A stretch of 51,774 bases of DNA from Actinospica acidithermotolerans (GTDB taxonomy: Bacteria > Actinomycetota > Actinomycetes > Streptomycetales > Catenulisporaceae). A program made the translations under genes and the position numbers. The notes beneath the pieces were generated by a model. That model made no database searches. It was given only the letters and a program-made list of their open reading frames with translations, and had not been told where the DNA came from. Below are positions 1 to 51,774 of the stretch, piece by piece; positions within the stretch are counted from its first letter, which is position 1, and each line of letters begins with the position of its first letter. The stretch is from NCBI RefSeq assembly GCF_018139625.1, contig NZ_JAGSOH010000043.1, positions 1-51,774 on the forward strand. The letters run 5' to 3'.

Positions 1-15
1 GGGCAGGGTGTGGCG

Positions 16-52
16 ACCGCCGGGCGCTGCCGAACCGGCATCGCCCGGCGGT
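16..52 (-). terminator. Hairpin downstream of the secreted esterase
   Basis: Perfect 11-bp inverted repeat (16-26 and 42-52) around a 15-nt loop, 43 bp past the esterase stop codon. No T-run follows, as is usual for actinomycete terminators. I see nothing else in positions 1-95. Confidence 0.5.
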
Positions 53-95
53 TGGTTCAGTGGGGGAGGGCCGTCTGTTTCGGTGGCGGGGGCCG

Positions 96-1127
96 TCAGC
101 CGCCGAGGGCGTGGACCATGTCGACGATCGCGGTCATCTGGGGGGCGGACTTGACGGCGAAGTTCGCGCCGTCGTACCCCCACCAGTCCCAGCAGCCTTC
201 GGGGTTGACGGGCAGGACGCTGGCAACGGCCTGCGGATAGAGGATGACGAGGTTGTTGGTGTCGGCGTAGGTGTCGAGATTGCCGAGTTCCGGAAGCAGG
301 TCGCCGATCAGGTACTGGCCGGAGAGGCACCCGTGCAGGGCGACGACGAGCTTGCATGCGGCGCCGGCGGCGCAGGAGGGCGGGGTGTAGAGCATTCCGC
401 TGGAGTCCATGGACAGTGCGCCCGCATTCCCGCCGGGGGCATATGCGTCCTGGTCGAACTGGCTCAGGGTGCCCTGCGGGGTGCCGTCGTTGGCCGCGTT
501 CACGTGGCCGAGCCACTGGGTGAGCATCTCGCGCTCGGGGTCGTCGAGGCAGTTGTTGAGGAACGGCGCGGATGTGGCCGCGCAGGGGACGACGCCGAGC
601 GGGGTGACCCAGGAGTGGCCGGCCGGGTCCCAGTCGTGATAGTCGACGTTGGCGCCGAAGTGCTGGTAGAAGGAGACGCCGGCGTTGGCGATCAGCGTGT
701 TGACGACGGGGTCGAGGACGCCGTGGTAGGTGTAGACCGGCTTGCCCTGGAGGTTCGCGAGGGGGTCGATCTGGCCCTGCGCGGCCCAGGTCTGGGCTTG
801 GGCCTCGAGTTGGGCGTCGCTGATGCCGAGGGCGCAGGTTTCGAAGTCGATGACGTTGCCCTCGCCGCAGTCGTACGGGCCGGCTGCGAAGATTCCGGCG
901 CCGTCGAACGTGCCGGAGTAGGCGACCTGCAGTTGGGTGGCGAGGAATCCGCCGGAGGAGACTCCGGTGACGTACACGCCGGTGATGTCGTAGTGCGGCA
1001 GCGGGCCGGGCGTGGCGGCGTGTCCGGCGGCCGGTGCGGTCAGGACGAGGGCGGCCGCGGCGGCCGCGGTCAGGGCCCTGCGTAGCGGGGTGGTGGGATG
1101 CGTGGATCGGGAGGAGCGGAACGCCAT
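96..1127 (-). CDS. Secreted PHB-depolymerase-like esterase, type II (circularly permuted) catalytic domain
   Basis: Predicted extracellular esterase of the poly(3-hydroxybutyrate) depolymerase superfamily, 343 aa. The ATG at 1127 is chosen because GGAG lies just upstream and the product then opens with an Arg-containing n-region, an Ala-rich hydrophobic core (about residues 18-35) and an AxA-type cleavage site. The lipase-box Ser57 (GVSSG) comes first, followed by candidate Asp139 (GVLDP) and His171 (AGHSW). The oxyanion-type HGC comes last, at residues 265-267. That order is the reverse of ordinary PHB depolymerases and matches the known circularly permuted type II domain, of which the Penicillium funiculosum enzyme is the example. 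No linker or substrate-binding domain follows, so a soluble ester or oligomer is as likely a substrate as solid PHB. A strong hairpin separates it from the ligase upstream, so it probably has its own promoter. Confidence 0.82.
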   Translation of the reverse strand: MAFRSSRSTHPTTPLRRALTAAAAAALVLTAPAAGHAATPGPLPHYDITGVYVTGVSSGGFLATQLQVAYSGTFDGAGIFAAGPYDCGEGNVIDFETCALGISDAQLEAQAQTWAAQGQIDPLANLQGKPVYTYHGVLDPVVNTLIANAGVSFYQHFGANVDYHDWDPAGHSWVTPLGVVPCAATSAPFLNNCLDDPEREMLTQWLGHVNAANDGTPQGTLSQFDQDAYAPGGNAGALSMDSSGMLYTPPSCAAGAACKLVVALHGCLSGQYLIGDLLPELGNLDTYADTNNLVILYPQAVASVLPVNPEGCWDWWGYDGANFAVKSAPQMTAIVDMVHALGG

Positions 1128-1162
1128 TGAACACACTCCGAGGGGGTCGGGTCGGGTTGGTC

Positions 1163-1200
1163 GCCCGTGGGCTCGCGGGTCTGCACGCGAGCCCACGGGC
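1163..1200 (-). terminator. 15-bp hairpin between the acyl-CoA ligase and the esterase
   Basis: Perfect inverted repeat with arms 1163-1177 and 1186-1200 and an 8-nt loop. It lies 48 bp past the ligase stop and about 35 bp before the esterase start, so it could end ligase transcription or sit in the esterase leader. Confidence 0.6.
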
Positions 1201-1248
1201 CGTCCGTGCGGCGCTGCGTTGCGCTGCGCGGAGGCGGTGGGCCTGGAA

Positions 1249-2763
1249 TCAGGCGGGCTGGTCGGCGGGTGGCTGGATCTCGCGTTTGAGGATTTTTCCG
1301 GTCGGGCCCTTGGGCAGTGTCTGGAGGATCCACACGTGGCGTGGGTACTTGTACGGAGCCACCAGTGCCTTGACGTGTTCGCGGAGATCTGCGGCGGTGG
1401 CGGTGGCGCCGGGGCGCAGTGCGACGGCCGCGGCGACTTCTTCGCCGTGGGTGGGATGCGGGATGCCGATGACGGCGGCCTCGGCTACGTCGGGGTGTTC
1501 GTAGAGGACTTCCTCGATTTCACGCGGGTAGACGTTGAAGCCGCCGCGGATGATCATGTCCTTCTTGCGGTCGACGATCCGGAAGTAGCCCTCGTCGTCG
1601 CGCACGCCCACATCCCCGGTACGCAGCCAGCCGTTCGAAAGAGCGCCGAGGGTGGCGTCCGGCCTGCGCCAGTATCCCTTCATGACGTTGTGGCCGCGGA
1701 TCTCGATCTCGCCGACCTGTCCGTCGGGCACTTCGCGGCCGTCGGCGTCGACGATCCGCATGTCGACCGCCTCGATCGGGGTGCCGATGGTGCCGGGCTT
1801 GCGGACGCGGCCGGGGTGGTTGAAGCAGGCGACGGGGGAGGTCTCGGATAGCCCGTAGCCTTCGAGGATGATGGTGTCGAAGGCCTCTTCGAAACCGTGG
1901 AGCACTTCGACGGGCAGTGCCGCGCCGCCGGAGACGCACACCCGCAGGCTCGAGAGGTCGTGCTGCGCCCGCCTGTCGTGGGCGAGCAGGGACATGTACA
2001 TCGTCGGGACGCCGAGGAACACGGTGACCCGGTCGCGTTCGATCACTTCGAGCGCCTTGCCGGCGTCGAAGCGGGCGATCAGGCTCAAGCACGCCCCGGA
2101 GGCGATCGCGCAGTTGAGTGCGACTGTCTGGCCGAACGAGTGGAACAGCGGCAGCCCTCCGAACAGCTTGTCGTCCGGCCCGCACTCGAGCAGCGTGCGC
2201 ACTGTGACCTCGGCGTTGCGTGAGAGGTTGTCGTGGGTGAGTTCGGCGCCTTTCGGCCGGCCGGTCGTGCCGGAGGTGTAGAGGATCACTGCGGTGTCGG
2301 AGGGATCCCGCGGCGTGAGCGCGGGTGCGGGAGGGTGCCCGGCCAGTTCCGTGGCGAAGGCTTCGGGGTCGATCACCACGCAGGGCACGCCCGCGCGTGC
2401 TGCTCCCTCGGCCGCCTCCGTTGTGACCGTGTGCCAGCAGAGCACGCCGGCGGACTGTGCGTCGGCGAGGTGGTAGGCGACCTCGCGGGCCTTGAGCAGC
2501 AGGTTCATCGGCACCACCACGCCGCCTGCACGCAGGATGCCGTAGTAGAGCACCGCGAATTCGGGCACGTTCGGCAGCATCAGCCCGACCTGCGATCCGG
2601 GTTCGATCCCGCGGGAGCTGAGGAAGGCGGCTACCCGTGAGCTCGCGGCGTCCAGTTGGGCGTAGCTGAGGACCTGTTCGTCGAGTTTGATCGCGGCGTG
2701 CCCGGGGTGGCGGGCCGCAGACGTGGTCAAGATCGCGGCCAGGTTGGCCTCTGGGCTGCTCAC
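1249..2763 (-). CDS. Long-chain fatty acid-CoA ligase (AMP-forming)
   Basis: ANL-superfamily acyl-CoA synthetase, 504 aa, which activates a carboxylic acid to acyl-AMP and then acyl-CoA. GTG at 2763 is preceded by AAAGGAG at good spacing; a longer in-frame reading would run into the operator region. Visible motifs are the P-loop YTSGTTGRPKG (about 162-172), the GYGLSE adenine-site motif, the TGD hinge region (GWLRTGDVG), DRKKDMIIRGG, and the catalytic lysine in PTGKILKRE (about residue 490). The length is normal for the FadD family. The gene is divergent from a TetR gene across two operator-like palindromes, an arrangement typical of acyl-CoA-responsive control. Chain-length specificity cannot be read from the sequence. 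Confidence 0.9.
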   Translation of the reverse strand: MSSPEANLAAILTTSAARHPGHAAIKLDEQVLSYAQLDAASSRVAAFLSSRGIEPGSQVGLMLPNVPEFAVLYYGILRAGGVVVPMNLLLKAREVAYHLADAQSAGVLCWHTVTTEAAEGAARAGVPCVVIDPEAFATELAGHPPAPALTPRDPSDTAVILYTSGTTGRPKGAELTHDNLSRNAEVTVRTLLECGPDDKLFGGLPLFHSFGQTVALNCAIASGACLSLIARFDAGKALEVIERDRVTVFLGVPTMYMSLLAHDRRAQHDLSSLRVCVSGGAALPVEVLHGFEEAFDTIILEGYGLSETSPVACFNHPGRVRKPGTIGTPIEAVDMRIVDADGREVPDGQVGEIEIRGHNVMKGYWRRPDATLGALSNGWLRTGDVGVRDDEGYFRIVDRKKDMIIRGGFNVYPREIEEVLYEHPDVAEAAVIGIPHPTHGEEVAAAVALRPGATATAADLREHVKALVAPYKYPRHVWILQTLPKGPTGKILKREIQPPADQPA

Positions 2764-2835
2764 GGGGCGCTGCTCCTTTGCGGCGACGAGATGGGGGACC
2801 GGAAGCGCACCAGCCGACCGGCGAGCCGAGTTAGC

Positions 2836-2917
2836 CAAGCAATCGATTGGTTGTGTCCGAAGCGTTACGGGACACCATCCGCCCTCCGCGCTACGCTGTC
2901 AACCAATCGATTGGTTG
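2836..2917. promoter_or_regulatory. Twin palindromic operators for the adjacent TetR regulator
   Basis: CAACCAATCGATTGGTTG at 2900-2917 is a perfect 18-bp palindrome. A second copy at 2836-2853 differs at one position (CAAGCAATCGATTGGTTG). The centres are 64 bp apart, close to six helical turns, within the divergent ligase/TetR intergenic space. The likely binder is the adjacent TetR protein, controlling both genes. The palindromes are seen directly; the binder is inferred. Confidence 0.75.
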
Positions 2918-2958
2918 CAACTCGGTATCGCGTACCGTCTGCGAAGGAGTGAGCGTCA

Positions 2959-3615
2959 GTGGACGTGCCGGACTGGAATCCGCGCCGCGTGGCCGCCGTC
3001 GAGGCCGCCCTGCCCGAGGGCGCCACCCCGCCGGGCACGCGCGGAAGGATCCTGCACGCCGGGCTGGCGCTGTTCGCCGAGACCGGGTTCGCCGGCACCT
3101 CGATCCGCGCGATCGCCGAGCGTGTCGGGATCAACTCCGCGACGCTCTATTCGCACTATCCGTCCAAGGAGCAGGTGCTCGCCGACCTCGTTCTGCTCGG
3201 GCACCGTGAATTGGCAGACCGGCTGACGTCGGCGGCCGCGGCGTTGCCCGGCGATGCCGCGGCCGATGCCCGGCTGACTGCGCTGGTGCGCGCCCACGTG
3301 CGGGTGCACACCGACTTCCCGCTCCTGGCCACCGTGACCAACACCGAGCTGCACGCCCTCGCGCCCGCGCTCGCCGCCCCGGCGCTGGAGTTGCGCGCCG
3401 AGTGTCGCAGGATGCTGATCGACATCCTGGAGCACGGGGTGAAGGACGGCGTGTTCGCCGTGCCGGACCTGCTGCTCACGGCCACCGCGATCGGCGCGAT
3501 CGGCATGCACGTGGCCTCCTGGTTCGGCCCCGATCAGCCGTTCACCGGCGAGCAGGTCGCTGATACGTATGCGGCCCTCGCTCTGCGCATGGCCGGGATC
3601 CCCGAGCCGGCCTGA
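2959..3615 (+). CDS. TetR-family transcriptional regulator
   Basis: 218-aa TetR/AcrR regulator. GTG at 2959 follows AAGGAG. After an unusual N-terminal arm of about 28 residues comes a classical HTH (roughly residues 30-77) with the TSIRAIAERVG helix and the ATLYSHYPSKEQVL recognition/anchor segment. The C-terminal ligand domain is divergent. It sits next to two near-identical palindromes and a divergent acyl-CoA ligase, and is followed 61 bp later by a carboxylesterase, so it probably senses a fatty acid, an acyl-CoA or an ester-derived acid and represses its neighbours. The ligand is inferred from context only. Confidence 0.88.
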   Translation: MDVPDWNPRRVAAVEAALPEGATPPGTRGRILHAGLALFAETGFAGTSIRAIAERVGINSATLYSHYPSKEQVLADLVLLGHRELADRLTSAAAALPGDAAADARLTALVRAHVRVHTDFPLLATVTNTELHALAPALAAPALELRAECRRMLIDILEHGVKDGVFAVPDLLLTATAIGAIGMHVASWFGPDQPFTGEQVADTYAALALRMAGIPEPA

Positions 3616-3676
3616 CCCGACCAACACCAGCCGCCGACGGCTCGCCACCGGCCCGCACTCCCCGAGGACCCCGTTC

Positions 3677-5176
3677 ATGCAGCCTTCAGTGGAAACCGCC
3701 TGCGGGACCGTACGCGGCACCGTCGTCGACGGTCGGATAGCCGTGTTCCGCAACATCCCTTACGCGGCAGCGCCGATCGGGGCCCGCCGCTTCCAGCCGC
3801 CCGCGCCCCCTGCGCCGTGGCCGGGGGTGCGCGTGTGCGACGCCTTCGGCTCCACGGCGCCGAAGGCTCCTTACGCGCCTCCGTTCGACGTCTTGCTGCC
3901 GGAGACGGACATCCCCGGCGACGACTACCTCAACCTCAATATCTGGACACCGGATGTCGACGGGCGCGCGCCGGTCATGGTCTGGCTGCACGGTGGCGCC
4001 TTCACCAACGGCTCCGGATCAGCCGCCTGCTACGACGGCGCGGCCTTCGCCCGCGACGGGGTGGTCCTCGTCACGCTCAACTACCGGCTCGGCGCCGACG
4101 GGTTCCTGTACTTCGAGGAGCCGGACGCGAGCGCGAACCTCGGCCTGCTGGACCAGATCGCGGCGCTGCGCTGGGTCCGCGAGAACATCGACTCCTTCGG
4201 CGGGGATCCCGCGCGCGTGACCGTGTTCGGCGAATCGGCCGGCGCTATGAGCATCGGAGCGCTGCTGGCCATGCCGCAGGCCGCAGGCCTCTTCCACCGC
4301 GCCATCCTGCAGTCCGGTGCCGCTCACCACTGGCTCGACCCCGACTCCGCGACCCTGATCACCGGGCGTCTGGCCGAGATCCTCGGCGTCGCCCCGACGA
4401 GGAAGGCGTTCGCCCAGGTCGAAAGCGCCCGTCTGCTGCGGGCGCAGCAGGCACTGCGCGCCGAGATCTCCGCCGAACCGACGCCGGCCCGCTGGGGCCG
4501 GGCCGCGGTCAACCTCATGCCCTTCGAACCCGTCGTCGACGCAGTCGCGCTCCCGCGAGACCCCGCCGCAGCCGCCGTCGACGGCGACCTGCCCGACGTC
4601 GAGATCCTCATCGGCACCAACAGCGACGAGTTCCGGCTGTTCACCGTGCCCACCGGCCTGATCGATGGGATCGGCGAACCCCTCGTCCGCGCCACCGCCG
4701 CCGCGTACGGCCTCGATCCGGGAACCGCTGTCGCCGTCTACCGGGAACACCATCCGGAGGACAGCTTCGGCGCGACCCACGCCCGCCTGGTCACCGACTG
4801 GTTTTACCGCATCCCCGCTCTGCGCCTGGCCGAAGCCTGCTCTCGACGCCGTCCCGGGTCCGCGTACCTCTACGAATTCGCCTGGCAGCCCCCGGCGTTC
4901 GGCGGCAGACTCGGCGCCTGCCACGCCGCCGAAATCCCGTTCGTCTTCGACTCGCTCAAGCAGGGAGATTTCGCCGGGCTGCTCGGGCCCACCCCGCCGC
5001 AACATCTGGCCACCGCGATGCACGCCGCGTGGGTCGCCTTCGCCACCCATGGCGCACCCGGCTGGCCCGCCTACGACGAGCAGCGCCGCACCACCATGTA
5101 CTTCGACCTCGAACCGCACGCGCAGCACGACCCCCGTGCCCGGGAACGCGAACTGTGGGAGCACGCCCGCCCGTAG
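3677..5176 (+). CDS. Type-B carboxylesterase
   Basis: Alpha/beta-hydrolase of the carboxylesterase/lipase type B family (pnbA-like), 499 aa, hydrolysing carboxylic esters. ATG 3677 follows GAGGA with an 8-nt spacer. Visible are the oxyanion loop HGGAF (105-109), the nucleophile elbow FGESAGAMS with Ser187, a candidate acid in GTNSDEFRLF, and a candidate His in GACHAAEIPFVF. No signal peptide is seen, so it is probably cytoplasmic. Co-directional with the TetR gene, it may supply acids to the nearby ligase. Confidence 0.88.
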   Translation: MQPSVETACGTVRGTVVDGRIAVFRNIPYAAAPIGARRFQPPAPPAPWPGVRVCDAFGSTAPKAPYAPPFDVLLPETDIPGDDYLNLNIWTPDVDGRAPVMVWLHGGAFTNGSGSAACYDGAAFARDGVVLVTLNYRLGADGFLYFEEPDASANLGLLDQIAALRWVRENIDSFGGDPARVTVFGESAGAMSIGALLAMPQAAGLFHRAILQSGAAHHWLDPDSATLITGRLAEILGVAPTRKAFAQVESARLLRAQQALRAEISAEPTPARWGRAAVNLMPFEPVVDAVALPRDPAAAAVDGDLPDVEILIGTNSDEFRLFTVPTGLIDGIGEPLVRATAAAYGLDPGTAVAVYREHHPEDSFGATHARLVTDWFYRIPALRLAEACSRRRPGSAYLYEFAWQPPAFGGRLGACHAAEIPFVFDSLKQGDFAGLLGPTPPQHLATAMHAAWVAFATHGAPGWPAYDEQRRTTMYFDLEPHAQHDPRARERELWEHARP

Positions 5177-5212
5177 CATCCGGTGTCGCCCGCATGCCCG
5201 AGCATCCGGGGG

Positions 5213-5282
5213 GTCGATCGCAGAGCCCAGCTGATCCAGCTCACCACACGCGGGCGCGACACATTGAAGCTGATAGATCCCG
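5213..5282 (+). pseudogene. MarR-family regulator remnant (wing region)
   Basis: A short readable stretch, VDRRAQLIQLTTRGRDTLK, matches the beta-wing and following helix of MarR regulators (the DRRA...LT..G signature). There is no start, HTH or C-terminus around it. It is interpreted as a fossil left by deletion. The match is by eye; a profile search would settle it. Confidence 0.5.
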
Positions 5283-5308
5283 CGTGCGGACCGTCAACTG
5301 CTGGACGG

Positions 5309-5697
5309 TCAGCTGCTGGCGCGCTGGACGACGACGGCGTGCGCCGGGTTCTGCGGGACTTTGGTGCCTTCGGGGAGTCTGCCGAGGAGGGCTTGGATGT
5401 GCAGGAAGAGGTGCTCGGCCAGTTCGGGCACGCCGAGGGCGACCGAGGAGAGCGCGGGGCGCAGGTAGGAGGCGATGGGCTGGTCGTCCGCGCCGATGAG
5501 GGCGACGTCCTCGGGGATGCGCAGGGCGCGGTCGGCCAGCGCGGCGTGGAGGAGGGCGCCGTATTCGTCGTTGTAGGTGAACACGGCCGTGGGGGCGCCG
5601 GGCTGCGCCAGTGTTTCGGCGGCTTCGGCGGCGGCCGAGGGGGATTCGGCCAGCGGGATGTGCGTGACGCGCACGCCTGCGCCCTCGGCCGAGGCCC
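5309..5697 (-). pseudogene. Truncated LacI-family regulator (C-terminal half only)
   Basis: The frame from about 5697 down to the stop at 5309 encodes the C-terminal part of a LacI/GalR sugar-binding domain: TAVFTYNDEYGALLHAAL, IPEDVALIGADDQP and the PALSSV segment are hallmark motifs. The N-terminal HTH and the first half of the periplasmic-binding-like domain (about 200 residues) are absent. A transporter fragment begins at the point where the homology stops, so the gene appears to have been cut by a deletion. Any product would lack DNA binding. Confidence 0.75.
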
Positions 5698-5767
5698 TGT
5701 TCCCATCTGCGCGGGCATCGCCCTGGTCGGGGCGCTGGCCGTCGTCTTCGTCAAGTCCGTGCGCTGA
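5693..5767 (+). pseudogene. Transporter C-terminal remnant (last membrane helix)
   Basis: The end of a frame finishing at 5767 reads as a hydrophobic helix with a basic tail (PICAGIALVGALAVVFVKSVR), as at the C-terminus of MFS transporters. It has no upstream continuation; the sequence before about 5693 belongs to the antisense LacI fragment. It is interpreted as the other side of the same deletion junction. Confidence 0.5.
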
Positions 5768-5815
5768 CCAATGCGGTGGCGCAGGGCGGAGCTTTCTGGC
5801 CCGGCTTACCGTTGA

Positions 5816-7228
5816 TCAGGCGCCGATCCGCGCGAGGCGCCGGACGCCCTCGGCCAGTTCGTGCTCGTTTGCCGCTGCGGCGAATCCGAGGCGCAGGAAC
5901 GCGCCGTCCGGCTCGGCCGGGAAGAAGCGCGTGCCCGCGTTCACGGCGACGCCGAGGGTGCGGGCCGCGTCCGCGGCCGGGCCGTCCGCGAGGCCGTCGG
6001 GGAGCTCGAACCACAGGTGGAGTCCGGCTGCCGGATACCCGGCCGTGCGCCATGCCGGCAGTTGAGTGGCGACCGCGGCCGACAGTGTCGCGCAGCGGTC
6101 GCGCAGCGCCGTCGCGAGTGTGCGCAGGTGCCGGTCCCAGGCCGGGGTGCTGAGCATTTCGATCGCGGCTTCCTGCAGGGGGCGGGCGGTGAAGAAGTCG
6201 TCGACATACCGGAGCGTCTGGAGTCGTCGCATGACCGGGCCGCGGGCGATCACGGCGCCTATCCGCAGGCTCGGCGCCGTCGGCTTCGTCAGCGACGTCA
6301 GATACACCACGGTGCCGTCCACGTCCTCGGTGAGCAGGGGGCGCGGGAGGGGGCGGCCGTGGCCGAGGTGGCGGCCGAAGTCGTCCTCGATCAGGAACGC
6401 GCCTGCCGCGCGTGTCACGGCGATCGTCTGATCCCGGCGGTGCGCGGCCAGCACGGTTCCGGTCGGGTTGTGCAACGACGGCTGGCAGTACAGCACGCGC
6501 GCGCCTGTCATCGCGAAGACGTCCGCGAGCAGGTCGGGGCGTATGCCTTCGGCGTCCATGGGTACGGCGACCGGCCGCAGCCCGGCTGCGCGCGCGGCCG
6601 CCAGGGCGCCCGGATAGGTGGGTGATTCCACCAGCACGGGTGCGCCGGGCGCGGCCAGGGCACGGAAGAGCAGGGCGAGCGCTCCTTGACCGCCGCCGGT
6701 GATCAGCACGTCCTCCGCGTCGACGGCGCCTGCGGGGTCGGCCATCCGCGCGAAGATCGCCCGCAGTGGGGCGAGTCCCGCAGCGGGCGCGCGGTGCCAG
6801 GCGTCCGGGCGGCGGGCGGCCCGGGCGAGCGCGGCCGCGAGGGCGCGTGTCGGCTGGAGCGCGGCGTGCAGGTAGCCGCCTGCCATCGAAATCTCGCCGT
6901 CCGGCGCGACCGCCTGCGCCTCGACCGGCATGACGGCCGCGGAGGTGTCGATGTCCCGGCCGGCCAGCGCCACCGTCTGCCACGAGGTGTCCGCGCGGCC
7001 CGCTCGTGCCGGTGTGGAGCGTGCGGCCACGTAGCTCCCGGCCCCGGGCCGCGTCACGACGAGGCCTTCGGCCGCCAGCTGTGCGATGGCCCGCGAGACT
7101 GTCACCGGGCTCACGCCGTGCCGGGCGACCAGGTCCCGGCTGCTCGGCAGCTTGTCTCCGGGGGAGAGCTGTGCGAGCAGCCGCTTGAGGCTGGCGATGA
7201 CGGAATCAGTACTGCTACTGTCTGGCAT
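5816..7228 (-). CDS. MocR/PdxR-type GntR regulator with aminotransferase domain
   Basis: 470-aa fusion of an N-terminal GntR winged helix (about residues 5-70; PSSRDLVARHGVSPVTVSRA) and a fold-type I PLP aminotransferase domain. PLP-site elements are visible: HNPTG (253-257), EDDFGRHL (281-288) and the Schiff-base lysine in TSLTKPTAPSLRIG (Lys315). MocR proteins typically sense PLP or an amino-group effector and activate a divergent gene. Here the divergent gene is itself a PLP enzyme, and the two ATG codons overlap (CATG 7226-7229). Direct repeats near the start codons (7215-7256) are candidate binding sites, consistent with the direct-repeat preference of GabR and PdxR. The effector is unknown. 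Confidence 0.9.
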   Translation of the reverse strand: MPDSSSTDSVIASLKRLLAQLSPGDKLPSSRDLVARHGVSPVTVSRAIAQLAAEGLVVTRPGAGSYVAARSTPARAGRADTSWQTVALAGRDIDTSAAVMPVEAQAVAPDGEISMAGGYLHAALQPTRALAAALARAARRPDAWHRAPAAGLAPLRAIFARMADPAGAVDAEDVLITGGGQGALALLFRALAAPGAPVLVESPTYPGALAAARAAGLRPVAVPMDAEGIRPDLLADVFAMTGARVLYCQPSLHNPTGTVLAAHRRDQTIAVTRAAGAFLIEDDFGRHLGHGRPLPRPLLTEDVDGTVVYLTSLTKPTAPSLRIGAVIARGPVMRRLQTLRYVDDFFTARPLQEAAIEMLSTPAWDRHLRTLATALRDRCATLSAAVATQLPAWRTAGYPAAGLHLWFELPDGLADGPAADAARTLGVAVNAGTRFFPAEPDGAFLRLGFAAAANEHELAEGVRRLARIGA

Positions 7229-7256
7229 GAGGACACAGAATAGCGCTACAGTCTCC
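7215..7256. promoter_or_regulatory. Candidate MocR direct repeats spanning the divergent starts
   Basis: CTACTGTCTGG (7215-7225) and CTACAGTCTCC (7246-7256) are direct repeats offset by 31 bp, about three helical turns. They flank the overlapping start codons. Such direct repeats suit MocR binding, but the assignment is inferred. Confidence 0.4.
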
Positions 7257-8498
7257 GGGCGGATACCGCTTCCCCCTCTGTCGACGGCGGTCGAACTGGA
7301 CGCCGGGGACATCGCGGCACTGCGCGCCGACACCCCCGGCTGCGAGAACGTGCTCCACCTGAACAACGCCGGGTGCGGCCTGATGGCCCGGCCGGTGCTG
7401 CAGGCCACGATCGAGCACCTCGAACGCGAAGCGGAGATCGGCGGCTACGAGGCGGCCGCGGCCGCAGCCGAGAACGTACGCGAGTTCTACGCGGAGACCG
7501 CTCGACTCGTCGGTGCCGAGAGCCCGGCGAACATCGCCTTCGCCGGCAGCGCCACCCATGCGTACAGCAAGGCCCTCTCAGCGGTCCCGTTCGAGCCCGG
7601 CGAGGTGATCCTGACCACCCGCAACGACTTCGTCTCCAATCAGATCGCGTTCCTGGCGCTGCGCAAGCGGCTCGGAGTGGAGATCGTGCACGCGCCTGAT
7701 CTGCCGGACGGGGCGGGCGTCGATGTCGAGGCGATGGCTGTCCTGATGCGCACGAGGCGCCCGCGTCTGGTCGCGGTGACCCACGTGCCGACGAATTCCG
7801 GGCTCGTCCAGCCGATCGCCGAGATCGGCAGGTACGCGCGTGAACTCGACCTGCTCTATCTCGTCGACGCCTGCCAGTCCCTCGGCCAGATCCCGCTCGA
7901 TGTGGCGCGCATCGGCTGCGACATGCTGACCGCGACATGCCGCAAATTCCTGCGCGGGCCGCGCGGTTCAGGCTTCCTCTACGTCTCGGAACGGGTCCTG
8001 GCCGGCGGATACGAGCCGCAGTTCATCGACATGCACGGGGCCCGGTGGACCGAGACCGGCGACTACCGTCCGGCCACCGGCGCAGCCCGGTTCGAGGAGT
8101 GGGAGTTTCCTTACGCCACGCTGCTGGGCTGCGCGGCCGCGGCGCGCTACGCCCGGCGTGTCGGCATCGAGCGCGTCTCGCCGCGGGCGCAGACCCTGGC
8201 CGCCCGGCTGCGCGGCAGGCTCGAGCAGCTCCCGGGGGTGCGCGTGCTCGACCGCGGCCGGGACCTGGCCGCACTGGTCACCTTCACCGTCGAAAGGTGG
8301 GACCCGCGGCCGTTCAAGCAGGCGATGGATCGGCGCGGCATCAACTCGGCGCTCAGCTTCCGGGAATTCGCCCTCTTCGACTTCGGCGACAAGGACATCG
8401 ACTGGTGCCTGCGCCTCTCACCGCACTACTACAACACCGAGGACGAGGTGGACGAGGCCGCTTCCGCGGTCGCGGAACTCGCGGGAAGCGCAGCATGA
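7227..8498 (+). CDS. Class V PLP-dependent aminotransferase / cysteine desulfurase-like enzyme
   Basis: 423-aa fold-type I PLP enzyme of aminotransferase class V (isopenicillin-N epimerase/SufS-like clan). It begins with the HLNNAGCGLMARPVL substrate loop. The PLP-site Asp214 and Gln217 lie in LVDACQSLGQ, and the Schiff-base Lys240 in TCRKFLRGPRGSGFLYV. No obvious persulfide cysteine loop is seen, so a desulfurase role is not supported. ATG 7227 overlaps the MocR start on the other strand and has no Shine-Dalgarno, so a leaderless mRNA is likely. The MFS gene follows with an ATGA overlap, then a hydrolase, suggesting metabolism and export of one amino compound. Confidence 0.85.
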   Translation: MRTQNSATVSGRIPLPPLSTAVELDAGDIAALRADTPGCENVLHLNNAGCGLMARPVLQATIEHLEREAEIGGYEAAAAAAENVREFYAETARLVGAESPANIAFAGSATHAYSKALSAVPFEPGEVILTTRNDFVSNQIAFLALRKRLGVEIVHAPDLPDGAGVDVEAMAVLMRTRRPRLVAVTHVPTNSGLVQPIAEIGRYARELDLLYLVDACQSLGQIPLDVARIGCDMLTATCRKFLRGPRGSGFLYVSERVLAGGYEPQFIDMHGARWTETGDYRPATGAARFEEWEFPYATLLGCAAAARYARRVGIERVSPRAQTLAARLRGRLEQLPGVRVLDRGRDLAALVTFTVERWDPRPFKQAMDRRGINSALSFREFALFDFGDKDIDWCLRLSPHYYNTEDEVDEAASAVAELAGSAA

Positions 8499-9814
8499 CC
8501 CAGACGGACGAACCCGTCCAGGCGCAGCCGGGCGCCGGAGCAGCGGGGGAGCCCTTCCCCGATCGGGTCCCGAGCCTTTGGCAGAACCGGGCGTTCCTCA
8601 CCTTCTGGTTCGGCGAGAGCATCTCCCTGCTCGGCACCCAAGTGACCACCCTCGCGCTGCCGCTCACCGCGATCGACGCGTTCCACGCCGACGATCGGGA
8701 AGTCGGCGTCCTGCGCTTCTGCCAGCTCCTGCCGTACATCTGCCTCGCGCTGCCGATCGGCGTGTGGACCGATCGCATGCGCCGCAGGCCCCTGATGCTC
8801 GCGGCGAACACCGCCCGGCTCCTGCTGCTCGCCCTCGTTCCCGCGCTCTACCGGCTGCACGCGCTGGACTTCGCCCTCCTGCTCGTCATCGCCACCACCG
8901 TGGGGATCGCGTCCGTGCTGTTCGACCTGTGCTGGATGTCCTACGTGCCTGTTCTCGTGCGCAGCCCGGCGATGTACGTCGAGGCGAGCGCGAAGATGGG
9001 CGTCAGTTCCTCCGCCGCCGACGTCGCGGGCCCGGGTATCGCCGGAGCGCTCATCGCCGCGATGAGCGCTCCGCTGGCGATCCTCGCGGACGCGGCCTCC
9101 TATCTCGTATCAGTGGTCTCCCTCCTTCTGGTGCGGGCACCGGAACCCGCGCCGGAACCGAGCGGTCCGCGCAGCGTCACCGGCGAACTGCGCGACGGCC
9201 TCCGGTGGGTCTTGGGCGACCGGCTGCTGCGCGCCTTGGCGCTCGTCGGGGCCTGCTGCAACTTCTCGATGGTCACGGTATGGACCATGTTCCTGCTCTA
9301 CGCCTCGGCCACGCTTCACCTGGGCTCCGCGGAAATCGGTGGCATCTTCGCCTCAGCCTCGGTCGGAGGGCTTCTCGGTGCGACGATCTCCCGCCCGGTG
9401 ATCAGCCGGTTCCGCGCCGGCCGGGTCTACCTCGTCGCCCAGTCGGCGCTGCTGCTCGGACCCGTCCTGGTTGCCGCGGCCCCGGCCGGCGGACCACGCT
9501 CGCTGCTGCTCGGACTGTGCGTGGCTTCGTTCTTCCTCACCTACCTCGGCCTCGGCGTCGCGGGAGTCATCATCGTCAGTCTGCGTCAGGCCATGACTCC
9601 GCAGGCGATGATGGGCCGGATGACCGCGGCGTTCCGGACGCTGCTGTTCGGCGGCGGCGCGCTCGGCGGCCTGTTCGCCGGCCTGCTCTCCGGGGCCGTC
9701 GGCGCCCGCACCGCGCTCGTCGTCGCCGCGGGCCTTTCGGCGTTCGCGGTGCTCGGACTCGTTCTCTCCCCGGTGAACCGAATCACCGCCATCCCGGGCA
9801 CGGCGCCCAGATGA
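8495..9814 (+). CDS. MFS transporter
   Basis: 439-aa major facilitator of the MFS_3/macrolide-efflux-like type with about 12 hydrophobic segments. An Asp/Glu-Arg signature lies in the first half (GVWTDRMRRRPLML), corresponding to the loop 2-3 motif of the family. It begins in an ATGA overlap with the preceding PLP enzyme, implying coupled translation. It is probably an exporter for the product or substrate of that enzyme; direction and cargo are inferred from family and context. Confidence 0.87.
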   Translation: MTQTDEPVQAQPGAGAAGEPFPDRVPSLWQNRAFLTFWFGESISLLGTQVTTLALPLTAIDAFHADDREVGVLRFCQLLPYICLALPIGVWTDRMRRRPLMLAANTARLLLLALVPALYRLHALDFALLLVIATTVGIASVLFDLCWMSYVPVLVRSPAMYVEASAKMGVSSSAADVAGPGIAGALIAAMSAPLAILADAASYLVSVVSLLLVRAPEPAPEPSGPRSVTGELRDGLRWVLGDRLLRALALVGACCNFSMVTVWTMFLLYASATLHLGSAEIGGIFASASVGGLLGATISRPVISRFRAGRVYLVAQSALLLGPVLVAAAPAGGPRSLLLGLCVASFFLTYLGLGVAGVIIVSLRQAMTPQAMMGRMTAAFRTLLFGGGALGGLFAGLLSGAVGARTALVVAAGLSAFAVLGLVLSPVNRITAIPGTAPR

Positions 9815-9893
9815 TCACCTGGTCCGCAGCGCCCCAGACACCTGCAAGCAACTCGACCATCCGCGATGAACCGAACATGTGGAGGACACAGGC

Positions 9894-10772
9894 ATGCCAG
9901 TAGACGATTACCGCGTCGGAACGGTGCGGTCGGCGGACGGCACCGACATCGGCTACCGCCGACGTGGCGAGGGGCCCGCAGTCGTGCTGCTGCACGGTTC
10001 CATGGAATCCGGGCTCAATCACGTGGCCCTCGGTGACGCCCTCGCGAACGAGTACACGGTGGTCCTGCCGGACCGGCGCGGACGCGGCCTGAGCGGGGCG
10101 CACCGTCCCGGGCACGACATCGGCACCGAGGTAGCCGACCTGTCCGCGGTGATCACGCACTGCGGCGCCGAACGCGTCTTCGGCGTCAGCGCGGGCGGAC
10201 TGGTCGCGCTCGAGACGGCTCGCCGGCACCCGGAGATCAAGAGGCTGGCGCTCTACGAGCCCGCGCTGCTGTCCGCGGCCGTTCCTTTCGACTTCGACTG
10301 GATCGGACGCTTCGACGACGAGATCGCGGCAGGCAACGTACCGGCCGCGATGGTCACCTCGATGATCGGCCTGAAACTCGGGCCCGGGGTGCTGCGTTTG
10401 TTCCCGCGCTCTCTTCTCGCCGGCCTGACGAACATGATGCTCAAAGCCGAGGACAAGAAGGCCGGGCCGTCGCAGGTCACCCTGCGCAAGCTCGCCCCGA
10501 CGATCCGGTACGAGGGCGTCATCATCGAGCAGCGGCGTGGAGCAGAGCAAGAATACGCGGCCGTGGCGGCCGATGTGCTGATGATGAGCGGTGGCAAAGG
10601 CCTGCCGTGGCTCAGACCGGGCATGGACGCGCTGGCACAACGGCTGCCGCGGGTACGCCGCGTCGAGTACCCGGACCTTGACCACGGCGGCTCAAGCGAC
10701 GTGACGAAAGCCAACCCGAAAGGTCGACCGGACCTCATCGCGAAGGACATCCTGGAGTTCTTCCGGGGCTAG
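9894..10772 (+). CDS. Alpha/beta-fold hydrolase
   Basis: 292-aa alpha/beta hydrolase. ATG 9894 is chosen over the in-frame GTG at 9879 because GGAGG lies 9 nt upstream. Motifs are the oxyanion HGSMES (34-39), the nucleophile GVSAGG (Ser99) and a candidate C-terminal His in DLDHGGSSD. It is the last gene of the MocR-linked group, about 80 bp after the MFS gene, and is followed by a strong hairpin. The substrate is unknown; esters, lactones or amides are possible. Confidence 0.83.
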   Translation: MPVDDYRVGTVRSADGTDIGYRRRGEGPAVVLLHGSMESGLNHVALGDALANEYTVVLPDRRGRGLSGAHRPGHDIGTEVADLSAVITHCGAERVFGVSAGGLVALETARRHPEIKRLALYEPALLSAAVPFDFDWIGRFDDEIAAGNVPAAMVTSMIGLKLGPGVLRLFPRSLLAGLTNMMLKAEDKKAGPSQVTLRKLAPTIRYEGVIIEQRRGAEQEYAAVAADVLMMSGGKGLPWLRPGMDALAQRLPRVRRVEYPDLDHGGSSDVTKANPKGRPDLIAKDILEFFRG

Positions 10773-10861
10773 TCCCCGGCCGACCTCTTGACGGCCCGAC
10801 CTGCGTATCGAATGGCTGCAGGTCACCCCGGGGGATATGCACCCGAGGAACTCCGCGTCGT

Positions 10862-10893
10862 CCGGAAAGGCGATCACATGATCGCCTTTCCGG
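10862..10893. terminator. Perfect 32-bp palindromic hairpin between convergent genes
   Basis: Fifteen-base arms 10862-10876 and 10879-10893 form an uninterrupted inverted repeat (CCGGAAAGGCGATCA and its complement). It lies between the hydrolase (+) and the glutamine amidotransferase (-) and probably terminates transcription in both directions. Nothing else is seen in 10773-11055. Confidence 0.75.
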
Positions 10894-11055
10894 GCTGGCT
10901 GAGCCGGCGGACCTGCTCAGTCCATGTCATCGAACGTGGGCGGCTCTCTCCTTGCGCAGCCGGCCGGAAGACGCGAAGGACCGTGCGGACATGCGGCCGC
11001 CCTCAGGTCTGCGTCTGTCGATTCGCCGGGGTGATGGGTCGACGCGCCGAGGGGA

Positions 11056-11889
11056 TCACCGGGGAGGCTGGGGGACGAAGGCGTACAGGGCGTCCTGCCC
11101 CTTTCGAACCACCCCGTACGACGCCTCGGGCACTTCCTGCCAGGCGCCGGGCAGGTTCCCGACCGGTTCGGATACCACCAGGCGGGTGTCGTCGGACACT
11201 TCGTGCAGAATGTTCGCCTCAGGGTACTGCTCGCGCAGTGTCGGTACGTCCCTGGTGAAGAACAGGGTCCGCGACGTGCCCTCGCTGGAGTAGCGGAACG
11301 CCCACATCGACTCGCCGTCGCTGGTCACGATCGTCCCCTGGTAGGGGTACTCGACGCCGGCCTGCCGCCCCTGGGCCTCGACGAACCCGATCGCCTTGGC
11401 CACGGCCTCCGCCGGGTCGTCCTCGAGGCCGAAGGTGAGCGCCAGGTAGAACATGAGCTCGCTGTCGGTGGTCCCGGCGATGTGCGGGTAGTACTCGGGT
11501 TCGACGGCGAAGGCCAGGTCGCGCTTGATTTTCGCGTATCCGTCGATGAATCCGTTGTGCATCCACAGCCAGCGACCGTGCCGGAAGGGGTGGCAGTTGG
11601 TCTGCTGGACCGCTGACCCGATGGCGGCCCGGATATGGGCGAAGAACAGGGGCGAGGTGGTGTGCTGGGCCACCTCGCGAAGGTTCGCGTCATTCCAGGC
11701 CGGCTCGGTGCTGTGGAAGACTCCGGGCGTGTCCTGGCCGTCATACCATCCGATGCCGAAGCCGTCGCCGTTGGTGGTCTCGGCGCCGAGCCGAGAGTGC
11801 AGGCTCTGGTCGATGAACGAGTGGATCGGCGTGTACAGCACGTTGGAGAGCAGGACAGGGGAGCCGGAATAGGCAAGCCATCGGCACAT
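11056..11889 (-). CDS. Class II glutamine amidotransferase (YafJ/EgtC-like)
   Basis: 277-aa N-terminal-nucleophile amidotransferase. ATG 11889 is preceded by GAGGAG and puts the catalytic Cys at residue 2 (MCRWLAYSG), which becomes the N-terminus after Met removal; a longer reading would bury it. Other family features are the NGDGFGIGWY segment, the HIRAAIGSAVQQTNCHPF region and MHNGFIDGY, which hold the glutamine-binding Arg/Asn/Asp set. EgtC of ergothioneine synthesis is a relative, but no egt genes are nearby, so a YafJ-type stand-alone role is equally likely. Confidence 0.85.
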   Translation of the reverse strand: MCRWLAYSGSPVLLSNVLYTPIHSFIDQSLHSRLGAETTNGDGFGIGWYDGQDTPGVFHSTEPAWNDANLREVAQHTTSPLFFAHIRAAIGSAVQQTNCHPFRHGRWLWMHNGFIDGYAKIKRDLAFAVEPEYYPHIAGTTDSELMFYLALTFGLEDDPAEAVAKAIGFVEAQGRQAGVEYPYQGTIVTSDGESMWAFRYSSEGTSRTLFFTRDVPTLREQYPEANILHEVSDDTRLVVSEPVGNLPGAWQEVPEASYGVVRKGQDALYAFVPQPPR

Positions 11890-12016
11890 GAGCACTCCTC
11901 GGTAATGCGCTCGGACTTTGCACCACTTTGCCCGATTATTCATGGGATGGCGGCAGTCCGCAGGCCGAACAGTCCCGGTGAGGTACGGCAGCCGAACTGC
12001 AACGCGGCAGGCGCGG

Positions 12017-12036
12017 GCTCCGGTTCGCTCCGGAGC
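12017..12036 (-). terminator. Short GC hairpin after the unknown secreted-protein gene
   Basis: GCTCCG (12017-12022) pairs with CGGAGC (12031-12036) about 170 bp past the stop codon at 12205. It is a weak candidate terminator; I see no gene in 11890-12204. Confidence 0.3.
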
Positions 12037-12204
12037 ACCCCCTTCGCGACACGCCGGGGCTTCGGGCTAGCGCCTCCGGTTGTCTGCGGACGCGACGGAC
12101 CCCGAGGGGTGTGGCCGATGGGCCATCCAGGCGAGGCGTCCGAGTCCCCAAGGCGCTCGTCAGCGATCCACGTGAGCCGCACGGGGCGGCGGTGCCGGCT
12201 GTGG

Positions 12205-13413
12205 TTACCGCGTTCCGGCGGTCAGGGAGAAGGGGACGTTGATCGTGACCGAGGCCGGGAACCATCGTGCGCCGCCGACCGACTGCGGAGCCCCGCAGTT
12301 CGTTTGCAGGTACCGCATGTCGTCGCCGACGTTTCCGACGAAGTGGTCGTTCGTCGAGAAGCCGTAGCTGTCCTGGACGGTGTAGGTGAGCGTGCCGGTG
12401 TAGTGGCCGTCGACGAGGCGGCCGGTCCCGCTGACCTGCAGGCCCTGAGTGCCTCCGAACGAGTACTTCAGATCGTTGGGCATGTACAGCGCGATCCTCC
12501 GGAGCGCCGGTTGGCTGAGCACCACCGTGTTCTCGCCCAGCTCGAGGGCGTCTACGAGAGCGTGCTGCGCGGAGGAGTTCAACGCCACGAACTGAGAGTT
12601 GGAAAGCAGCTGACGTGACAGGCTCGACCCCGCCGGGAAGTTCACCGGAGTCCCGGAGCCCTCGATGAAGTGCTCCAGCAACGTGGCCGCGTCACGCGCG
12701 TCGACCTCCTCGAAGTATGCCTCGACCGCTGTCGCGGCCGCCTCGTACTGATGGAACCTACTGCTCGAGCAGACGGAGTCCGGGTAGGTCGCGTGCGTAT
12801 CCTGACTCGAACTCGCCAGTACCGGGAGTAAGCCCGATACGGTGAAGTCCAGCGCCCCCTGAACCGCTGTCATGTGCCGCGAGGTCAGGGCCCCCTTGAG
12901 CGAGAAGTACGCCGACCTGCCAGGCGCGAGCCCGTCGGCGAAGTCGATCTGCGCCGAGTCCGGCAGCGAGGGGTCGGTGACGAACGAGGTCCCCGGTCCT
13001 TCATAACCGGTGGGCCCGTAAGGGCAGTCGGCGGAACCCGTCCAGGAGGCGTGGCCGCGGCCGCAGATCCCGCCCCCGTCGAATCCGGAAAGGCCCGATC
13101 CCGGCTCGGTCACGGTGACGGCGTGAACCGCCTGGCGCGAGTCGTTGACGATCCCCACCACGGTGTCATCCTGGCCGCCGCCCCGCCCGGCGGACCCGTC
13201 CCCCTCGACGCTGACCGCCCCGCCGGCGTTGACGACAAGCAGGATTCCGCAGCCGGGCGACGGGTCGGCGGCCACGCAGTGCCTGACGGCCACAGCCGGA
13301 GTATGTACGACCCCTACTCCCGCAGCAGATCCGAGCCCGAAGACCAACCCGACCGTGATAATGCCCGCAGCCGCATAGCGCGCACGCCACGTGAGTGCCC
13401 GTTTTCCCTCCAC
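12205..13413 (-). CDS. Secreted or membrane-anchored protein of unknown function
   Basis: 402-aa protein. It has a short basic N-terminus, one hydrophobic segment (about residues 14-36; signal peptide or anchor) and then a Cys-containing extracellular region. The segment DDTVVGIVNDSRQAVHAVTV...GFDGGGICG resembles a beta-rich module seen in actinomycete secreted proteins, with paired cysteines (ICGRG...ADCPYG). The middle part is helical and charged (TAVEAYFEEVDARDAATLLEHF). The C-terminal part is Tyr/Gly-rich with a further Cys (QTNCGAPQ). Start GTG 13413 lacks a clear Shine-Dalgarno. I do not recognise a function. Confidence 0.7.
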   Translation of the reverse strand: MEGKRALTWRARYAAAGIITVGLVFGLGSAAGVGVVHTPAVAVRHCVAADPSPGCGILLVVNAGGAVSVEGDGSAGRGGGQDDTVVGIVNDSRQAVHAVTVTEPGSGLSGFDGGGICGRGHASWTGSADCPYGPTGYEGPGTSFVTDPSLPDSAQIDFADGLAPGRSAYFSLKGALTSRHMTAVQGALDFTVSGLLPVLASSSQDTHATYPDSVCSSSRFHQYEAAATAVEAYFEEVDARDAATLLEHFIEGSGTPVNFPAGSSLSRQLLSNSQFVALNSSAQHALVDALELGENTVVLSQPALRRIALYMPNDLKYSFGGTQGLQVSGTGRLVDGHYTGTLTYTVQDSYGFSTNDHFVGNVGDDMRYLQTNCGAPQSVGGARWFPASVTINVPFSLTAGTR

Positions 13414-13772
13414 AAGCCGATCCTAGGGCGCCAGCCGCCTCAACATCGCACCTGCCCAGTACGCCAGTTGATTGAGCAACGGGCAGCAGGCGGGGAGCAT
13501 CAGGGCCCTCCCGGATACCCGGCGTGCATCAGCAGCAGGTGCGGGAGGCGGTTCGGCGTGCCCGCGCGCGGGGGGAGCGGCTCATGCCGAACTCCACCAG
13601 TGGTGACCGAGGCCTCGCTGGTGCAAGAGGGTGACGCTGCCGGCGGATTCGGTCGTCCAGGCGCGAGGATGCTTTACATGCCCTCCGCCCGTTGCTGGAA
13701 TGGGGTGCTCGGGTCCGCCCGTGTCCCGGTCATCGCTGTGCGGGACGCGGAAGTCTGCGTGGGAGGTCCGCG
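13414..13772. other. Intergenic region with no supported gene
   Basis: About 360 bp between divergent genes. One plus-strand frame around 13527-13634 (Arg-rich, ending in TGA) has coding-like composition and could be the 3' remnant of a lost gene, but nothing recognisable supports it. A GGGAGG ribosome-binding site for the next gene lies at 13761-13766. Confidence 0.3.
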
Positions 13773-14543
13773 ATGCCCAATCGTGCGAGCCCGGCGTACC
13801 AGGCGCGTTACGCGCTGAGGCACCCGGGGCGCATCGGGAATCACCTGCGCCGGTGGGCGCGCGATGCGCAACTGAGGCTGGCCCATCGCGGTCATGTCGC
13901 CTACTACCGGGCCGTGATGCGCGCGGACGCGGCGCGCGGAGCCGAGGCGGCCGTGGGCAGCAAGACCCACGAGTCCTGGCTGCGGCTCGGGCAACTCCAG
14001 TTCGACTATCTCCTCGATCACGGATTGAAGCCCGCGGACCGCGTGCTCGATATCGGGTGCGGCAACCTGCGCGCCGGGTGGCGGTTCATCGAGTACCTGG
14101 ACACCGGCAACTACTACGGGATCGACATCTCCCCGGAGATCCTTCTGGCCGCGCAGGAGACGCTCACGGACCGGAGTCTTCAGGCGAAGCTGCCGCACCT
14201 GACGCTCGTGAGCGATCTGACCTTCGCATTCCTGCCGGATGAGCACTTCACGGTGGTCCACGCGCACAGCGTCTTCTCCCACTCTCCGCTGGAGGTGATC
14301 GACGAATGCCTGATGCACGTGGGCAGGATTCTGGCGCCGGACGGGTTTTTCGACTTCACGTTCGACCGCACCGAGGAAGTCGAGCACCAGGTGCTGCGTG
14401 AGGACTTCTACTACCGCACCGACACCCTGGTCTCGCTGGCCGCGCGGCGCGGGTTGTCCGCGACGTTCATGGACGACTGGGAGGCGCTCCCGCACGGACA
14501 GTCCAAGATCCGCGTTACCCGCCGCGGCGGGCGGTCAGCGTAA
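13773..14543 (+). CDS. SAM-dependent methyltransferase (class I)
   Basis: 256-aa class I methyltransferase. ATG 13773 sits 6 nt after GGGAGG. The SAM-binding motif I is VLDIGCGNLRAGWRF, motif II is YGIDISPEILLAA and the post-I region is HAHSVFSHSPLEVID. It has an N-terminal basic helical extension of about 60 residues (RYALRHPGRIGNHLRRWARD). Homologues of this layout often occur in glycan loci, but no such genes are adjacent. The substrate is unknown. Confidence 0.82.
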   Translation: MPNRASPAYQARYALRHPGRIGNHLRRWARDAQLRLAHRGHVAYYRAVMRADAARGAEAAVGSKTHESWLRLGQLQFDYLLDHGLKPADRVLDIGCGNLRAGWRFIEYLDTGNYYGIDISPEILLAAQETLTDRSLQAKLPHLTLVSDLTFAFLPDEHFTVVHAHSVFSHSPLEVIDECLMHVGRILAPDGFFDFTFDRTEEVEHQVLREDFYYRTDTLVSLAARRGLSATFMDDWEALPHGQSKIRVTRRGGRSA

Positions 14544-14632
14544 GGCGGCGGCCCGGTCGGGCCCGACACCGACCGTGCGCACGTGCGGCTGCGCGGGCTT
14601 GCGAAGAAGGCGCTCGCGGACGCGGTGTCGGA

Positions 14633-15670
14633 TCACGTCGCGGCGCCCTGACCCCGTGCGCCCGGACTCCATGAGCCCGGACCCTGCGGCAACCGCGGTC
14701 GTTCGGGTTCGGGCGACCGCCGGGTCGTCGTCTCGAAGCGGGCCCGGAACTCGGTCGGGGTGGTGTTCAGGTGGCGGGCGAAGGCCCGGCGAAGCGTTTC
14801 GTCGCTGCCCAGGCCGCTGATGTGGGCGGCCGCCGTCACGCTGTGCCCGTCGAGCAGGAGCTGCTGTGCTCGGTCCAGACGGACGCGTTCCAGCCAGCGG
14901 GCCGGCGTGGTGCCGAGCTCTGAGCGGAAGAGCCGGGTCAGATGGCGAGGGCTGACGGCCGCGCGCGCGGCCATCGCCGTCAGGGTGTGGTCCGCTGCCG
15001 GATCGGCGAGTACGGCCTCGACCAGGGGCCGAAGCAGACCGCTGCGCACAGGCGGAGTGCTGATCGCGGTGGAGAACTGCGACTGCCCGCCGGGCCGCTG
15101 CATGAACACGACCAGCTCCCGGGCCACGGACCGGGCCGCGTCCGGGCCGTGGTCCTCCTCGACCAGCGCCAGGCTGAGGTCGATCCCCGCGCTGATGCCG
15201 GCGGAGGTGACGTAGCGCCCGTCGCGGACGTGGATGGCGTCGGGCTCGACCCTCACCCTGGGATAGCGCCGCGCCAGGGACGCGGCATGCCGCCAGTGGG
15301 TGGCAGCCCGCCTGCCGTCGAGCAGACCGAGCTCGGCGAGCACGAACGCGCCGGTGCACACCGAGGCGACGCGCCCGGCCGTCGCGGCGACGGTCCGGAC
15401 GGCGTCGAGCAGCTCCGGCTCCGGCGGCCGCTCGGCGAGCCGGTCACCGCCGACGACCACGACCGTGTCCAGCCGCCCGGCGTCCGCCGCCGGCACGGCA
15501 CCGGTGAGCGCCAGCCCGGAGGATGTGGTCACCCGGCCGCCGCCCGGTGAGACCATCACCAGCTCGTACGGCGCGGCGAGCCGCCCGGCCAGGTGCAGCA
15601 CCTCCGTGGGACCGCTGATGTCGAGCATGGTCGCGCCGTCGAACACCACGATCCCGACCCGGTGCGTCAC
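14633..15670 (-). CDS. GlxA-type AraC regulator with DJ-1/PfpI domain
   Basis: 345-aa transcriptional regulator. The N-terminal DJ-1/PfpI amidotransferase-like sensor domain (residues 1-180) has the nucleophile-elbow-like Cys105 in VCTGAFVLAELGLLDG. It is followed by a double-HTH AraC domain (about 215-315; AARAAVSPRHLTRLFRSELG...HISGLGSDETLRRAFARH). It begins with GTG and is divergent from the HD-hydrolase/catalase pair, which it may control. Family members respond to small nitrogen or aldehyde metabolites; the ligand here is unknown. Confidence 0.88.
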   Translation of the reverse strand: MTHRVGIVVFDGATMLDISGPTEVLHLAGRLAAPYELVMVSPGGGRVTTSSGLALTGAVPAADAGRLDTVVVVGGDRLAERPPEPELLDAVRTVAATAGRVASVCTGAFVLAELGLLDGRRAATHWRHAASLARRYPRVRVEPDAIHVRDGRYVTSAGISAGIDLSLALVEEDHGPDAARSVARELVVFMQRPGGQSQFSTAISTPPVRSGLLRPLVEAVLADPAADHTLTAMAARAAVSPRHLTRLFRSELGTTPARWLERVRLDRAQQLLLDGHSVTAAAHISGLGSDETLRRAFARHLNTTPTEFRARFETTTRRSPEPERPRLPQGPGSWSPGARGQGAAT

Positions 15671-15813
15671 GGCCGCGCCGTCCCGTGATGTGTCCGGATC
15701 TGTGGGTCGCCTGACTGAAAGGACATGGCCCCAGCCTACTGCGTCGGGAGAACGTGGAGAGGCACCACAGACCCATCGACAGCGCCGATCAACGGCGAAA
15801 CGACGGAGGAGCC

Positions 15814-16452
15814 ATGACCACCATCATCGCGGGCGTGCCCGTCCCGGACAGCGACCTGGCCCGGGAGGCGGGCGAACTGGTACGGGACGCGGCGTCGCCG
15901 CTGCTGTTCCACCACTCCCGGCGCGTGTTCCTGTGGGGCGCCCTGCGCGGACGCGCCCTCGGGCTCGACTTCGACCCCGAACTGCTCTACGTGGGCGCGA
16001 TGTTCCACGACCTCGGGCTCACCCCCCGCTTCCGGCGCACCGACCAGCGCTTCGAGATCGACGGCGCCGACGAGGCCCGCCGGTTCCTCCACGCTCACGG
16101 CATCACCGGCGAACCGGCCGAGCGGGTCTGGACCGGCATCGCCCTGCACACCACGCCGGAGATCCCGCTGCGCATGGCGCCCGAAGTCGCCCTGATCACC
16201 CGGGGAGTCGAGCTGGACGTCCTCGGCATCGGCTACCACGCCGTCTCGGAACACGAGCGCGACGCCGTCGTGGCGGCCCACCCTCGGCGCGAGTTCAAGA
16301 ACCGAATCCTGGCTGCGTTCACCGAAGGCATCCGGGAGCGCCCCGAGACCACCTTCGGCAATGTCAAGGCCGACGTGCTCGAGCACTTCGTTCCCGGATT
16401 CGTGCGCGGGGACTTCGTCGAAGCCGTCAACAACTCCGATTGGCCGCAATGA
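15814..16452 (+). CDS. HD-domain phosphohydrolase-like protein (cyanamide-hydratase type)
   Basis: 212-aa HD-superfamily metal-dependent protein. ATG 15814 follows GGAGGAG. The HD signature is in AMFHDLGLTPRFRRT, with upstream metal-ligand His in LLFHHSRRVFLWG and a downstream His in WTGIALHTT. This layout is shared with fungal cyanamide hydratase and its many uncharacterised bacterial relatives. Its TGA overlaps an ATG (16449) in frame with the catalase, so the two are probably translated together. That suggests a joint detoxification or stress function; the substrate is unknown. Confidence 0.82.
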   Translation: MTTIIAGVPVPDSDLAREAGELVRDAASPLLFHHSRRVFLWGALRGRALGLDFDPELLYVGAMFHDLGLTPRFRRTDQRFEIDGADEARRFLHAHGITGEPAERVWTGIALHTTPEIPLRMAPEVALITRGVELDVLGIGYHAVSEHERDAVVAAHPRREFKNRILAAFTEGIRERPETTFGNVKADVLEHFVPGFVRGDFVEAVNNSDWPQ

Positions 16453-16526
16453 CCTTCCCGCCCGCCCCCGGCACCACACCGACCGCCGAGACCACGCCAG
16501 CCCCAGAGACCGAGGAAGAAGGCACC

Positions 16527-17996
16527 ATGGAACCCCAGAACCGGACGCGCCCCGCGCTCACCACCGAGGCGGGCGCCCCCGTCGCGGACAACCAGAACGC
16601 CGAGACCGCCGGCCCCGGCGGGCCGCTGCTCGTCCAGGACCAGCAGCTGATGGAGAAACTCGCCCGGTTCAACCGGGAACGGATCCCCGAGCGGATCGTG
16701 CACGCGCGCGGCGCCGGTGCCTACGGCACCTTCACCGTGACGGCCGACGTCACCCCCTGGACCCGGGCCGGATTCCTGTCCGGGATCGGCAGGCGCACCG
16801 AGGTGTTCGCCCGCTTCTCCACCGTCGCCGGCTCGCTCGGCGCGCCCGACGCGGTGCGCGACCCGCGGGGCTTCTCGCTGAAGTTCTACACCGCGGAGGG
16901 CAACTACGACCTCGTCGGCAACAACACGCCGGTCTTCTTCATCAAGGACCCGGGCAAGTTCCCTGACTTCATCCACACCCAGAAACGAGACCCGCACACC
17001 GGCTCCCAGGAGCCGGACAACGTCTGGGACTTCTGGGGGCTGAGCCCAGAGGCGACCCACCAGGTCACCTGGCTGTTCGGCGACCGCGGAATCCCGGCCT
17101 CCTACCGGCACATGAACGGCTACAGCTCGCACACCTACCAGTGGCACAACGCCGCCGGCGAGGTGTTCTGGGTCAAATACCACTTCAAGACCGACCAGGG
17201 CATCAGGAACCTGACCACCGGGCAGGCCGCCGCGCTCGCCGGCACCGACCCGGACAGCCACCAGCGCGATCTGCGCGAGTCCATCGAACGCGGCGAGTTC
17301 CCGAGCTGGACCGTGCAGGTGCAGATCATGCCGGAGGCCGACGCCGCGCACTACCGCTTCAACCCCTTCGACCTGACCAAGGTCTGGCCGCACGCGGACT
17401 ACCCGCCGATCACGATCGGCACCCTCGAGCTGAACCGCAACCCCGAGAACATCTTCGCCGAGGTCGAACAGTCGGTCTTCTCCCCGGCGCACTTCGTCCC
17501 CGGCATCGGCCCGTCCCCGGACAAGATGCTGCAGGGCCGGCTGTTCGCATACGGCGACGCCCACCGCTACCGCGTCGGCATCAACGCCGACCAGCTCCCG
17601 GTCAACCGGCCGCACGCCACCGAGGCCAGAACCTACGGCCGCGACGGCGCGCTGTACGACGGGCGGCACGGCCGGGCGGCGAACTACGAGCCCAACAGCT
17701 CCGGCGGACCGGCGCAGACCGGCCGGCCTCTGTGGGGCGCGACGACGGTCACGGGCGCCACAGGCAACCACGCCGCCCCGCCGCATCGCGAGGACGACGA
17801 CTTCGTTCAGGCCGGCAACCTGTACCGGCTGATGCCTCCAGCAGAAAAGGACCGGCTGATCTGCAACCTCGCCGACAGCATCGGCGGCGTCAGCCCCGAC
17901 CGCGCCGACATCGTCGAACGGGCCGTCGGCAACTTCCGCCGGGCCGACGCAAACCTCGGCACCCGCCTCGAAGCCGCCCTGAAGGAGCGGCGGTGA
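16527..17996 (+). CDS. katA: Monofunctional heme catalase (clade 3)
   Basis: 489-aa catalase degrading H2O2. Active-site His59 lies in RIVHARGAGAYG, the distal Asn in VGNNTPVFFIKD (132/133) and the proximal heme ligand Tyr342 in RLFAYGDAHRYR. The length is that of small-subunit clade 3 enzymes. ATG 16527 is chosen because family members begin just before TTEAGAPVADNQN. An earlier in-frame ATG (16449) overlaps the HD-gene stop and would add a 26-residue Pro/Thr/Glu-rich leader. The 3' end carries a tandem 14-bp duplication at the stop codon, and a strong hairpin follows. Confidence 0.95.
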   Translation: MEPQNRTRPALTTEAGAPVADNQNAETAGPGGPLLVQDQQLMEKLARFNRERIPERIVHARGAGAYGTFTVTADVTPWTRAGFLSGIGRRTEVFARFSTVAGSLGAPDAVRDPRGFSLKFYTAEGNYDLVGNNTPVFFIKDPGKFPDFIHTQKRDPHTGSQEPDNVWDFWGLSPEATHQVTWLFGDRGIPASYRHMNGYSSHTYQWHNAAGEVFWVKYHFKTDQGIRNLTTGQAAALAGTDPDSHQRDLRESIERGEFPSWTVQVQIMPEADAAHYRFNPFDLTKVWPHADYPPITIGTLELNRNPENIFAEVEQSVFSPAHFVPGIGPSPDKMLQGRLFAYGDAHRYRVGINADQLPVNRPHATEARTYGRDGALYDGRHGRAANYEPNSSGGPAQTGRPLWGATTVTGATGNHAAPPHREDDDFVQAGNLYRLMPPAEKDRLICNLADSIGGVSPDRADIVERAVGNFRRADANLGTRLEAALKERR

Positions 17997-18008
17997 AGGA
18001 GCGGCGGT
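17981..18008 (+). repeat. 14-bp tandem duplication on the catalase stop codon
   Basis: GAAGGAGCGGCGGT is repeated perfectly head to tail (17981-17994 and 17995-18008). The catalase TGA (17994-17996) is formed at the junction. It is probably a slippage product. Confidence 0.9.
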
Positions 18009-18026
18009 GAAGGGTGTCGCACGCGA

Positions 18027-18050
18027 GCGGCGCGGGCTCGCCCGCGCCGC
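18027..18050. terminator. 11-bp GC hairpin between catalase and a convergent methyltransferase
   Basis: Perfect arms 18027-18037 and 18040-18050 lie 31 bp past the catalase stop and 63 bp from the stop of the convergent gene. It is a likely bidirectional terminator. Confidence 0.7.
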
Positions 18051-18112
18051 CCACCGCCGTCCGGTCCGAGGCGCGGTTCATACGCCCATGCTTCACCAGT
18101 TCCGATCACTGT

Positions 18113-18913
18113 CTAGGAACTTCTTTCACGGCAGGACCAGGCGCCGGATTGTGCGAGCACGGTGATGAAGCTGGAGGTGGCGAAGAAGGTCCCGGTGGTG
18201 AGGTGGGTGAGCCACGTGCGTGCGTCGTCGGCTGTGAGGTAGCCGGCTGTGACGGCGCGTCGGGTGTTGCGGCGGAGCCCGAGGATCGTTTCGGCTGTCG
18301 CGAAGTCGGTGAAGACGGCGGCGGTGTTGCGGACGGCGTGCAGCGTGTAGCCCGCCTGGGTGGCCAGTCGGGGTAGTTGGCGTCCGATGGCTTGGTTTCG
18401 GTTGACGCGTTCTGCGATGTAGCGGGTGAAGGCGCGGCTGATGGCTAGGTCGGGATGGTCGATCGCGAGGGCGTCCCAGTCGGGTTCGGCGAGGGTGAGC
18501 AGGCCGCCGGGACGCAGGACTCGGCGGATCTCGGTCAGCACGGCTGCGGGGTCGGCGACGTGCATGAGCACGCGGTCGGCGCGGGCGCGGTCGATGCTGT
18601 GGTCCGCGAACGGGAGTCGGTGCGCGTCCGCCTGGCGCACTTGGACGCCCGGGTGGTCGGCCGTGCGCGTGCGGGCGGTGGCGACCATGTGCGGGTCCTG
18701 GTCGATACCGAAGACCGCGCCGCCCGGGCCCGTCGCGGAGGCGAGTGCGATGAGGTCGGTGCCGGGACCGCAGCCGACGTCGAGCACGTGGTGGCCCGGC
18801 TCGATCGCCAGGGCGGTGAGGAGATCGTGCTTATAGGAGCGGGCGATGTCGGTGGCCGCGACGGCGTCGAGATAGGGCGTCGGGGCGGAGCTCGCTGTGC
18901 CGTTGTCGGTCAT
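18113..18913 (-). CDS. SAM-dependent methyltransferase (UbiE/Methyltransf_11-like)
   Basis: 266-aa class I methyltransferase. Motif I is HVLDVGCGPGTDLIALA, motif II is VFGIDQDPHMVATA, and acidic and post motifs follow (VRQADAHRLPFADHSID, RRVLRPGGLLTLAEPDW). The architecture resembles family members acting on small molecules. Convergent with catalase. The stop lies in a short unrelated tail (SGAWSCRERSS). Substrate unknown. Confidence 0.85.
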   Translation of the reverse strand: MTDNGTASSAPTPYLDAVAATDIARSYKHDLLTALAIEPGHHVLDVGCGPGTDLIALASATGPGGAVFGIDQDPHMVATARTRTADHPGVQVRQADAHRLPFADHSIDRARADRVLMHVADPAAVLTEIRRVLRPGGLLTLAEPDWDALAIDHPDLAISRAFTRYIAERVNRNQAIGRQLPRLATQAGYTLHAVRNTAAVFTDFATAETILGLRRNTRRAVTAGYLTADDARTWLTHLTTGTFFATSSFITVLAQSGAWSCRERSS

Positions 18914-18981
18914 TGTCTCTCACCGCATCAGGATGCTGGGAAGATATGGGGGAGATGCCCGTGTGGGTTGTGTGCGGGACC

Positions 18982-19021
18982 GGACCGCCGAAACCGGCTA
19001 TGGACCGCCGAGACCGGCTAC
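18982..19021. repeat. 20-bp tandem duplication at the 3' end of a membrane-protein gene
   Basis: GGACCGCCGAAACCGGCTAT (18982-19001) is followed directly by a copy with two changes (19002-19021). The second copy contains the TAG stop (19018-19020) of the leftward membrane-protein gene. Confidence 0.85.
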
Positions 19022-20070
19022 GGCTGCGGTCGCTCAGGCCGCCGGCGGCCTGAGCGCCCCGCGATCGTCTCCGTGGCGTAGGTCAGCGCTGCCGTGGCCA
19101 CTGCTGCACCGAGCATGAGAGTGATCAGTTCGTAGGGCTGAAGGCGCTCAGGCCGGCTGATCAGCGACCACAGTTGCGCGCGGAAGGCGCCCGCCACCGG
19201 GATGCTCACGCACGCGGCGATCCCCGCGCGCACGGTGCGCCGTCGCGCGGACGCGGACCGCGTTGTGGCACGCTGCTGCGGAGGTGTCCCCGCGATCCCG
19301 AGAAATGCGCCGATGAGGGCTAGGTAAGCGAACATGCCGGCCGCGTGGTTGATGAAAAGCACCAGGTAGACGCCGAGCGTGTATCCCTCCTGCAGCCCTT
19401 GCGCGAGGGCGGTCGTGAATCCGAACGCCAGTGAGAGGCCGCCTGCGACGAGCAGCGGGTGACGGCGGACGGCCCTCACGGCGAGGCGGTCGGCCAGGAG
19501 TACGGTCCGTGCCGCGGGTGGGCGCATCGGCCCGACCCGCGCCGCCACCTGATCGCCGAGCGAGATCATGTCGGTGAGCCAATCCGGCCCGTCCGCCTGT
19601 GGAAGTGGCTGGCGCGAGGCTCGGCGCAGCGCTCGTGCGGTCGCGAGCGCCGCGAGGCTGACCGCGGCCAGCCCGGCGACGGCGGCGGCTGTGGCGCCGG
19701 TCCAGCTGGCCTCGTGGACGCGTAGTGCGACGCTGATCCAGTCGCTCGCGAGCGTGGCCGTGATCACGGCCAGCAGTACGCGGCTGGCCCGCAGCAGTTC
19801 GCGGGTGCGGCGGATGGGCTGTGGTGCCGTGCGGCGCCATGGCAGTACGCGCGTGAGGCACAGCGCGGCCATCAGCGGCACCCAGAAGATCGAGAGGGAG
19901 ATCAGTGCGTCGTACGGATCGTCTTGCCACGGCTCATGCAGGTAGAGCTCCGGCACTTTCTTGGCCGGCCAGGTGAAGAGCATGAACAGCAGTGCGAGGC
20001 CCAGCGTGCCCGCGGTCGCGCGGTCGGCCAGCCGGCGCGCCGGATCCCCGGCAGGAAGCTCCGGGATCAT
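19018..20070 (-). CDS. Polytopic membrane protein of unknown function
   Basis: 350-aa integral membrane protein with about seven hydrophobic segments (for example LGLALLFMLFTWP, LISLSIFWVPLMAALCL, AAAVAGLAAVSLAALA, LGVYLVLFINHAAGMFAYLALIGAFLG). ATG 20070 follows GGAAGGA. No catalytic motif is recognised. It is divergent from a PadR regulator across a palindromic operator, which is typical of PadR-controlled ABC or membrane systems. An ABC-ATPase-like scrap lies directly upstream, so it may once have been a permease subunit. The function is not assignable. Confidence 0.72.
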   Translation of the reverse strand: MIPELPAGDPARRLADRATAGTLGLALLFMLFTWPAKKVPELYLHEPWQDDPYDALISLSIFWVPLMAALCLTRVLPWRRTAPQPIRRTRELLRASRVLLAVITATLASDWISVALRVHEASWTGATAAAVAGLAAVSLAALATARALRRASRQPLPQADGPDWLTDMISLGDQVAARVGPMRPPAARTVLLADRLAVRAVRRHPLLVAGGLSLAFGFTTALAQGLQEGYTLGVYLVLFINHAAGMFAYLALIGAFLGIAGTPPQQRATTRSASARRRTVRAGIAACVSIPVAGAFRAQLWSLISRPERLQPYELITLMLGAAVATAALTYATETIAGRSGRRRPERPQP

Positions 20071-20117
20071 GCGAATCCTTCCCGGCTCCGGGAGTATCTG
20101 GCTGTTCTGCCCCCAGC

Positions 20118-20180
20118 GCCGGCGATCACCGCCACCGTGCCCTCGCTCGGTTTGACGAGCCCGGTCATCACCCGCATCGC
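20118..20180 (-). pseudogene. Possible ABC-transporter ATPase fragment
   Basis: A short minus-strand frame reads AMRVMTGLVKPSEGTVAVIAG, which resembles the segment just after Walker A in ABC ATPases (the LR.MTGLV.P..GTV pattern). No Walker motifs remain. It lies between the membrane protein and PadR, where such an ATPase gene would be expected. Chance resemblance is possible. Confidence 0.25.
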
Positions 20181-20226
20181 GGACCGGGGTTTCGGTTTCC
20201 ACCATGACCGAGATAGTACACGCCGC

Positions 20227-20260
20227 GTACTACATAGTGCGTAGTACCTGTCGCGTAGTA
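20227..20260. promoter_or_regulatory. PadR-type operator
   Basis: GTACTAC (20227-20233) and GTAGTAC (20241-20247) form a perfect inverted repeat around 7 bp. A further CGTAGTA half-site lies at 20254-20260. The cluster is directly upstream of padR and faces the divergent membrane protein, so autoregulation is likely. Confidence 0.65.
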
Positions 20261-20286
20261 GCGTGGAGGCGACGAAGGAGGATGCG

Positions 20287-20586
20287 ATGCAGGCCAACGA
20301 CGCCCAGACGCTCGTGCTGTGCGCGCTGTCCAAGGGGCCGCTGCACGGCTACGCGATCAACGCCGCGATCGAGGAGCTGACCGGGTCGCGTCTGGGCCCC
20401 GGCAGCCTCTACGGCGCACTGACCCGACTGGAAGCCAAGGGCCTGGTGGAGTCGCTCGACGAGGTCGACCGCGCCCGGCCCGTCCAGCTGACGCCCGAGG
20501 GGCGCAGGGTGCTCGAGGGGGAGCTACGGGCGATGGCGCGGGTGGCAGCCGCGGGGCTGCGAGGCCTCGGGGTGAGTCCGGCATGA
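20287..20586 (+). CDS. PadR-family transcriptional regulator
   Basis: 99-aa PadR winged-helix regulator. ATG 20287 is chosen over GTG 20263 because AAGGAGG lies between them at correct spacing. Family features are LVLCALSKGPLHGYAI (helix 1-2), GPGSLYGALTRLEAKGLVE (recognition helix) and the wing RARPVQLTPEGRRVLEGE. The next gene starts in an ATGA overlap, so a membrane protein is co-expressed. It probably represses its own operon and the divergent membrane protein. Confidence 0.92.
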   Translation: MQANDAQTLVLCALSKGPLHGYAINAAIEELTGSRLGPGSLYGALTRLEAKGLVESLDEVDRARPVQLTPEGRRVLEGELRAMARVAAAGLRGLGVSPA

Positions 20587-21350
20587 ATCCGGTGCGGCTG
20601 CTCCTGCGCCTGTACCCGGCGGCGTTTCGCGAGCGGTGGGGTGCCGCGCTCGAGGCGGACGCGTCGGCCGCCGGCCGCCGGTCCTGGCCGGGCCTGCTGG
20701 CCAGCGCCGCCGACCTGTGGCTTCACCCGGTCATCTGGCCGGCCGCATCCGCCTCGCAACGCCGCCACCGCGCTGCCGCGGCCGCCTTCACGCTCACCCT
20801 GGCCACGTGGTTGGTAGGCCGTGCGGGAACGGCGAACGATCCGCGACTGACCTGGCGCGCCCACCGTGCCCTGAACGTGGCCGAATGCGCTGCCTTCATG
20901 CTGCTCGGCGCCATCATGATCATGCCGTTGCCCCGGCCCACCCGGCAGGCCGTGACCGCGCTGCTGCGCAGGACGCTGCAGGCGCTGGCCGCGCCGGCGG
21001 TCCTGCTCTTCGCGGAACTGATCCTCGTGCACTTCCTGCGCCCGGCAGCGCACTCCGCCGCCCACCTAGCGTTCACCGCCCTCTACTGGTTCACACTCGC
21101 CCTCGGCGCGCTCCAGGCGGCCCGGATCGTCGGCACCGTCAGCAGTTCCGCGGTAACCCCGCCCCGCCCGGCACGCCTGCGGCTCGGGATCGCCGTCCTG
21201 GCCACCGGTTGCGCGCTCACCGCCTGGATCAGCCTCAGCTCGACCGTGACGGGCCACGGACTCGACGCCGTGTCAGCCGCCACCAGCGGCGGCATGCTGA
21301 TGTTGACCGCCTGGTTCCTTTCCATCCTGCGCGACGTGAACGAGTGCTGA
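20583..21350 (+). CDS. Membrane protein coupled to padR
   Basis: 255-aa membrane protein beginning in an ATGA overlap with padR. The N-terminus LLLRLYPAAFRERWG is a signature often found in actinomycete proteins encoded next to PadR regulators. Six or so hydrophobic segments follow (AFTLTLATWLVG, AAFMLLGAIMIMPL, LAAPAVLLFAELILVHFL, and others). It may be an anti-regulator or a sensor partner of PadR; no enzyme motif is visible. It ends 11 bp from a convergent dacB-like gene. Confidence 0.8.
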   Translation: MNPVRLLLRLYPAAFRERWGAALEADASAAGRRSWPGLLASAADLWLHPVIWPAASASQRRHRAAAAAFTLTLATWLVGRAGTANDPRLTWRAHRALNVAECAAFMLLGAIMIMPLPRPTRQAVTALLRRTLQALAAPAVLLFAELILVHFLRPAAHSAAHLAFTALYWFTLALGALQAARIVGTVSSSAVTPPRPARLRLGIAVLATGCALTAWISLSSTVTGHGLDAVSAATSGGMLMLTAWFLSILRDVNEC

Positions 21351-21361
21351 GGCCGTAACGG

Positions 21362-23044
21362 TCACGAACAGCACTGGTTCCGAGCCGGAGGTAACATGCC
21401 GTCCGGGGCGGCGCATGCGCAGGGACTCGCGGAGGCCTCCTCCTGTAAGAGGGCGGAGATGTCGTTGCTGTCGTTGAAGATGTCCACGACGCCCTGGATG
21501 TCCGGTGCGACCGCTCCGTTGACGAGGACGACGAAGATGAGCGTGCGGCCGTCGTCGGTCCGGAGGTAGCCGGCCTGGCTCTGGTCCGCGACCGCGAGGC
21601 CGTTGTTCAGCCGGTCGGTGCCGATGACCGTGCCGGGCTTGGCGAACACCTTTCCCTTGGCCGGGCAGTCGGTGCACGAACTCGCGTTCGAGCCGTCGAC
21701 CCCGAGGATCGGCAGGGACAGGCGGAAGGCGTCCGCGTCGGGGGTGGTCAGCCAGTAGGCGAGGATGCCCGCGAGACCGGTCGGCGTGGCGCGTTCGGTC
21801 GCGTCGCCGCCGCGGCCGTCGTCGAGCTGGAACTGAGCCGGGTCGACGTGCGCGACATCGGCGAGGAAGCCGTGCTCGATCGGGAAGGCGGAGAAGCAGT
21901 CGCTACCGCCCTCGAAGGTGGCCATGTTGCACAGCGCGAGGTTTGCGCCGAGGTTGTGGCTGACCTTGAGGATCAGCTTGGCGTATTGGCGGTAGGGCGG
22001 GGAGACGTACGCGGCCACCCGCGCATCTCCGCCATAGCCGGCGGGCAGTTCGTCCAGCAGGTTGGGGCCGGTCGGCGCCGCGGAGACGGTGACTCCGGCC
22101 CGGCCGAGTGCCTCGATCAGCGCCGTGCGGCCGAACGTGTTGGGATCCTGGATGTTCGAGGTGCGCAGGACGGGCTGGGTGCCGGCGGCGATCGTTCCGG
22201 ACACGGTGATTCGCGTGCCGTCGGGAGAGGCGGAGACGGTGATGTCCGTCGGTCCGCCGGCCGCCACCGTGCGCACGGAGGACGTGACCTGGTACGGCGC
22301 GACCTGCGGCCGCCAGGTCAGCCGCGCAGGCGCTCCCGCGGTGGTGGGGGTGGTGAGCAGGTCGATCAGGTTGTCGTTGATGATCAGCGGAGTGGGTTGC
22401 GGGTCCAGCGCCGGCGGCGTGAACAGCCGCGGGTCGATGATCACATCGCCGTTCACCCGCGTGATGCCCGCGTCGCGCACCTGCTGGGCGATCTGGTCGA
22501 TGCCGGCGAGCGGGTCTTCGGGGGTCAGGGTGGCGCCGGGCAGGTCGTTGGCGCTGGTGTGGTCGACGTCGGTGTAGTCCACCGACCCGTCCGGCTTGGT
22601 GCGTCCGCCCATGGTGAGGTCTCCCTGGGCGACGAGCACCAGGTTCCCGGCCAGGGTGGAGCCGTTGTGCGTTCCGACCGCGTACACCGGCGTGGTGAAG
22701 CGGTGGTCGGGCCCCAGGGTGTGCCACGCGGAGGAGATGGTGACCAGTTTGGTGTCCGAGCCGGGGATGAAGCCCTGGTTCGCGAACTGGGAGTGGATCA
22801 CTTTCCCGGTCCTCGGGTCGACCTCCAGCAGGCCCCACTGCGCATGCTCGTAGCCGGGCTTGTGCATGATCGCCTCGATGGCGGGGCTGAGATCCCCGGC
22901 GTGTGCCGTCGCCGTCGGCGCTCCGGCCACGGGCGTGTCCGCCAGAACCGGGGGAGCGGCGGCGATCCCGCCTGCCGTCATCACGAGAGCCGCTCCGGCG
23001 GCGGCCCATGCCGACAGTCGGCCCCGCATCAGCTTCTTCATCAT
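21362..23044 (-). CDS. dacB: D-alanyl-D-alanine carboxypeptidase/endopeptidase (PBP4, S13 family)
   Basis: 560-aa secreted S13 penicillin-binding protein that trims or cleaves peptidoglycan cross-links. The signal peptide is residues 1-35 (basic MMKKLMRGR then an Ala-rich core ending before DTPVAG). The active-site SxxK is SDTK (96-99) and the SxN motif is SHN (362-364). The third motif, usually KTG, reads KPGT (469-472). An insertion domain lies between the first two motifs, as in DacB. Several cysteines occur near the C-terminus (SCTDCP, CACAAP). The upstream region has an AGCACC/GGTGCT hairpin but no clear Shine-Dalgarno. Confidence 0.85.
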   Translation of the reverse strand: MMKKLMRGRLSAWAAAGAALVMTAGGIAAAPPVLADTPVAGAPTATAHAGDLSPAIEAIMHKPGYEHAQWGLLEVDPRTGKVIHSQFANQGFIPGSDTKLVTISSAWHTLGPDHRFTTPVYAVGTHNGSTLAGNLVLVAQGDLTMGGRTKPDGSVDYTDVDHTSANDLPGATLTPEDPLAGIDQIAQQVRDAGITRVNGDVIIDPRLFTPPALDPQPTPLIINDNLIDLLTTPTTAGAPARLTWRPQVAPYQVTSSVRTVAAGGPTDITVSASPDGTRITVSGTIAAGTQPVLRTSNIQDPNTFGRTALIEALGRAGVTVSAAPTGPNLLDELPAGYGGDARVAAYVSPPYRQYAKLILKVSHNLGANLALCNMATFEGGSDCFSAFPIEHGFLADVAHVDPAQFQLDDGRGGDATERATPTGLAGILAYWLTTPDADAFRLSLPILGVDGSNASSCTDCPAKGKVFAKPGTVIGTDRLNNGLAVADQSQAGYLRTDDGRTLIFVVLVNGAVAPDIQGVVDIFNDSNDISALLQEEASASPCACAAPDGMLPPARNQCCS

Positions 23045-23228
23045 GCCAGCACCGTAGGTGCTTGCATCTCGCATTCCGGGGAGCCCGGCGGCCGGCTGAC
23101 GGCGTGTAAGGCGAAAATCGACCGGTCGATGCAGCGCGCCGACCGGAAGGGCCCTGGATCCCGCGATACTGCCTTTCAGTAGCTTGAGGCCACACCCACG
23201 AACATCACGCCGCCGACCGGTCAGCTCC

Positions 23229-24716
23229 TCAGCAGCGCCATACGGCATCGGCTGCCGGTGCGAGGTAGAGGTCCCAGTTCGAGCCGTTGGGCAGAACGAG
23301 TGAGCAGTGCTTCCACGAGCGTGCGACGTCCGGCAGGGGCCGGCCGGCGGGCTGTGCCATCGCCAGGTGCTCCTGGGGCGCTGGGCTCGCGCTGGGCTGC
23401 CATGAGCAGCCCAGGTAGAAGGCGTACTCGAGCATGTCCAATCCGGCCAAGGTGCAGGGGGCGTGCAGCCCGGTCGCGGACACCTTCCGCGCGAGCTCGG
23501 CGATCTGAGTGCGGGCGTTCGTGATCTCGCGTGCGCGGTTGTGGAGGACGTAATACTGGCTGCCGGCCTGTGCGGCAAGGGCCAGCGCGGCGACGGCGAC
23601 GGCCGCGGGTCGAAGACGCGCGGGTGAAAGGCTCACGAGGCCGACGATGCATGCGGCCACGGGCAGGGCGAGCAAGGCATAGGTGGGCATCAGGAAGCGC
23701 GGTGCCGCGTAGTCGATCAGAAGCAGGTATTGCGTCGAGACGACGGCCGCGCACGCTGTCGGCAGAAGGAGAGTGCCGAGACTGGTGCCGCGGGCTGCGA
23801 TCAACACGCCCGTGGTGGCCAACAGCGGCATTGCGAACCACCACAACGACAGCTGCGGGTGTGTCCAGGGCACGGTGCACGGCCGGCACAAGGTGGGGCC
23901 GTTGAGTGCCCGCAGCTCCATGCCGACCGCGTTGTGCAGGCTCATGCCGTCCTGTTCCGCGCTGCCTGCCTGCAGGCGGGCCACGACACCGCCGAAGCGC
24001 ATGTCAGCCTCGATGATCCAGGGCAGGGTTCCGGCCGCGAGCCCGGCGACGAGGCCGACCACCACGCCGATGTGACGCCACGTGCGCACGGCCAGGCCTG
24101 CCACGAGCAGCGGCACTGCGAGAAACATCGCGTCGGAGGGGCGGATGAGCGCGGTGAACCCCATACTGGCGGCCAGGGCGGCAGACGTGCTCCGCGGCGC
24201 ACGGGGTACGGCCACGCTACGCAGGAACCAGCCGACGGCCGCGACGGTGCCGTAGGCGACGTAAAGGTTCGGCATCACCTCGTCGGCGTAGAAACCCACC
24301 ACCCACAGGCTCGCGAACAGCGCGGCAGCCAGCACCACGACCCGTGCGGCGAGCAGGCGCCGCCAGGGCCAGTACGCCGCGACCAGGCCGACTCCGGCGA
24401 GCAGCGACATCCATAGGCGCAGAAGGACCGTCGAGGAGCTCAGCGCCGCCGCGCCGGCGGCCAGCAGGGTGACTCCTCGCGCGCGAGGCGCGTCGAAGTA
24501 CGCGGCCGGCGCGCGCACGGCGACCTGGCTGGTGTACACCACCTCGTCCCAGCCCAGCGGCAGCCGCGGCGGCACGGTTGCGATCTGCAGCGCAGTGAAG
24601 CAGGCCGCTACCAGAACGAGCCCCACCTCGCATCGGCGCCGCCACGCCACCGCGCACTCCCATCCGCCGGACGATCCAACGCCGACAGTCCGGCGGCGTC
24701 GAAGACGACTCCCCAT
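23229..24716 (-). CDS. GT-C-fold membrane glycosyltransferase-like protein
   Basis: 495-aa polytopic protein with about 10-11 membrane helices. The first extracytoplasmic loop carries GWDE (Asp57/Glu58), the acidic metal- or substrate-binding motif of GT-C transferases of the PMT/ArnT type. A soluble C-terminal part contains several cysteines. ATG 24716 is the most plausible start, before a cluster of six Arg. Such enzymes transfer sugars from polyprenyl-phosphate donors outside the membrane. The GT2 at 29150, which looks like a polyprenyl-phosphate sugar synthase, could supply donors. The acceptor is unknown. Confidence 0.7.
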   Translation of the reverse strand: MGSRLRRRRTVGVGSSGGWECAVAWRRRCEVGLVLVAACFTALQIATVPPRLPLGWDEVVYTSQVAVRAPAAYFDAPRARGVTLLAAGAAALSSSTVLLRLWMSLLAGVGLVAAYWPWRRLLAARVVVLAAALFASLWVVGFYADEVMPNLYVAYGTVAAVGWFLRSVAVPRAPRSTSAALAASMGFTALIRPSDAMFLAVPLLVAGLAVRTWRHIGVVVGLVAGLAAGTLPWIIEADMRFGGVVARLQAGSAEQDGMSLHNAVGMELRALNGPTLCRPCTVPWTHPQLSLWWFAMPLLATTGVLIAARGTSLGTLLLPTACAAVVSTQYLLLIDYAAPRFLMPTYALLALPVAACIVGLVSLSPARLRPAAVAVAALALAAQAGSQYYVLHNRAREITNARTQIAELARKVSATGLHAPCTLAGLDMLEYAFYLGCSWQPSASPAPQEHLAMAQPAGRPLPDVARSWKHCSLVLPNGSNWDLYLAPAADAVWRC

Positions 24717-24849
24717 TCTCAGACCCGGCGCTCCAGCGGAAGCCACCCGTGATGGTGCGTTCGGGTACCGGGCCGAGCCACCCCACCCCGCGCCCACTCC
24801 GCGACCACCTCGCGATTCCTGGTGCGGGCTGGCGGCGCCGTGGACGTGC

Positions 24850-27822
24850 CTAGTCCGCGACGCGGACGGCCACCGCCGGCCGGATGCCCGCGGCGCGCCG
24901 GGCCGGAAGGACCGTGGTGAGCAGCGAGGCGGCGAAGGTGATCCCGACGAGCGTGAGGATCTCGCCCCAGGCGATCGGGAAGCCGAGGTTGATGCCGTTG
25001 AACGCGGAGCTCTTGGTATAGAGCAGGTACGTGGTCAGCAGGCCGAGAGCGGCGCCGAGCAGGATGCCTTCGAGGGCGACGAACGTGCTCTCCATCAGGA
25101 ACGAGCGGCGGATGGTGCGGGCCTGGATCCCGAGGGCCCTGAGCACGCCGATGGTGCGGCGCCGTTCGCGCACCGCGCGCGTCATCATCACTCCGAGGCC
25201 TGCGATTCCGACCACCAGTCCGAGCGCGAGGAAGCCGTTCATCAACTGGAAGAAGCTCTGGCTTGCCGAGAAGTTGTCCCGGACCAACTGCTCCACCTGG
25301 GTGGCGACCAGCCCCGAGGTGAAGAACCGCCGCTGCAGGTCCGCGGCCAGGGTCTGGGCGCTGACGCCGGGTGCGGCCTGGACGAGCAGGACGGTGGGAC
25401 GCAGGTCGGGGCCGAACTGCGCGGCGGCGGCGCGTTGCGACATCAGCACCGGATGGGCGTAGGTTCCGGTGTTCGCGCCGTAGAACATCAGCGGGTCGCT
25501 CAGCAGCCCCGCGACGATCTTGTGCTCGGTCCGGCCGGTCTGCGGGTCGGTGACCGTGAGGGGGGCTCCGGGGGAGAACCTCGAACCGGGCGGGCCGCCG
25601 CTGACGGCGAAGGAGGATTCGAGCACGACATAGCGCGGGTCGGATTCGACGGCGCGCCAGACCGACCGGTCGTCGGGGCCGAGCGAGGCGAGCCGGCTGC
25701 TGAGGGGGAAGTCGCGGGCGGACAGTTCGCGGCTCACGCCGTATACGCGGGCGACGACGGTGGTGGCGGGCGACGACGTGCCGGGGTCGCTGGCCTTGGC
25801 GGGCGCGCTCGAGACCGGGGTGACGTGGGCGACCTCGCCGGCGAGATCACCGGAACGCAGCGCGGTCTGCGGCTGGGCGATCGGCGTGGCGGGGTTCACG
25901 TCGGCGCGGATCGTGTAGCCGGCAGAGGCCTGCGAGACGGCGTGGTCCACCGTCATGCCGACCATCGCGCTCAGCTCGGTCATCAGCACCAGGGTGAGCA
26001 CGACCAGGCAGTACATCACCAGCGTGGCGCCGGTGCGGAACTTGCGGCCGATCGGGTAGGCGATCGCCAGCCGCGTCGCCAGGCCGTTGTCGGTCGGACC
26101 CCCGACGAGCCGGGTCAGGGGCTTGAGCACGAACTCCTGGTTCTCGACCACCAGCACGACGGCGGCGAAGGCGAGCAGCGTCCCGAGGATGATGTACGTG
26201 GTCGTGGTGGGGTTGTCGAAGATGCGCGGGCGCAGCAGGTTGGCGGTCAGGCCCCAGGCCAGGATCAGCAGGGCCGCGCCGGAGTAGACCCAGTTCCGCG
26301 GCGCGAGGCGGGCGGCCAGCGGAACGGCGCACAGCACCGCCAGCGAGGGCAGCAGGTAGGTGTTCGGGCCCGTGCTGCCGACCACCGCGGGCACCGCCGC
26401 CGCGGTCAGCACGGCGCAGGCCGCGCCGCTGAGCAGCAGGGTCCGGCGGCGGGAGCGGCGGGCTCCGTCGGCGGGCAGGTCCCGGATGGCCGCGATGATG
26501 TTGAACCTGCTGATCCGGATGCTCGTGGCGGCGACGGTCGCCAGCGCGATCAGCAGGCCCGCGCAGAACCCGTTGACGAGGCTGACCGAACTGACGGAGA
26601 AGTGCAGCGTCATCGAGGAGTTCCAGCCGGCGAAGATCCGCTGGGCGGCGAACTCGATGATCCGCCCGACGCCGATGCCCAGCGGGGTGCCGATCAGGCC
26701 GGCCGCCAGGCTGTAGCAGCATCCTTCGATGACGAAGCCGCCGACCAGGTGGCTGCGTTTCATGCCGACCGCTCGCGCCATGCCGAGCTGGCTCTTGCGC
26801 TCCTCGCCGAGCATCACGAAGACGTTCACGAGCAGCAGGGCGCCCGCGATGATCGCGAAGCTGCCGATGAACAGGAACAGCGCGCCGAGCTGGTCGCCGG
26901 CGCGGCTCGCCGAGTCCAGCACGTCCTTCTTCGGCTGTGCCACGGCGGTGCCGTGCGCGTTGAGCGGGCCCAGCAGGGTGCTCATCTCGGCCGCGACCCG
27001 GTCGCTGAGCACGTTGCCGCCCTCGACGCCGCCGCGGTTGGACACCAGCGTCTGGGTCACCGGCGCGGCGAGCGCGGCCGCCGCCCCAATCCCGGTCGCG
27101 GAACCTGCTGCGGCGCGGTAGGCGCTCCCGAGCGTGCCCGGGGCGACGAAGAGGTCGTAGTTGCGGGCGTCGCCCAGGCCCATGCCGGCCAGCCCCTGCG
27201 CCGGGACGACGCGCTCGACCACGAACCTGCGCGGCTGGTGGTACAGGTACACGTCGACCGGGTCCCCGGCCCGCACGTGCAGTGAGGACGCGAGCAGGTC
27301 GTTGACCACGGCCCGCCCGGGCCCGGGGGTCGCGCCGGACAGGCCCGAGCCGCCGCCCGTCCCGCCGAAGCGCGCGGCCGACGGGAAGTCGGCCTCCCAG
27401 ACCAGGCCGCGCGGCTGCACCGTCTCGGCCCGCCCGGAGCCGGCGGTCACCGCGGACTGCAGGCCGGTCACGGTGAGCAGGCCGTCCACGTTCGGATCCG
27501 CGCGCAGCGGAGCCAGCCGGGCTGCCGCCTGCGCTCCCTGGCTCGTACTGGTCGAGGTCGCGGTCTCGTCGATCGGCCCCAGCACCTGATAGGCGACCTG
27601 GCGCACCGAGGAGTTCAGCGTGTCGCCCACGCTCAGGCTCGCCACGATCAGCGCGGTGCCCAGTACACAGGCCGCGACGATGGTGAGCGCCTCGGCGGGC
27701 CTGCGCGCCACCTGGCGCAGGGCGAGCCGGCGAAGGTACGGGCGGCGCACCGCGGCCGCGAGCGTGAGGCCGAGCGCGAGGGCGGCCAGCGCGATCAGCG
27801 GGAGAGTCAGATTCGGATACAC
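24850..27822 (-). CDS. ABC transporter permease with two FtsX-like domains
   Basis: 990-aa permease of the MacB/FtsX/LolCE superfamily. It has an N-terminal helix, a large extracytoplasmic domain, an internal group of helices, a second extracytoplasmic domain and three C-terminal helices (LGLVVGIAGLGVMMTRAVRERRRTIGVLRALG is the hallmark FtsX segment, starting near residue 870). GTG 27822 lies 6 bp after the ATPase stop, so the pair is one operon. Members move lipids, peptides or drugs, or act mechanically on cell-wall enzymes. The nearby dacB-like gene is suggestive but not proof. Confidence 0.9.
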   Translation of the reverse strand: MYPNLTLPLIALAALALGLTLAAAVRRPYLRRLALRQVARRPAEALTIVAACVLGTALIVASLSVGDTLNSSVRQVAYQVLGPIDETATSTSTSQGAQAAARLAPLRADPNVDGLLTVTGLQSAVTAGSGRAETVQPRGLVWEADFPSAARFGGTGGGSGLSGATPGPGRAVVNDLLASSLHVRAGDPVDVYLYHQPRRFVVERVVPAQGLAGMGLGDARNYDLFVAPGTLGSAYRAAAGSATGIGAAAALAAPVTQTLVSNRGGVEGGNVLSDRVAAEMSTLLGPLNAHGTAVAQPKKDVLDSASRAGDQLGALFLFIGSFAIIAGALLLVNVFVMLGEERKSQLGMARAVGMKRSHLVGGFVIEGCCYSLAAGLIGTPLGIGVGRIIEFAAQRIFAGWNSSMTLHFSVSSVSLVNGFCAGLLIALATVAATSIRISRFNIIAAIRDLPADGARRSRRRTLLLSGAACAVLTAAAVPAVVGSTGPNTYLLPSLAVLCAVPLAARLAPRNWVYSGAALLILAWGLTANLLRPRIFDNPTTTTYIILGTLLAFAAVVLVVENQEFVLKPLTRLVGGPTDNGLATRLAIAYPIGRKFRTGATLVMYCLVVLTLVLMTELSAMVGMTVDHAVSQASAGYTIRADVNPATPIAQPQTALRSGDLAGEVAHVTPVSSAPAKASDPGTSSPATTVVARVYGVSRELSARDFPLSSRLASLGPDDRSVWRAVESDPRYVVLESSFAVSGGPPGSRFSPGAPLTVTDPQTGRTEHKIVAGLLSDPLMFYGANTGTYAHPVLMSQRAAAAQFGPDLRPTVLLVQAAPGVSAQTLAADLQRRFFTSGLVATQVEQLVRDNFSASQSFFQLMNGFLALGLVVGIAGLGVMMTRAVRERRRTIGVLRALGIQARTIRRSFLMESTFVALEGILLGAALGLLTTYLLYTKSSAFNGINLGFPIAWGEILTLVGITFAASLLTTVLPARRAAGIRPAVAVRVAD

Positions 27823-27828
27823 GCTGCA

Positions 27829-28608
27829 TCACGGCCGTCGGGCCGCCTCCAGCAGTTCCGGCGCCGCGGGGCGGGCCACCCAGCGTCCGTCCACCCGCAC
27901 CTCGTCGCTGACCAGCCGGCCGTCGCGCATGCCGACCAGGCGCTGCGCGGCCCGGCCCACGGCCGGGTCGTGGGTGACCAGCACGACCGTCTGGCCCTGT
28001 TCCCGGTTCAGTTCGAGGAAGAGCGCCATGACCTGCTCGGCCATGCCGCTGTCCAGGTTGCCGGTAGGCTCGTCCGCCCACACGATCGCCGGGTGCCCGA
28101 CCAGGGCCCTGGCCAGCGTCACGCGCTGCTGCTCCCCGCCGGACAGCTCGTTCGGCCGGTGCCCCACCCGCGAGGCGAGGCCGACCCGGTCGAGCATCTC
28201 AAGCGCCCGCGTGCGTGCGGTCTCCGACGCCGCGCCGCACAGCAGCAGCGGCAGCTCCACGTTCTCGGCGGCGGTGAACACCGGAATCAGATTGAAGGAC
28301 TGGAAGACGAAGCCCATCGTGCGGGCCCGGTGCGCGGTGCGCACCGCGTCGCTCATCGCGAACAGATCGCGCCCCTGCACCAGCACCCGGCCCGCGTCGA
28401 TCTCGTCGAGTCCGGACAGGCAGTTGAGCAGCGTCGTCTTCCCCGATCCGGACGGCCCCATCACCGCGACGAACTCGCCGCGCCGAACCTCGAGGTCCAA
28501 GCCGGCCAGCGCCCGCACCTCGACCTCGCCCGACCGGTAGATCTTCTGCACGCCCTGGGCGCGCAGCAGCGGTTCGGCCCCGGCGTTCCTCGGTTCGCGA
28601 TCAGCCAT
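27829..28608 (-). CDS. ABC transporter ATP-binding protein (MacB/LolD type)
   Basis: 259-aa ATPase partner of the FtsX-like permease. Walker A is GPSGSGKTT (51-59), the Q-loop is [10 protein letters not shown], the signature is LSGGEQQ (155-161), Walker B is VWADEP and the switch His is in LVTHDPAVG. The length and the LNCLSGLD segment are typical of the LolD/MacB branch. It is the first gene of the two-gene operon. Confidence 0.94.
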
Positions 28609-29149
28609 GGGACTTCGCGGGCCGCGGGTCGACGCTGCGCGGGCCGCTCCTCCAGTCCGTCCCAGCCAACCGGAGCCGCGCCCGTCCGATCAGAGGCGTT
28701 CGCCGCACGTGGCCCGGGACCCTCGGCCCCTCCGGCCCGTGCGTGCAACGCGGTCACACCACGCGGTCATATGTGGCCGAAGGGAGCCCGCCCTGAGAGA
28801 CGTGGCCGGCCGCCGGACTCCGGCAGCGCCCGGATCTGAGCGATCCCCGGCCTCGACATCCGCTCTGGTCCGGGTATGCCCGAAACTCGCTTGCCCGCGC
28901 GGCGCCTCGGGCGGAAGTCGCTGAAGTAGGACCTGGTCATAAGCTGAAGTAGCGCCTGGTCGTAACCGGTCGATCCGCAGGCACGATGTCGCTGCGGTCG
29001 CGGAAATGTGCGATCGTATCATCGTCCTCGCGCGGTCAGGCCATCTCAAGGGGGGTTCCGTTGACGCTGTCGCCGTTCTTTGAGTCAACTTCGCGGCGGC
29101 CCGACCGCGCCGGCCAGGCCCATCCGCTCCAAAAAACCGAAAGGTCGTC
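28609..29149. other. Long intergenic region with a tandem repeat
   Basis: About 540 bp between divergent genes. No ORF is convincing. It holds a 23-bp tandem repeat (28920-28965) and an inverted GTTGAC/GTCAAC pair (29060-29065 and 29084-29089) about 60 bp before the GT2 start, a possible operator. Confidence 0.4.
28920..28965. repeat. 23-bp imperfect tandem repeat
   Basis: GCTGAAGTAG...CTGGTC.TAA occurs twice head to tail (28920-28942 and 28943-28965), 20 of 23 bases identical. Confidence 0.85.
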
Positions 29150-30238
29150 GTGAAGGTCTTCGTCCAGGTCCCATGCCTCAACGAGGAGGCGACGCTCCCC
29201 GCCGTTCTCGACAGCATCCCGAAGTCGATCCCCGGCGTCGACGAACTGCACGTGCTTATCATCGACGACGGGTCCACCGACCGCACCGTCGAGGTCGCCC
29301 GTGAGCACGGCGTGACGCACTTCGTGCACCACGTCCGCAACCAGGGCCTCGCCCGCTCGTTCCGCGACGGCGTCCACTACGCGCTGAGCCAGGGCGCCGA
29401 CATCGTGGTGAACACGGACGGCGACAACCAGTACCCGCAGGCCATGATCCCGGACTTGATCGCGCCGGTCCTCGCCGGAGAAGCCGACATCGCGATCGGC
29501 GACCGCCAGACCCACCTGATCGGGCACTTCTCGCCGTTCAAGAAGCGGATGCAGCGGTTCGGCAGCCGGGTCGTCAATATCGCGGCCGAGACGAATCTGC
29601 CCGACGCCGCCTCCGGGTTCCGGGCCTACAGCCGGGACGCCCTGATCAAGCTGAACGTCGTCACGCAGTTCAGCTACTGCATGGAGACGATCATCCAGGC
29701 GGGCAACAAGCGGATGAAGATCGCCAGCGTCCCGATCACCACCAACGCGAAGACCCGCGAGTCGCGACTGTTCAGCTCGATCGGCGAGCACATGCTGCAG
29801 TCCGGCAAGGCGATCGCCCGCAGCTACTTCATGTTCAAGCCGTTCAGCTTCTTCATCGGGCTCGGCGTGTTCTTCGGCGTCGTCGGCCTGATCCCGTTCG
29901 TCCGGTACACGATCCTGCTCGCGACCGACTCCGGCGGCAACCACCTGCAGTCGCTGATGCTGGGGATCTTCCTGCTCGTGGCGGCCGCGCTGTCGCTCGC
30001 GCTGGCGGTCATCGCCGATCTTCTGCGGACGAACCGGATCCTGCAGGAGGAGACCCTGGAGCGGCTGAAGGAGCTGCACTACGGGGTCGTCCGAGACGAG
30101 GCGCTCCCGAATGCAGGCCAGCCCGCTTCGACGCGCCGCGCTGATCGCATTTACGGCCAGGCCGGCGCGCATGAGCGGGGCGAGCGCATAGCCGATCAAC
30201 TCCTTGCTGCAAAGAGCCAGCACGGTGGCGAGATCTAG
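29150..30238 (+). CDS. Family 2 glycosyltransferase (polyprenyl-phosphate sugar synthase-like), 3' end altered
   Basis: 362-aa GT2 enzyme. GT-A motifs are VPCLNEEATL, the nucleotide-binding IIDDGSTD (Asp39/40) and the NTDGDNQYP metal-binding DxD (Asp90/Asp92). Two C-terminal membrane helices follow (FFIGLGVFFGVVGLIPF and LLVAAALSLALAVIADLL), as in dolichyl/polyprenyl-phosphate mannosyl- or glucosyltransferases. It starts with GTG. Homology-like sequence ends around HYGVVRDE; the last 45 residues are read through the antisense of an IS3 transposase fragment, so the natural C-terminus was replaced. The catalytic domain and both helices are intact, so it may still work. Confidence 0.85.
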   Translation: MKVFVQVPCLNEEATLPAVLDSIPKSIPGVDELHVLIIDDGSTDRTVEVAREHGVTHFVHHVRNQGLARSFRDGVHYALSQGADIVVNTDGDNQYPQAMIPDLIAPVLAGEADIAIGDRQTHLIGHFSPFKKRMQRFGSRVVNIAAETNLPDAASGFRAYSRDALIKLNVVTQFSYCMETIIQAGNKRMKIASVPITTNAKTRESRLFSSIGEHMLQSGKAIARSYFMFKPFSFFIGLGVFFGVVGLIPFVRYTILLATDSGGNHLQSLMLGIFLLVAAALSLALAVIADLLRTNRILQEETLERLKELHYGVVRDEALPNAGQPASTRRADRIYGQAGAHERGERIADQLLAAKSQHGGEI

Positions 30239-30245
30239 CCCAGCC
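30104..30245 (-). pseudogene. IS3-family transposase (OrfB/integrase core) remnant
   Basis: The minus-strand frame reads LDLATVLALCSKELIGYALAP followed by LMRAGLAVNAISAARRSGLA. This matches the rve-domain segment of IS3 OrfB between the first two catalytic acids (the D-L.S..IVGWA....M.A.L...A pattern). Neither the rest of OrfB nor OrfA is nearby, and no terminal repeats are visible. It fuses directly with the 3' end of the GT2 gene. Confidence 0.65.
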
Positions 30246-30725
30246 CTCGCTGGTCGGGTGAGGCAGGCCGCCGGCGAGGCGCCCGTGGTTCGGGTCCCTT
30301 TCCGACGGCCCCTTCCGAGCCGGACGTGACCGCTCTCCGCGGCCTCGCCCGCTACGCGCGGACGGCTGGCCTGCGCGGGAGGCGCTGATGGCGCTGAGGG
30401 CGGTGTTCACGGGTACGAGGCGGGGCGAGGTGTGCGGGATGCAATGTCGGGTTAGGCTGGAAAAGCGAAAATGGACACAGGCTCCGGCAGGGCGGCCAGA
30501 CACTCTAGGTGGCCGGTCCTGCGCCGCGAGGGCCTCCAGCAGGCACGCCGTCGAGTAGCGGGCCGGAACAGCTTGATCATGCCTGTGGCTCGTTGTTCGG
30601 GTGGCGTGAGGCGCCGCACCGGGGGTGCGGCTGGGGTCGGGCCGGCCGGGCATCGCGGGGCGGACTGTCATCGCACTGGCCGGCAGCGGCCGGATCCGAC
30701 CGGCCCATTCGGAAGGAGCGTATCG
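30246..30725. other. Intergenic region, no supported gene
   Basis: About 480 bp after the GT2/IS3 junction. I see no recognisable protein in any frame. GGAAGGAG at 30710-30717 is the ribosome-binding site of the next gene. Confidence 0.4.
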
Positions 30726-31160
30726 ATGTCGACGACGGCCTGGCGATTCCGTGGCACCGAAGAGGCCGATGACGCAGTCCTCAGGCTCAAGCAGCTTGGC
30801 GGCCAGGACCTCATCGATCTGCGTGACGTCGCCGTGATTCGCTGGCCGCTGTACGCGGCGGCCCCCCAAGTGCAGGAACACGTGACCGACGAGGGCAGCA
30901 AGGCCTCGTCGCTCGCCAAGAAGTTCAGCAAGGCCGGTATCGACGGCTCGATGATCGACTCGGTGAAAAGCGACATGACGCCGGGGAGTTCGGCCCTCGT
31001 GCTGCTGAGCAGCGACGCCGAGATCGGCACCGTCGCAAAGGCGTTCGAGGGACACGCCATGGAGTTGATGCGCTCCGACCTTTCGGTGAAGCAGGAGGAC
31101 CAGCTCAGAGCCGCCTTCGGCGAACCGTCCGACAGGGGCCCGGGGCCGGCCGCTCGGTGA
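30726..31160 (+). CDS. DUF1269-like small stress-associated protein
   Basis: 144-aa protein. ATG 30726 lies 8 nt after GGAAGGAG. It has an N-terminal ferredoxin-like segment (AWRFRGTEEADDAVLRLKQL...DLRDVAVIRWP), a Lys/Ser-rich middle (EGSKASSLAKKFSKAG) and a second alpha/beta unit (SSALVLLSSDAEIGTVAKAF). This resembles DUF1269 proteins, but the Gly-rich membrane hairpin usually found in the middle is missing, so it should be soluble. The function of the family is poorly known. Confidence 0.7.
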   Translation: MSTTAWRFRGTEEADDAVLRLKQLGGQDLIDLRDVAVIRWPLYAAAPQVQEHVTDEGSKASSLAKKFSKAGIDGSMIDSVKSDMTPGSSALVLLSSDAEIGTVAKAFEGHAMELMRSDLSVKQEDQLRAAFGEPSDRGPGPAAR

Positions 31161-31316
31161 CGCTGGCAGGTATGGCACGGCCGAGCACTGCCCGGAACGC
31201 GCGACGTGCCTCGACGCCACCCTTAACGCCGTCGATCAAGGTTGACCTCGCTCCTCGGCTCGGTGGGGCGTCGAGTCGGTTCGGCTGATCGGGCTTGCGG
31301 CGGATTCATCGGAACG

Positions 31317-31658
31317 ATGGGACACGCTGCCGTGACCGGCGATGCGAAAACCGAGCCCCACGGCCTCGTGCATCGGCTCTACCAGCGCGTGCGGTTTCCA
31401 CCGCCGGTCAGTGACGATCTCTTCTCCAGCCGGGCCCAGGGTGCCTCCTATCTGGCCGCGTGGGGGCTCACCGGCGTCCACATCGTCCTGTGGATCCTCA
31501 TCACCGCCGGCGTGCTGGCCTCCGAGGCGCTGCTCATCGGCACCTCGCTCCTTTCCTTCATCGCGACCTGCCTGCTCGTCGGGATGGTCATCGCTACTCA
31601 TCGCCGGCTCACCGGCGGGCGCTCACCTGCGCAGAACGGAGATGCGGGACGCCCATGA
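31317..31658 (+). CDS. Small two-helix membrane protein
   Basis: About 113 aa. It has a hydrophilic N-terminus (HGLVHRLYQRVRFPPPVSDD), then two membrane helices (GLTGVHIVLWILITAGVLA and LIGTSLLSFIATCLLVGMVI) and a short charged tail. ATG 31317 has only a weak ribosome-binding site; GTG 31332 is an alternative. No family is recognised. Its TGA overlaps an ATG at 31655. Confidence 0.5.
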   Translation: MGHAAVTGDAKTEPHGLVHRLYQRVRFPPPVSDDLFSSRAQGASYLAAWGLTGVHIVLWILITAGVLASEALLIGTSLLSFIATCLLVGMVIATHRRLTGGRSPAQNGDAGRP

Positions 31659-31903
31659 ACCGCAAGTGCGAGACCATCGCGATGTACACGGTGAAGAGCA
31701 ACCCGAACGGTGTTGTCCGAGCCGCGCGTGAGCGAACCGCCGGTCACCATCAAGATCGCCCTTCAGGATGGCCATGGCGATGTCCCTGGCGGCTCGACGG
31801 TTGTGGGCCGGCCGGGCCGGACGCAGGATGGGGGAAGAAAGGGATGCAGGTACCGGATCGGCGAGTGGAGGCGGTTGAGCGATGCCCAGGATTCTCATCC
31901 TGA
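31655..31903 (+). CDS. Doubtful small ORF coupled to the preceding gene
   Basis: 82-codon frame starting in an ATGA overlap. The first 25 or so codons (MNRKCETIAMYTVKSNPNGV) have proper GC-rich third positions; after that the bias fades and a neighbouring frame looks better (VTIKIALQDGHGDVPGG). It may be a frameshifted remnant. Its end overlaps the PfpI start. No function can be suggested. Confidence 0.25.
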   Translation: MNRKCETIAMYTVKSNPNGVVRAARERTAGHHQDRPSGWPWRCPWRLDGCGPAGPDAGWGKKGMQVPDRRVEAVERCPGFSS

Positions 31904-32448
31904 CCGGAGACGCGGCCGAGGACTTGGAGGTGATGTACCCCTATCAGCGGCTGCTCGAGGAGGGGTACGAGGTCGACATCGCGGCGCCGACGAAGAAGAA
32001 GCTGCAGTTCGTCGTGCACGACTTCGTGGACGGTTTCGACACCTACACGGAGAAGCCCGGGCACAGCTGGCCCGCCGACCTGGCGTTCGCGGAGGTCGAC
32101 CCCTCAGACTACGCGGCGGTCGTGGTACCCGGCGGCCGCGCTCCCGAGTATCTGCGCAACGACCCCGAGTGCCAGCGCATCATCCGGCACTTCTTCGCCG
32201 ACGACAAGCCCGTCGCGCAGCTGTGCCACGGCCCGCTGATCGCGGCCGCGGCGGGCGTGCTCTCCGACCGGCGCAGCTCGGCGTACCCGGCGCTCGCCCC
32301 GGACATCACCGCGGCGGGCGCGCAGTTCGTCGACGGCGAGGCCGTGGTCGACGGCACGCTCGTCTCCGGACGGGCCTGGCCGGACCACCCGGCGTGGATG
32401 CGCGAGTTCATCAGGATCCTGCGCGCCAAGGCCCCGGTCGCGAGCTGA
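31882..32448 (+). CDS. DJ-1/PfpI family protein
   Basis: 188-aa DJ-1/PfpI superfamily member (deglycase/chaperone/protease-like). ATG 31882 follows GGAGG. The nucleophile elbow is AQLCHGPLIAA with Cys115 and the neighbouring His116; an N-terminal Glu (AAEDLEVMYPYQRL) is in the usual position for the catalytic acid. The single domain and PfpI-like CHGP motif favour the PfpI/YhbO branch, which acts on carbonyl stress. It lies in a cluster of small stress-type genes. Confidence 0.85.
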   Translation: MPRILILTGDAAEDLEVMYPYQRLLEEGYEVDIAAPTKKKLQFVVHDFVDGFDTYTEKPGHSWPADLAFAEVDPSDYAAVVVPGGRAPEYLRNDPECQRIIRHFFADDKPVAQLCHGPLIAAAAGVLSDRRSSAYPALAPDITAAGAQFVDGEAVVDGTLVSGRAWPDHPAWMREFIRILRAKAPVAS

Positions 32449-32460
32449 CCGGCGACGCCG

Positions 32461-32802
32461 TCACACGGCGGGAAGCGTCGAGCCCGGGAACCCGCGGCAC
32501 GGGTGCACGCTGTAGCTCAGGATGCCCGCCCGGATCGCGGGGTCGCCGTCCATGATCGCGGCGACCTCCTCGGGCTCGCCGACGAAGATGCCGATCCCGG
32601 CCAGGCCGGTCCCGTCGCCGACCGGGCACACGATGGCGAGGGAGCCGTCGGCCTGGAGCTGCATGTTGCGCCGACCGTGCTCCCAGATGACTTCGTCCGA
32701 TCCGTCGCTGCCGTACCTGTCCGCCGCGCGGAGGATGACCAGGGTGTATCCGGCCGCCTGCGCCAGACGCTCGCGCATCATCTCGTCGGTGAAAGTGGTC
32801 AT
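32461..32802 (-). CDS. YciI-like protein
   Basis: 113-aa protein of the YCII/dimeric alpha-beta barrel group: GYTLVILRAADRYG, a central strand pair, VGEPEEVAAIMDGDPAI and a C-terminal strand SYSVHPCRGFPG. It is convergent with the PfpI gene (12 bp apart) and divergent from the DGPF/ECF42 operon, whose first gene is a relative. Activity unknown. Confidence 0.75.
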   Translation of the reverse strand: MTTFTDEMMRERLAQAAGYTLVILRAADRYGSDGSDEVIWEHGRRNMQLQADGSLAIVCPVGDGTGLAGIGIFVGEPEEVAAIMDGDPAIRAGILSYSVHPCRGFPGSTLPAV

Positions 32803-32876
32803 GGCCGTCAGATTACGCCGTGGTCCGGTCCGTCGCAGATGCCTTCGCCGTAGCTGAGAAATTATGTGTGGCGGAC

Positions 32877-32904
32877 TGTCGATCCGGGCTCGTCGCCGTT
32901 CGTC
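32877..32904 (+). promoter_or_regulatory. Candidate ECF42 sigma-dependent promoter
   Basis: TGTCGA (32877-32882) and CGTC (32901-32904), 18 bp apart, lie about 55 bp before the DGPF gene. As I recall, ECF42 promoters are described with TGTCGA in the -35 and CG[A/T]C in the -10, so this fits autoregulation of the downstream sigma factor. Confidence 0.55.
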
Positions 32905-32959
32905 GAAGGAATAGAAGGGGGCTCACCGGGAGCCTCCGCCCACAGATCGGAGTATGGAG

Positions 32960-33298
32960 ATGTCCCAGTACCTGGTGCTCATCTACGAGGACGAGGCCGC
33001 CTACGCCACCGGCGACGCCGCCCTGTTCCAGCGGGTCATGGACGCGCACAACAAGTTCGGCGCGGAGAACAAGGACGCCATCGTCGGCGGCGAGGCGCTG
33101 CAGCCCACGTCCACCGCGACCAGCATCCGGGGCGGAGTGGTGACCGACGGGCCCTTCGCCGAGACGAAGGAGGCGCTCGGCGGCTACTACCTGATCGAGG
33201 CCGCCGACCTGGACGCCGCGCTGGCCGTCGCCAAGCAGGTCCCGGCCGAGTTCGGCGGGGTCGAGGTGCGTCCCCTCATGGTGTTCGACCAGCAGTGA
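32960..33298 (+). CDS. DGPF-domain (YCII-related) protein
   Basis: 112-aa DGPF protein, named for the conserved motif seen here as VVTDGPFAETKEALGGYY. Of two in-frame ATGs, 32960 has GGAG at a 7-nt spacing; 32954 is the alternative. DGPF proteins are the standard genomic partners of ECF42 sigma factors, and this one overlaps the sigma gene by a GTGA. Their role is unknown; they may be the output or a modulator of the sigma factor. Confidence 0.92.
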   Translation: MSQYLVLIYEDEAAYATGDAALFQRVMDAHNKFGAENKDAIVGGEALQPTSTATSIRGGVVTDGPFAETKEALGGYYLIEAADLDAALAVAKQVPAEFGGVEVRPLMVFDQQ

Positions 33299-34563
33299 CC
33301 GGTTCCGACTCGCGGGGCGCCGGGCCGCGGAAGGGCGGCGCCCCCGATCGGCCGACGGCCGTCGCCGATGCCGTTGCGGACGCGCACCGCCGCGAGTGGG
33401 GCTTCGTCCTCGCTGCGACGGCGCGCGTCACCCGGGACCTCGACCTCGCCGAGGAGTGCGTTCAGGACGCCTACGCCAAAGCCCTCGTGGCGTGGGCCGC
33501 GTCCGGCGTCCCCGATCGCCCCGCGGCCTGGCTCACCACCGCGGCCCGCAACCGCGCCGTCGACGTGCTGCGGCGCGAAGCCACGCTCCGCAGCCGCCTC
33601 CCGTTGCTCGCCGACGAAGCACCCGAACCCGAGCACGAGATCCCCGACGAGCGGCTCCGCCTGATCTTCACCTGCTGCCACCCGGCACTCGCGCTCGAAG
33701 CGCAGGTCGCCCTCACGCTCCGGCTGCTCTGCGGCCTCACCACGGCCGAGGTCGCCCGCGCGTTCCTGGTCAGCGAGCCGACCATGGCGGCGCGCATCAC
33801 CCGAGCCAAGAAGAAGATCGCCGGCGCGAACATTCCCTACCGCGTCCCCGATTCCGAGGACCTGCCGCACCGTGTGGAAGCGGTCCTGACCGTCGTCGAC
33901 CTGGTCTTCACCACCGGCCACACCGCCCCGAGCGGCGCCGACCTGGTCCGCACCGACCTGGCCGACCGCGCCTTGGACCTGGCCCGCATGCTCAGGGCGC
34001 TCCTGCCCGGCGACGCCGGGGTCGCCGGCCTGCTGGCCAACATCCTGCTCACCGACGCCCGCCGCGCTGCCCGGGTCGACGCCGCGGGCCGGCTGGTGCT
34101 GCTCAAGGACCAGGACCGCGGGCTTTGGGACCGCGAAGCAATCACCCAAGGTCGAGCCCTCGTCCGCGAAGCCCTGCGCCGCCGTCCGCCCACGCGCTTC
34201 GCGCTGATGGCGGCGATCGCCGCCGTCCACGACGAGGCGCCGTCGTGGGAGGACACGGACTGGCGCGAGATCGTCGGCCTCTACGAGGTCCTGCTTCGCC
34301 ACCACCCGTCACCGATCGCCGCACTCAACCGGGCGGTCGCGGTGAGCTTCGCCGAAGGCGCCGACGCCGGCCTGGCCGCGCTCGACGGACTCGTCCTGGA
34401 ACCGCAGCTCGCCTCCTACGGCTACGTCGGCGCGGCGCGCGGCGACATGCTCGCCCGCCTCGGCCGCCGCGACGAGGCCCGCGCCGCCTACCAGGAAGCC
34501 CTGCTGTTCACCGAGAACGAGGTCGAGCGTGAGTTCCTCGCCGCCCGGGTCGCCGAACTCTGA
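33295..34563 (+). CDS. ECF42-group RNA polymerase sigma factor with C-terminal extension
   Basis: 422-aa ECF sigma factor. Region 2 is HRREWGFVLAATARVTRDLDLAEECVQDAYAKAL with WLTTAARNRAVDVLRR. Region 4 includes LTLRLLCGLTTAEVARAFLVSEPTMAARITRAKKKI. A C-terminal extension of over 200 residues contains TPR-like helices (ALNRAVAVSFAEG...LGRRDEARAAYQEAL), the hallmark of ECF42, which needs no classical anti-sigma factor. GTG 33295 overlaps the TGA of the DGPF gene. It probably transcribes its own operon from the candidate promoter at 32877. Confidence 0.93.
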   Translation: MTGSDSRGAGPRKGGAPDRPTAVADAVADAHRREWGFVLAATARVTRDLDLAEECVQDAYAKALVAWAASGVPDRPAAWLTTAARNRAVDVLRREATLRSRLPLLADEAPEPEHEIPDERLRLIFTCCHPALALEAQVALTLRLLCGLTTAEVARAFLVSEPTMAARITRAKKKIAGANIPYRVPDSEDLPHRVEAVLTVVDLVFTTGHTAPSGADLVRTDLADRALDLARMLRALLPGDAGVAGLLANILLTDARRAARVDAAGRLVLLKDQDRGLWDREAITQGRALVREALRRRPPTRFALMAAIAAVHDEAPSWEDTDWREIVGLYEVLLRHHPSPIAALNRAVAVSFAEGADAGLAALDGLVLEPQLASYGYVGAARGDMLARLGRRDEARAAYQEALLFTENEVEREFLAARVAEL

Positions 34564-34658
34564 GCCTCCGCCGTCGTCCTCCATCAGGGGTCGGGGACCG
34601 GACCGCTGGCCGTGTTCTGACTACGCGCCATATCTCGCGTCATATCGCTGAGAGCGAG

Positions 34659-35246
34659 TCACGGTGCGGGTTTGGACCAGTGGGTTTCAACGAGCCCTGG
34701 TACCGCTGCGACAGCGGCGGGGGACTGGGTCGCGAGCTGCATGACGTAGCCGACGTAGATGCAGGCGAACGTGGATGCCGTCGCCTCCACCTCGGCCTCG
34801 GGGGTGCCGGTCGCCGCCCGGAGCACGTCCGCGAAGATTCGGTGAGTCTCGGAGAACGCGGCGTTCAGGTGCGCGGCGATGGCGGCGTTCCGGAGGCTCT
34901 CCGACCAGACGAGCAGGGCGAGCGCCGCCGTGTCCCGGCTTTCGTGCTCGGCGCGGATGTACGCGCAGAGTTCGGAGAGGACCGCGCCGGCGCCGCGCTG
35001 GCCGTGCTCCTCGGCGATGCGCTGTGCCGCCTGCGTGATCCCGTCGAGGTTCTGCGCGGCGAGCGCCGCAACGATCTCGTCCTTGCCCGCGAAGTAGAGG
35101 TAGACCACCCCGGCCGAGACCCCGGCCTCGCGGCATACGTCCGCGATGGATGTGGCGTGGAAGCCGTCGCGCACGAAGCAGCGGCGAGCGGCGTCGAGGA
35201 CGTGCGCGCGGCGGGCGTCCCGGTATGCGGCGGTGACCTTCGGCAT
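34659..35246 (-). CDS. TetR-family regulator of the CMD operon
   Basis: 195-aa TetR regulator. The N-terminal HTH reads RRAHVLDAARRCFVRDGFHATS...REAGVSAGVVYLYFAGKDEI; the C-terminal domain is helical and of the TetR_C family. It is divergent from the CMD/CMD/SMP-30 operon across two nearly identical operator repeats. It probably represses that operon until a ligand binds. Confidence 0.9.
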   Translation of the reverse strand: MPKVTAAYRDARRAHVLDAARRCFVRDGFHATSIADVCREAGVSAGVVYLYFAGKDEIVAALAAQNLDGITQAAQRIAEEHGQRGAGAVLSELCAYIRAEHESRDTAALALLVWSESLRNAAIAAHLNAAFSETHRIFADVLRAATGTPEAEVEATASTFACIYVGYVMQLATQSPAAVAAVPGLVETHWSKPAP

Positions 35247-35269
35247 GGCGGAAGTGTACCCCCTAAAAA

Positions 35270-35341
35270 GAATGAGCGCTCGGTTTACAAGAGCGGCCGG
35301 TCGGCGTACGGTGGTTATTAAAGCGAATGAACGCTCGGTTT
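35270..35341. promoter_or_regulatory. Paired TetR operators
   Basis: GAATGAGCGCTCGGTTT (35270-35286) and GAATGAACGCTCGGTTT (35325-35341) differ at one base and are offset by 55 bp. Each contains the AATGA-CGCTC core common in TetR operators. One lies near the tetR start, the other just before the ribosome-binding site of the rightward operon. Confidence 0.8.
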
Positions 35342-35354
35342 TTTAGGAGGTCCC

Positions 35355-35930
35355 ATGCGGCTGCCGTACATCCCGCCGGATCGGCTGAGTCCGGCGCAGC
35401 GACTGCTCTACGACGCGTTCGAGGCGGCGACGAAGGACGCCGCCGAGTACCAGGGCTTCGAGGTCAGGCGCGCCGACGGCGCATTCGTCGGCCCGTGGGG
35501 CGTGATGCTGCACTTTCCGCAGCTCGCCGTGCCGCTCGGCCAGTTCATCGGGCTGGCGCAGCAGCTCGACGGCATCAGCGAGCGCGCCCGGCAGGTGGTG
35601 ATCCTCACGGTCGGCGGACGGTTCAACGTCGCCTACGAGCTCTACGCGCACGACACGCTCGCCCGGCGCGCGGGACTGCGCCAGGACCAGATCGCCGCGC
35701 TCAGCGCCGGAGCCCGCCCGACCGACCTCGCCGAAGACGAGCTGCTCGCCGCCGACGTCGCCACCGCACTCGCACGCGGCGGCGAGTTGCCGGGTCCGCT
35801 GTACGACGCGGCGGTCGCGACGCTCGGCCAGGACGGCTTCGACGCCGTCGTGTTCATCACCATCCACTACCTGGCGCTGGGCACCCTGCTCAACGCCTAC
35901 GACGTTCCCGCCGGAGGTGCGAAGTCATGA
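35355..35930 (+). CDS. Carboxymuconolactone-decarboxylase-family protein
   Basis: 191-aa CMD/AhpD-fold protein. ATG 35355 follows TAGGAGG. The family core is ISERARQVVILTVGGRFNVAYELYAHDTLARRAGL. It keeps the Glu and His positions (YELYAH) but has no CxxC, so it is not an AhpD peroxidase reductase. Close relatives include gamma-carboxymuconolactone decarboxylases and proteins of unknown activity. The next gene, overlapping by ATGA, is a second member; the two may form a heteromer. Confidence 0.85.
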   Translation: MRLPYIPPDRLSPAQRLLYDAFEAATKDAAEYQGFEVRRADGAFVGPWGVMLHFPQLAVPLGQFIGLAQQLDGISERARQVVILTVGGRFNVAYELYAHDTLARRAGLRQDQIAALSAGARPTDLAEDELLAADVATALARGGELPGPLYDAAVATLGQDGFDAVVFITIHYLALGTLLNAYDVPAGGAKS

Positions 35931-36526
35931 CCGACATCGACGCGATGAAGGCGATGCTCGAGGATGCGAGCGACTTCGGGACGTTCGGGCGCTACGTGGA
36001 GACGCCGGTCGCCGAGATGCAGCCGGCCGAGCGCGAGGCGTTCGACTACACGAAGAACCTGCGCGGCCTGGTCCCGGGCCCGCACAAGATCTGGGCGGCC
36101 AATCCCGCGCTCCTCACGAAGATCGCGCCGATCGGTGCGTACTACCAGGCGGAATCGACGCTCTCGAAGGCCGAGATCGAGATCGCGACCTGCGTGATCT
36201 GCGGTTTCTGGGGCGCCGCTTACAGCAGCCACGAGCACGAGAAGATCGGCGTGGCACTCGGCCACCTCGACCCGGCCGAGGTCGAAGCCCTGATCGCCGG
36301 GCTGCCGACGAAGTTCGGCGACGCCCGCCAGCAGGTCGTCTACGAACTCTCCACCGCCCTCGCCGCGACCCGCGTGGTGCCCGGCGGCCTGTTCCGCCGG
36401 GCACAGGACCTGCTCGGTGACGCCGGGATCGTCGATGTCACGGTCCTGCTGGGCTGGTTCAGCGCCGTCTCGCTCACCCTCAACGCCTACGACGTGCCGG
36501 CGAACGCCACCGGCCTCGACCAGTGA
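35927..36526 (+). CDS. Second carboxymuconolactone-decarboxylase-like protein
   Basis: 199-aa CMD-fold protein starting in an ATGA overlap. The core is LSKAEIEIATCVICGFWGAAYSSHEHEKIGVALG, containing CVIC and a His pair. The spacing differs from canonical AhpD CxxC...H, so redox activity is uncertain. The C-terminal part ends in a segment like that of its upstream partner (LNAYDVPAN against LNAYDVPAG), pointing to an old tandem duplication. Confidence 0.82.
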   Translation: MTDIDAMKAMLEDASDFGTFGRYVETPVAEMQPAEREAFDYTKNLRGLVPGPHKIWAANPALLTKIAPIGAYYQAESTLSKAEIEIATCVICGFWGAAYSSHEHEKIGVALGHLDPAEVEALIAGLPTKFGDARQQVVYELSTALAATRVVPGGLFRRAQDLLGDAGIVDVTVLLGWFSAVSLTLNAYDVPANATGLDQ

Positions 36527-36539
36527 AGGAGCAGTGATC

Positions 36540-37544
36540 ATGGCGCTCGCGCCGCTTCCCGAGGTCACCCTGACCCCGGTCGCCTACTTCCCGGAGAAGT
36601 ACTTCCTGGAGAACCTCGCCGTCCGGGCCGACGGCTCGGTGCTGATCACCGCGGTGCTGCAGAAGGAGCTGTGGCTCGTGCCGGGGCCGGCTCCGCGCAG
36701 CCTCGTCGAGCCCGTGCTCGTGCACGCCTTCGACCACCCCGTGACCGGCATCGTCGAGGTCGAACCCGACGTGTTCGTGCTCAGCCTCACCGAGGGCTAC
36801 ACCACGCACGAATCGCACCTGGTCCGCCTCGACCTGAACGGCTGGACTCCGGGCACGCCGGTCGCCCCGGAGACCGTCTACACCTTCGACCACCGAGTGC
36901 GCGCCCTGAACGGCAGCTGCCTGCTCGGCCCCGGCGTCATGGCCGTCGCCGACTGCTTCGCCGGACTGATCTGGCGGGTCGACCTGGCCGACCACGCCCG
37001 ATCCGCGACCGCCCGCGTCTGGGCCGAGCACGACACGATGGGCGACGACCCGGACGGCGGACTGCCGTGGCCGCCGCAGCCGGGGGTCAACGGAGTGCGC
37101 TACGGCGAGCGGACCGGATACCTCTACTACACGTCCACCGCGCAGCAGGTCTTCATGCGCGTCCCGATCGACCCGGCCACTCTGGAGGCGGCCGGCCAGC
37201 CGGAGTTCATCGCGGCCATCACCGACGGCGACGACTTCTGCATCGACGAGACGAAGGGCTTCGCCTACGTCACCCGGCACCGCGCCAACACCCTCGACCG
37301 CGTCCCGCTCACCCCGCGGCACGGCACCGAGGTGCGCCACATCGCGGGCGACCCGCTCGATCCGGTGATCGTCGGGCCGTCCAGCGCCTACTGGGGCCGC
37401 GAGCCCGGCGACGAGGGCCGCGTGATGTACGTGACCACCGACGGCGGCACCACCGCCCCGCCCGAAGGCATCGTGCGCAACGCTGCCCTGCTCCGCGTCG
37501 AACTGCGGGAGAAGGAGGCAGAACTGCGGGAGAAGGAGGCATGA
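36540..37544 (+). CDS. SMP-30/gluconolactonase-like beta-propeller protein
   Basis: 334-aa predicted six-bladed propeller. ATG 36540 follows AAGGAG. Repeating blades are visible (NLAVRADGSVLITAV, HPVTGIVEVEPDVFVLSL, GVNGVRYGERTGYLYYTSTA, DDFCIDETKGFAYVTRH), which resemble SMP-30/strictosidine-synthase-like lactonases with metal-binding Glu/Asn/Asp sites. No signal peptide. It is the third gene of the TetR-controlled operon and may hydrolyse a lactone made or used by the CMD proteins. The C-terminus contains a duplicated ELREKEA. Confidence 0.83.
   Translation: MALAPLPEVTLTPVAYFPEKYFLENLAVRADGSVLITAVLQKELWLVPGPAPRSLVEPVLVHAFDHPVTGIVEVEPDVFVLSLTEGYTTHESHLVRLDLNGWTPGTPVAPETVYTFDHRVRALNGSCLLGPGVMAVADCFAGLIWRVDLADHARSATARVWAEHDTMGDDPDGGLPWPPQPGVNGVRYGERTGYLYYTSTAQQVFMRVPIDPATLEAAGQPEFIAAITDGDDFCIDETKGFAYVTRHRANTLDRVPLTPRHGTEVRHIAGDPLDPVIVGPSSAYWGREPGDEGRVMYVTTDGGTTAPPEGIVRNAALLRVELREKEAELREKEA
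37500..37541 (+). repeat. 21-bp perfect tandem duplication at the SMP-30 gene end
   Basis: A 21-bp unit (GAACTGCGGGAGAAGGAGGC plus A) is repeated head to tail at 37500-37520 and 37521-37541, just before the TGA at 37542. It duplicates the codons ELREKEA together with the GGAG-containing ribosome-binding site of the next ORF. Confidence 0.95.
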
Positions 37545-37777
37545 GCAGGCATAGCGAGCTCACCACCATCGGCGCGACGGCGATCGAGACGTACGTCGAT
37601 GACGCGGCCGGGGACAAGGACGCGGGGTTCGTGGCCGATTTCCTGAGCGGGCACTCGAATCTGGCGGGCTCACAGGCAGATGCCGAGGACACAGAGCACG
37701 GGGGACTGCGTGGAGGATGCCGAGGCCGACGGGGTGGCAGTCGCAGTGGCGGAAGTGGTCGTCGTCGACGTCGATGA
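37541..37777 (+). pseudogene. Truncated fourth ORF of the CMD operon
   Basis: Starts in an ATGA overlap with a strong ribosome-binding site. The first 45 or so codons (MSRHSELTTIGATAIETY, VDDAAGDKDAGFVADFLSG) have normal codon bias. After about 37680 it becomes Arg/Gly-rich antisense of the leftward zinc-ribbon gene. It looks like the 5' piece of a lost gene, perhaps a hydrolase, cut where the leftward gene now ends. Function not assignable. Confidence 0.45.
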
Positions 37778-38548
37778 CCTCGTTGACACCGTCGACGCGC
37801 TCGACGCAGTCGCGATCGGGGCCGCGGTGGCCGACGCGGCGGCCGTGGACACGGACTGCGACGTGGTCTGGGCTGCGTGGCGCGGCGTGTAGCCCGGGGC
37901 GTCCGCCAGACTCTGCGACGCGGTGGCGGAGGCCGTCGGCTGCCGAGTCGCGGTCGCAGTGGCTCCGTGGTCGGACTGGGACGCCGTCTGCCGGGACTGC
38001 GTCTGCGCCGTGGACGATGTGTGCGAGGCGGCCTGGACCGGCACAGACGCGACGGCGGCGGATCCGGCCGAGCTGCTCGTGTGGGCCGTCGTCGACAGAT
38101 TGCCGAGGGCGAGGGTGCCGAGGACGGCGATACCCGCGAAACCCCCCGTGGCGGTGGTCACCCTGGCCGCGAGGGACCGGCGGCGGTGGGAGTGGCGGAC
38201 GCGGCGGGCGCTCGCGTCGGCCCCGGCCTCGTTGCCGTGCGAGCCGACCTCCGAGTCGGCGTAACCGTCCGCGGCGAACACCGCCGAGCGCGGTGCGGCA
38301 TGCGCTCCGGTCCGGGCCTTCGGACGGCCGCGGCCCGGTCCGGCGGCGCGCCCGGAAGCGGCGGCCGCGTCGGCTCCGTGGCCCGCCTTCGCCGGCACGG
38401 GCTGCCGCGCACCCGCGCCTGTCTGGCGCATTGGGCCGCCCACGGGCGGCTCGGCCGCGCCCGCCATCGACTCGACGACGGCTCCGCATCCCGGGCAGGA
38501 CACGACGCCATTGAGTTCCCTGAGACACGAAGTGCAGTAATTCACCAT
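37670..38548 (-). CDS. Zinc-ribbon, single-pass, Ser/Thr/Ala-rich protein
   Basis: 292-aa protein. ATG 38548 follows AGGATCC. The N-terminal zinc ribbon has Cys5, Cys8, Cys18 and Cys21 (CTSC...CPGC). A charged linker of about 100 residues follows, then a membrane helix (TGGFAGIAVLGTLAL, about 140-158). The last 130 residues are a low-complexity Ser/Thr/Ala/Gln region with a short Cys-containing end (SPVLCVLGICL). The plan, cytoplasmic ribbon, anchor and extended extracellular stalk, suggests a surface or signalling protein. Function unknown. Confidence 0.7.
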   Translation of the reverse strand: MVNYCTSCLRELNGVVSCPGCGAVVESMAGAAEPPVGGPMRQTGAGARQPVPAKAGHGADAAAASGRAAGPGRGRPKARTGAHAAPRSAVFAADGYADSEVGSHGNEAGADASARRVRHSHRRRSLAARVTTATGGFAGIAVLGTLALGNLSTTAHTSSSAGSAAVASVPVQAASHTSSTAQTQSRQTASQSDHGATATATRQPTASATASQSLADAPGYTPRHAAQTTSQSVSTAAASATAAPIATASSASTVSTRSSTSTTTTSATATATPSASASSTQSPVLCVLGICL

Positions 38549-38807
38549 GGATCCTGAACATTGAATTAACGGGCTTCGACCAGGCACGCTAACGTGCGCA
38601 TGCGGTGCCGCACGGCCGGTTGAGGTCAGCTCAAGGCAAAAGCCACGGAAAGGATTGGCGTTTTCCGGCGGGACGTCACCGCATCAAGTCTGTGCCATTT
38701 TGCGCGTCTCGCGGCGTCATTGTGCGTCAGACGTTTGCCGCCCTCGTGGCCGGCTCCGCACAGGGGTCCGCCTGCGCCGGTGAGGCGCGATCGGCGAGAC
38801 TGGCGGT

Positions 38808-41402
38808 GTGAATCCCGCCTGGCTCGAGCTTCCCGTCCGCAGCGCCGTCCCTGAACTCCGGCGCGCCCTGGACCAGCGCGGGACCGCCGTCCTGGCCGCA
38901 CCGCCCGGGACCGGGAAGACGACGCTGGTACCGCTGGCCCTGGCCGGCCTGGTGCCGGAGGCCGACTTCGATGCGCAAGCAGCCGGGCCGCGCCGGGTGC
39001 TGGTCGCCGAGCCCCGTCGGCTCGCGGTCCGCGCCGCGGCGCGGCGGATGGCCTGGCTGCTGGGCGAACCGGTGGGGGAGCGGGTCGGCTTCACGGTGCG
39101 CGGCGAGCGCAAGACCGGGCCGCGCACCGTGGTCGAGGTGGTCACCACCGGCGTGCTGCTGCAACGGCTGCAGCGCGAGCAGGAACTGGCCGGCGTGGAC
39201 ATCGTCGTACTGGACGAATGCCATGAGCGGCACCTGGACGCAGACACCGCACTGGCCTTCCTCCTCGATGTCCGGGCCGCCCTTCGCCCCGACCTGCAGG
39301 TACTCTGCGCCTCGGCGACCTCAGACACCGCCGCGTGGGCCCGGCTGCTGGGCGGGGCGGATCAGGCGCCCGCACCCGTCGTGGAAGCCCACGGCATCCA
39401 GCACCCGGTAGAGGTCGTCTGGTCGCCGCCGCCTCGGCCGGTGCGCGCGCCGCAAGGGCTGCGCGTAGATCCCGCGCTGCTGGAGCATGTCGCCGCGACC
39501 GTGCGGCGCGCACTGCGCGAACGCGAAGGGGACGTATTGTGCTTCCTGCCCGGCGCGGGCGAGATCGCCCGGGTCGCCGGGATGCTGGCCGGACTGCGTA
39601 ACAGCGTGGACGTGCTGCAGTTGCACGGGCGGGCCGAGTCCGCGATCCAGGAGGCGGCGCTGACCGCCGGTGGCCGCCGGCGGGTGGTGCTGTCCACCTC
39701 CGTCGCCGAGTCCTCGCTGACCGTGCCAGGGGTACGCACCGTCGTGGACTGCGGTCTCGCCAGGGAGCCGCGCACCGACCACTCCCGCGGCCTGGCCGCA
39801 TTGGTCACCGTCCGGGCGTCGCTGGCCACCGGACGCCAGCGCGCCGGACGCGCGGGGCGCGAGGCCCCCGGAGCGGTCTACCGCTGCTGGGCGCAATTCG
39901 AGGACGCGAGGGCCAGGCCCATGCCGACCCCCGAGATCATGCAGGCAGACCTCACCTCTTTCGCACTCCAGGTCGCCTGCTGGGGCGCCCCGGGAGCCCG
40001 CGGCCTCGCGCTGCCCGACCTGCCCCCGGACGGCGCGATGGCCGCCGCCCGAGACGTGTTGACCGCTCTGGGCGCCGTCGACGCCGAGGGCCGCGCCACC
40101 GAGCGGGGCGTGAGCATCACCCGCACGGGCCTGCACCCTCGGCTCGGCCGAGCCCTGCTGGACGGTGCCGCGGTGGTCGGCGCACGCCTGGCGGCCGAAC
40201 TGGCGGCGCTGTTGTCCGAGGAACCCCCGCGCGCACTGGGCGACGACCTGGCCGCGGTCCACCGCGCCGCCGCCGCCGGCCGCGACCCCTATGCCGCCCG
40301 CTGGCGCGACGAGGTCCGCCGACTGCTGGGCCACATCGGGTCCGCAGGCGATCCCCGGCCGCCGGTCAGCCCGGCCGAGGCGGCCGGTCTGATCGTCGGG
40401 CTCGCCTTCCCCGAACGCATCGCGCGGGCCCGTGCGGGGAGGGGCTCGGGTTCGGGTTCGTCGAAGCCCGAACCCGGCGCACGCGCCTCCTACCTGATGG
40501 CCTCGGGCACCGCCGCCGACACGGCGCCCGGCTCCGCCCTGTCCGGCGCGGAGTGGATCGCCGTCGCGGTCGCCGACCGCCCGTCCGGATCTCCGGCCGC
40601 CCGGGTCCGGTTGGCCGCCGTGCTGGACGAGGCCGCCGCACGACGTTGCGCCCCGTCCCTGCTCACTGAGCGTGAGAAAGTCCGCTGGGCCGTTCCTGCC
40701 GGCTCGCGCCGGGGCGAGATCGCGGCCAGAAGGGTCCAATCCCTGGGCGCGATCGAACTCACCGCCAGACTCCTCGCCGACCCCGACCCCGCCGACCTGC
40801 GCGCCGCGCTGCTGGAAGGCCTGGCCGCCGAGACCGTCAGCGAACTGCTCACCTGGCCGGCCGAGGCCACCGCCCTACGTCAACGCCTGGCATTCCTGCA
40901 CCGCACTCTCGGCCAACCCTGGCCCGCGGTCGACGACGAGGCATTGCTGGCTCGGGCCGACCAGTGGCTGGAGCCCGAACTCTCCCGCGCCCGGCACCGC
41001 GCCGACCTGGAACGCATCCCCACGACAACTGCCCTGACCCGGCTGCTGCCCTGGCCCGCCGCCGGGCGCCTGGATGAACTCGCCCCCGAACGCATCACCG
41101 TTCCCAGCGGCAGCCGGATTCGCGTCGACTACTCCGCTGACCGCCCCGTGCTCGCCGTCAAGATCCAAGAGCTTTTCGGCCTGGACGCGGCCCCGCAACT
41201 GGCCGACGGCCGCGTCACCCTGACGATCCACCTGCTCTCTCCCGCAGGGCGCCCTGCCGCCGTCACCAGCGACCTCGCCTCCTTCTGGCGCGAGGGCTAC
41301 CGCGCCGTCCGCGCCGACCTGCGCGGCCGCTACCCGCGCCACCCCTGGCCCGAGGACCCCACCGCCGCCCAGCCGACCCGGCGTCTCAATCAGCGCAAAT
41401 AA
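38808..41402 (+). CDS. hrpB: ATP-dependent RNA helicase HrpB
   Basis: 864-aa DEAH-type helicase. Walker A is AAPPGTGKTT (30-39), motif II is VLDECHERH (DECH 136-139), motif III is CASATSDT and motif VI is GRQRAGRAGREAPG. The helicase-associated and HrpB-specific C-terminal regions follow (ERITVPSGSRIRVDY, LSPAGRPAAVTSDLASFW). The length is normal. It starts with GTG in a region without close partners. HrpB helicases are widespread but their RNA targets are unclear. Confidence 0.93.
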   Translation: MNPAWLELPVRSAVPELRRALDQRGTAVLAAPPGTGKTTLVPLALAGLVPEADFDAQAAGPRRVLVAEPRRLAVRAAARRMAWLLGEPVGERVGFTVRGERKTGPRTVVEVVTTGVLLQRLQREQELAGVDIVVLDECHERHLDADTALAFLLDVRAALRPDLQVLCASATSDTAAWARLLGGADQAPAPVVEAHGIQHPVEVVWSPPPRPVRAPQGLRVDPALLEHVAATVRRALREREGDVLCFLPGAGEIARVAGMLAGLRNSVDVLQLHGRAESAIQEAALTAGGRRRVVLSTSVAESSLTVPGVRTVVDCGLAREPRTDHSRGLAALVTVRASLATGRQRAGRAGREAPGAVYRCWAQFEDARARPMPTPEIMQADLTSFALQVACWGAPGARGLALPDLPPDGAMAAARDVLTALGAVDAEGRATERGVSITRTGLHPRLGRALLDGAAVVGARLAAELAALLSEEPPRALGDDLAAVHRAAAAGRDPYAARWRDEVRRLLGHIGSAGDPRPPVSPAEAAGLIVGLAFPERIARARAGRGSGSGSSKPEPGARASYLMASGTAADTAPGSALSGAEWIAVAVADRPSGSPAARVRLAAVLDEAAARRCAPSLLTEREKVRWAVPAGSRRGEIAARRVQSLGAIELTARLLADPDPADLRAALLEGLAAETVSELLTWPAEATALRQRLAFLHRTLGQPWPAVDDEALLARADQWLEPELSRARHRADLERIPTTTALTRLLPWPAAGRLDELAPERITVPSGSRIRVDYSADRPVLAVKIQELFGLDAAPQLADGRVTLTIHLLSPAGRPAAVTSDLASFWREGYRAVRADLRGRYPRHPWPEDPTAAQPTRRLNQRK

Positions 41403-41452
41403 GCCATGAGAGTAACCGGCGGGGGTCTTCCGGCGGGACGTACTCTGGCTCC

Positions 41453-42175
41453 ATGTTCTCGCCTCAAGGTCCATCAGCGCTTGAGTTGCTGATCCAGGCG
41501 CTTTCCTCGGTCGAACGCGGCTATGACCTGCTCGCGCCGAAGTTCGACCACACTCCCTTTCGTACGCCCGAGGACGTGCTCGACGCGTGCGCCGACGCAC
41601 TGACCGGACTCGGGCCGTTCGACGGGGGACTGGATGTGTGCTGTGGCACCGGAGCGGGCTTGCGGGTGCTCGAATCGCTGTGCGCGGGACGCATCAGCGG
41701 TGTCGACTTCAGCGCCGGCATGCTCGCCCAGGCACGCTACGCGTACCCCGAGGCCGAATATGTGCGTGCTGATGCCAGGGCCCTGCCCCTGGCCGGAGCT
41801 TTCGACCTGGCCGTCACCTTCGGGTCGCTCGGGCACTTCCTGCCCGCCGAGCGGCCCGCGTTCTTCGCCGGCGTGCACCGAGCGCTGCGACCCGGCGGGG
41901 TCTTCGCCTTCCCGGTGGGCGCGCCGCCACCCCTGGCCTCGCGCGCGTACTGGTCGGCCCAGGGATTCGACCTGGCGATGCGAGTGCGCAACGCTCTCTG
42001 GCGCCCCCCGTTCGTCATGTACTACCGCACCGGCGCACTGTCCGCGCTCCGCACCGACCTGGTGGCAGCAGGATTTGCCATGCCGAGTGTCACGCCCCTG
42101 ACGGCGCTGGGCCGACGCGACGACGGAAGCCCGAAGTACGGACTCGTCCTCGCCCGCAGAGCCGCCACGGCTTGA
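41453..42175 (+). CDS. SAM-dependent methyltransferase
   Basis: 240-aa class I methyltransferase. Motif I is GGLDVCCGTGAGLRVLE, motif II ISGVDFSAGMLAQA, then YVRADARALPL and HRALRPGGVFAFPVGAP. It starts 50 bp after hrpB and could be co-transcribed. Substrate unknown. Its stop codon opens a 16-bp tandem repeat. Confidence 0.85.
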   Translation: MFSPQGPSALELLIQALSSVERGYDLLAPKFDHTPFRTPEDVLDACADALTGLGPFDGGLDVCCGTGAGLRVLESLCAGRISGVDFSAGMLAQARYAYPEAEYVRADARALPLAGAFDLAVTFGSLGHFLPAERPAFFAGVHRALRPGGVFAFPVGAPPPLASRAYWSAQGFDLAMRVRNALWRPPFVMYYRTGALSALRTDLVAAGFAMPSVTPLTALGRRDDGSPKYGLVLARRAATA

Positions 42176-42206
42176 CCGCTTTCCTTCCGAACCGCTTTCC
42201 TTCCGC
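42175..42206. repeat. 16-bp tandem duplication starting at a stop codon
   Basis: ACCGCTTTCCTTCCGA (42175-42190) is followed directly by ACCGCTTTCCTTCCGC. The first base is the last base of the methyltransferase TGA. Confidence 0.9.
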
Positions 42207-42233
42207 CGTATCAGACTGACGGTCTTATGCCGT

Positions 42234-42345
42234 AATCTCATGAGATTTTCAGCCTATTTTACAGGCATTTGATATCAGTTTGCAGAAAACTTGAGCGACA
42301 GGACTCTGATACCTCAGGCATTCTTCCTGGCAACCTGCCTAATCA
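42234..42345 (+). promoter_or_regulatory. AT-rich upstream region of the protease, with palindrome and leader hairpin
   Basis: This stretch is clearly more AT-rich than its surroundings. AATCTCATGAGATT (42234-42247) is a perfect 14-bp palindrome, a likely regulator site. Further on, CTGAT...AGGCA (about 42306-42320) pairs with TGCCT.ATCAG (about 42336-42346) to form a leader hairpin. No -35/-10 pair is convincing by eye. Confidence 0.45.
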
Positions 42346-42376
42346 GGGCAGGGATCCCCGCCCACAGGAGGACTGA

Positions 42377-43612
42377 GTGTCGCACCACCTTGTACGACGC
42401 CTCATCACCGTGGTGACGTTGCTGGCCGCCACCGCGGTTCCGGCGCTCTCCGCGACGCAGGCGTCCGCGTCCACCCGGACCGCGGCCGTCAGCACGTCCG
42501 ACACCCACACGGTCGTGCGCGCCGGCTGCGGCGCCACGCCGGCCGCCGGTTACGCCGCCTGCAACGCCTACGTCCGCACCAGCAAGGTCCACCCGAACTC
42601 GGGAACCTCGACGACCAGCGGCTACATCCCGTCGCAGATACAGGCCGCGTACGGACTGGCCGCAGCCTCGGCCGCCGACGGCTCCAGCCAGACCATCGGC
42701 ATCGTCGACGCCTACAACGACCCGACCGCCGCTGCCGACCTCGCGGTCTACCGCTCGGCCTACGGCCTGTCCGCGTGCACCGTCGCCAGCGGCTGCCTGA
42801 AGATCACGTCCCAGACCGGCTCCACCACCTCCCTGCCGTCGAACGACGGCGGCTGGGCCGAGGAGGAGTCGCTGGACCTGGACATGGCCTCGGCGACCTG
42901 CCCGCTCTGCAAGATCATCCTGGTCGAGGCGAGCAGCGCCTCCTACGCCAACCTCGGCACGGCCGTGAACGAGGCGGTCGCGCTCGGCGCCAACGTCGTC
43001 TCCAACAGCTACGGCGGCTCCGAAAGCTCCGGTGAGACCAGCTACGACACGTACTACCACCACAGCGGCGTGATCATCACTGCTTCGACCGGCGACAGCG
43101 GTTACGGCGTCGAATACCCGGCGGCCAGCCAGTACGTCGTCGCCGTCGGCGGCACCTCACTGTCCACCTCCACTACCGCCAGCCGCGGCTGGACCGAAAC
43201 CGCCTGGGCCGACGCCGGCTCCGGCTGCTCGAAGTACGAGACCAAGCTCACCGGCCAGTCGCTGGTGACCACCGGATGCTCGAAGCGGGCCGTGGCAGAC
43301 GTCTCCGCCGTGGCCGACCCCAACACCGGCGTGGCCGTGTACGACTCGACCTCCTACGACGGCTATGTGGGCTGGCTCCAGTTTGGTGGTACCTCGGTGT
43401 CCTCACCGCTGATCGCAGGCGTCTTCGCGCTGGCCGGCAACGAGTCCTCGGTCAGCAACAACACGCTCTACAACTACGTCGGCACCGCATACCTCAACGA
43501 TGTGACCAGTGGCTCGAACGGCTCCTGCTCGGTATCCGAGCTGTGCACGGCGACCACGGGCTGGGACGGCCCGACCGGCCTCGGCACCCCAGAAGGCATC
43601 ACCGCCTTCTAG
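42377..43612 (+). CDS. Secreted sedolisin (S53) serine-carboxyl protease
   Basis: 411-aa secreted protease. GTG 42377 follows AGGAGG. Signal peptide is about residues 1-30. Catalytic residues as in kumamolisin: Glu163 and Asp167 (EEESLD), oxyanion Asp240 (STGDSGYG) and nucleophile Ser340 in GGTSVSSP. The C-terminal calcium site is GWDGPTGLGTP. The usual large activation prodomain (about 180 residues) is missing; only some 50 residues lie between the signal and the catalytic domain, which also carries extra cysteine pairs. It probably acts outside the cell on proteins at acidic pH, as the family does. Confidence 0.9.
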   Translation: MSHHLVRRLITVVTLLAATAVPALSATQASASTRTAAVSTSDTHTVVRAGCGATPAAGYAACNAYVRTSKVHPNSGTSTTSGYIPSQIQAAYGLAAASAADGSSQTIGIVDAYNDPTAAADLAVYRSAYGLSACTVASGCLKITSQTGSTTSLPSNDGGWAEEESLDLDMASATCPLCKIILVEASSASYANLGTAVNEAVALGANVVSNSYGGSESSGETSYDTYYHHSGVIITASTGDSGYGVEYPAASQYVVAVGGTSLSTSTTASRGWTETAWADAGSGCSKYETKLTGQSLVTTGCSKRAVADVSAVADPNTGVAVYDSTSYDGYVGWLQFGGTSVSSPLIAGVFALAGNESSVSNNTLYNYVGTAYLNDVTSGSNGSCSVSELCTATTGWDGPTGLGTPEGITAF

Positions 43613-43673
43613 GCGGCCTCGGCGCTGACCGATCGCTTCAAGCGGAACAGCGTGCAGTGCCCTCGATCTGAAC

Positions 43674-43725
43674 AGCGGCCCGACCGGAGGAGAGACGCAA
43701 GCCTCGTCCTCCGTGCCGGGCCGCT
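43674..43725 (+). terminator. Strong terminator hairpin after the sedolisin
   Basis: Long imperfect inverted repeat, AGCGGCCCG.CCGGAGGA against TCCTCCG..CCGGGCCGCT, about 60 bp past the protease stop. Confidence 0.7.
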
Positions 43726-43757
43726 GCGCCGCCCGAGCCGGTTCGATAAGAGCCGGA

Positions 43758-43960
43758 TCAGGTCCTGCCGTTGGTCGCCGTACCCCACAGCGCCTGGCCC
43801 TCAGCCGCCGCGAAGCGACGCCAGCACGTCATCCCGGAGCCGAACCCGAGTTCCTGCGGCAGCCACTCCCACGGCAGACCGGTGTGCAGCACGAACAAGA
43901 TCCGGCACAGCGCCTTCGCCGTCAGCCAAATCAGAACCAGTTCATACCGTATGTGGTAGC
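43758..43960 (-). pseudogene. IS5-family transposase N-terminal domain remnant
   Basis: The minus-strand frame reads RILFVLHTGLPWEWLPQEL then GFGSGMTCWRRFAAAEG. This is the conserved N-terminal (DUF4096-type) segment of IS5-group transposases. It has no start codon, lacks the DDE domain and ends in TGA after an unrelated tail. It is a clear fossil; the ends of the element are not visible. The rest of 43726-44137 holds an 8-bp tandem repeat (44052-44067) but no other gene. Confidence 0.75.
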
Positions 43961-44137
43961 GGTTCCAAGAGGACGATAAGCAAGTCTTAGTGTTTTAGCC
44001 GCGTGTTTGGATCAGGAGTGCTGGTCGGCTTGTCGGGTGCGGGGTGGCAACGTGTCAGGGTGTCAGGCTTGGCCCGCAGTGGGTCTTGACAAAAGAATTC
44101 CTTGTAGCGGCCTCGATCTGCTTTCTATCGTGCGGTC

Positions 44138-44593
44138 ATGCAGACGCCAGGACTGGTGGAGATCACCCCGGAGAACGTGACCGCCGCGTGCCGCATCGAG
44201 GTACGCCCTGAACAGCAAGCTGTCGTGTCGCCGGTCGCGTGGTCGCTCGCCGTGGCCTACGCAAACCAGGCGATCGCGTGGCCACGGCTTATCGTCGATG
44301 GCGACGAAGTAGTCGGCTTTGTCATGGCCGGCTTCGACACGTCCATGCCGCCGGAGTCTTTCTTCCGGTGCGGCGTGTGGCGCCTGAACATCGCAGCCGA
44401 GCATCAGGGCCGCGGCTACGGCCGCTTCGCGGTGGAGGCGGTATGCGAACAAGCGCGGCGCCGTGGCGAACGGCGTGTAACAGTGCTCTGGGTTCCGCAC
44501 GAGCACGGGCCTGAGCGCTTCTATCTCGGGCTCGGCTTCCGACCCACCGGCGAGGTGTTCCACGGCGAGGTCGTCGGCGAGCTCCTCCTGTGA
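44138..44593 (+). CDS. GNAT-family N-acetyltransferase
   Basis: 151-aa GNAT acetyltransferase. The acetyl-CoA binding motif A is LNIAAEHQGRGYGRFAVEAVC (Q/RGxGY/G type), followed by WVPHEHGPERFYLGLGFRPTGE, typical of the spermidine/diamine acetyltransferase-like branch. A consensus -35 (TTGACA, 44086-44091) lies upstream but no good -10 is seen, and there is no Shine-Dalgarno before ATG 44138. It sits intact between two decayed transposase pieces, so it may be recently acquired cargo. Confidence 0.87.
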   Translation: MQTPGLVEITPENVTAACRIEVRPEQQAVVSPVAWSLAVAYANQAIAWPRLIVDGDEVVGFVMAGFDTSMPPESFFRCGVWRLNIAAEHQGRGYGRFAVEAVCEQARRRGERRVTVLWVPHEHGPERFYLGLGFRPTGEVFHGEVVGELLL

Positions 44594-44636
44594 GGGGATG
44601 GCAGTGCCGGGTAGCTTACTTCTCGGCCTGGGTTGC

Positions 44637-44956
44637 TCAATGTCGCTGGTCGACGAAGGCAGCCTGGGCCTGGGAGCGGGGCTGTGTGAACAGTCCGGGT
44701 TCGGCCTCGTTGAGGAACCCGAGGCTGACCAGGCGCTTGAGCTTCGCACGGGTGCCTGCGACGTGCTTGGGCATCACAGGCAGGTCCAGAGCGAGGCACA
44801 GGTCGCGGGCGCGTAGCGGTCGCCGTTCGTGCGCGCACGCATCCATGATCTGCCGGTAGGCCGCGCCGTCCGGCAGCGCCAGGGCCGGCGGTTGTTCGAG
44901 GTCGAGGCCTGGCGCCATCGCGCGGTCGGTCTCGGCCGTGACCTGCAGTGCTTCGT
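44637..44956 (-). pseudogene. IS-associated winged-helix domain remnant
   Basis: The readable frame includes LPDGAAYRQIMDACAHE, RPLRARDLCLALDLPVM and GTRAKLKRLVSLGFL then NEAEPGLFTQPR. I recognise this as a winged-helix module often met at the end of actinomycete transposase-linked ORFs, though I cannot name the IS. It has no proper start and abuts the truncated IS5 transposase. Confidence 0.5.
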
Positions 44957-44964
44957 GTCAACCC

Positions 44965-45405
44965 TATGACGTCCACGGCCAGCCCGCGCAGGCGTCCCGG
45001 GGTCTTCTTGGCCGCGTCCAGGCCGGTGGTGGACTTCGGCACCCCGGCCCCTGCACGCACCGACTGCGAGTCGAGCACCACCAGCGACGGGTCCGCAGAG
45101 CGTGCGGCCTTCTCGCGCACCATCATCCGCAGCACGTCGTTGATCCGCGCATCGAGCCCGTCACTCTTCCAGACACCGAAGTAGTAGCGCACCGCGCCGG
45201 TCGGCGGCAGGTCGTGTGGCAACAACTCCCACTGGCAGCCGGTCCGGTTCTGGTACCGCAGCGCGTTGACGATCTCGCGTATCTCGTAACGCCCCTGATG
45301 GCCGGAGACCGACGGATGCGCCGCCTTCCACGCCGCGATCAGCGGCTTGATCACGGCCCACTCCGGCTCGGTCAGGTCGGTCTTGTACGCCTTGCGCTCA
45401 CCCAC
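44965..45405 (-). pseudogene. IS5-family transposase, 3'-truncated
   Basis: GTG 45405 opens a transposase N-terminus: ERKAYKTDLTEPEWAVIKPL, NALRYQNRTGCQWELLPHDL, then the first DDE aspartate in LVVLDSQSVRAGAG and RLRGLAVDVIGL. Homology stops at about 44965, where the second and third catalytic acids should follow; the frame then runs into unrelated sequence. An internal deletion has joined it to the winged-helix remnant, so it cannot be active. Confidence 0.8.
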
Positions 45406-45531
45406 CCGACGTCCTACCAGCAGACCCTTGACCCCAGCCCACACCACCTAACTGAACGGCGTTGGTACCAGACGGGCTGCAGCCATCAGCGCCTCCAAGC
45501 TGGATAGGAGCGCCCGGCGGACGCGCCCGGG

Positions 45532-47079
45532 TCAGTGCGGGCGGAGGGCCGCCTCCTCCCGGTCAAGGTCCTGTTGGAGGCGGCGGCGAGTGGTTTCGCT
45601 GATCCGGTGCTCGTCGTACAGGCGCTGCAGGTGGGTGTTCTGCACGCCGATCACCTCGCGGCGCAGCTCGCGGTAGGCGGTGCCGAGGGTGGTGCCGTCG
45701 GGGCTTTCGACCTCGTGGTCGAGGCGGGCGGCCAGGCTCCGGCGTACCCGGTCGATCACGGCTTCGGGCATGGCCTCGAGCGAGGCGAGGTGTTCGACGT
45801 GCGCGAGGGCGGCGTGGTTGAGCGCGGCGTGGGTCTCCGATTCTTCGCGGGCGGTGTGTTCGGGTTCGAGGGCGAGCCCGGAGCGATTGACGACCGCGGC
45901 GAGCGTGAGGCCTTGGCCGACGAGAGTGCACACGACCACGGAGGTGGTGAGCACGAGGACCAGGGGTCTGCCGGGCAGCGGGCTGCCGTTGTCGGCGGTC
46001 AGCGGGATCGTGAGCGCCGCGGCCAGCGGCATGACGCCTCGGGTTCCGGCCCAGGTGACCACCGCGGCCAGCCGCCACGACAGCCGGTTCTGCCCGGGTT
46101 TGACCACGCGGGTCAGTGGCAGGGTCCACAGGATGCGTGTGCCGAGCAGGACGGTGGCGAGCGCGAGGGCTTGGAGGGGCCACCAGGTGCTGCTTGGCGG
46201 CAGGTTGCGTACCAGGGTGGGCAGTTGCAGCCCGATGATGCTGAATACGACGCTTTCGAGGAGGAACACGACGACGGCGTAGACGGCGTCGACCTGCAGG
46301 CGGATGCGGGCGTCGGTCAACTGGTGGTGGGAGCGGCCCAGTATGACGCCGGCGACCACGACCGCGGTGACCCCGGAGGTGTGGGCGCTTTCCGCGAGCA
46401 CGTAGGCGGCGTATGGGGTGGCCAGGGCGATGACGGTCTCGAGGACCGGGTCGGTGGTGCGGCGGCGGATGAGCCCGACCAGGGCCGCGAGTGCGGCTCC
46501 GATGAGGGTGCCTCCGCCGGCGAGCAGCACGAACTGCGCGCCGGCCCCGCCGACGTGCACCGTGCCGCCCACGGCCACCGCGATCCCGACCGCGACCTTG
46601 AACAGAACCAGGGAGGTGGCGTCGTTGAACAGGCTCTCGGCCTGCACGAGCACCTGGATGCGGCCGGGTAGCGCCAGGCGCCGGCCGAGCGCGGTCACCG
46701 CCACCGGGTCGGTGCTGGCCAGCACGGCGCCGAGGACGAACGCCATCGCCGGCGGCAGGCCGGTGAGGGCGACCGCTGCGAAGCCGACGGCCGCTGCCGA
46801 GGCGAAGACCAGGCCGAACGCCAGTATGGTGACTGGGCGCCAGACCGTGCGCAGATCGCGCAGGGAGAGTTCTTCGGCTGCGGCGTAGAGCAGTGGCGGC
46901 AGTACGACGATCGCGATGGTCTGGGGCGCGACGTGCACGGCGGGAGCACCCGGGATGAGGGCGATGCCCAGGCCGGCGAGAACGAGCAGCGATGGTGCGG
47001 GAATGCTCCAGCGGTTGGCGATGCTGGCCACCGTGGTCGCGAGCACCACGAGGAAGAGAACGGCTCCTACCGCACCCAT
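45532..47079 (-). CDS. Na+/H+ antiporter (CPA1 family)
   Basis: 515-aa monovalent cation/proton antiporter with about 12 membrane helices. Family motifs are STDPVAV (122-128), the ion-binding ESLFND (Asn152/Asp153) and GTRGVMPLAAAL. A cytoplasmic C-terminal tail of about 110 residues (HAALNHAALAHVEHL...RRLQQDLDREEAALRP) is helical and probably regulatory. ATG 47079. Divergent from the KdpD-like gene, which hints at a shared ion-homeostasis locus. Confidence 0.92.
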   Translation of the reverse strand: MGAVGAVLFLVVLATTVASIANRWSIPAPSLLVLAGLGIALIPGAPAVHVAPQTIAIVVLPPLLYAAAEELSLRDLRTVWRPVTILAFGLVFASAAAVGFAAVALTGLPPAMAFVLGAVLASTDPVAVTALGRRLALPGRIQVLVQAESLFNDATSLVLFKVAVGIAVAVGGTVHVGGAGAQFVLLAGGGTLIGAALAALVGLIRRRTTDPVLETVIALATPYAAYVLAESAHTSGVTAVVVAGVILGRSHHQLTDARIRLQVDAVYAVVVFLLESVVFSIIGLQLPTLVRNLPPSSTWWPLQALALATVLLGTRILWTLPLTRVVKPGQNRLSWRLAAVVTWAGTRGVMPLAAALTIPLTADNGSPLPGRPLVLVLTTSVVVCTLVGQGLTLAAVVNRSGLALEPEHTAREESETHAALNHAALAHVEHLASLEAMPEAVIDRVRRSLAARLDHEVESPDGTTLGTAYRELRREVIGVQNTHLQRLYDEHRISETTRRRLQQDLDREEAALRPH

Positions 47080-47284
47080 CTGCGCAGCCCCTGATCCTTC
47101 AGGCGGGCGCTGCCGCCGGACGCCGCAGACTTCTTCCCCGCGCCGACCAGGCTTCCCGGCACACCGGAGATCATCTTATAGGGGTTTCTAACACTCCCGT
47201 ACGTTTGCGTGACGGCCGATGGTCCCGGCCGGGCCGGGCAGTGCGGCCCTGTCGGATAGCGGGGCGTGCTCTCAGGCTGGTGGG

Positions 47285-49417
47285 GTGGCGAAGCGTGGGA
47301 GTCTGCGTATCTACCTCGGCGCGGCGCCGGGGGTCGGTAAGACGTACGCGATGCTCGCCGAGGGCCAGCGGCGTCGGGCCCGCGGGACGGACGTGGTGAT
47401 CGGGCTGGTCGAGCCGCATGGGCGGCCGTTGACCGCGGCGATGGCCGAGGGGCTCGAAGCCGTTCCGCGCCGTCAGGTGTCGCATCGCGGTGTCGTCTTC
47501 GAGGATCTTGACGTGGCGGCGGTGCTGGCGCGGGCGCCGCAGGTGGCCTTGGTCGACGAACTGGCGCACCCCAACCTCGACGGGTCCGGGCACCCGAAGC
47601 GCTGGCAGGATGTCGACGATCTGCTCGCCGCGGGCATCGACGTGGTCACCACACTCAACATCCAGCACTTGGAGTCGCTCGGCGAGGTTGTCTCGCAGAT
47701 CATCGGGGTGCCGCAGCGCGAGACCATTCCGGATGCGGTCGTGCGCCGGGCCGATCAGATCGAGCTGGTGGACATGACCGCCGAGGCGCTGCGCCGCCGG
47801 ATGGTGCACGGCAACATCTATCCACCCGATCGGATCGATGCCGCGCTCACGCACTACTTCCGGCCGGGGAACCTCACCGCGTTGCGCGAGCTGGCGCTGC
47901 TGTGGATGGCCGATCGCACCGAGGAGGGCCTGCGCGCCTACCGTGCCGCCCACGACATCGTCGCGCCGTGGGAGACGCGCGAGCGCGTCGTGGTCGGCCT
48001 GGCCGGCCGAGTCGAGGAGGAGCCGCTCGTGCGGCGCGCGGCCCGGATCGCCGAGCGCATGCCCGGCGCCGAACTGCTCGCCGTCCACGTCCGTGCGCAG
48101 GACGGTCTCAGCGAGGCCGACCAGGAGGCGCTCGGGAAGCTGTTCGCCCTGGTCGAATCGCTCGGCGGCAGCGTGCACCGGGTGACCGGGGACGACACCG
48201 CCGAGGCGCTCGTCCAATTCGCCCGCGCGCACCAGGCCACCCAGCTCGTCCTCGGGTACACGGCGAGCACGCATCGTTTCCCGCTGCGCACCCGTTTGAC
48301 CACTCGGGTGCTGCGGCGCAACGAGGGTATCGACGTGAATCTGGTGAACGACCGCGGCGGCGGGTCGGGGCCAGAGCGTCGGCTGCCGCGGGCGGCCCGG
48401 CGACGCGCCGTGCTGGCCGAGGCAGAGCTGATCCGGGCCCTGTCCGTCAGCGTGCTCGACGGGCACGAGGATCTACCCAGCCTGCTCGAACAGGTGCGCC
48501 GAAGCTGCGATCTGCGTGCCGTGAGCCTGCTGGAACCGCTGCCGGAGCATCCAGGCGAGTGGAGCGTGGTGGGGAGCGCGGGCGAGCACGCGCCCGAAAC
48601 TCCCGCAGGCGCCGATGCCACGGCGACACCGGACGGCTCGGTCACGCTCGCCGCTCGCGGCCGAATCACCGACCCCGCGGTGCGCGAGGCGTTCGCCGGA
48701 GCCGCCGAGCGCATACGGTCCATGCGCGTGCACGCCGCCGAACGGGGCGCGCGGCGCGAGGAGCGGCGGCATAGTGTCAGGGCGACGCTGGCCACCGTGC
48801 AACTCGTCCTCGTCCACGAACTCGCCCCCCGCCTGCACACCGTGCGCGCAGACCTGACGTCCGGCGAACCGGCGGAGATCAAGAACGCGGCGCATACGCT
48901 GGACGCGCTCACCCGGCGCGTCGAGGAGCTCATCGATCTGTGCCGGGTGGACACCGGAGGGTTGGAGCTGCAGTTGCGGCCGGTAGAGCTCGACGAGGTG
49001 GTCGAGGCGGCCCTCGAGGATCTCGGCCCGGGCGGGCGCGGCCTCGTCATAGATCTGCCCGAGGATCTCCCGGACGCGGTCGCCGACGCCGATTCGCTCT
49101 CCCGGGCGCTGACGGTGCTGGCCGCCGACGCGCTGCGGCGCAGCGATTCCGATCGACCTCCTGTCTTGAGTGGCCGAAGCAGCGACGGTCGAGTCCAGCT
49201 TGATCTGACGGTGCGGCAATCGGCGCGGCAGGGGCCGGAACCGGGTGCCGACGAGGACGGAACGCCGCGAACGGCATTGGCCCAGGAGCACGACCTGGCC
49301 GTGCGCCTTGCGCGGGGCCTCATCGACGCGATGGCAGGGACGTTGGACCTCAAGCGGACCGACGGAGCCGACCGTTACAGCGCGGTCATCGACCTGCCCG
49401 CGGCGCGACGCGGCTGA
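47285..49417 (+). CDS. KdpD-like osmosensor protein without membrane domain, degenerate kinase
   Basis: 710 aa. GTG 47285 is chosen because KdpD proteins begin just before the RIYLGAAPGVGKT motif. Residues 1-210 are a typical KdpD N-terminal domain (Walker A 12-20, VALVDELAHPN 87-97). Residues 233-350 are the USP-like domain. The four membrane helices of KdpD are absent: after about 355 the chain stays hydrophilic. The C-terminal part still aligns with the KdpD kinase (LIDLCRVDTGGLELQLRPVEL, GLVIDLPEDLP), but the H-box reads VHELAPRL (His511) instead of SHDLRTPL, the N-box Asn is replaced (AADALRRS) and no G-boxes are visible. It is probably soluble and unable to bind ATP in the kinase domain. 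No kdpE follows. Confidence 0.85.
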   Translation: MAKRGSLRIYLGAAPGVGKTYAMLAEGQRRRARGTDVVIGLVEPHGRPLTAAMAEGLEAVPRRQVSHRGVVFEDLDVAAVLARAPQVALVDELAHPNLDGSGHPKRWQDVDDLLAAGIDVVTTLNIQHLESLGEVVSQIIGVPQRETIPDAVVRRADQIELVDMTAEALRRRMVHGNIYPPDRIDAALTHYFRPGNLTALRELALLWMADRTEEGLRAYRAAHDIVAPWETRERVVVGLAGRVEEEPLVRRAARIAERMPGAELLAVHVRAQDGLSEADQEALGKLFALVESLGGSVHRVTGDDTAEALVQFARAHQATQLVLGYTASTHRFPLRTRLTTRVLRRNEGIDVNLVNDRGGGSGPERRLPRAARRRAVLAEAELIRALSVSVLDGHEDLPSLLEQVRRSCDLRAVSLLEPLPEHPGEWSVVGSAGEHAPETPAGADATATPDGSVTLAARGRITDPAVREAFAGAAERIRSMRVHAAERGARREERRHSVRATLATVQLVLVHELAPRLHTVRADLTSGEPAEIKNAAHTLDALTRRVEELIDLCRVDTGGLELQLRPVELDEVVEAALEDLGPGGRGLVIDLPEDLPDAVADADSLSRALTVLAADALRRSDSDRPPVLSGRSSDGRVQLDLTVRQSARQGPEPGADEDGTPRTALAQEHDLAVRLARGLIDAMAGTLDLKRTDGADRYSAVIDLPAARRG

Positions 49418-49457
49418 CGATCATGGTTCTCGGGCGGCCCTCGTCCCCTGTGCGCCG

Positions 49458-49510
49458 TGGCGCGACGCGTCCCCGGGCCGTTGCGGGCGGTCCGGGGACG
49501 CGTCGCGCCA
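49458..49510. terminator. 19-bp perfect hairpin between convergent genes
   Basis: Perfect 19-base arms (49458-49476 and 49492-49510) around a 15-nt loop, 40 bp past the KdpD-like stop and 2 bp from the stop of the leftward mini-ORF. A strong bidirectional terminator. Confidence 0.85.
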
Positions 49511-49512
49511 GG

Positions 49513-49587
49513 TCAGGCTCCGGGGCGCTTGCCGTGGTTGGCGTTCTTCTTGCGCCGGGCACGCTTGCGTCGCGCGCGTTTGGCCAC
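49513..49587 (-). CDS. bL37-like mini ribosomal protein (24 aa)
   Basis: A 24-codon ORF, GTG start, preceded by AAAAGGAC at 8-nt spacing. The product begins MAKRARRKRARRK and ends ANHGKRPGA. It is extremely basic and matches, as I recall it, the 24-residue bL37 protein found in the mycobacterial 50S subunit (MAKRGRKKR...ANHGKRPNA). It lies 33 bp after the SDR gene and directly before a strong terminator, so it is the last gene of that transcript. Standard gene callers would miss it. Confidence 0.8.
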   Translation of the reverse strand: MAKRARRKRARRKKNANHGKRPGA

Positions 49588-49620
49588 GTGTCGTCCTTTT
49601 CAGATGCGGTGTGGGCGGGC

Positions 49621-50478
49621 TCAGGCGGCGGCAGGCGTCGGCAGCCGGTCGAAGCCGACGGTCTTGGCAGTGGCCTTCCACAGCCGGGCGACCGCGCGCT
49701 CGTCGGCCACCAGACCGGCGAACGGGCCCTGGACCTCGCCGTCGTAGTACGCGCCGTCGGTGAGCTCGGTCTCGGGCAGGCAGAGCCTGGAGACGGTCTC
49801 GGCGCCCTCGGCCGCGGGAGCTCCGGTACGCGCGTAGAGCGGGAGCAGTCCTGAGGCGATGACGCCCGGATGCACGCTGGCGGCGAGCAACTGATCCCCG
49901 CCCGCGGCGGCCGCCGCGCGGGTGAACATCGTCAGCTGCAGCTTGGACTGCGCGTAGGCGGCGGTGCGGGAGTAGTGCTTGGCGCGGTCCATGTCGCCCC
50001 AGTTGAAGTTGCCGGTGCGGTGCAGGGAGGAGGAGACGTTGACCACGCGTCCCTGCCGCGTCATGCACAGCGGGACCCACAGTAGCCGGGTGAGCAGGTA
50101 CGGTGCGAGGTAGTTGACCTGGTGGACGAGTTCGTGTCCGTCGCGGGTGACCGCGCGGGTGTCGCTGCCGGATACTGCGGCGTTGTTGACGAGCACGTCC
50201 AGGCAGGGGTGGCGTGCCTCGATGCGCGCGGCGAGGTCGGCGACGGCGTGCAGGTCGCGGAAGTCGGCGACCTCGAACTCGATCCTCTCGGCGGGCAGCT
50301 TCGCCAGCAGCAGCCGGTCGCGCGCGCCTTCGACGAGCTCGGGAGTGGGGCCGTGCACGATGACGGTCATGCCCGCGGCCAGCAGCCGCCGGGCGATGCC
50401 GTGCCCGATCCCGTTGGTGGCTCCGGTCACCAGGGCGACACGAGCCGACGTGGGCACAGCGGACATGGTTGTAGACAT
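49621..50478 (-). CDS. Short-chain dehydrogenase/reductase
   Basis: 285-aa NAD(P)-dependent SDR. TGATNGIG (18-25) is the cofactor motif, then VLVNNAAVSG, the catalytic Ser in VNVSSSLH and YAQSK (Tyr/Lys). The chain is longer than basic SDRs, with a retinol-dehydrogenase-like C-terminus (HPGVIASGLLPLY). ATG 50478 or 50466; the upstream sequence GGATATATAAC is AT-rich and looks like a -10 element close to the start, so the transcript may be nearly leaderless. The 280-bp gap upstream to the USP gene shows no gene. Substrate unknown. Confidence 0.88.
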   Translation of the reverse strand: MSTTMSAVPTSARVALVTGATNGIGHGIARRLLAAGMTVIVHGPTPELVEGARDRLLLAKLPAERIEFEVADFRDLHAVADLAARIEARHPCLDVLVNNAAVSGSDTRAVTRDGHELVHQVNYLAPYLLTRLLWVPLCMTRQGRVVNVSSSLHRTGNFNWGDMDRAKHYSRTAAYAQSKLQLTMFTRAAAAAGGDQLLAASVHPGVIASGLLPLYARTGAPAAEGAETVSRLCLPETELTDGAYYDGEVQGPFAGLVADERAVARLWKATAKTVGFDRLPTPAAA

Positions 50479-50760
50479 AGTTATATATCCAAACAATGAG
50501 AAATGGGATCATGCGAAGGCGCGGCGCACCCGGCCGCCCGTGAACCGGGCGGATGGCGGGAAGCGCGGGAATATAGCCGCGCTCAGGCGCGGCGTAGGTC
50601 AGCGGCCGGGATGCGGCGGCCGATCGTCATGCCGAAGGCCGCCACGCAGCGGCGGGGACATGACGGAGGTGTTCATGACCGCCAGTCAACGCCGTCGCGG
50701 CTACCGGGGCAAGGACTCAGCCGGCGACTCCACGCCGATCTGACGCGGATTCAACGCCGC

Positions 50761-51327
50761 TCACCGGTCTTTCGCGGACCTCGGCGGCAGGGGGAGCGGC
50801 CCGGGTCGTGCCGATGCGTCGAGCACGTGGTTGATCTGTTGCCGTCGGCTGCGCCACGAGCGCAGTGCGGCGTGCAGGGGTGACGGTGGGACGGCGATGA
50901 CCGGGCACGTCGCGTGCGCCAGGCAGTAGCGGGCGGTACCGGCGTGCAGGGCGTGCCGGATCGTTCCGCGTCGGCCCGCGCCGACGATCAGAAGATCATG
51001 CTGCCTGTTCGCGGTCTGCACCAGGACGGGCCCGGGCTCGCCCATGATCACCCAGGGTTGGACGGGAAGGTCGGTCGGCGGTCCGCCCAGGCCTTCCTCG
51101 AAGGCGCGCCGCAGATCGCCCTCGGCGAACTCGCGCAGGACGCTGTTGTAGTGCGCGGACGACGCGCGCCTGCCGGCGAGCGCTCCGCCCGGCGATCGCC
51201 AGGCCAGGACCGGGACGAGTACGGCCGCGAGCAGGCGGGCCTGGGCTGCCGCGAAGCGCAGCGCTTCGAGGCTGCCGAGCGAGCCGTCGACTCCGACGAC
51301 GACGCGACCGACGATTTTCGACTCCAT
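50761..51327 (-). CDS. Universal stress protein (UspA family)
   Basis: 188-aa single-domain USP. N-terminal VGRVVVGVDGSLGSLEALRFAA and the C-terminal ATP-loop-like segment DLLIVGAGRRGTIRHALHAGTARYCLAHATCPVIAVPP, which keeps the G-x-G spacing in a slightly altered form (GAGRRG). A basic tail of 35 residues follows. Adjacent to the kdp operon and a KdpD-like protein that itself contains a USP domain; dormancy or stress regulation is likely. Confidence 0.87.
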   Translation of the reverse strand: MESKIVGRVVVGVDGSLGSLEALRFAAAQARLLAAVLVPVLAWRSPGGALAGRRASSAHYNSVLREFAEGDLRRAFEEGLGGPPTDLPVQPWVIMGEPGPVLVQTANRQHDLLIVGAGRRGTIRHALHAGTARYCLAHATCPVIAVPPSPLHAALRSWRSRRQQINHVLDASARPGPLPLPPRSAKDR

Positions 51328-51658
51328 CTGGTCAGCACATCACGACCCATTCGGGTTCATGCGGTTGCTCACACCGACTCAACATGATCCGGCGCGCTCT
51401 CAACGTTCCGCACACGCCGCGCGACATACTGGCCCAAATCGGGCGAGTGTCGGTGGCGTGTCGCGCAGGTAACGGTCGGGGCTCGGCCTGTAAGCCGGGT
51501 GTGGAGATTCCCATAACGCCCGTTAGAGGCGCGTGAGCAAACGGTGCATCCGGCCGGCGTTGCTGTTCCATACCTGGTGGTTCGGAGTGTGCCGCGCTGG
51601 TGCGCCCCGCATGTTCCGGACCGAGCCTATCCACATGTCTAGTCAAGAGGAGCCCGAG
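51328..51658. other. kdp upstream region
   Basis: 331 bp between the divergent USP and the kdp operon start. It must hold the kdp promoter and any KdpE or other operator. I looked for a ydaO-type c-di-AMP riboswitch and do not see its conserved elements; no clear inverted operator stands out. AAGAGGAG at about 51644-51651 is the ribosome-binding site of the next ORF. Confidence 0.4.
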
Positions 51659-51748
51659 ATGGCCGACGTCCTCTACGTCGTGCTCGTTATTGCGGCCTTC
51701 GCCGTTTTGGCGTTGGTCGTGAAGGGGGTCGAGCGTCTTGAGCGCTGA
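51659..51748 (+). CDS. 29-residue membrane peptide at the head of the kdp operon
   Basis: ATG 51659 follows AAGAGGAG at 7-nt spacing. The product, MADVLYVVLVIAAFAVLA then LVVKGVERLER, is one membrane helix with a charged tail. As I recall, similar small ORFs precede kdpF in streptomycetes. Its end overlaps the likely kdpF start by 11 bp, implying coupled translation. Function unknown; it may be a Kdp-associated subunit. Confidence 0.75.
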   Translation: MADVLYVVLVIAAFAVLALVVKGVERLER

Positions 51749-51774
51749 CGACGTCATCGGTTTGATCGCCGCTG
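51738..51774 (+). CDS. kdpF: KdpF, potassium-transporting ATPase small subunit (5' end only)
   Basis: TTG 51738 opens MSADDVIGLIAA, which resembles actinomycete KdpF N-termini (xxxVxGLIxAxAL). A GGGGG-containing ribosome-binding site lies 8 nt upstream. The gene is cut by the window edge after 12 codons. KdpF is the small stabilising subunit of the K+-importing P-type ATPase KdpFABC; kdpA, B and C should follow outside. Confidence 0.6.
   Translation, partial: MSADDVIGLIAA

Follow-up and report, generated by a model that had tools for sequence, protein, structure and literature searches.

Genes at the contig end

The window, the whole stretch of DNA analysed here, is the complete 51,774-nucleotide contig C360 (NZ_JAGSOH010000043.1) of the 7.9-Mb, 422-contig assembly of Actinospica acidithermotolerans. 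Its last part encodes a KdpD homologue flanked by genes for an antiporter, a short-chain dehydrogenase (SDR) and a universal stress protein (Usp), and it stops within the first codons of kdpF (Table 1). The KdpD homologue is an open frame of 710 codons with a GTG start, no internal stops and a GC3 of 0.86; an in-frame ATG 66 nt upstream, at 47219, is a possible alternative start. Adjoining the antiporter gene, positions 44521-45447 (minus strand) resemble by eye an IS transposase gene with its second half out of frame.

Table 1. Features at the kdpF-proximal end of the window (res., residues of the KdpD homologue).
Feature	Coordinates	Strand	Basis or remark
CPA1-type (Pfam Na_H_Exchanger) antiporter, 515 aa, divergent, 205 bp from the KdpD homologue	45532..47079	-	
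Soluble KdpD homologue with dead histidine kinase (HK), 710 aa	47285..49417	+	ORF, Pfam, hydropathy
KdpD N-terminal domain (NTD), putative atypical serine kinase (ASK)	47291..47917	+	Pfam; motifs; 2r8r match
Usp domain lacking the S. aureus c-di-AMP motif	47981..48274	+	Pfam; 7ji4 match; alignment
GAF-like strands, res. 412-458	48518..48658	+	AlphaFold model; no Pfam match
Degenerate DHp hairpin, res. 464-556, H-box VHELAPR	48674..48952	+	E. coli alignment and model
Degenerate CA (Bergerat-fold) domain, N-box Asn replaced by Asp, G1/G2 lost	48986..49414	+	Alignment and model
Short-chain dehydrogenase (SDR)	49621..50478	-	
Universal stress protein (Usp), divergent from kdpF	50761..51327	-	
Small hydrophobic ORF, 29 codons, directly 5' of and overlapping the kdpF start	51659..51748	+	Also in G001; L047
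kdpF, first 12 codons, TTG start, cut by the contig end	51738..51774	+	

The contig end lies 2.3 kb from the KdpD homologue. The first-pass annotation had remarked that no kdpE adjoins the gene; none does in the window, but this is an effect of the contig edge, and in view of the kdpF codons the idea of an orphan from kdp is rejected. The last 1.07 kb of the window and the Usp-kdpF region of a genome of the same genus (G001) align at 72%. A Usp gene is divergent from kdpA at three kdpFABCDE operons of G001 and its congener G002, and the encoded proteins share 60%, 63% and 64/45% (two pieces) identity with the window Usp. The terminal 127 bp of the window occur one more time in its genome, at the end of contig C408. 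A kdpD/kdpE pair downstream of kdpC, which was looked for, is present on two other contigs, C22 and C114; these carry kdpB'-kdpC-kdpD-kdpE with an intact KdpD on each, and both end inside kdpB in one shared 127-bp stretch. Searches of the assembly revealed neither KdpA nor the N-terminal half of KdpB. The pattern suggests two near-identical kdpFABC copies in a short-read assembly, and the window very probably continues into one kdpFABC operon and then, via C22 or C114, into an intact kdpD-kdpE pair. The genome encodes three intact KdpDs and, twice or more, KdpE; a fifth, weak KdpD match on C375 (24.6 bits) falls below the cut-off.

Domain architecture and loss of the membrane helices

Both N-terminal domains of full-length KdpD kinases are present in the 710-residue protein: Pfam (E up to 1) finds KdpD at residues 3-211 (306.8 bits) and Usp at residues 233-330 (24.1 bits, cut-off 24). 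At the same threshold no match is made to HisKA, HATPase_c or GAF. The kinase remnant is recognised by phmmer, with an E-value of 8e-7 against 6lgq, a KdpD DHp-CA structure. The NCBIfam model NF038185 scores 317 bits, below its curated cut-off of 550.

None of the four transmembrane helices of KdpD is found in the protein by hydropathy, alignment or AlphaFold modelling. The maximum 19-residue Kyte-Doolittle mean is 1.18, and the equivalent of E. coli KdpD 385-505 is reduced to 7 residues, whereas 31 membrane relatives have 117-121 there.

The AlphaFold model (29-row alignment, mean pLDDT 77, pTM 0.37) orders the parts as P-loop domain, Usp, GAF-like strands, DHp hairpin and CA-like sheet, without a membrane segment. 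Owing to the low pTM the arrangement of the domains is not to be trusted, and much of residues 130-231, as well as residues 649-665 in the CA domain, is poorly predicted. The single domains match known folds: the NTD matches the KdpD NTD 2r8r (Z 20.1, rmsd 1.7, 137 aligned), the Usp that of S. aureus KdpD 7ji4 (Z 17.9, rmsd 2.0, 123 aligned), and the HK core both the KdpD DHp-CA 6lgq (Z 17.5, rmsd 3.0, 200 aligned) and DivL 4q20 (Z 18.0, rmsd 5.6, 207 aligned). DivL, a pseudokinase, is the top HK-core row of the structural matches, within 1 Z of ordinary kinases; RetS is also matched.

Histidine kinase boxes, serine kinase site and Usp domain

Alignment to E. coli KdpD bears out the initial description of a recognisable kinase region that has lost the RTPL of the H-box, the N-box Asn and the ATP-lid glycines. 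The H-box reads VLVHELAPRL (E. coli, ALSHDLRTPL), the N-box reads LAADALRR (E. coli, LLENAVKY), and the G1 and G2 boxes are absent. The H-box loss appears certain for RTPL and less sure for the His itself, as the His of the degenerate box aligns with E. coli H673. The H[D/E]L of three related proteins (L080, L085 and L097) lies, by eye, three residues later, a register also possible for the window protein. Because the ATP-binding boxes are lost, histidine autophosphorylation by the window protein is not expected.

In E. coli, the NTD of KdpD is an ASK that phosphorylates KdpB-S162 and so switches the pump off; the isolated NTD, or KdpD without DHpCA, still phosphorylates KdpB, and this phosphorylation is lost in the Walker A, D109A, E110A and W39A/R190A mutants (PMC11018627). 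All ASK residues compared in the alignment are kept in the window protein, namely an intact Walker A (GAAPGVGKT, G-X5-GKT), Tyr 39, D109/E110 and R190 (E. coli numbering). Position 39, a Trp in E. coli, is Tyr or Phe in intact relatives and Tyr in P. syringae KdpD. Thus, the label 'kinase-dead' given at first holds for the histidine kinase and does not extend to the N-terminal serine-kinase site, which is intact. All six KdpB proteins read, three of them from the same genus, contain the target motif TGES. The TGES serine of the organism's own KdpB was not seen, as it would lie in the half that is missing from the assembly.

The proposal that the protein senses c-di-AMP fares less well. The S. 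aureus motif SXS-X20-FTAXY (PMC4686210) is not matched by the window Usp despite the similarity in fold, and S244, S246, F267 and Y271 of S. aureus correspond to A, R, L and H in an alignment that is itself weak (E 0.065). These four diagnostic residues do not support sensing through the S. aureus motif, and c-di-AMP control of the window protein is weakened as a prediction. In favour of the proposal, the genome has a diadenylate cyclase (DAC) gene, and Deinococcus geothermalis has a short soluble KdpD that is reported to be stimulated by c-di-AMP (PMC11018627), so that a c-di-AMP site other than the S. aureus motif is possible by analogy.

A lineage of KdpDs with dead histidine kinases

Relatives were sought with a profile (A1) built from the C-terminal parts of four HK-dead proteins, five candidates being scored per genome in the order- and class-level searches. 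Among the matches listed for 391 genomes of the order, at least 12 genomes score 283-534 bits. Genome G006 scores 187 bits, a low value attributed to deletion of its DHp; the rows after it, at 184 bits and below, are in the ordinary KdpD range. Class-wide (394 genomes), apart from four genomes of the order search, the best listed matches reach at most 238 bits, and the best 18 listed lie in open frames of 746-992 aa. Scanning GTDB contigs gave 41 loci, 35 of which encode a full-length HK-dead KdpD; those left out are L114 (intact kinase), L095 (no full-length ORF) and L117-L120 (short weak matches). The 35 loci, the window and G006 make up 37 rows. Most members are from Streptomyces, with others from Streptantibioticus, Actinacidiphila, Kutzneria and MAGs (Streptosporangiaceae, Actinomycetota).

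Across the 37 rows, Walker A, an aromatic residue at position 39, the DE pair and R190 are each conserved in 37/37; apart from the use of a P-loop pattern to locate candidate ORFs, these ASK counts are independent of row selection. Of the HK residues, His 673 is kept in 9/37, HDLRTP in 0/37, the N-box Asn in 2/37 and the G2 GxGLG in 0/37, where the zeros for H-box and G2 follow in part from the choice of rows for lack of canonical HK boxes. The C-terminal remnant has a signature of its own, LRPVDLDEV..LPDVIADAALLTRVLT..ADALRHSP. The membrane stretch is kept in 32 rows, with 117-121 residues in 31 and 49 in the Kutzneria protein (L088). The five soluble members are the window protein, G006 and the MAG genes L080, L085 and L097. 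Close homologues share both losses, and a sequencing frameshift is an unlikely cause, given that the soluble architecture is common to three Streptosporangiaceae MAG genes and G006.

The phylogeny (IQ-TREE, 61 rows) is based on the N-terminal 375 residues and leaves out the HK columns. On this tree the HK-lost label needs two changes (L044 and L106_11161 not counted), and the intact actinobacterial KdpDs form one group (85/91, not starred) with a 366-aa short form (L044, G034). An open group of eight (93/81) unites the window protein with the other soluble members and with Kutzneria, L106 and L116; the window protein sits on a long branch, and its precise position is uncertain. Solubility requires two changes on the best tree and one in 22% of bootstrap trees. 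These data indicate that the HK-dead, ASK-intact KdpD is an old actinobacterial lineage and not a single broken gene. Locus L106 also has, at 11161-13017 and adjoining its HK-dead KdpD, a divergent 618-aa ORF of the KdpD type, which encodes four hydrophobic segments and lacks a standard H-box. On the tree this protein lies outside the actinobacterial KdpDs and next to the E. coli outgroup, at a point where two long branches come together.

Selection on the N-terminal domain and on the kinase remnant

In eleven chosen pairs (Nei-Gojobori), the dN/dS of the NTD is 0.08-0.24. That of the CA domain is 0.16-0.46 in eight HK-dead pairs and 0.09-0.28 in three intact pairs; the C-terminal remnant is thus under constraint, which is generally weaker than in intact kinases, though the ranges overlap. 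Among soluble members, L080/L085 and L080/L097 give 0.08 and 0.15 for the NTD, 0.31 and 0.32 for the DHp and 0.16 and 0.26 for the CA. A GAF value of 0.82 comes from a very close pair with few changes (L094/L098). The window protein is 79% identical to L080 in the NTD, 49% in the CA and 20% in the DHp, where dN/dS is 0.79 at a high dS (1.56); with the long branch, this value allows for relaxed constraint on the window DHp. A separate HK-dead KdpD gene, L045 6794-7792 of G028, looks decaying, as a large internal deletion joins its first ~40 residues to the GAF region.

The long branch, the relaxed DHp and the G028 copy would fit a reading of the window gene as itself a decaying pseudogene with a frame open by chance. 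This is very unlikely in view of the open frame, the GC3, the unchanged ASK residues, the same soluble architecture in other families and the dN/dS below 1 in the relatives compared. The earlier view that the soluble form is maintained rather than decayed is upheld by the frame and by the shared architecture.

The protein might instead be a non-catalytic modulator, its dead DHp-CA heterodimerising with the intact KdpDs and altering KdpE phosphorylation, and the ASK site would be incidental or serve ATP binding only. RetS with GacS and DivL with CckA are analogues. The HK-core fold kept in the model, the presence of DivL and RetS among the structural matches, the purifying selection on the CA region in relatives and the three intact KdpDs of the genome fit such a role. 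It is unlikely nonetheless, for the DHp, which forms the dimer interface, shows the lowest conservation, with the H-box region deleted in G006, L111 and L115, while the NTD is the best conserved.

Gene neighbourhoods of the lineage

A kdpA, kdpB or kdpC gene lies within 10 kb of at least 28 of the 37 members, collinear or divergent, with the window counted by its kdpF codons; in all 37 rows the sequence stops short of 10 kb on one or both sides. This bears out the suggested link to KdpFABC. S. noursei and S. atratus are examples of Streptomyces with a member next to kdpFABC. Linkage is seen for 2/5 soluble and 26/32 membrane members (Fisher p = 0.08), a difference from which no claim is drawn; for the remaining three soluble members, the DNA read contains no kdp genes. 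Within 14.4 kb, G006 carries the soluble homologue, a similar SDR and a set of kdp genes of a more distant kind in the order B, C, A. The window SDR is 52% identical to this SDR, which stands between the KdpD homologue and the kdp genes, and 50% identical to one near the HK-dead KdpD of L109. A more distant KdpA type (49-52%) is also noted in L182 (10377-15014, minus strand), L084 (2377-6100, minus strand) and L047 (127-1830), and the order kdpB-kdpC-kdpA in L182 and L084. In L097, the gene for the soluble HK-dead KdpD (2790-4741) is followed by an aldehyde dehydrogenase gene and a DUF779 gene.

The divergent antiporter raises the question of another target. In G099 (L184), one strand carries in a row an HK-dead KdpD, kdpA, kdpB, kdpC, an intact KdpD and a CPA1-type antiporter. 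In G045 (L042) and G118 (L183) the antiporter is divergent from a KdpD whose boxes are intact, and in L099 from a KdpD that is cut by the locus end after the H-box, which is present. All four boxes are found in each of the six KdpDs checked in L183, L184, L042, L036, L037 and L038. In Kutzneria viridogrisea (L088, 4863-10951), the start of the HK-dead KdpD overlaps the final codons of a gene for subunit D of a V/A-type ATP synthase; two ATP-synt_ab (V/A-type) genes precede it, and Fe-S, HypF and HypD (hydrogenase-maturation) genes come after it.

The ASK could have been retargeted to another cation transporter, the CPA1-type antiporter here and the V-type ATPase in Kutzneria. The 205-bp divergent arrangement in the window, the antiporters next to KdpDs in G099, G045, G118 and L099 and the coupling in L088 speak for such a switch. 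It is nevertheless very unlikely, as the best antiporter homologues in the four closest genomes (G185, G310, G165 and G275) have no KdpD in the 12-13 kb read, so that the antiporter is not supported as an obligatory partner, and no such antiporter lies by G006 and the three MAG soluble members in the DNA read. A broader scenario, also very unlikely, is that a sensor turned into a free-standing cytoplasmic serine kinase, with its dead HK half as an allosteric dimer scaffold, and was then retargeted from KdpFABC to the CPA1-type antiporter or V-type ATPase.

Proposed function

The reading favoured here is that the soluble KdpD, with its HK dead and its ASK kept, probably serine-phosphorylates KdpB to shut off KdpFABC, the DHp-CA being kept as a scaffold. 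No histidine autophosphorylation of its own is predicted from the degenerate boxes. At sufficient K+, the NTD would bind ATP and phosphorylate the KdpB TGES serine (S162 in E. coli), thereby inhibiting the pump, as conservation and the E. coli biochemistry suggest. Transcription would be left to the intact KdpD/KdpE pairs, and the soluble protein would act as a post-translational brake independent of membrane helices. As to the signal, the helices are gone and the c-di-AMP residues are replaced by A, R, L and H; c-di-AMP might still act through another site. Pseudo-HKs usually act by dimerisation or by pairing with intact kinases; the degenerate DHp-CA may likewise persist as a scaffold for dimerisation or regulation and might pair with the intact KdpDs.

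This serine-kinase reading is favoured by the ASK residues conserved in every row, the loss of the HK boxes, the E. coli biochemistry, the contig end within kdpF, the kdp genes near most members, TGES in the KdpBs read, the predicted folds, the three intact KdpDs of the genome and the NTD as the most conserved part. Against it stand the failure to find KdpA and the N-terminal half of KdpB in the assembly, the soluble members without kdp (3/5), the coupling of the Kutzneria member to a V-type ATPase, the Tyr in place of the E. coli Trp at position 39, and the long branch with its possibly relaxed DHp. The genome also has KdpE, unlike most species with HK-less KdpD, as KdpDs without HK activity are described as occurring predominantly in species without KdpE (PMC11018627). 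That census of KdpD forms counted only the full-length KdpD where a species also has one, so extra copies like that of the window would be invisible in it; the terms Actinomycetota, Actinobacteria and Streptomyces have no mention (term counts) in the main text of the same paper.

The serine-kinase role of KdpD was reported in 2024 (PMC11018627). A lineage in which the ASK is unchanged and the HK lost provides evolutionary evidence for the ASK as a selected function, even beside an intact KdpD/KdpE. Having neither helices nor the S. aureus c-di-AMP motif, the soluble, HK-silent form is convenient for probing the ASK signal, and it suits the question of why a dead HK core is retained.

Comparison with known systems

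The general idea of a KdpD with an ASK but no HK is already known. No description of a degenerate-HK KdpD beside an intact KdpDE in actinobacteria, or of a soluble branch, was found in the titles and abstract openings among the matches listed, which include few subscription journals. DivL and RetS, which lack standard kinase activity, share the HK core fold and are structural matches to the window model; they have other sensor domains and are not known to carry an ASK domain.

E. coli KdpD, the tandem serine-histidine kinase (Silberberg et al. 2024, PMC11018627), is alike in ASK residues, Usp and DHp-CA fold; the window protein differs in having neither helices nor HK boxes and in being an extra copy beside intact KdpDs. 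The short KdpDs, which consist of KdpD/Usp only (D. geothermalis; NF038185, KdpD-like non-kinase potassium sensor), are alike in ASK and Usp and in that no HK activity is expected. By contrast, the window protein is longer by about 350 residues, in which GAF-like, DHp and CA remnants are recognisable, and its NF038185 score is 317 against 550. The KdpDs of Campylobacterota and Archaea with a truncated DHpCA (PMC11018627) likewise keep the ASK and have lost the HK; while these are described as truncated, the HK part of the window protein is nearly full length, though degenerate, and coexists with an intact KdpDE.
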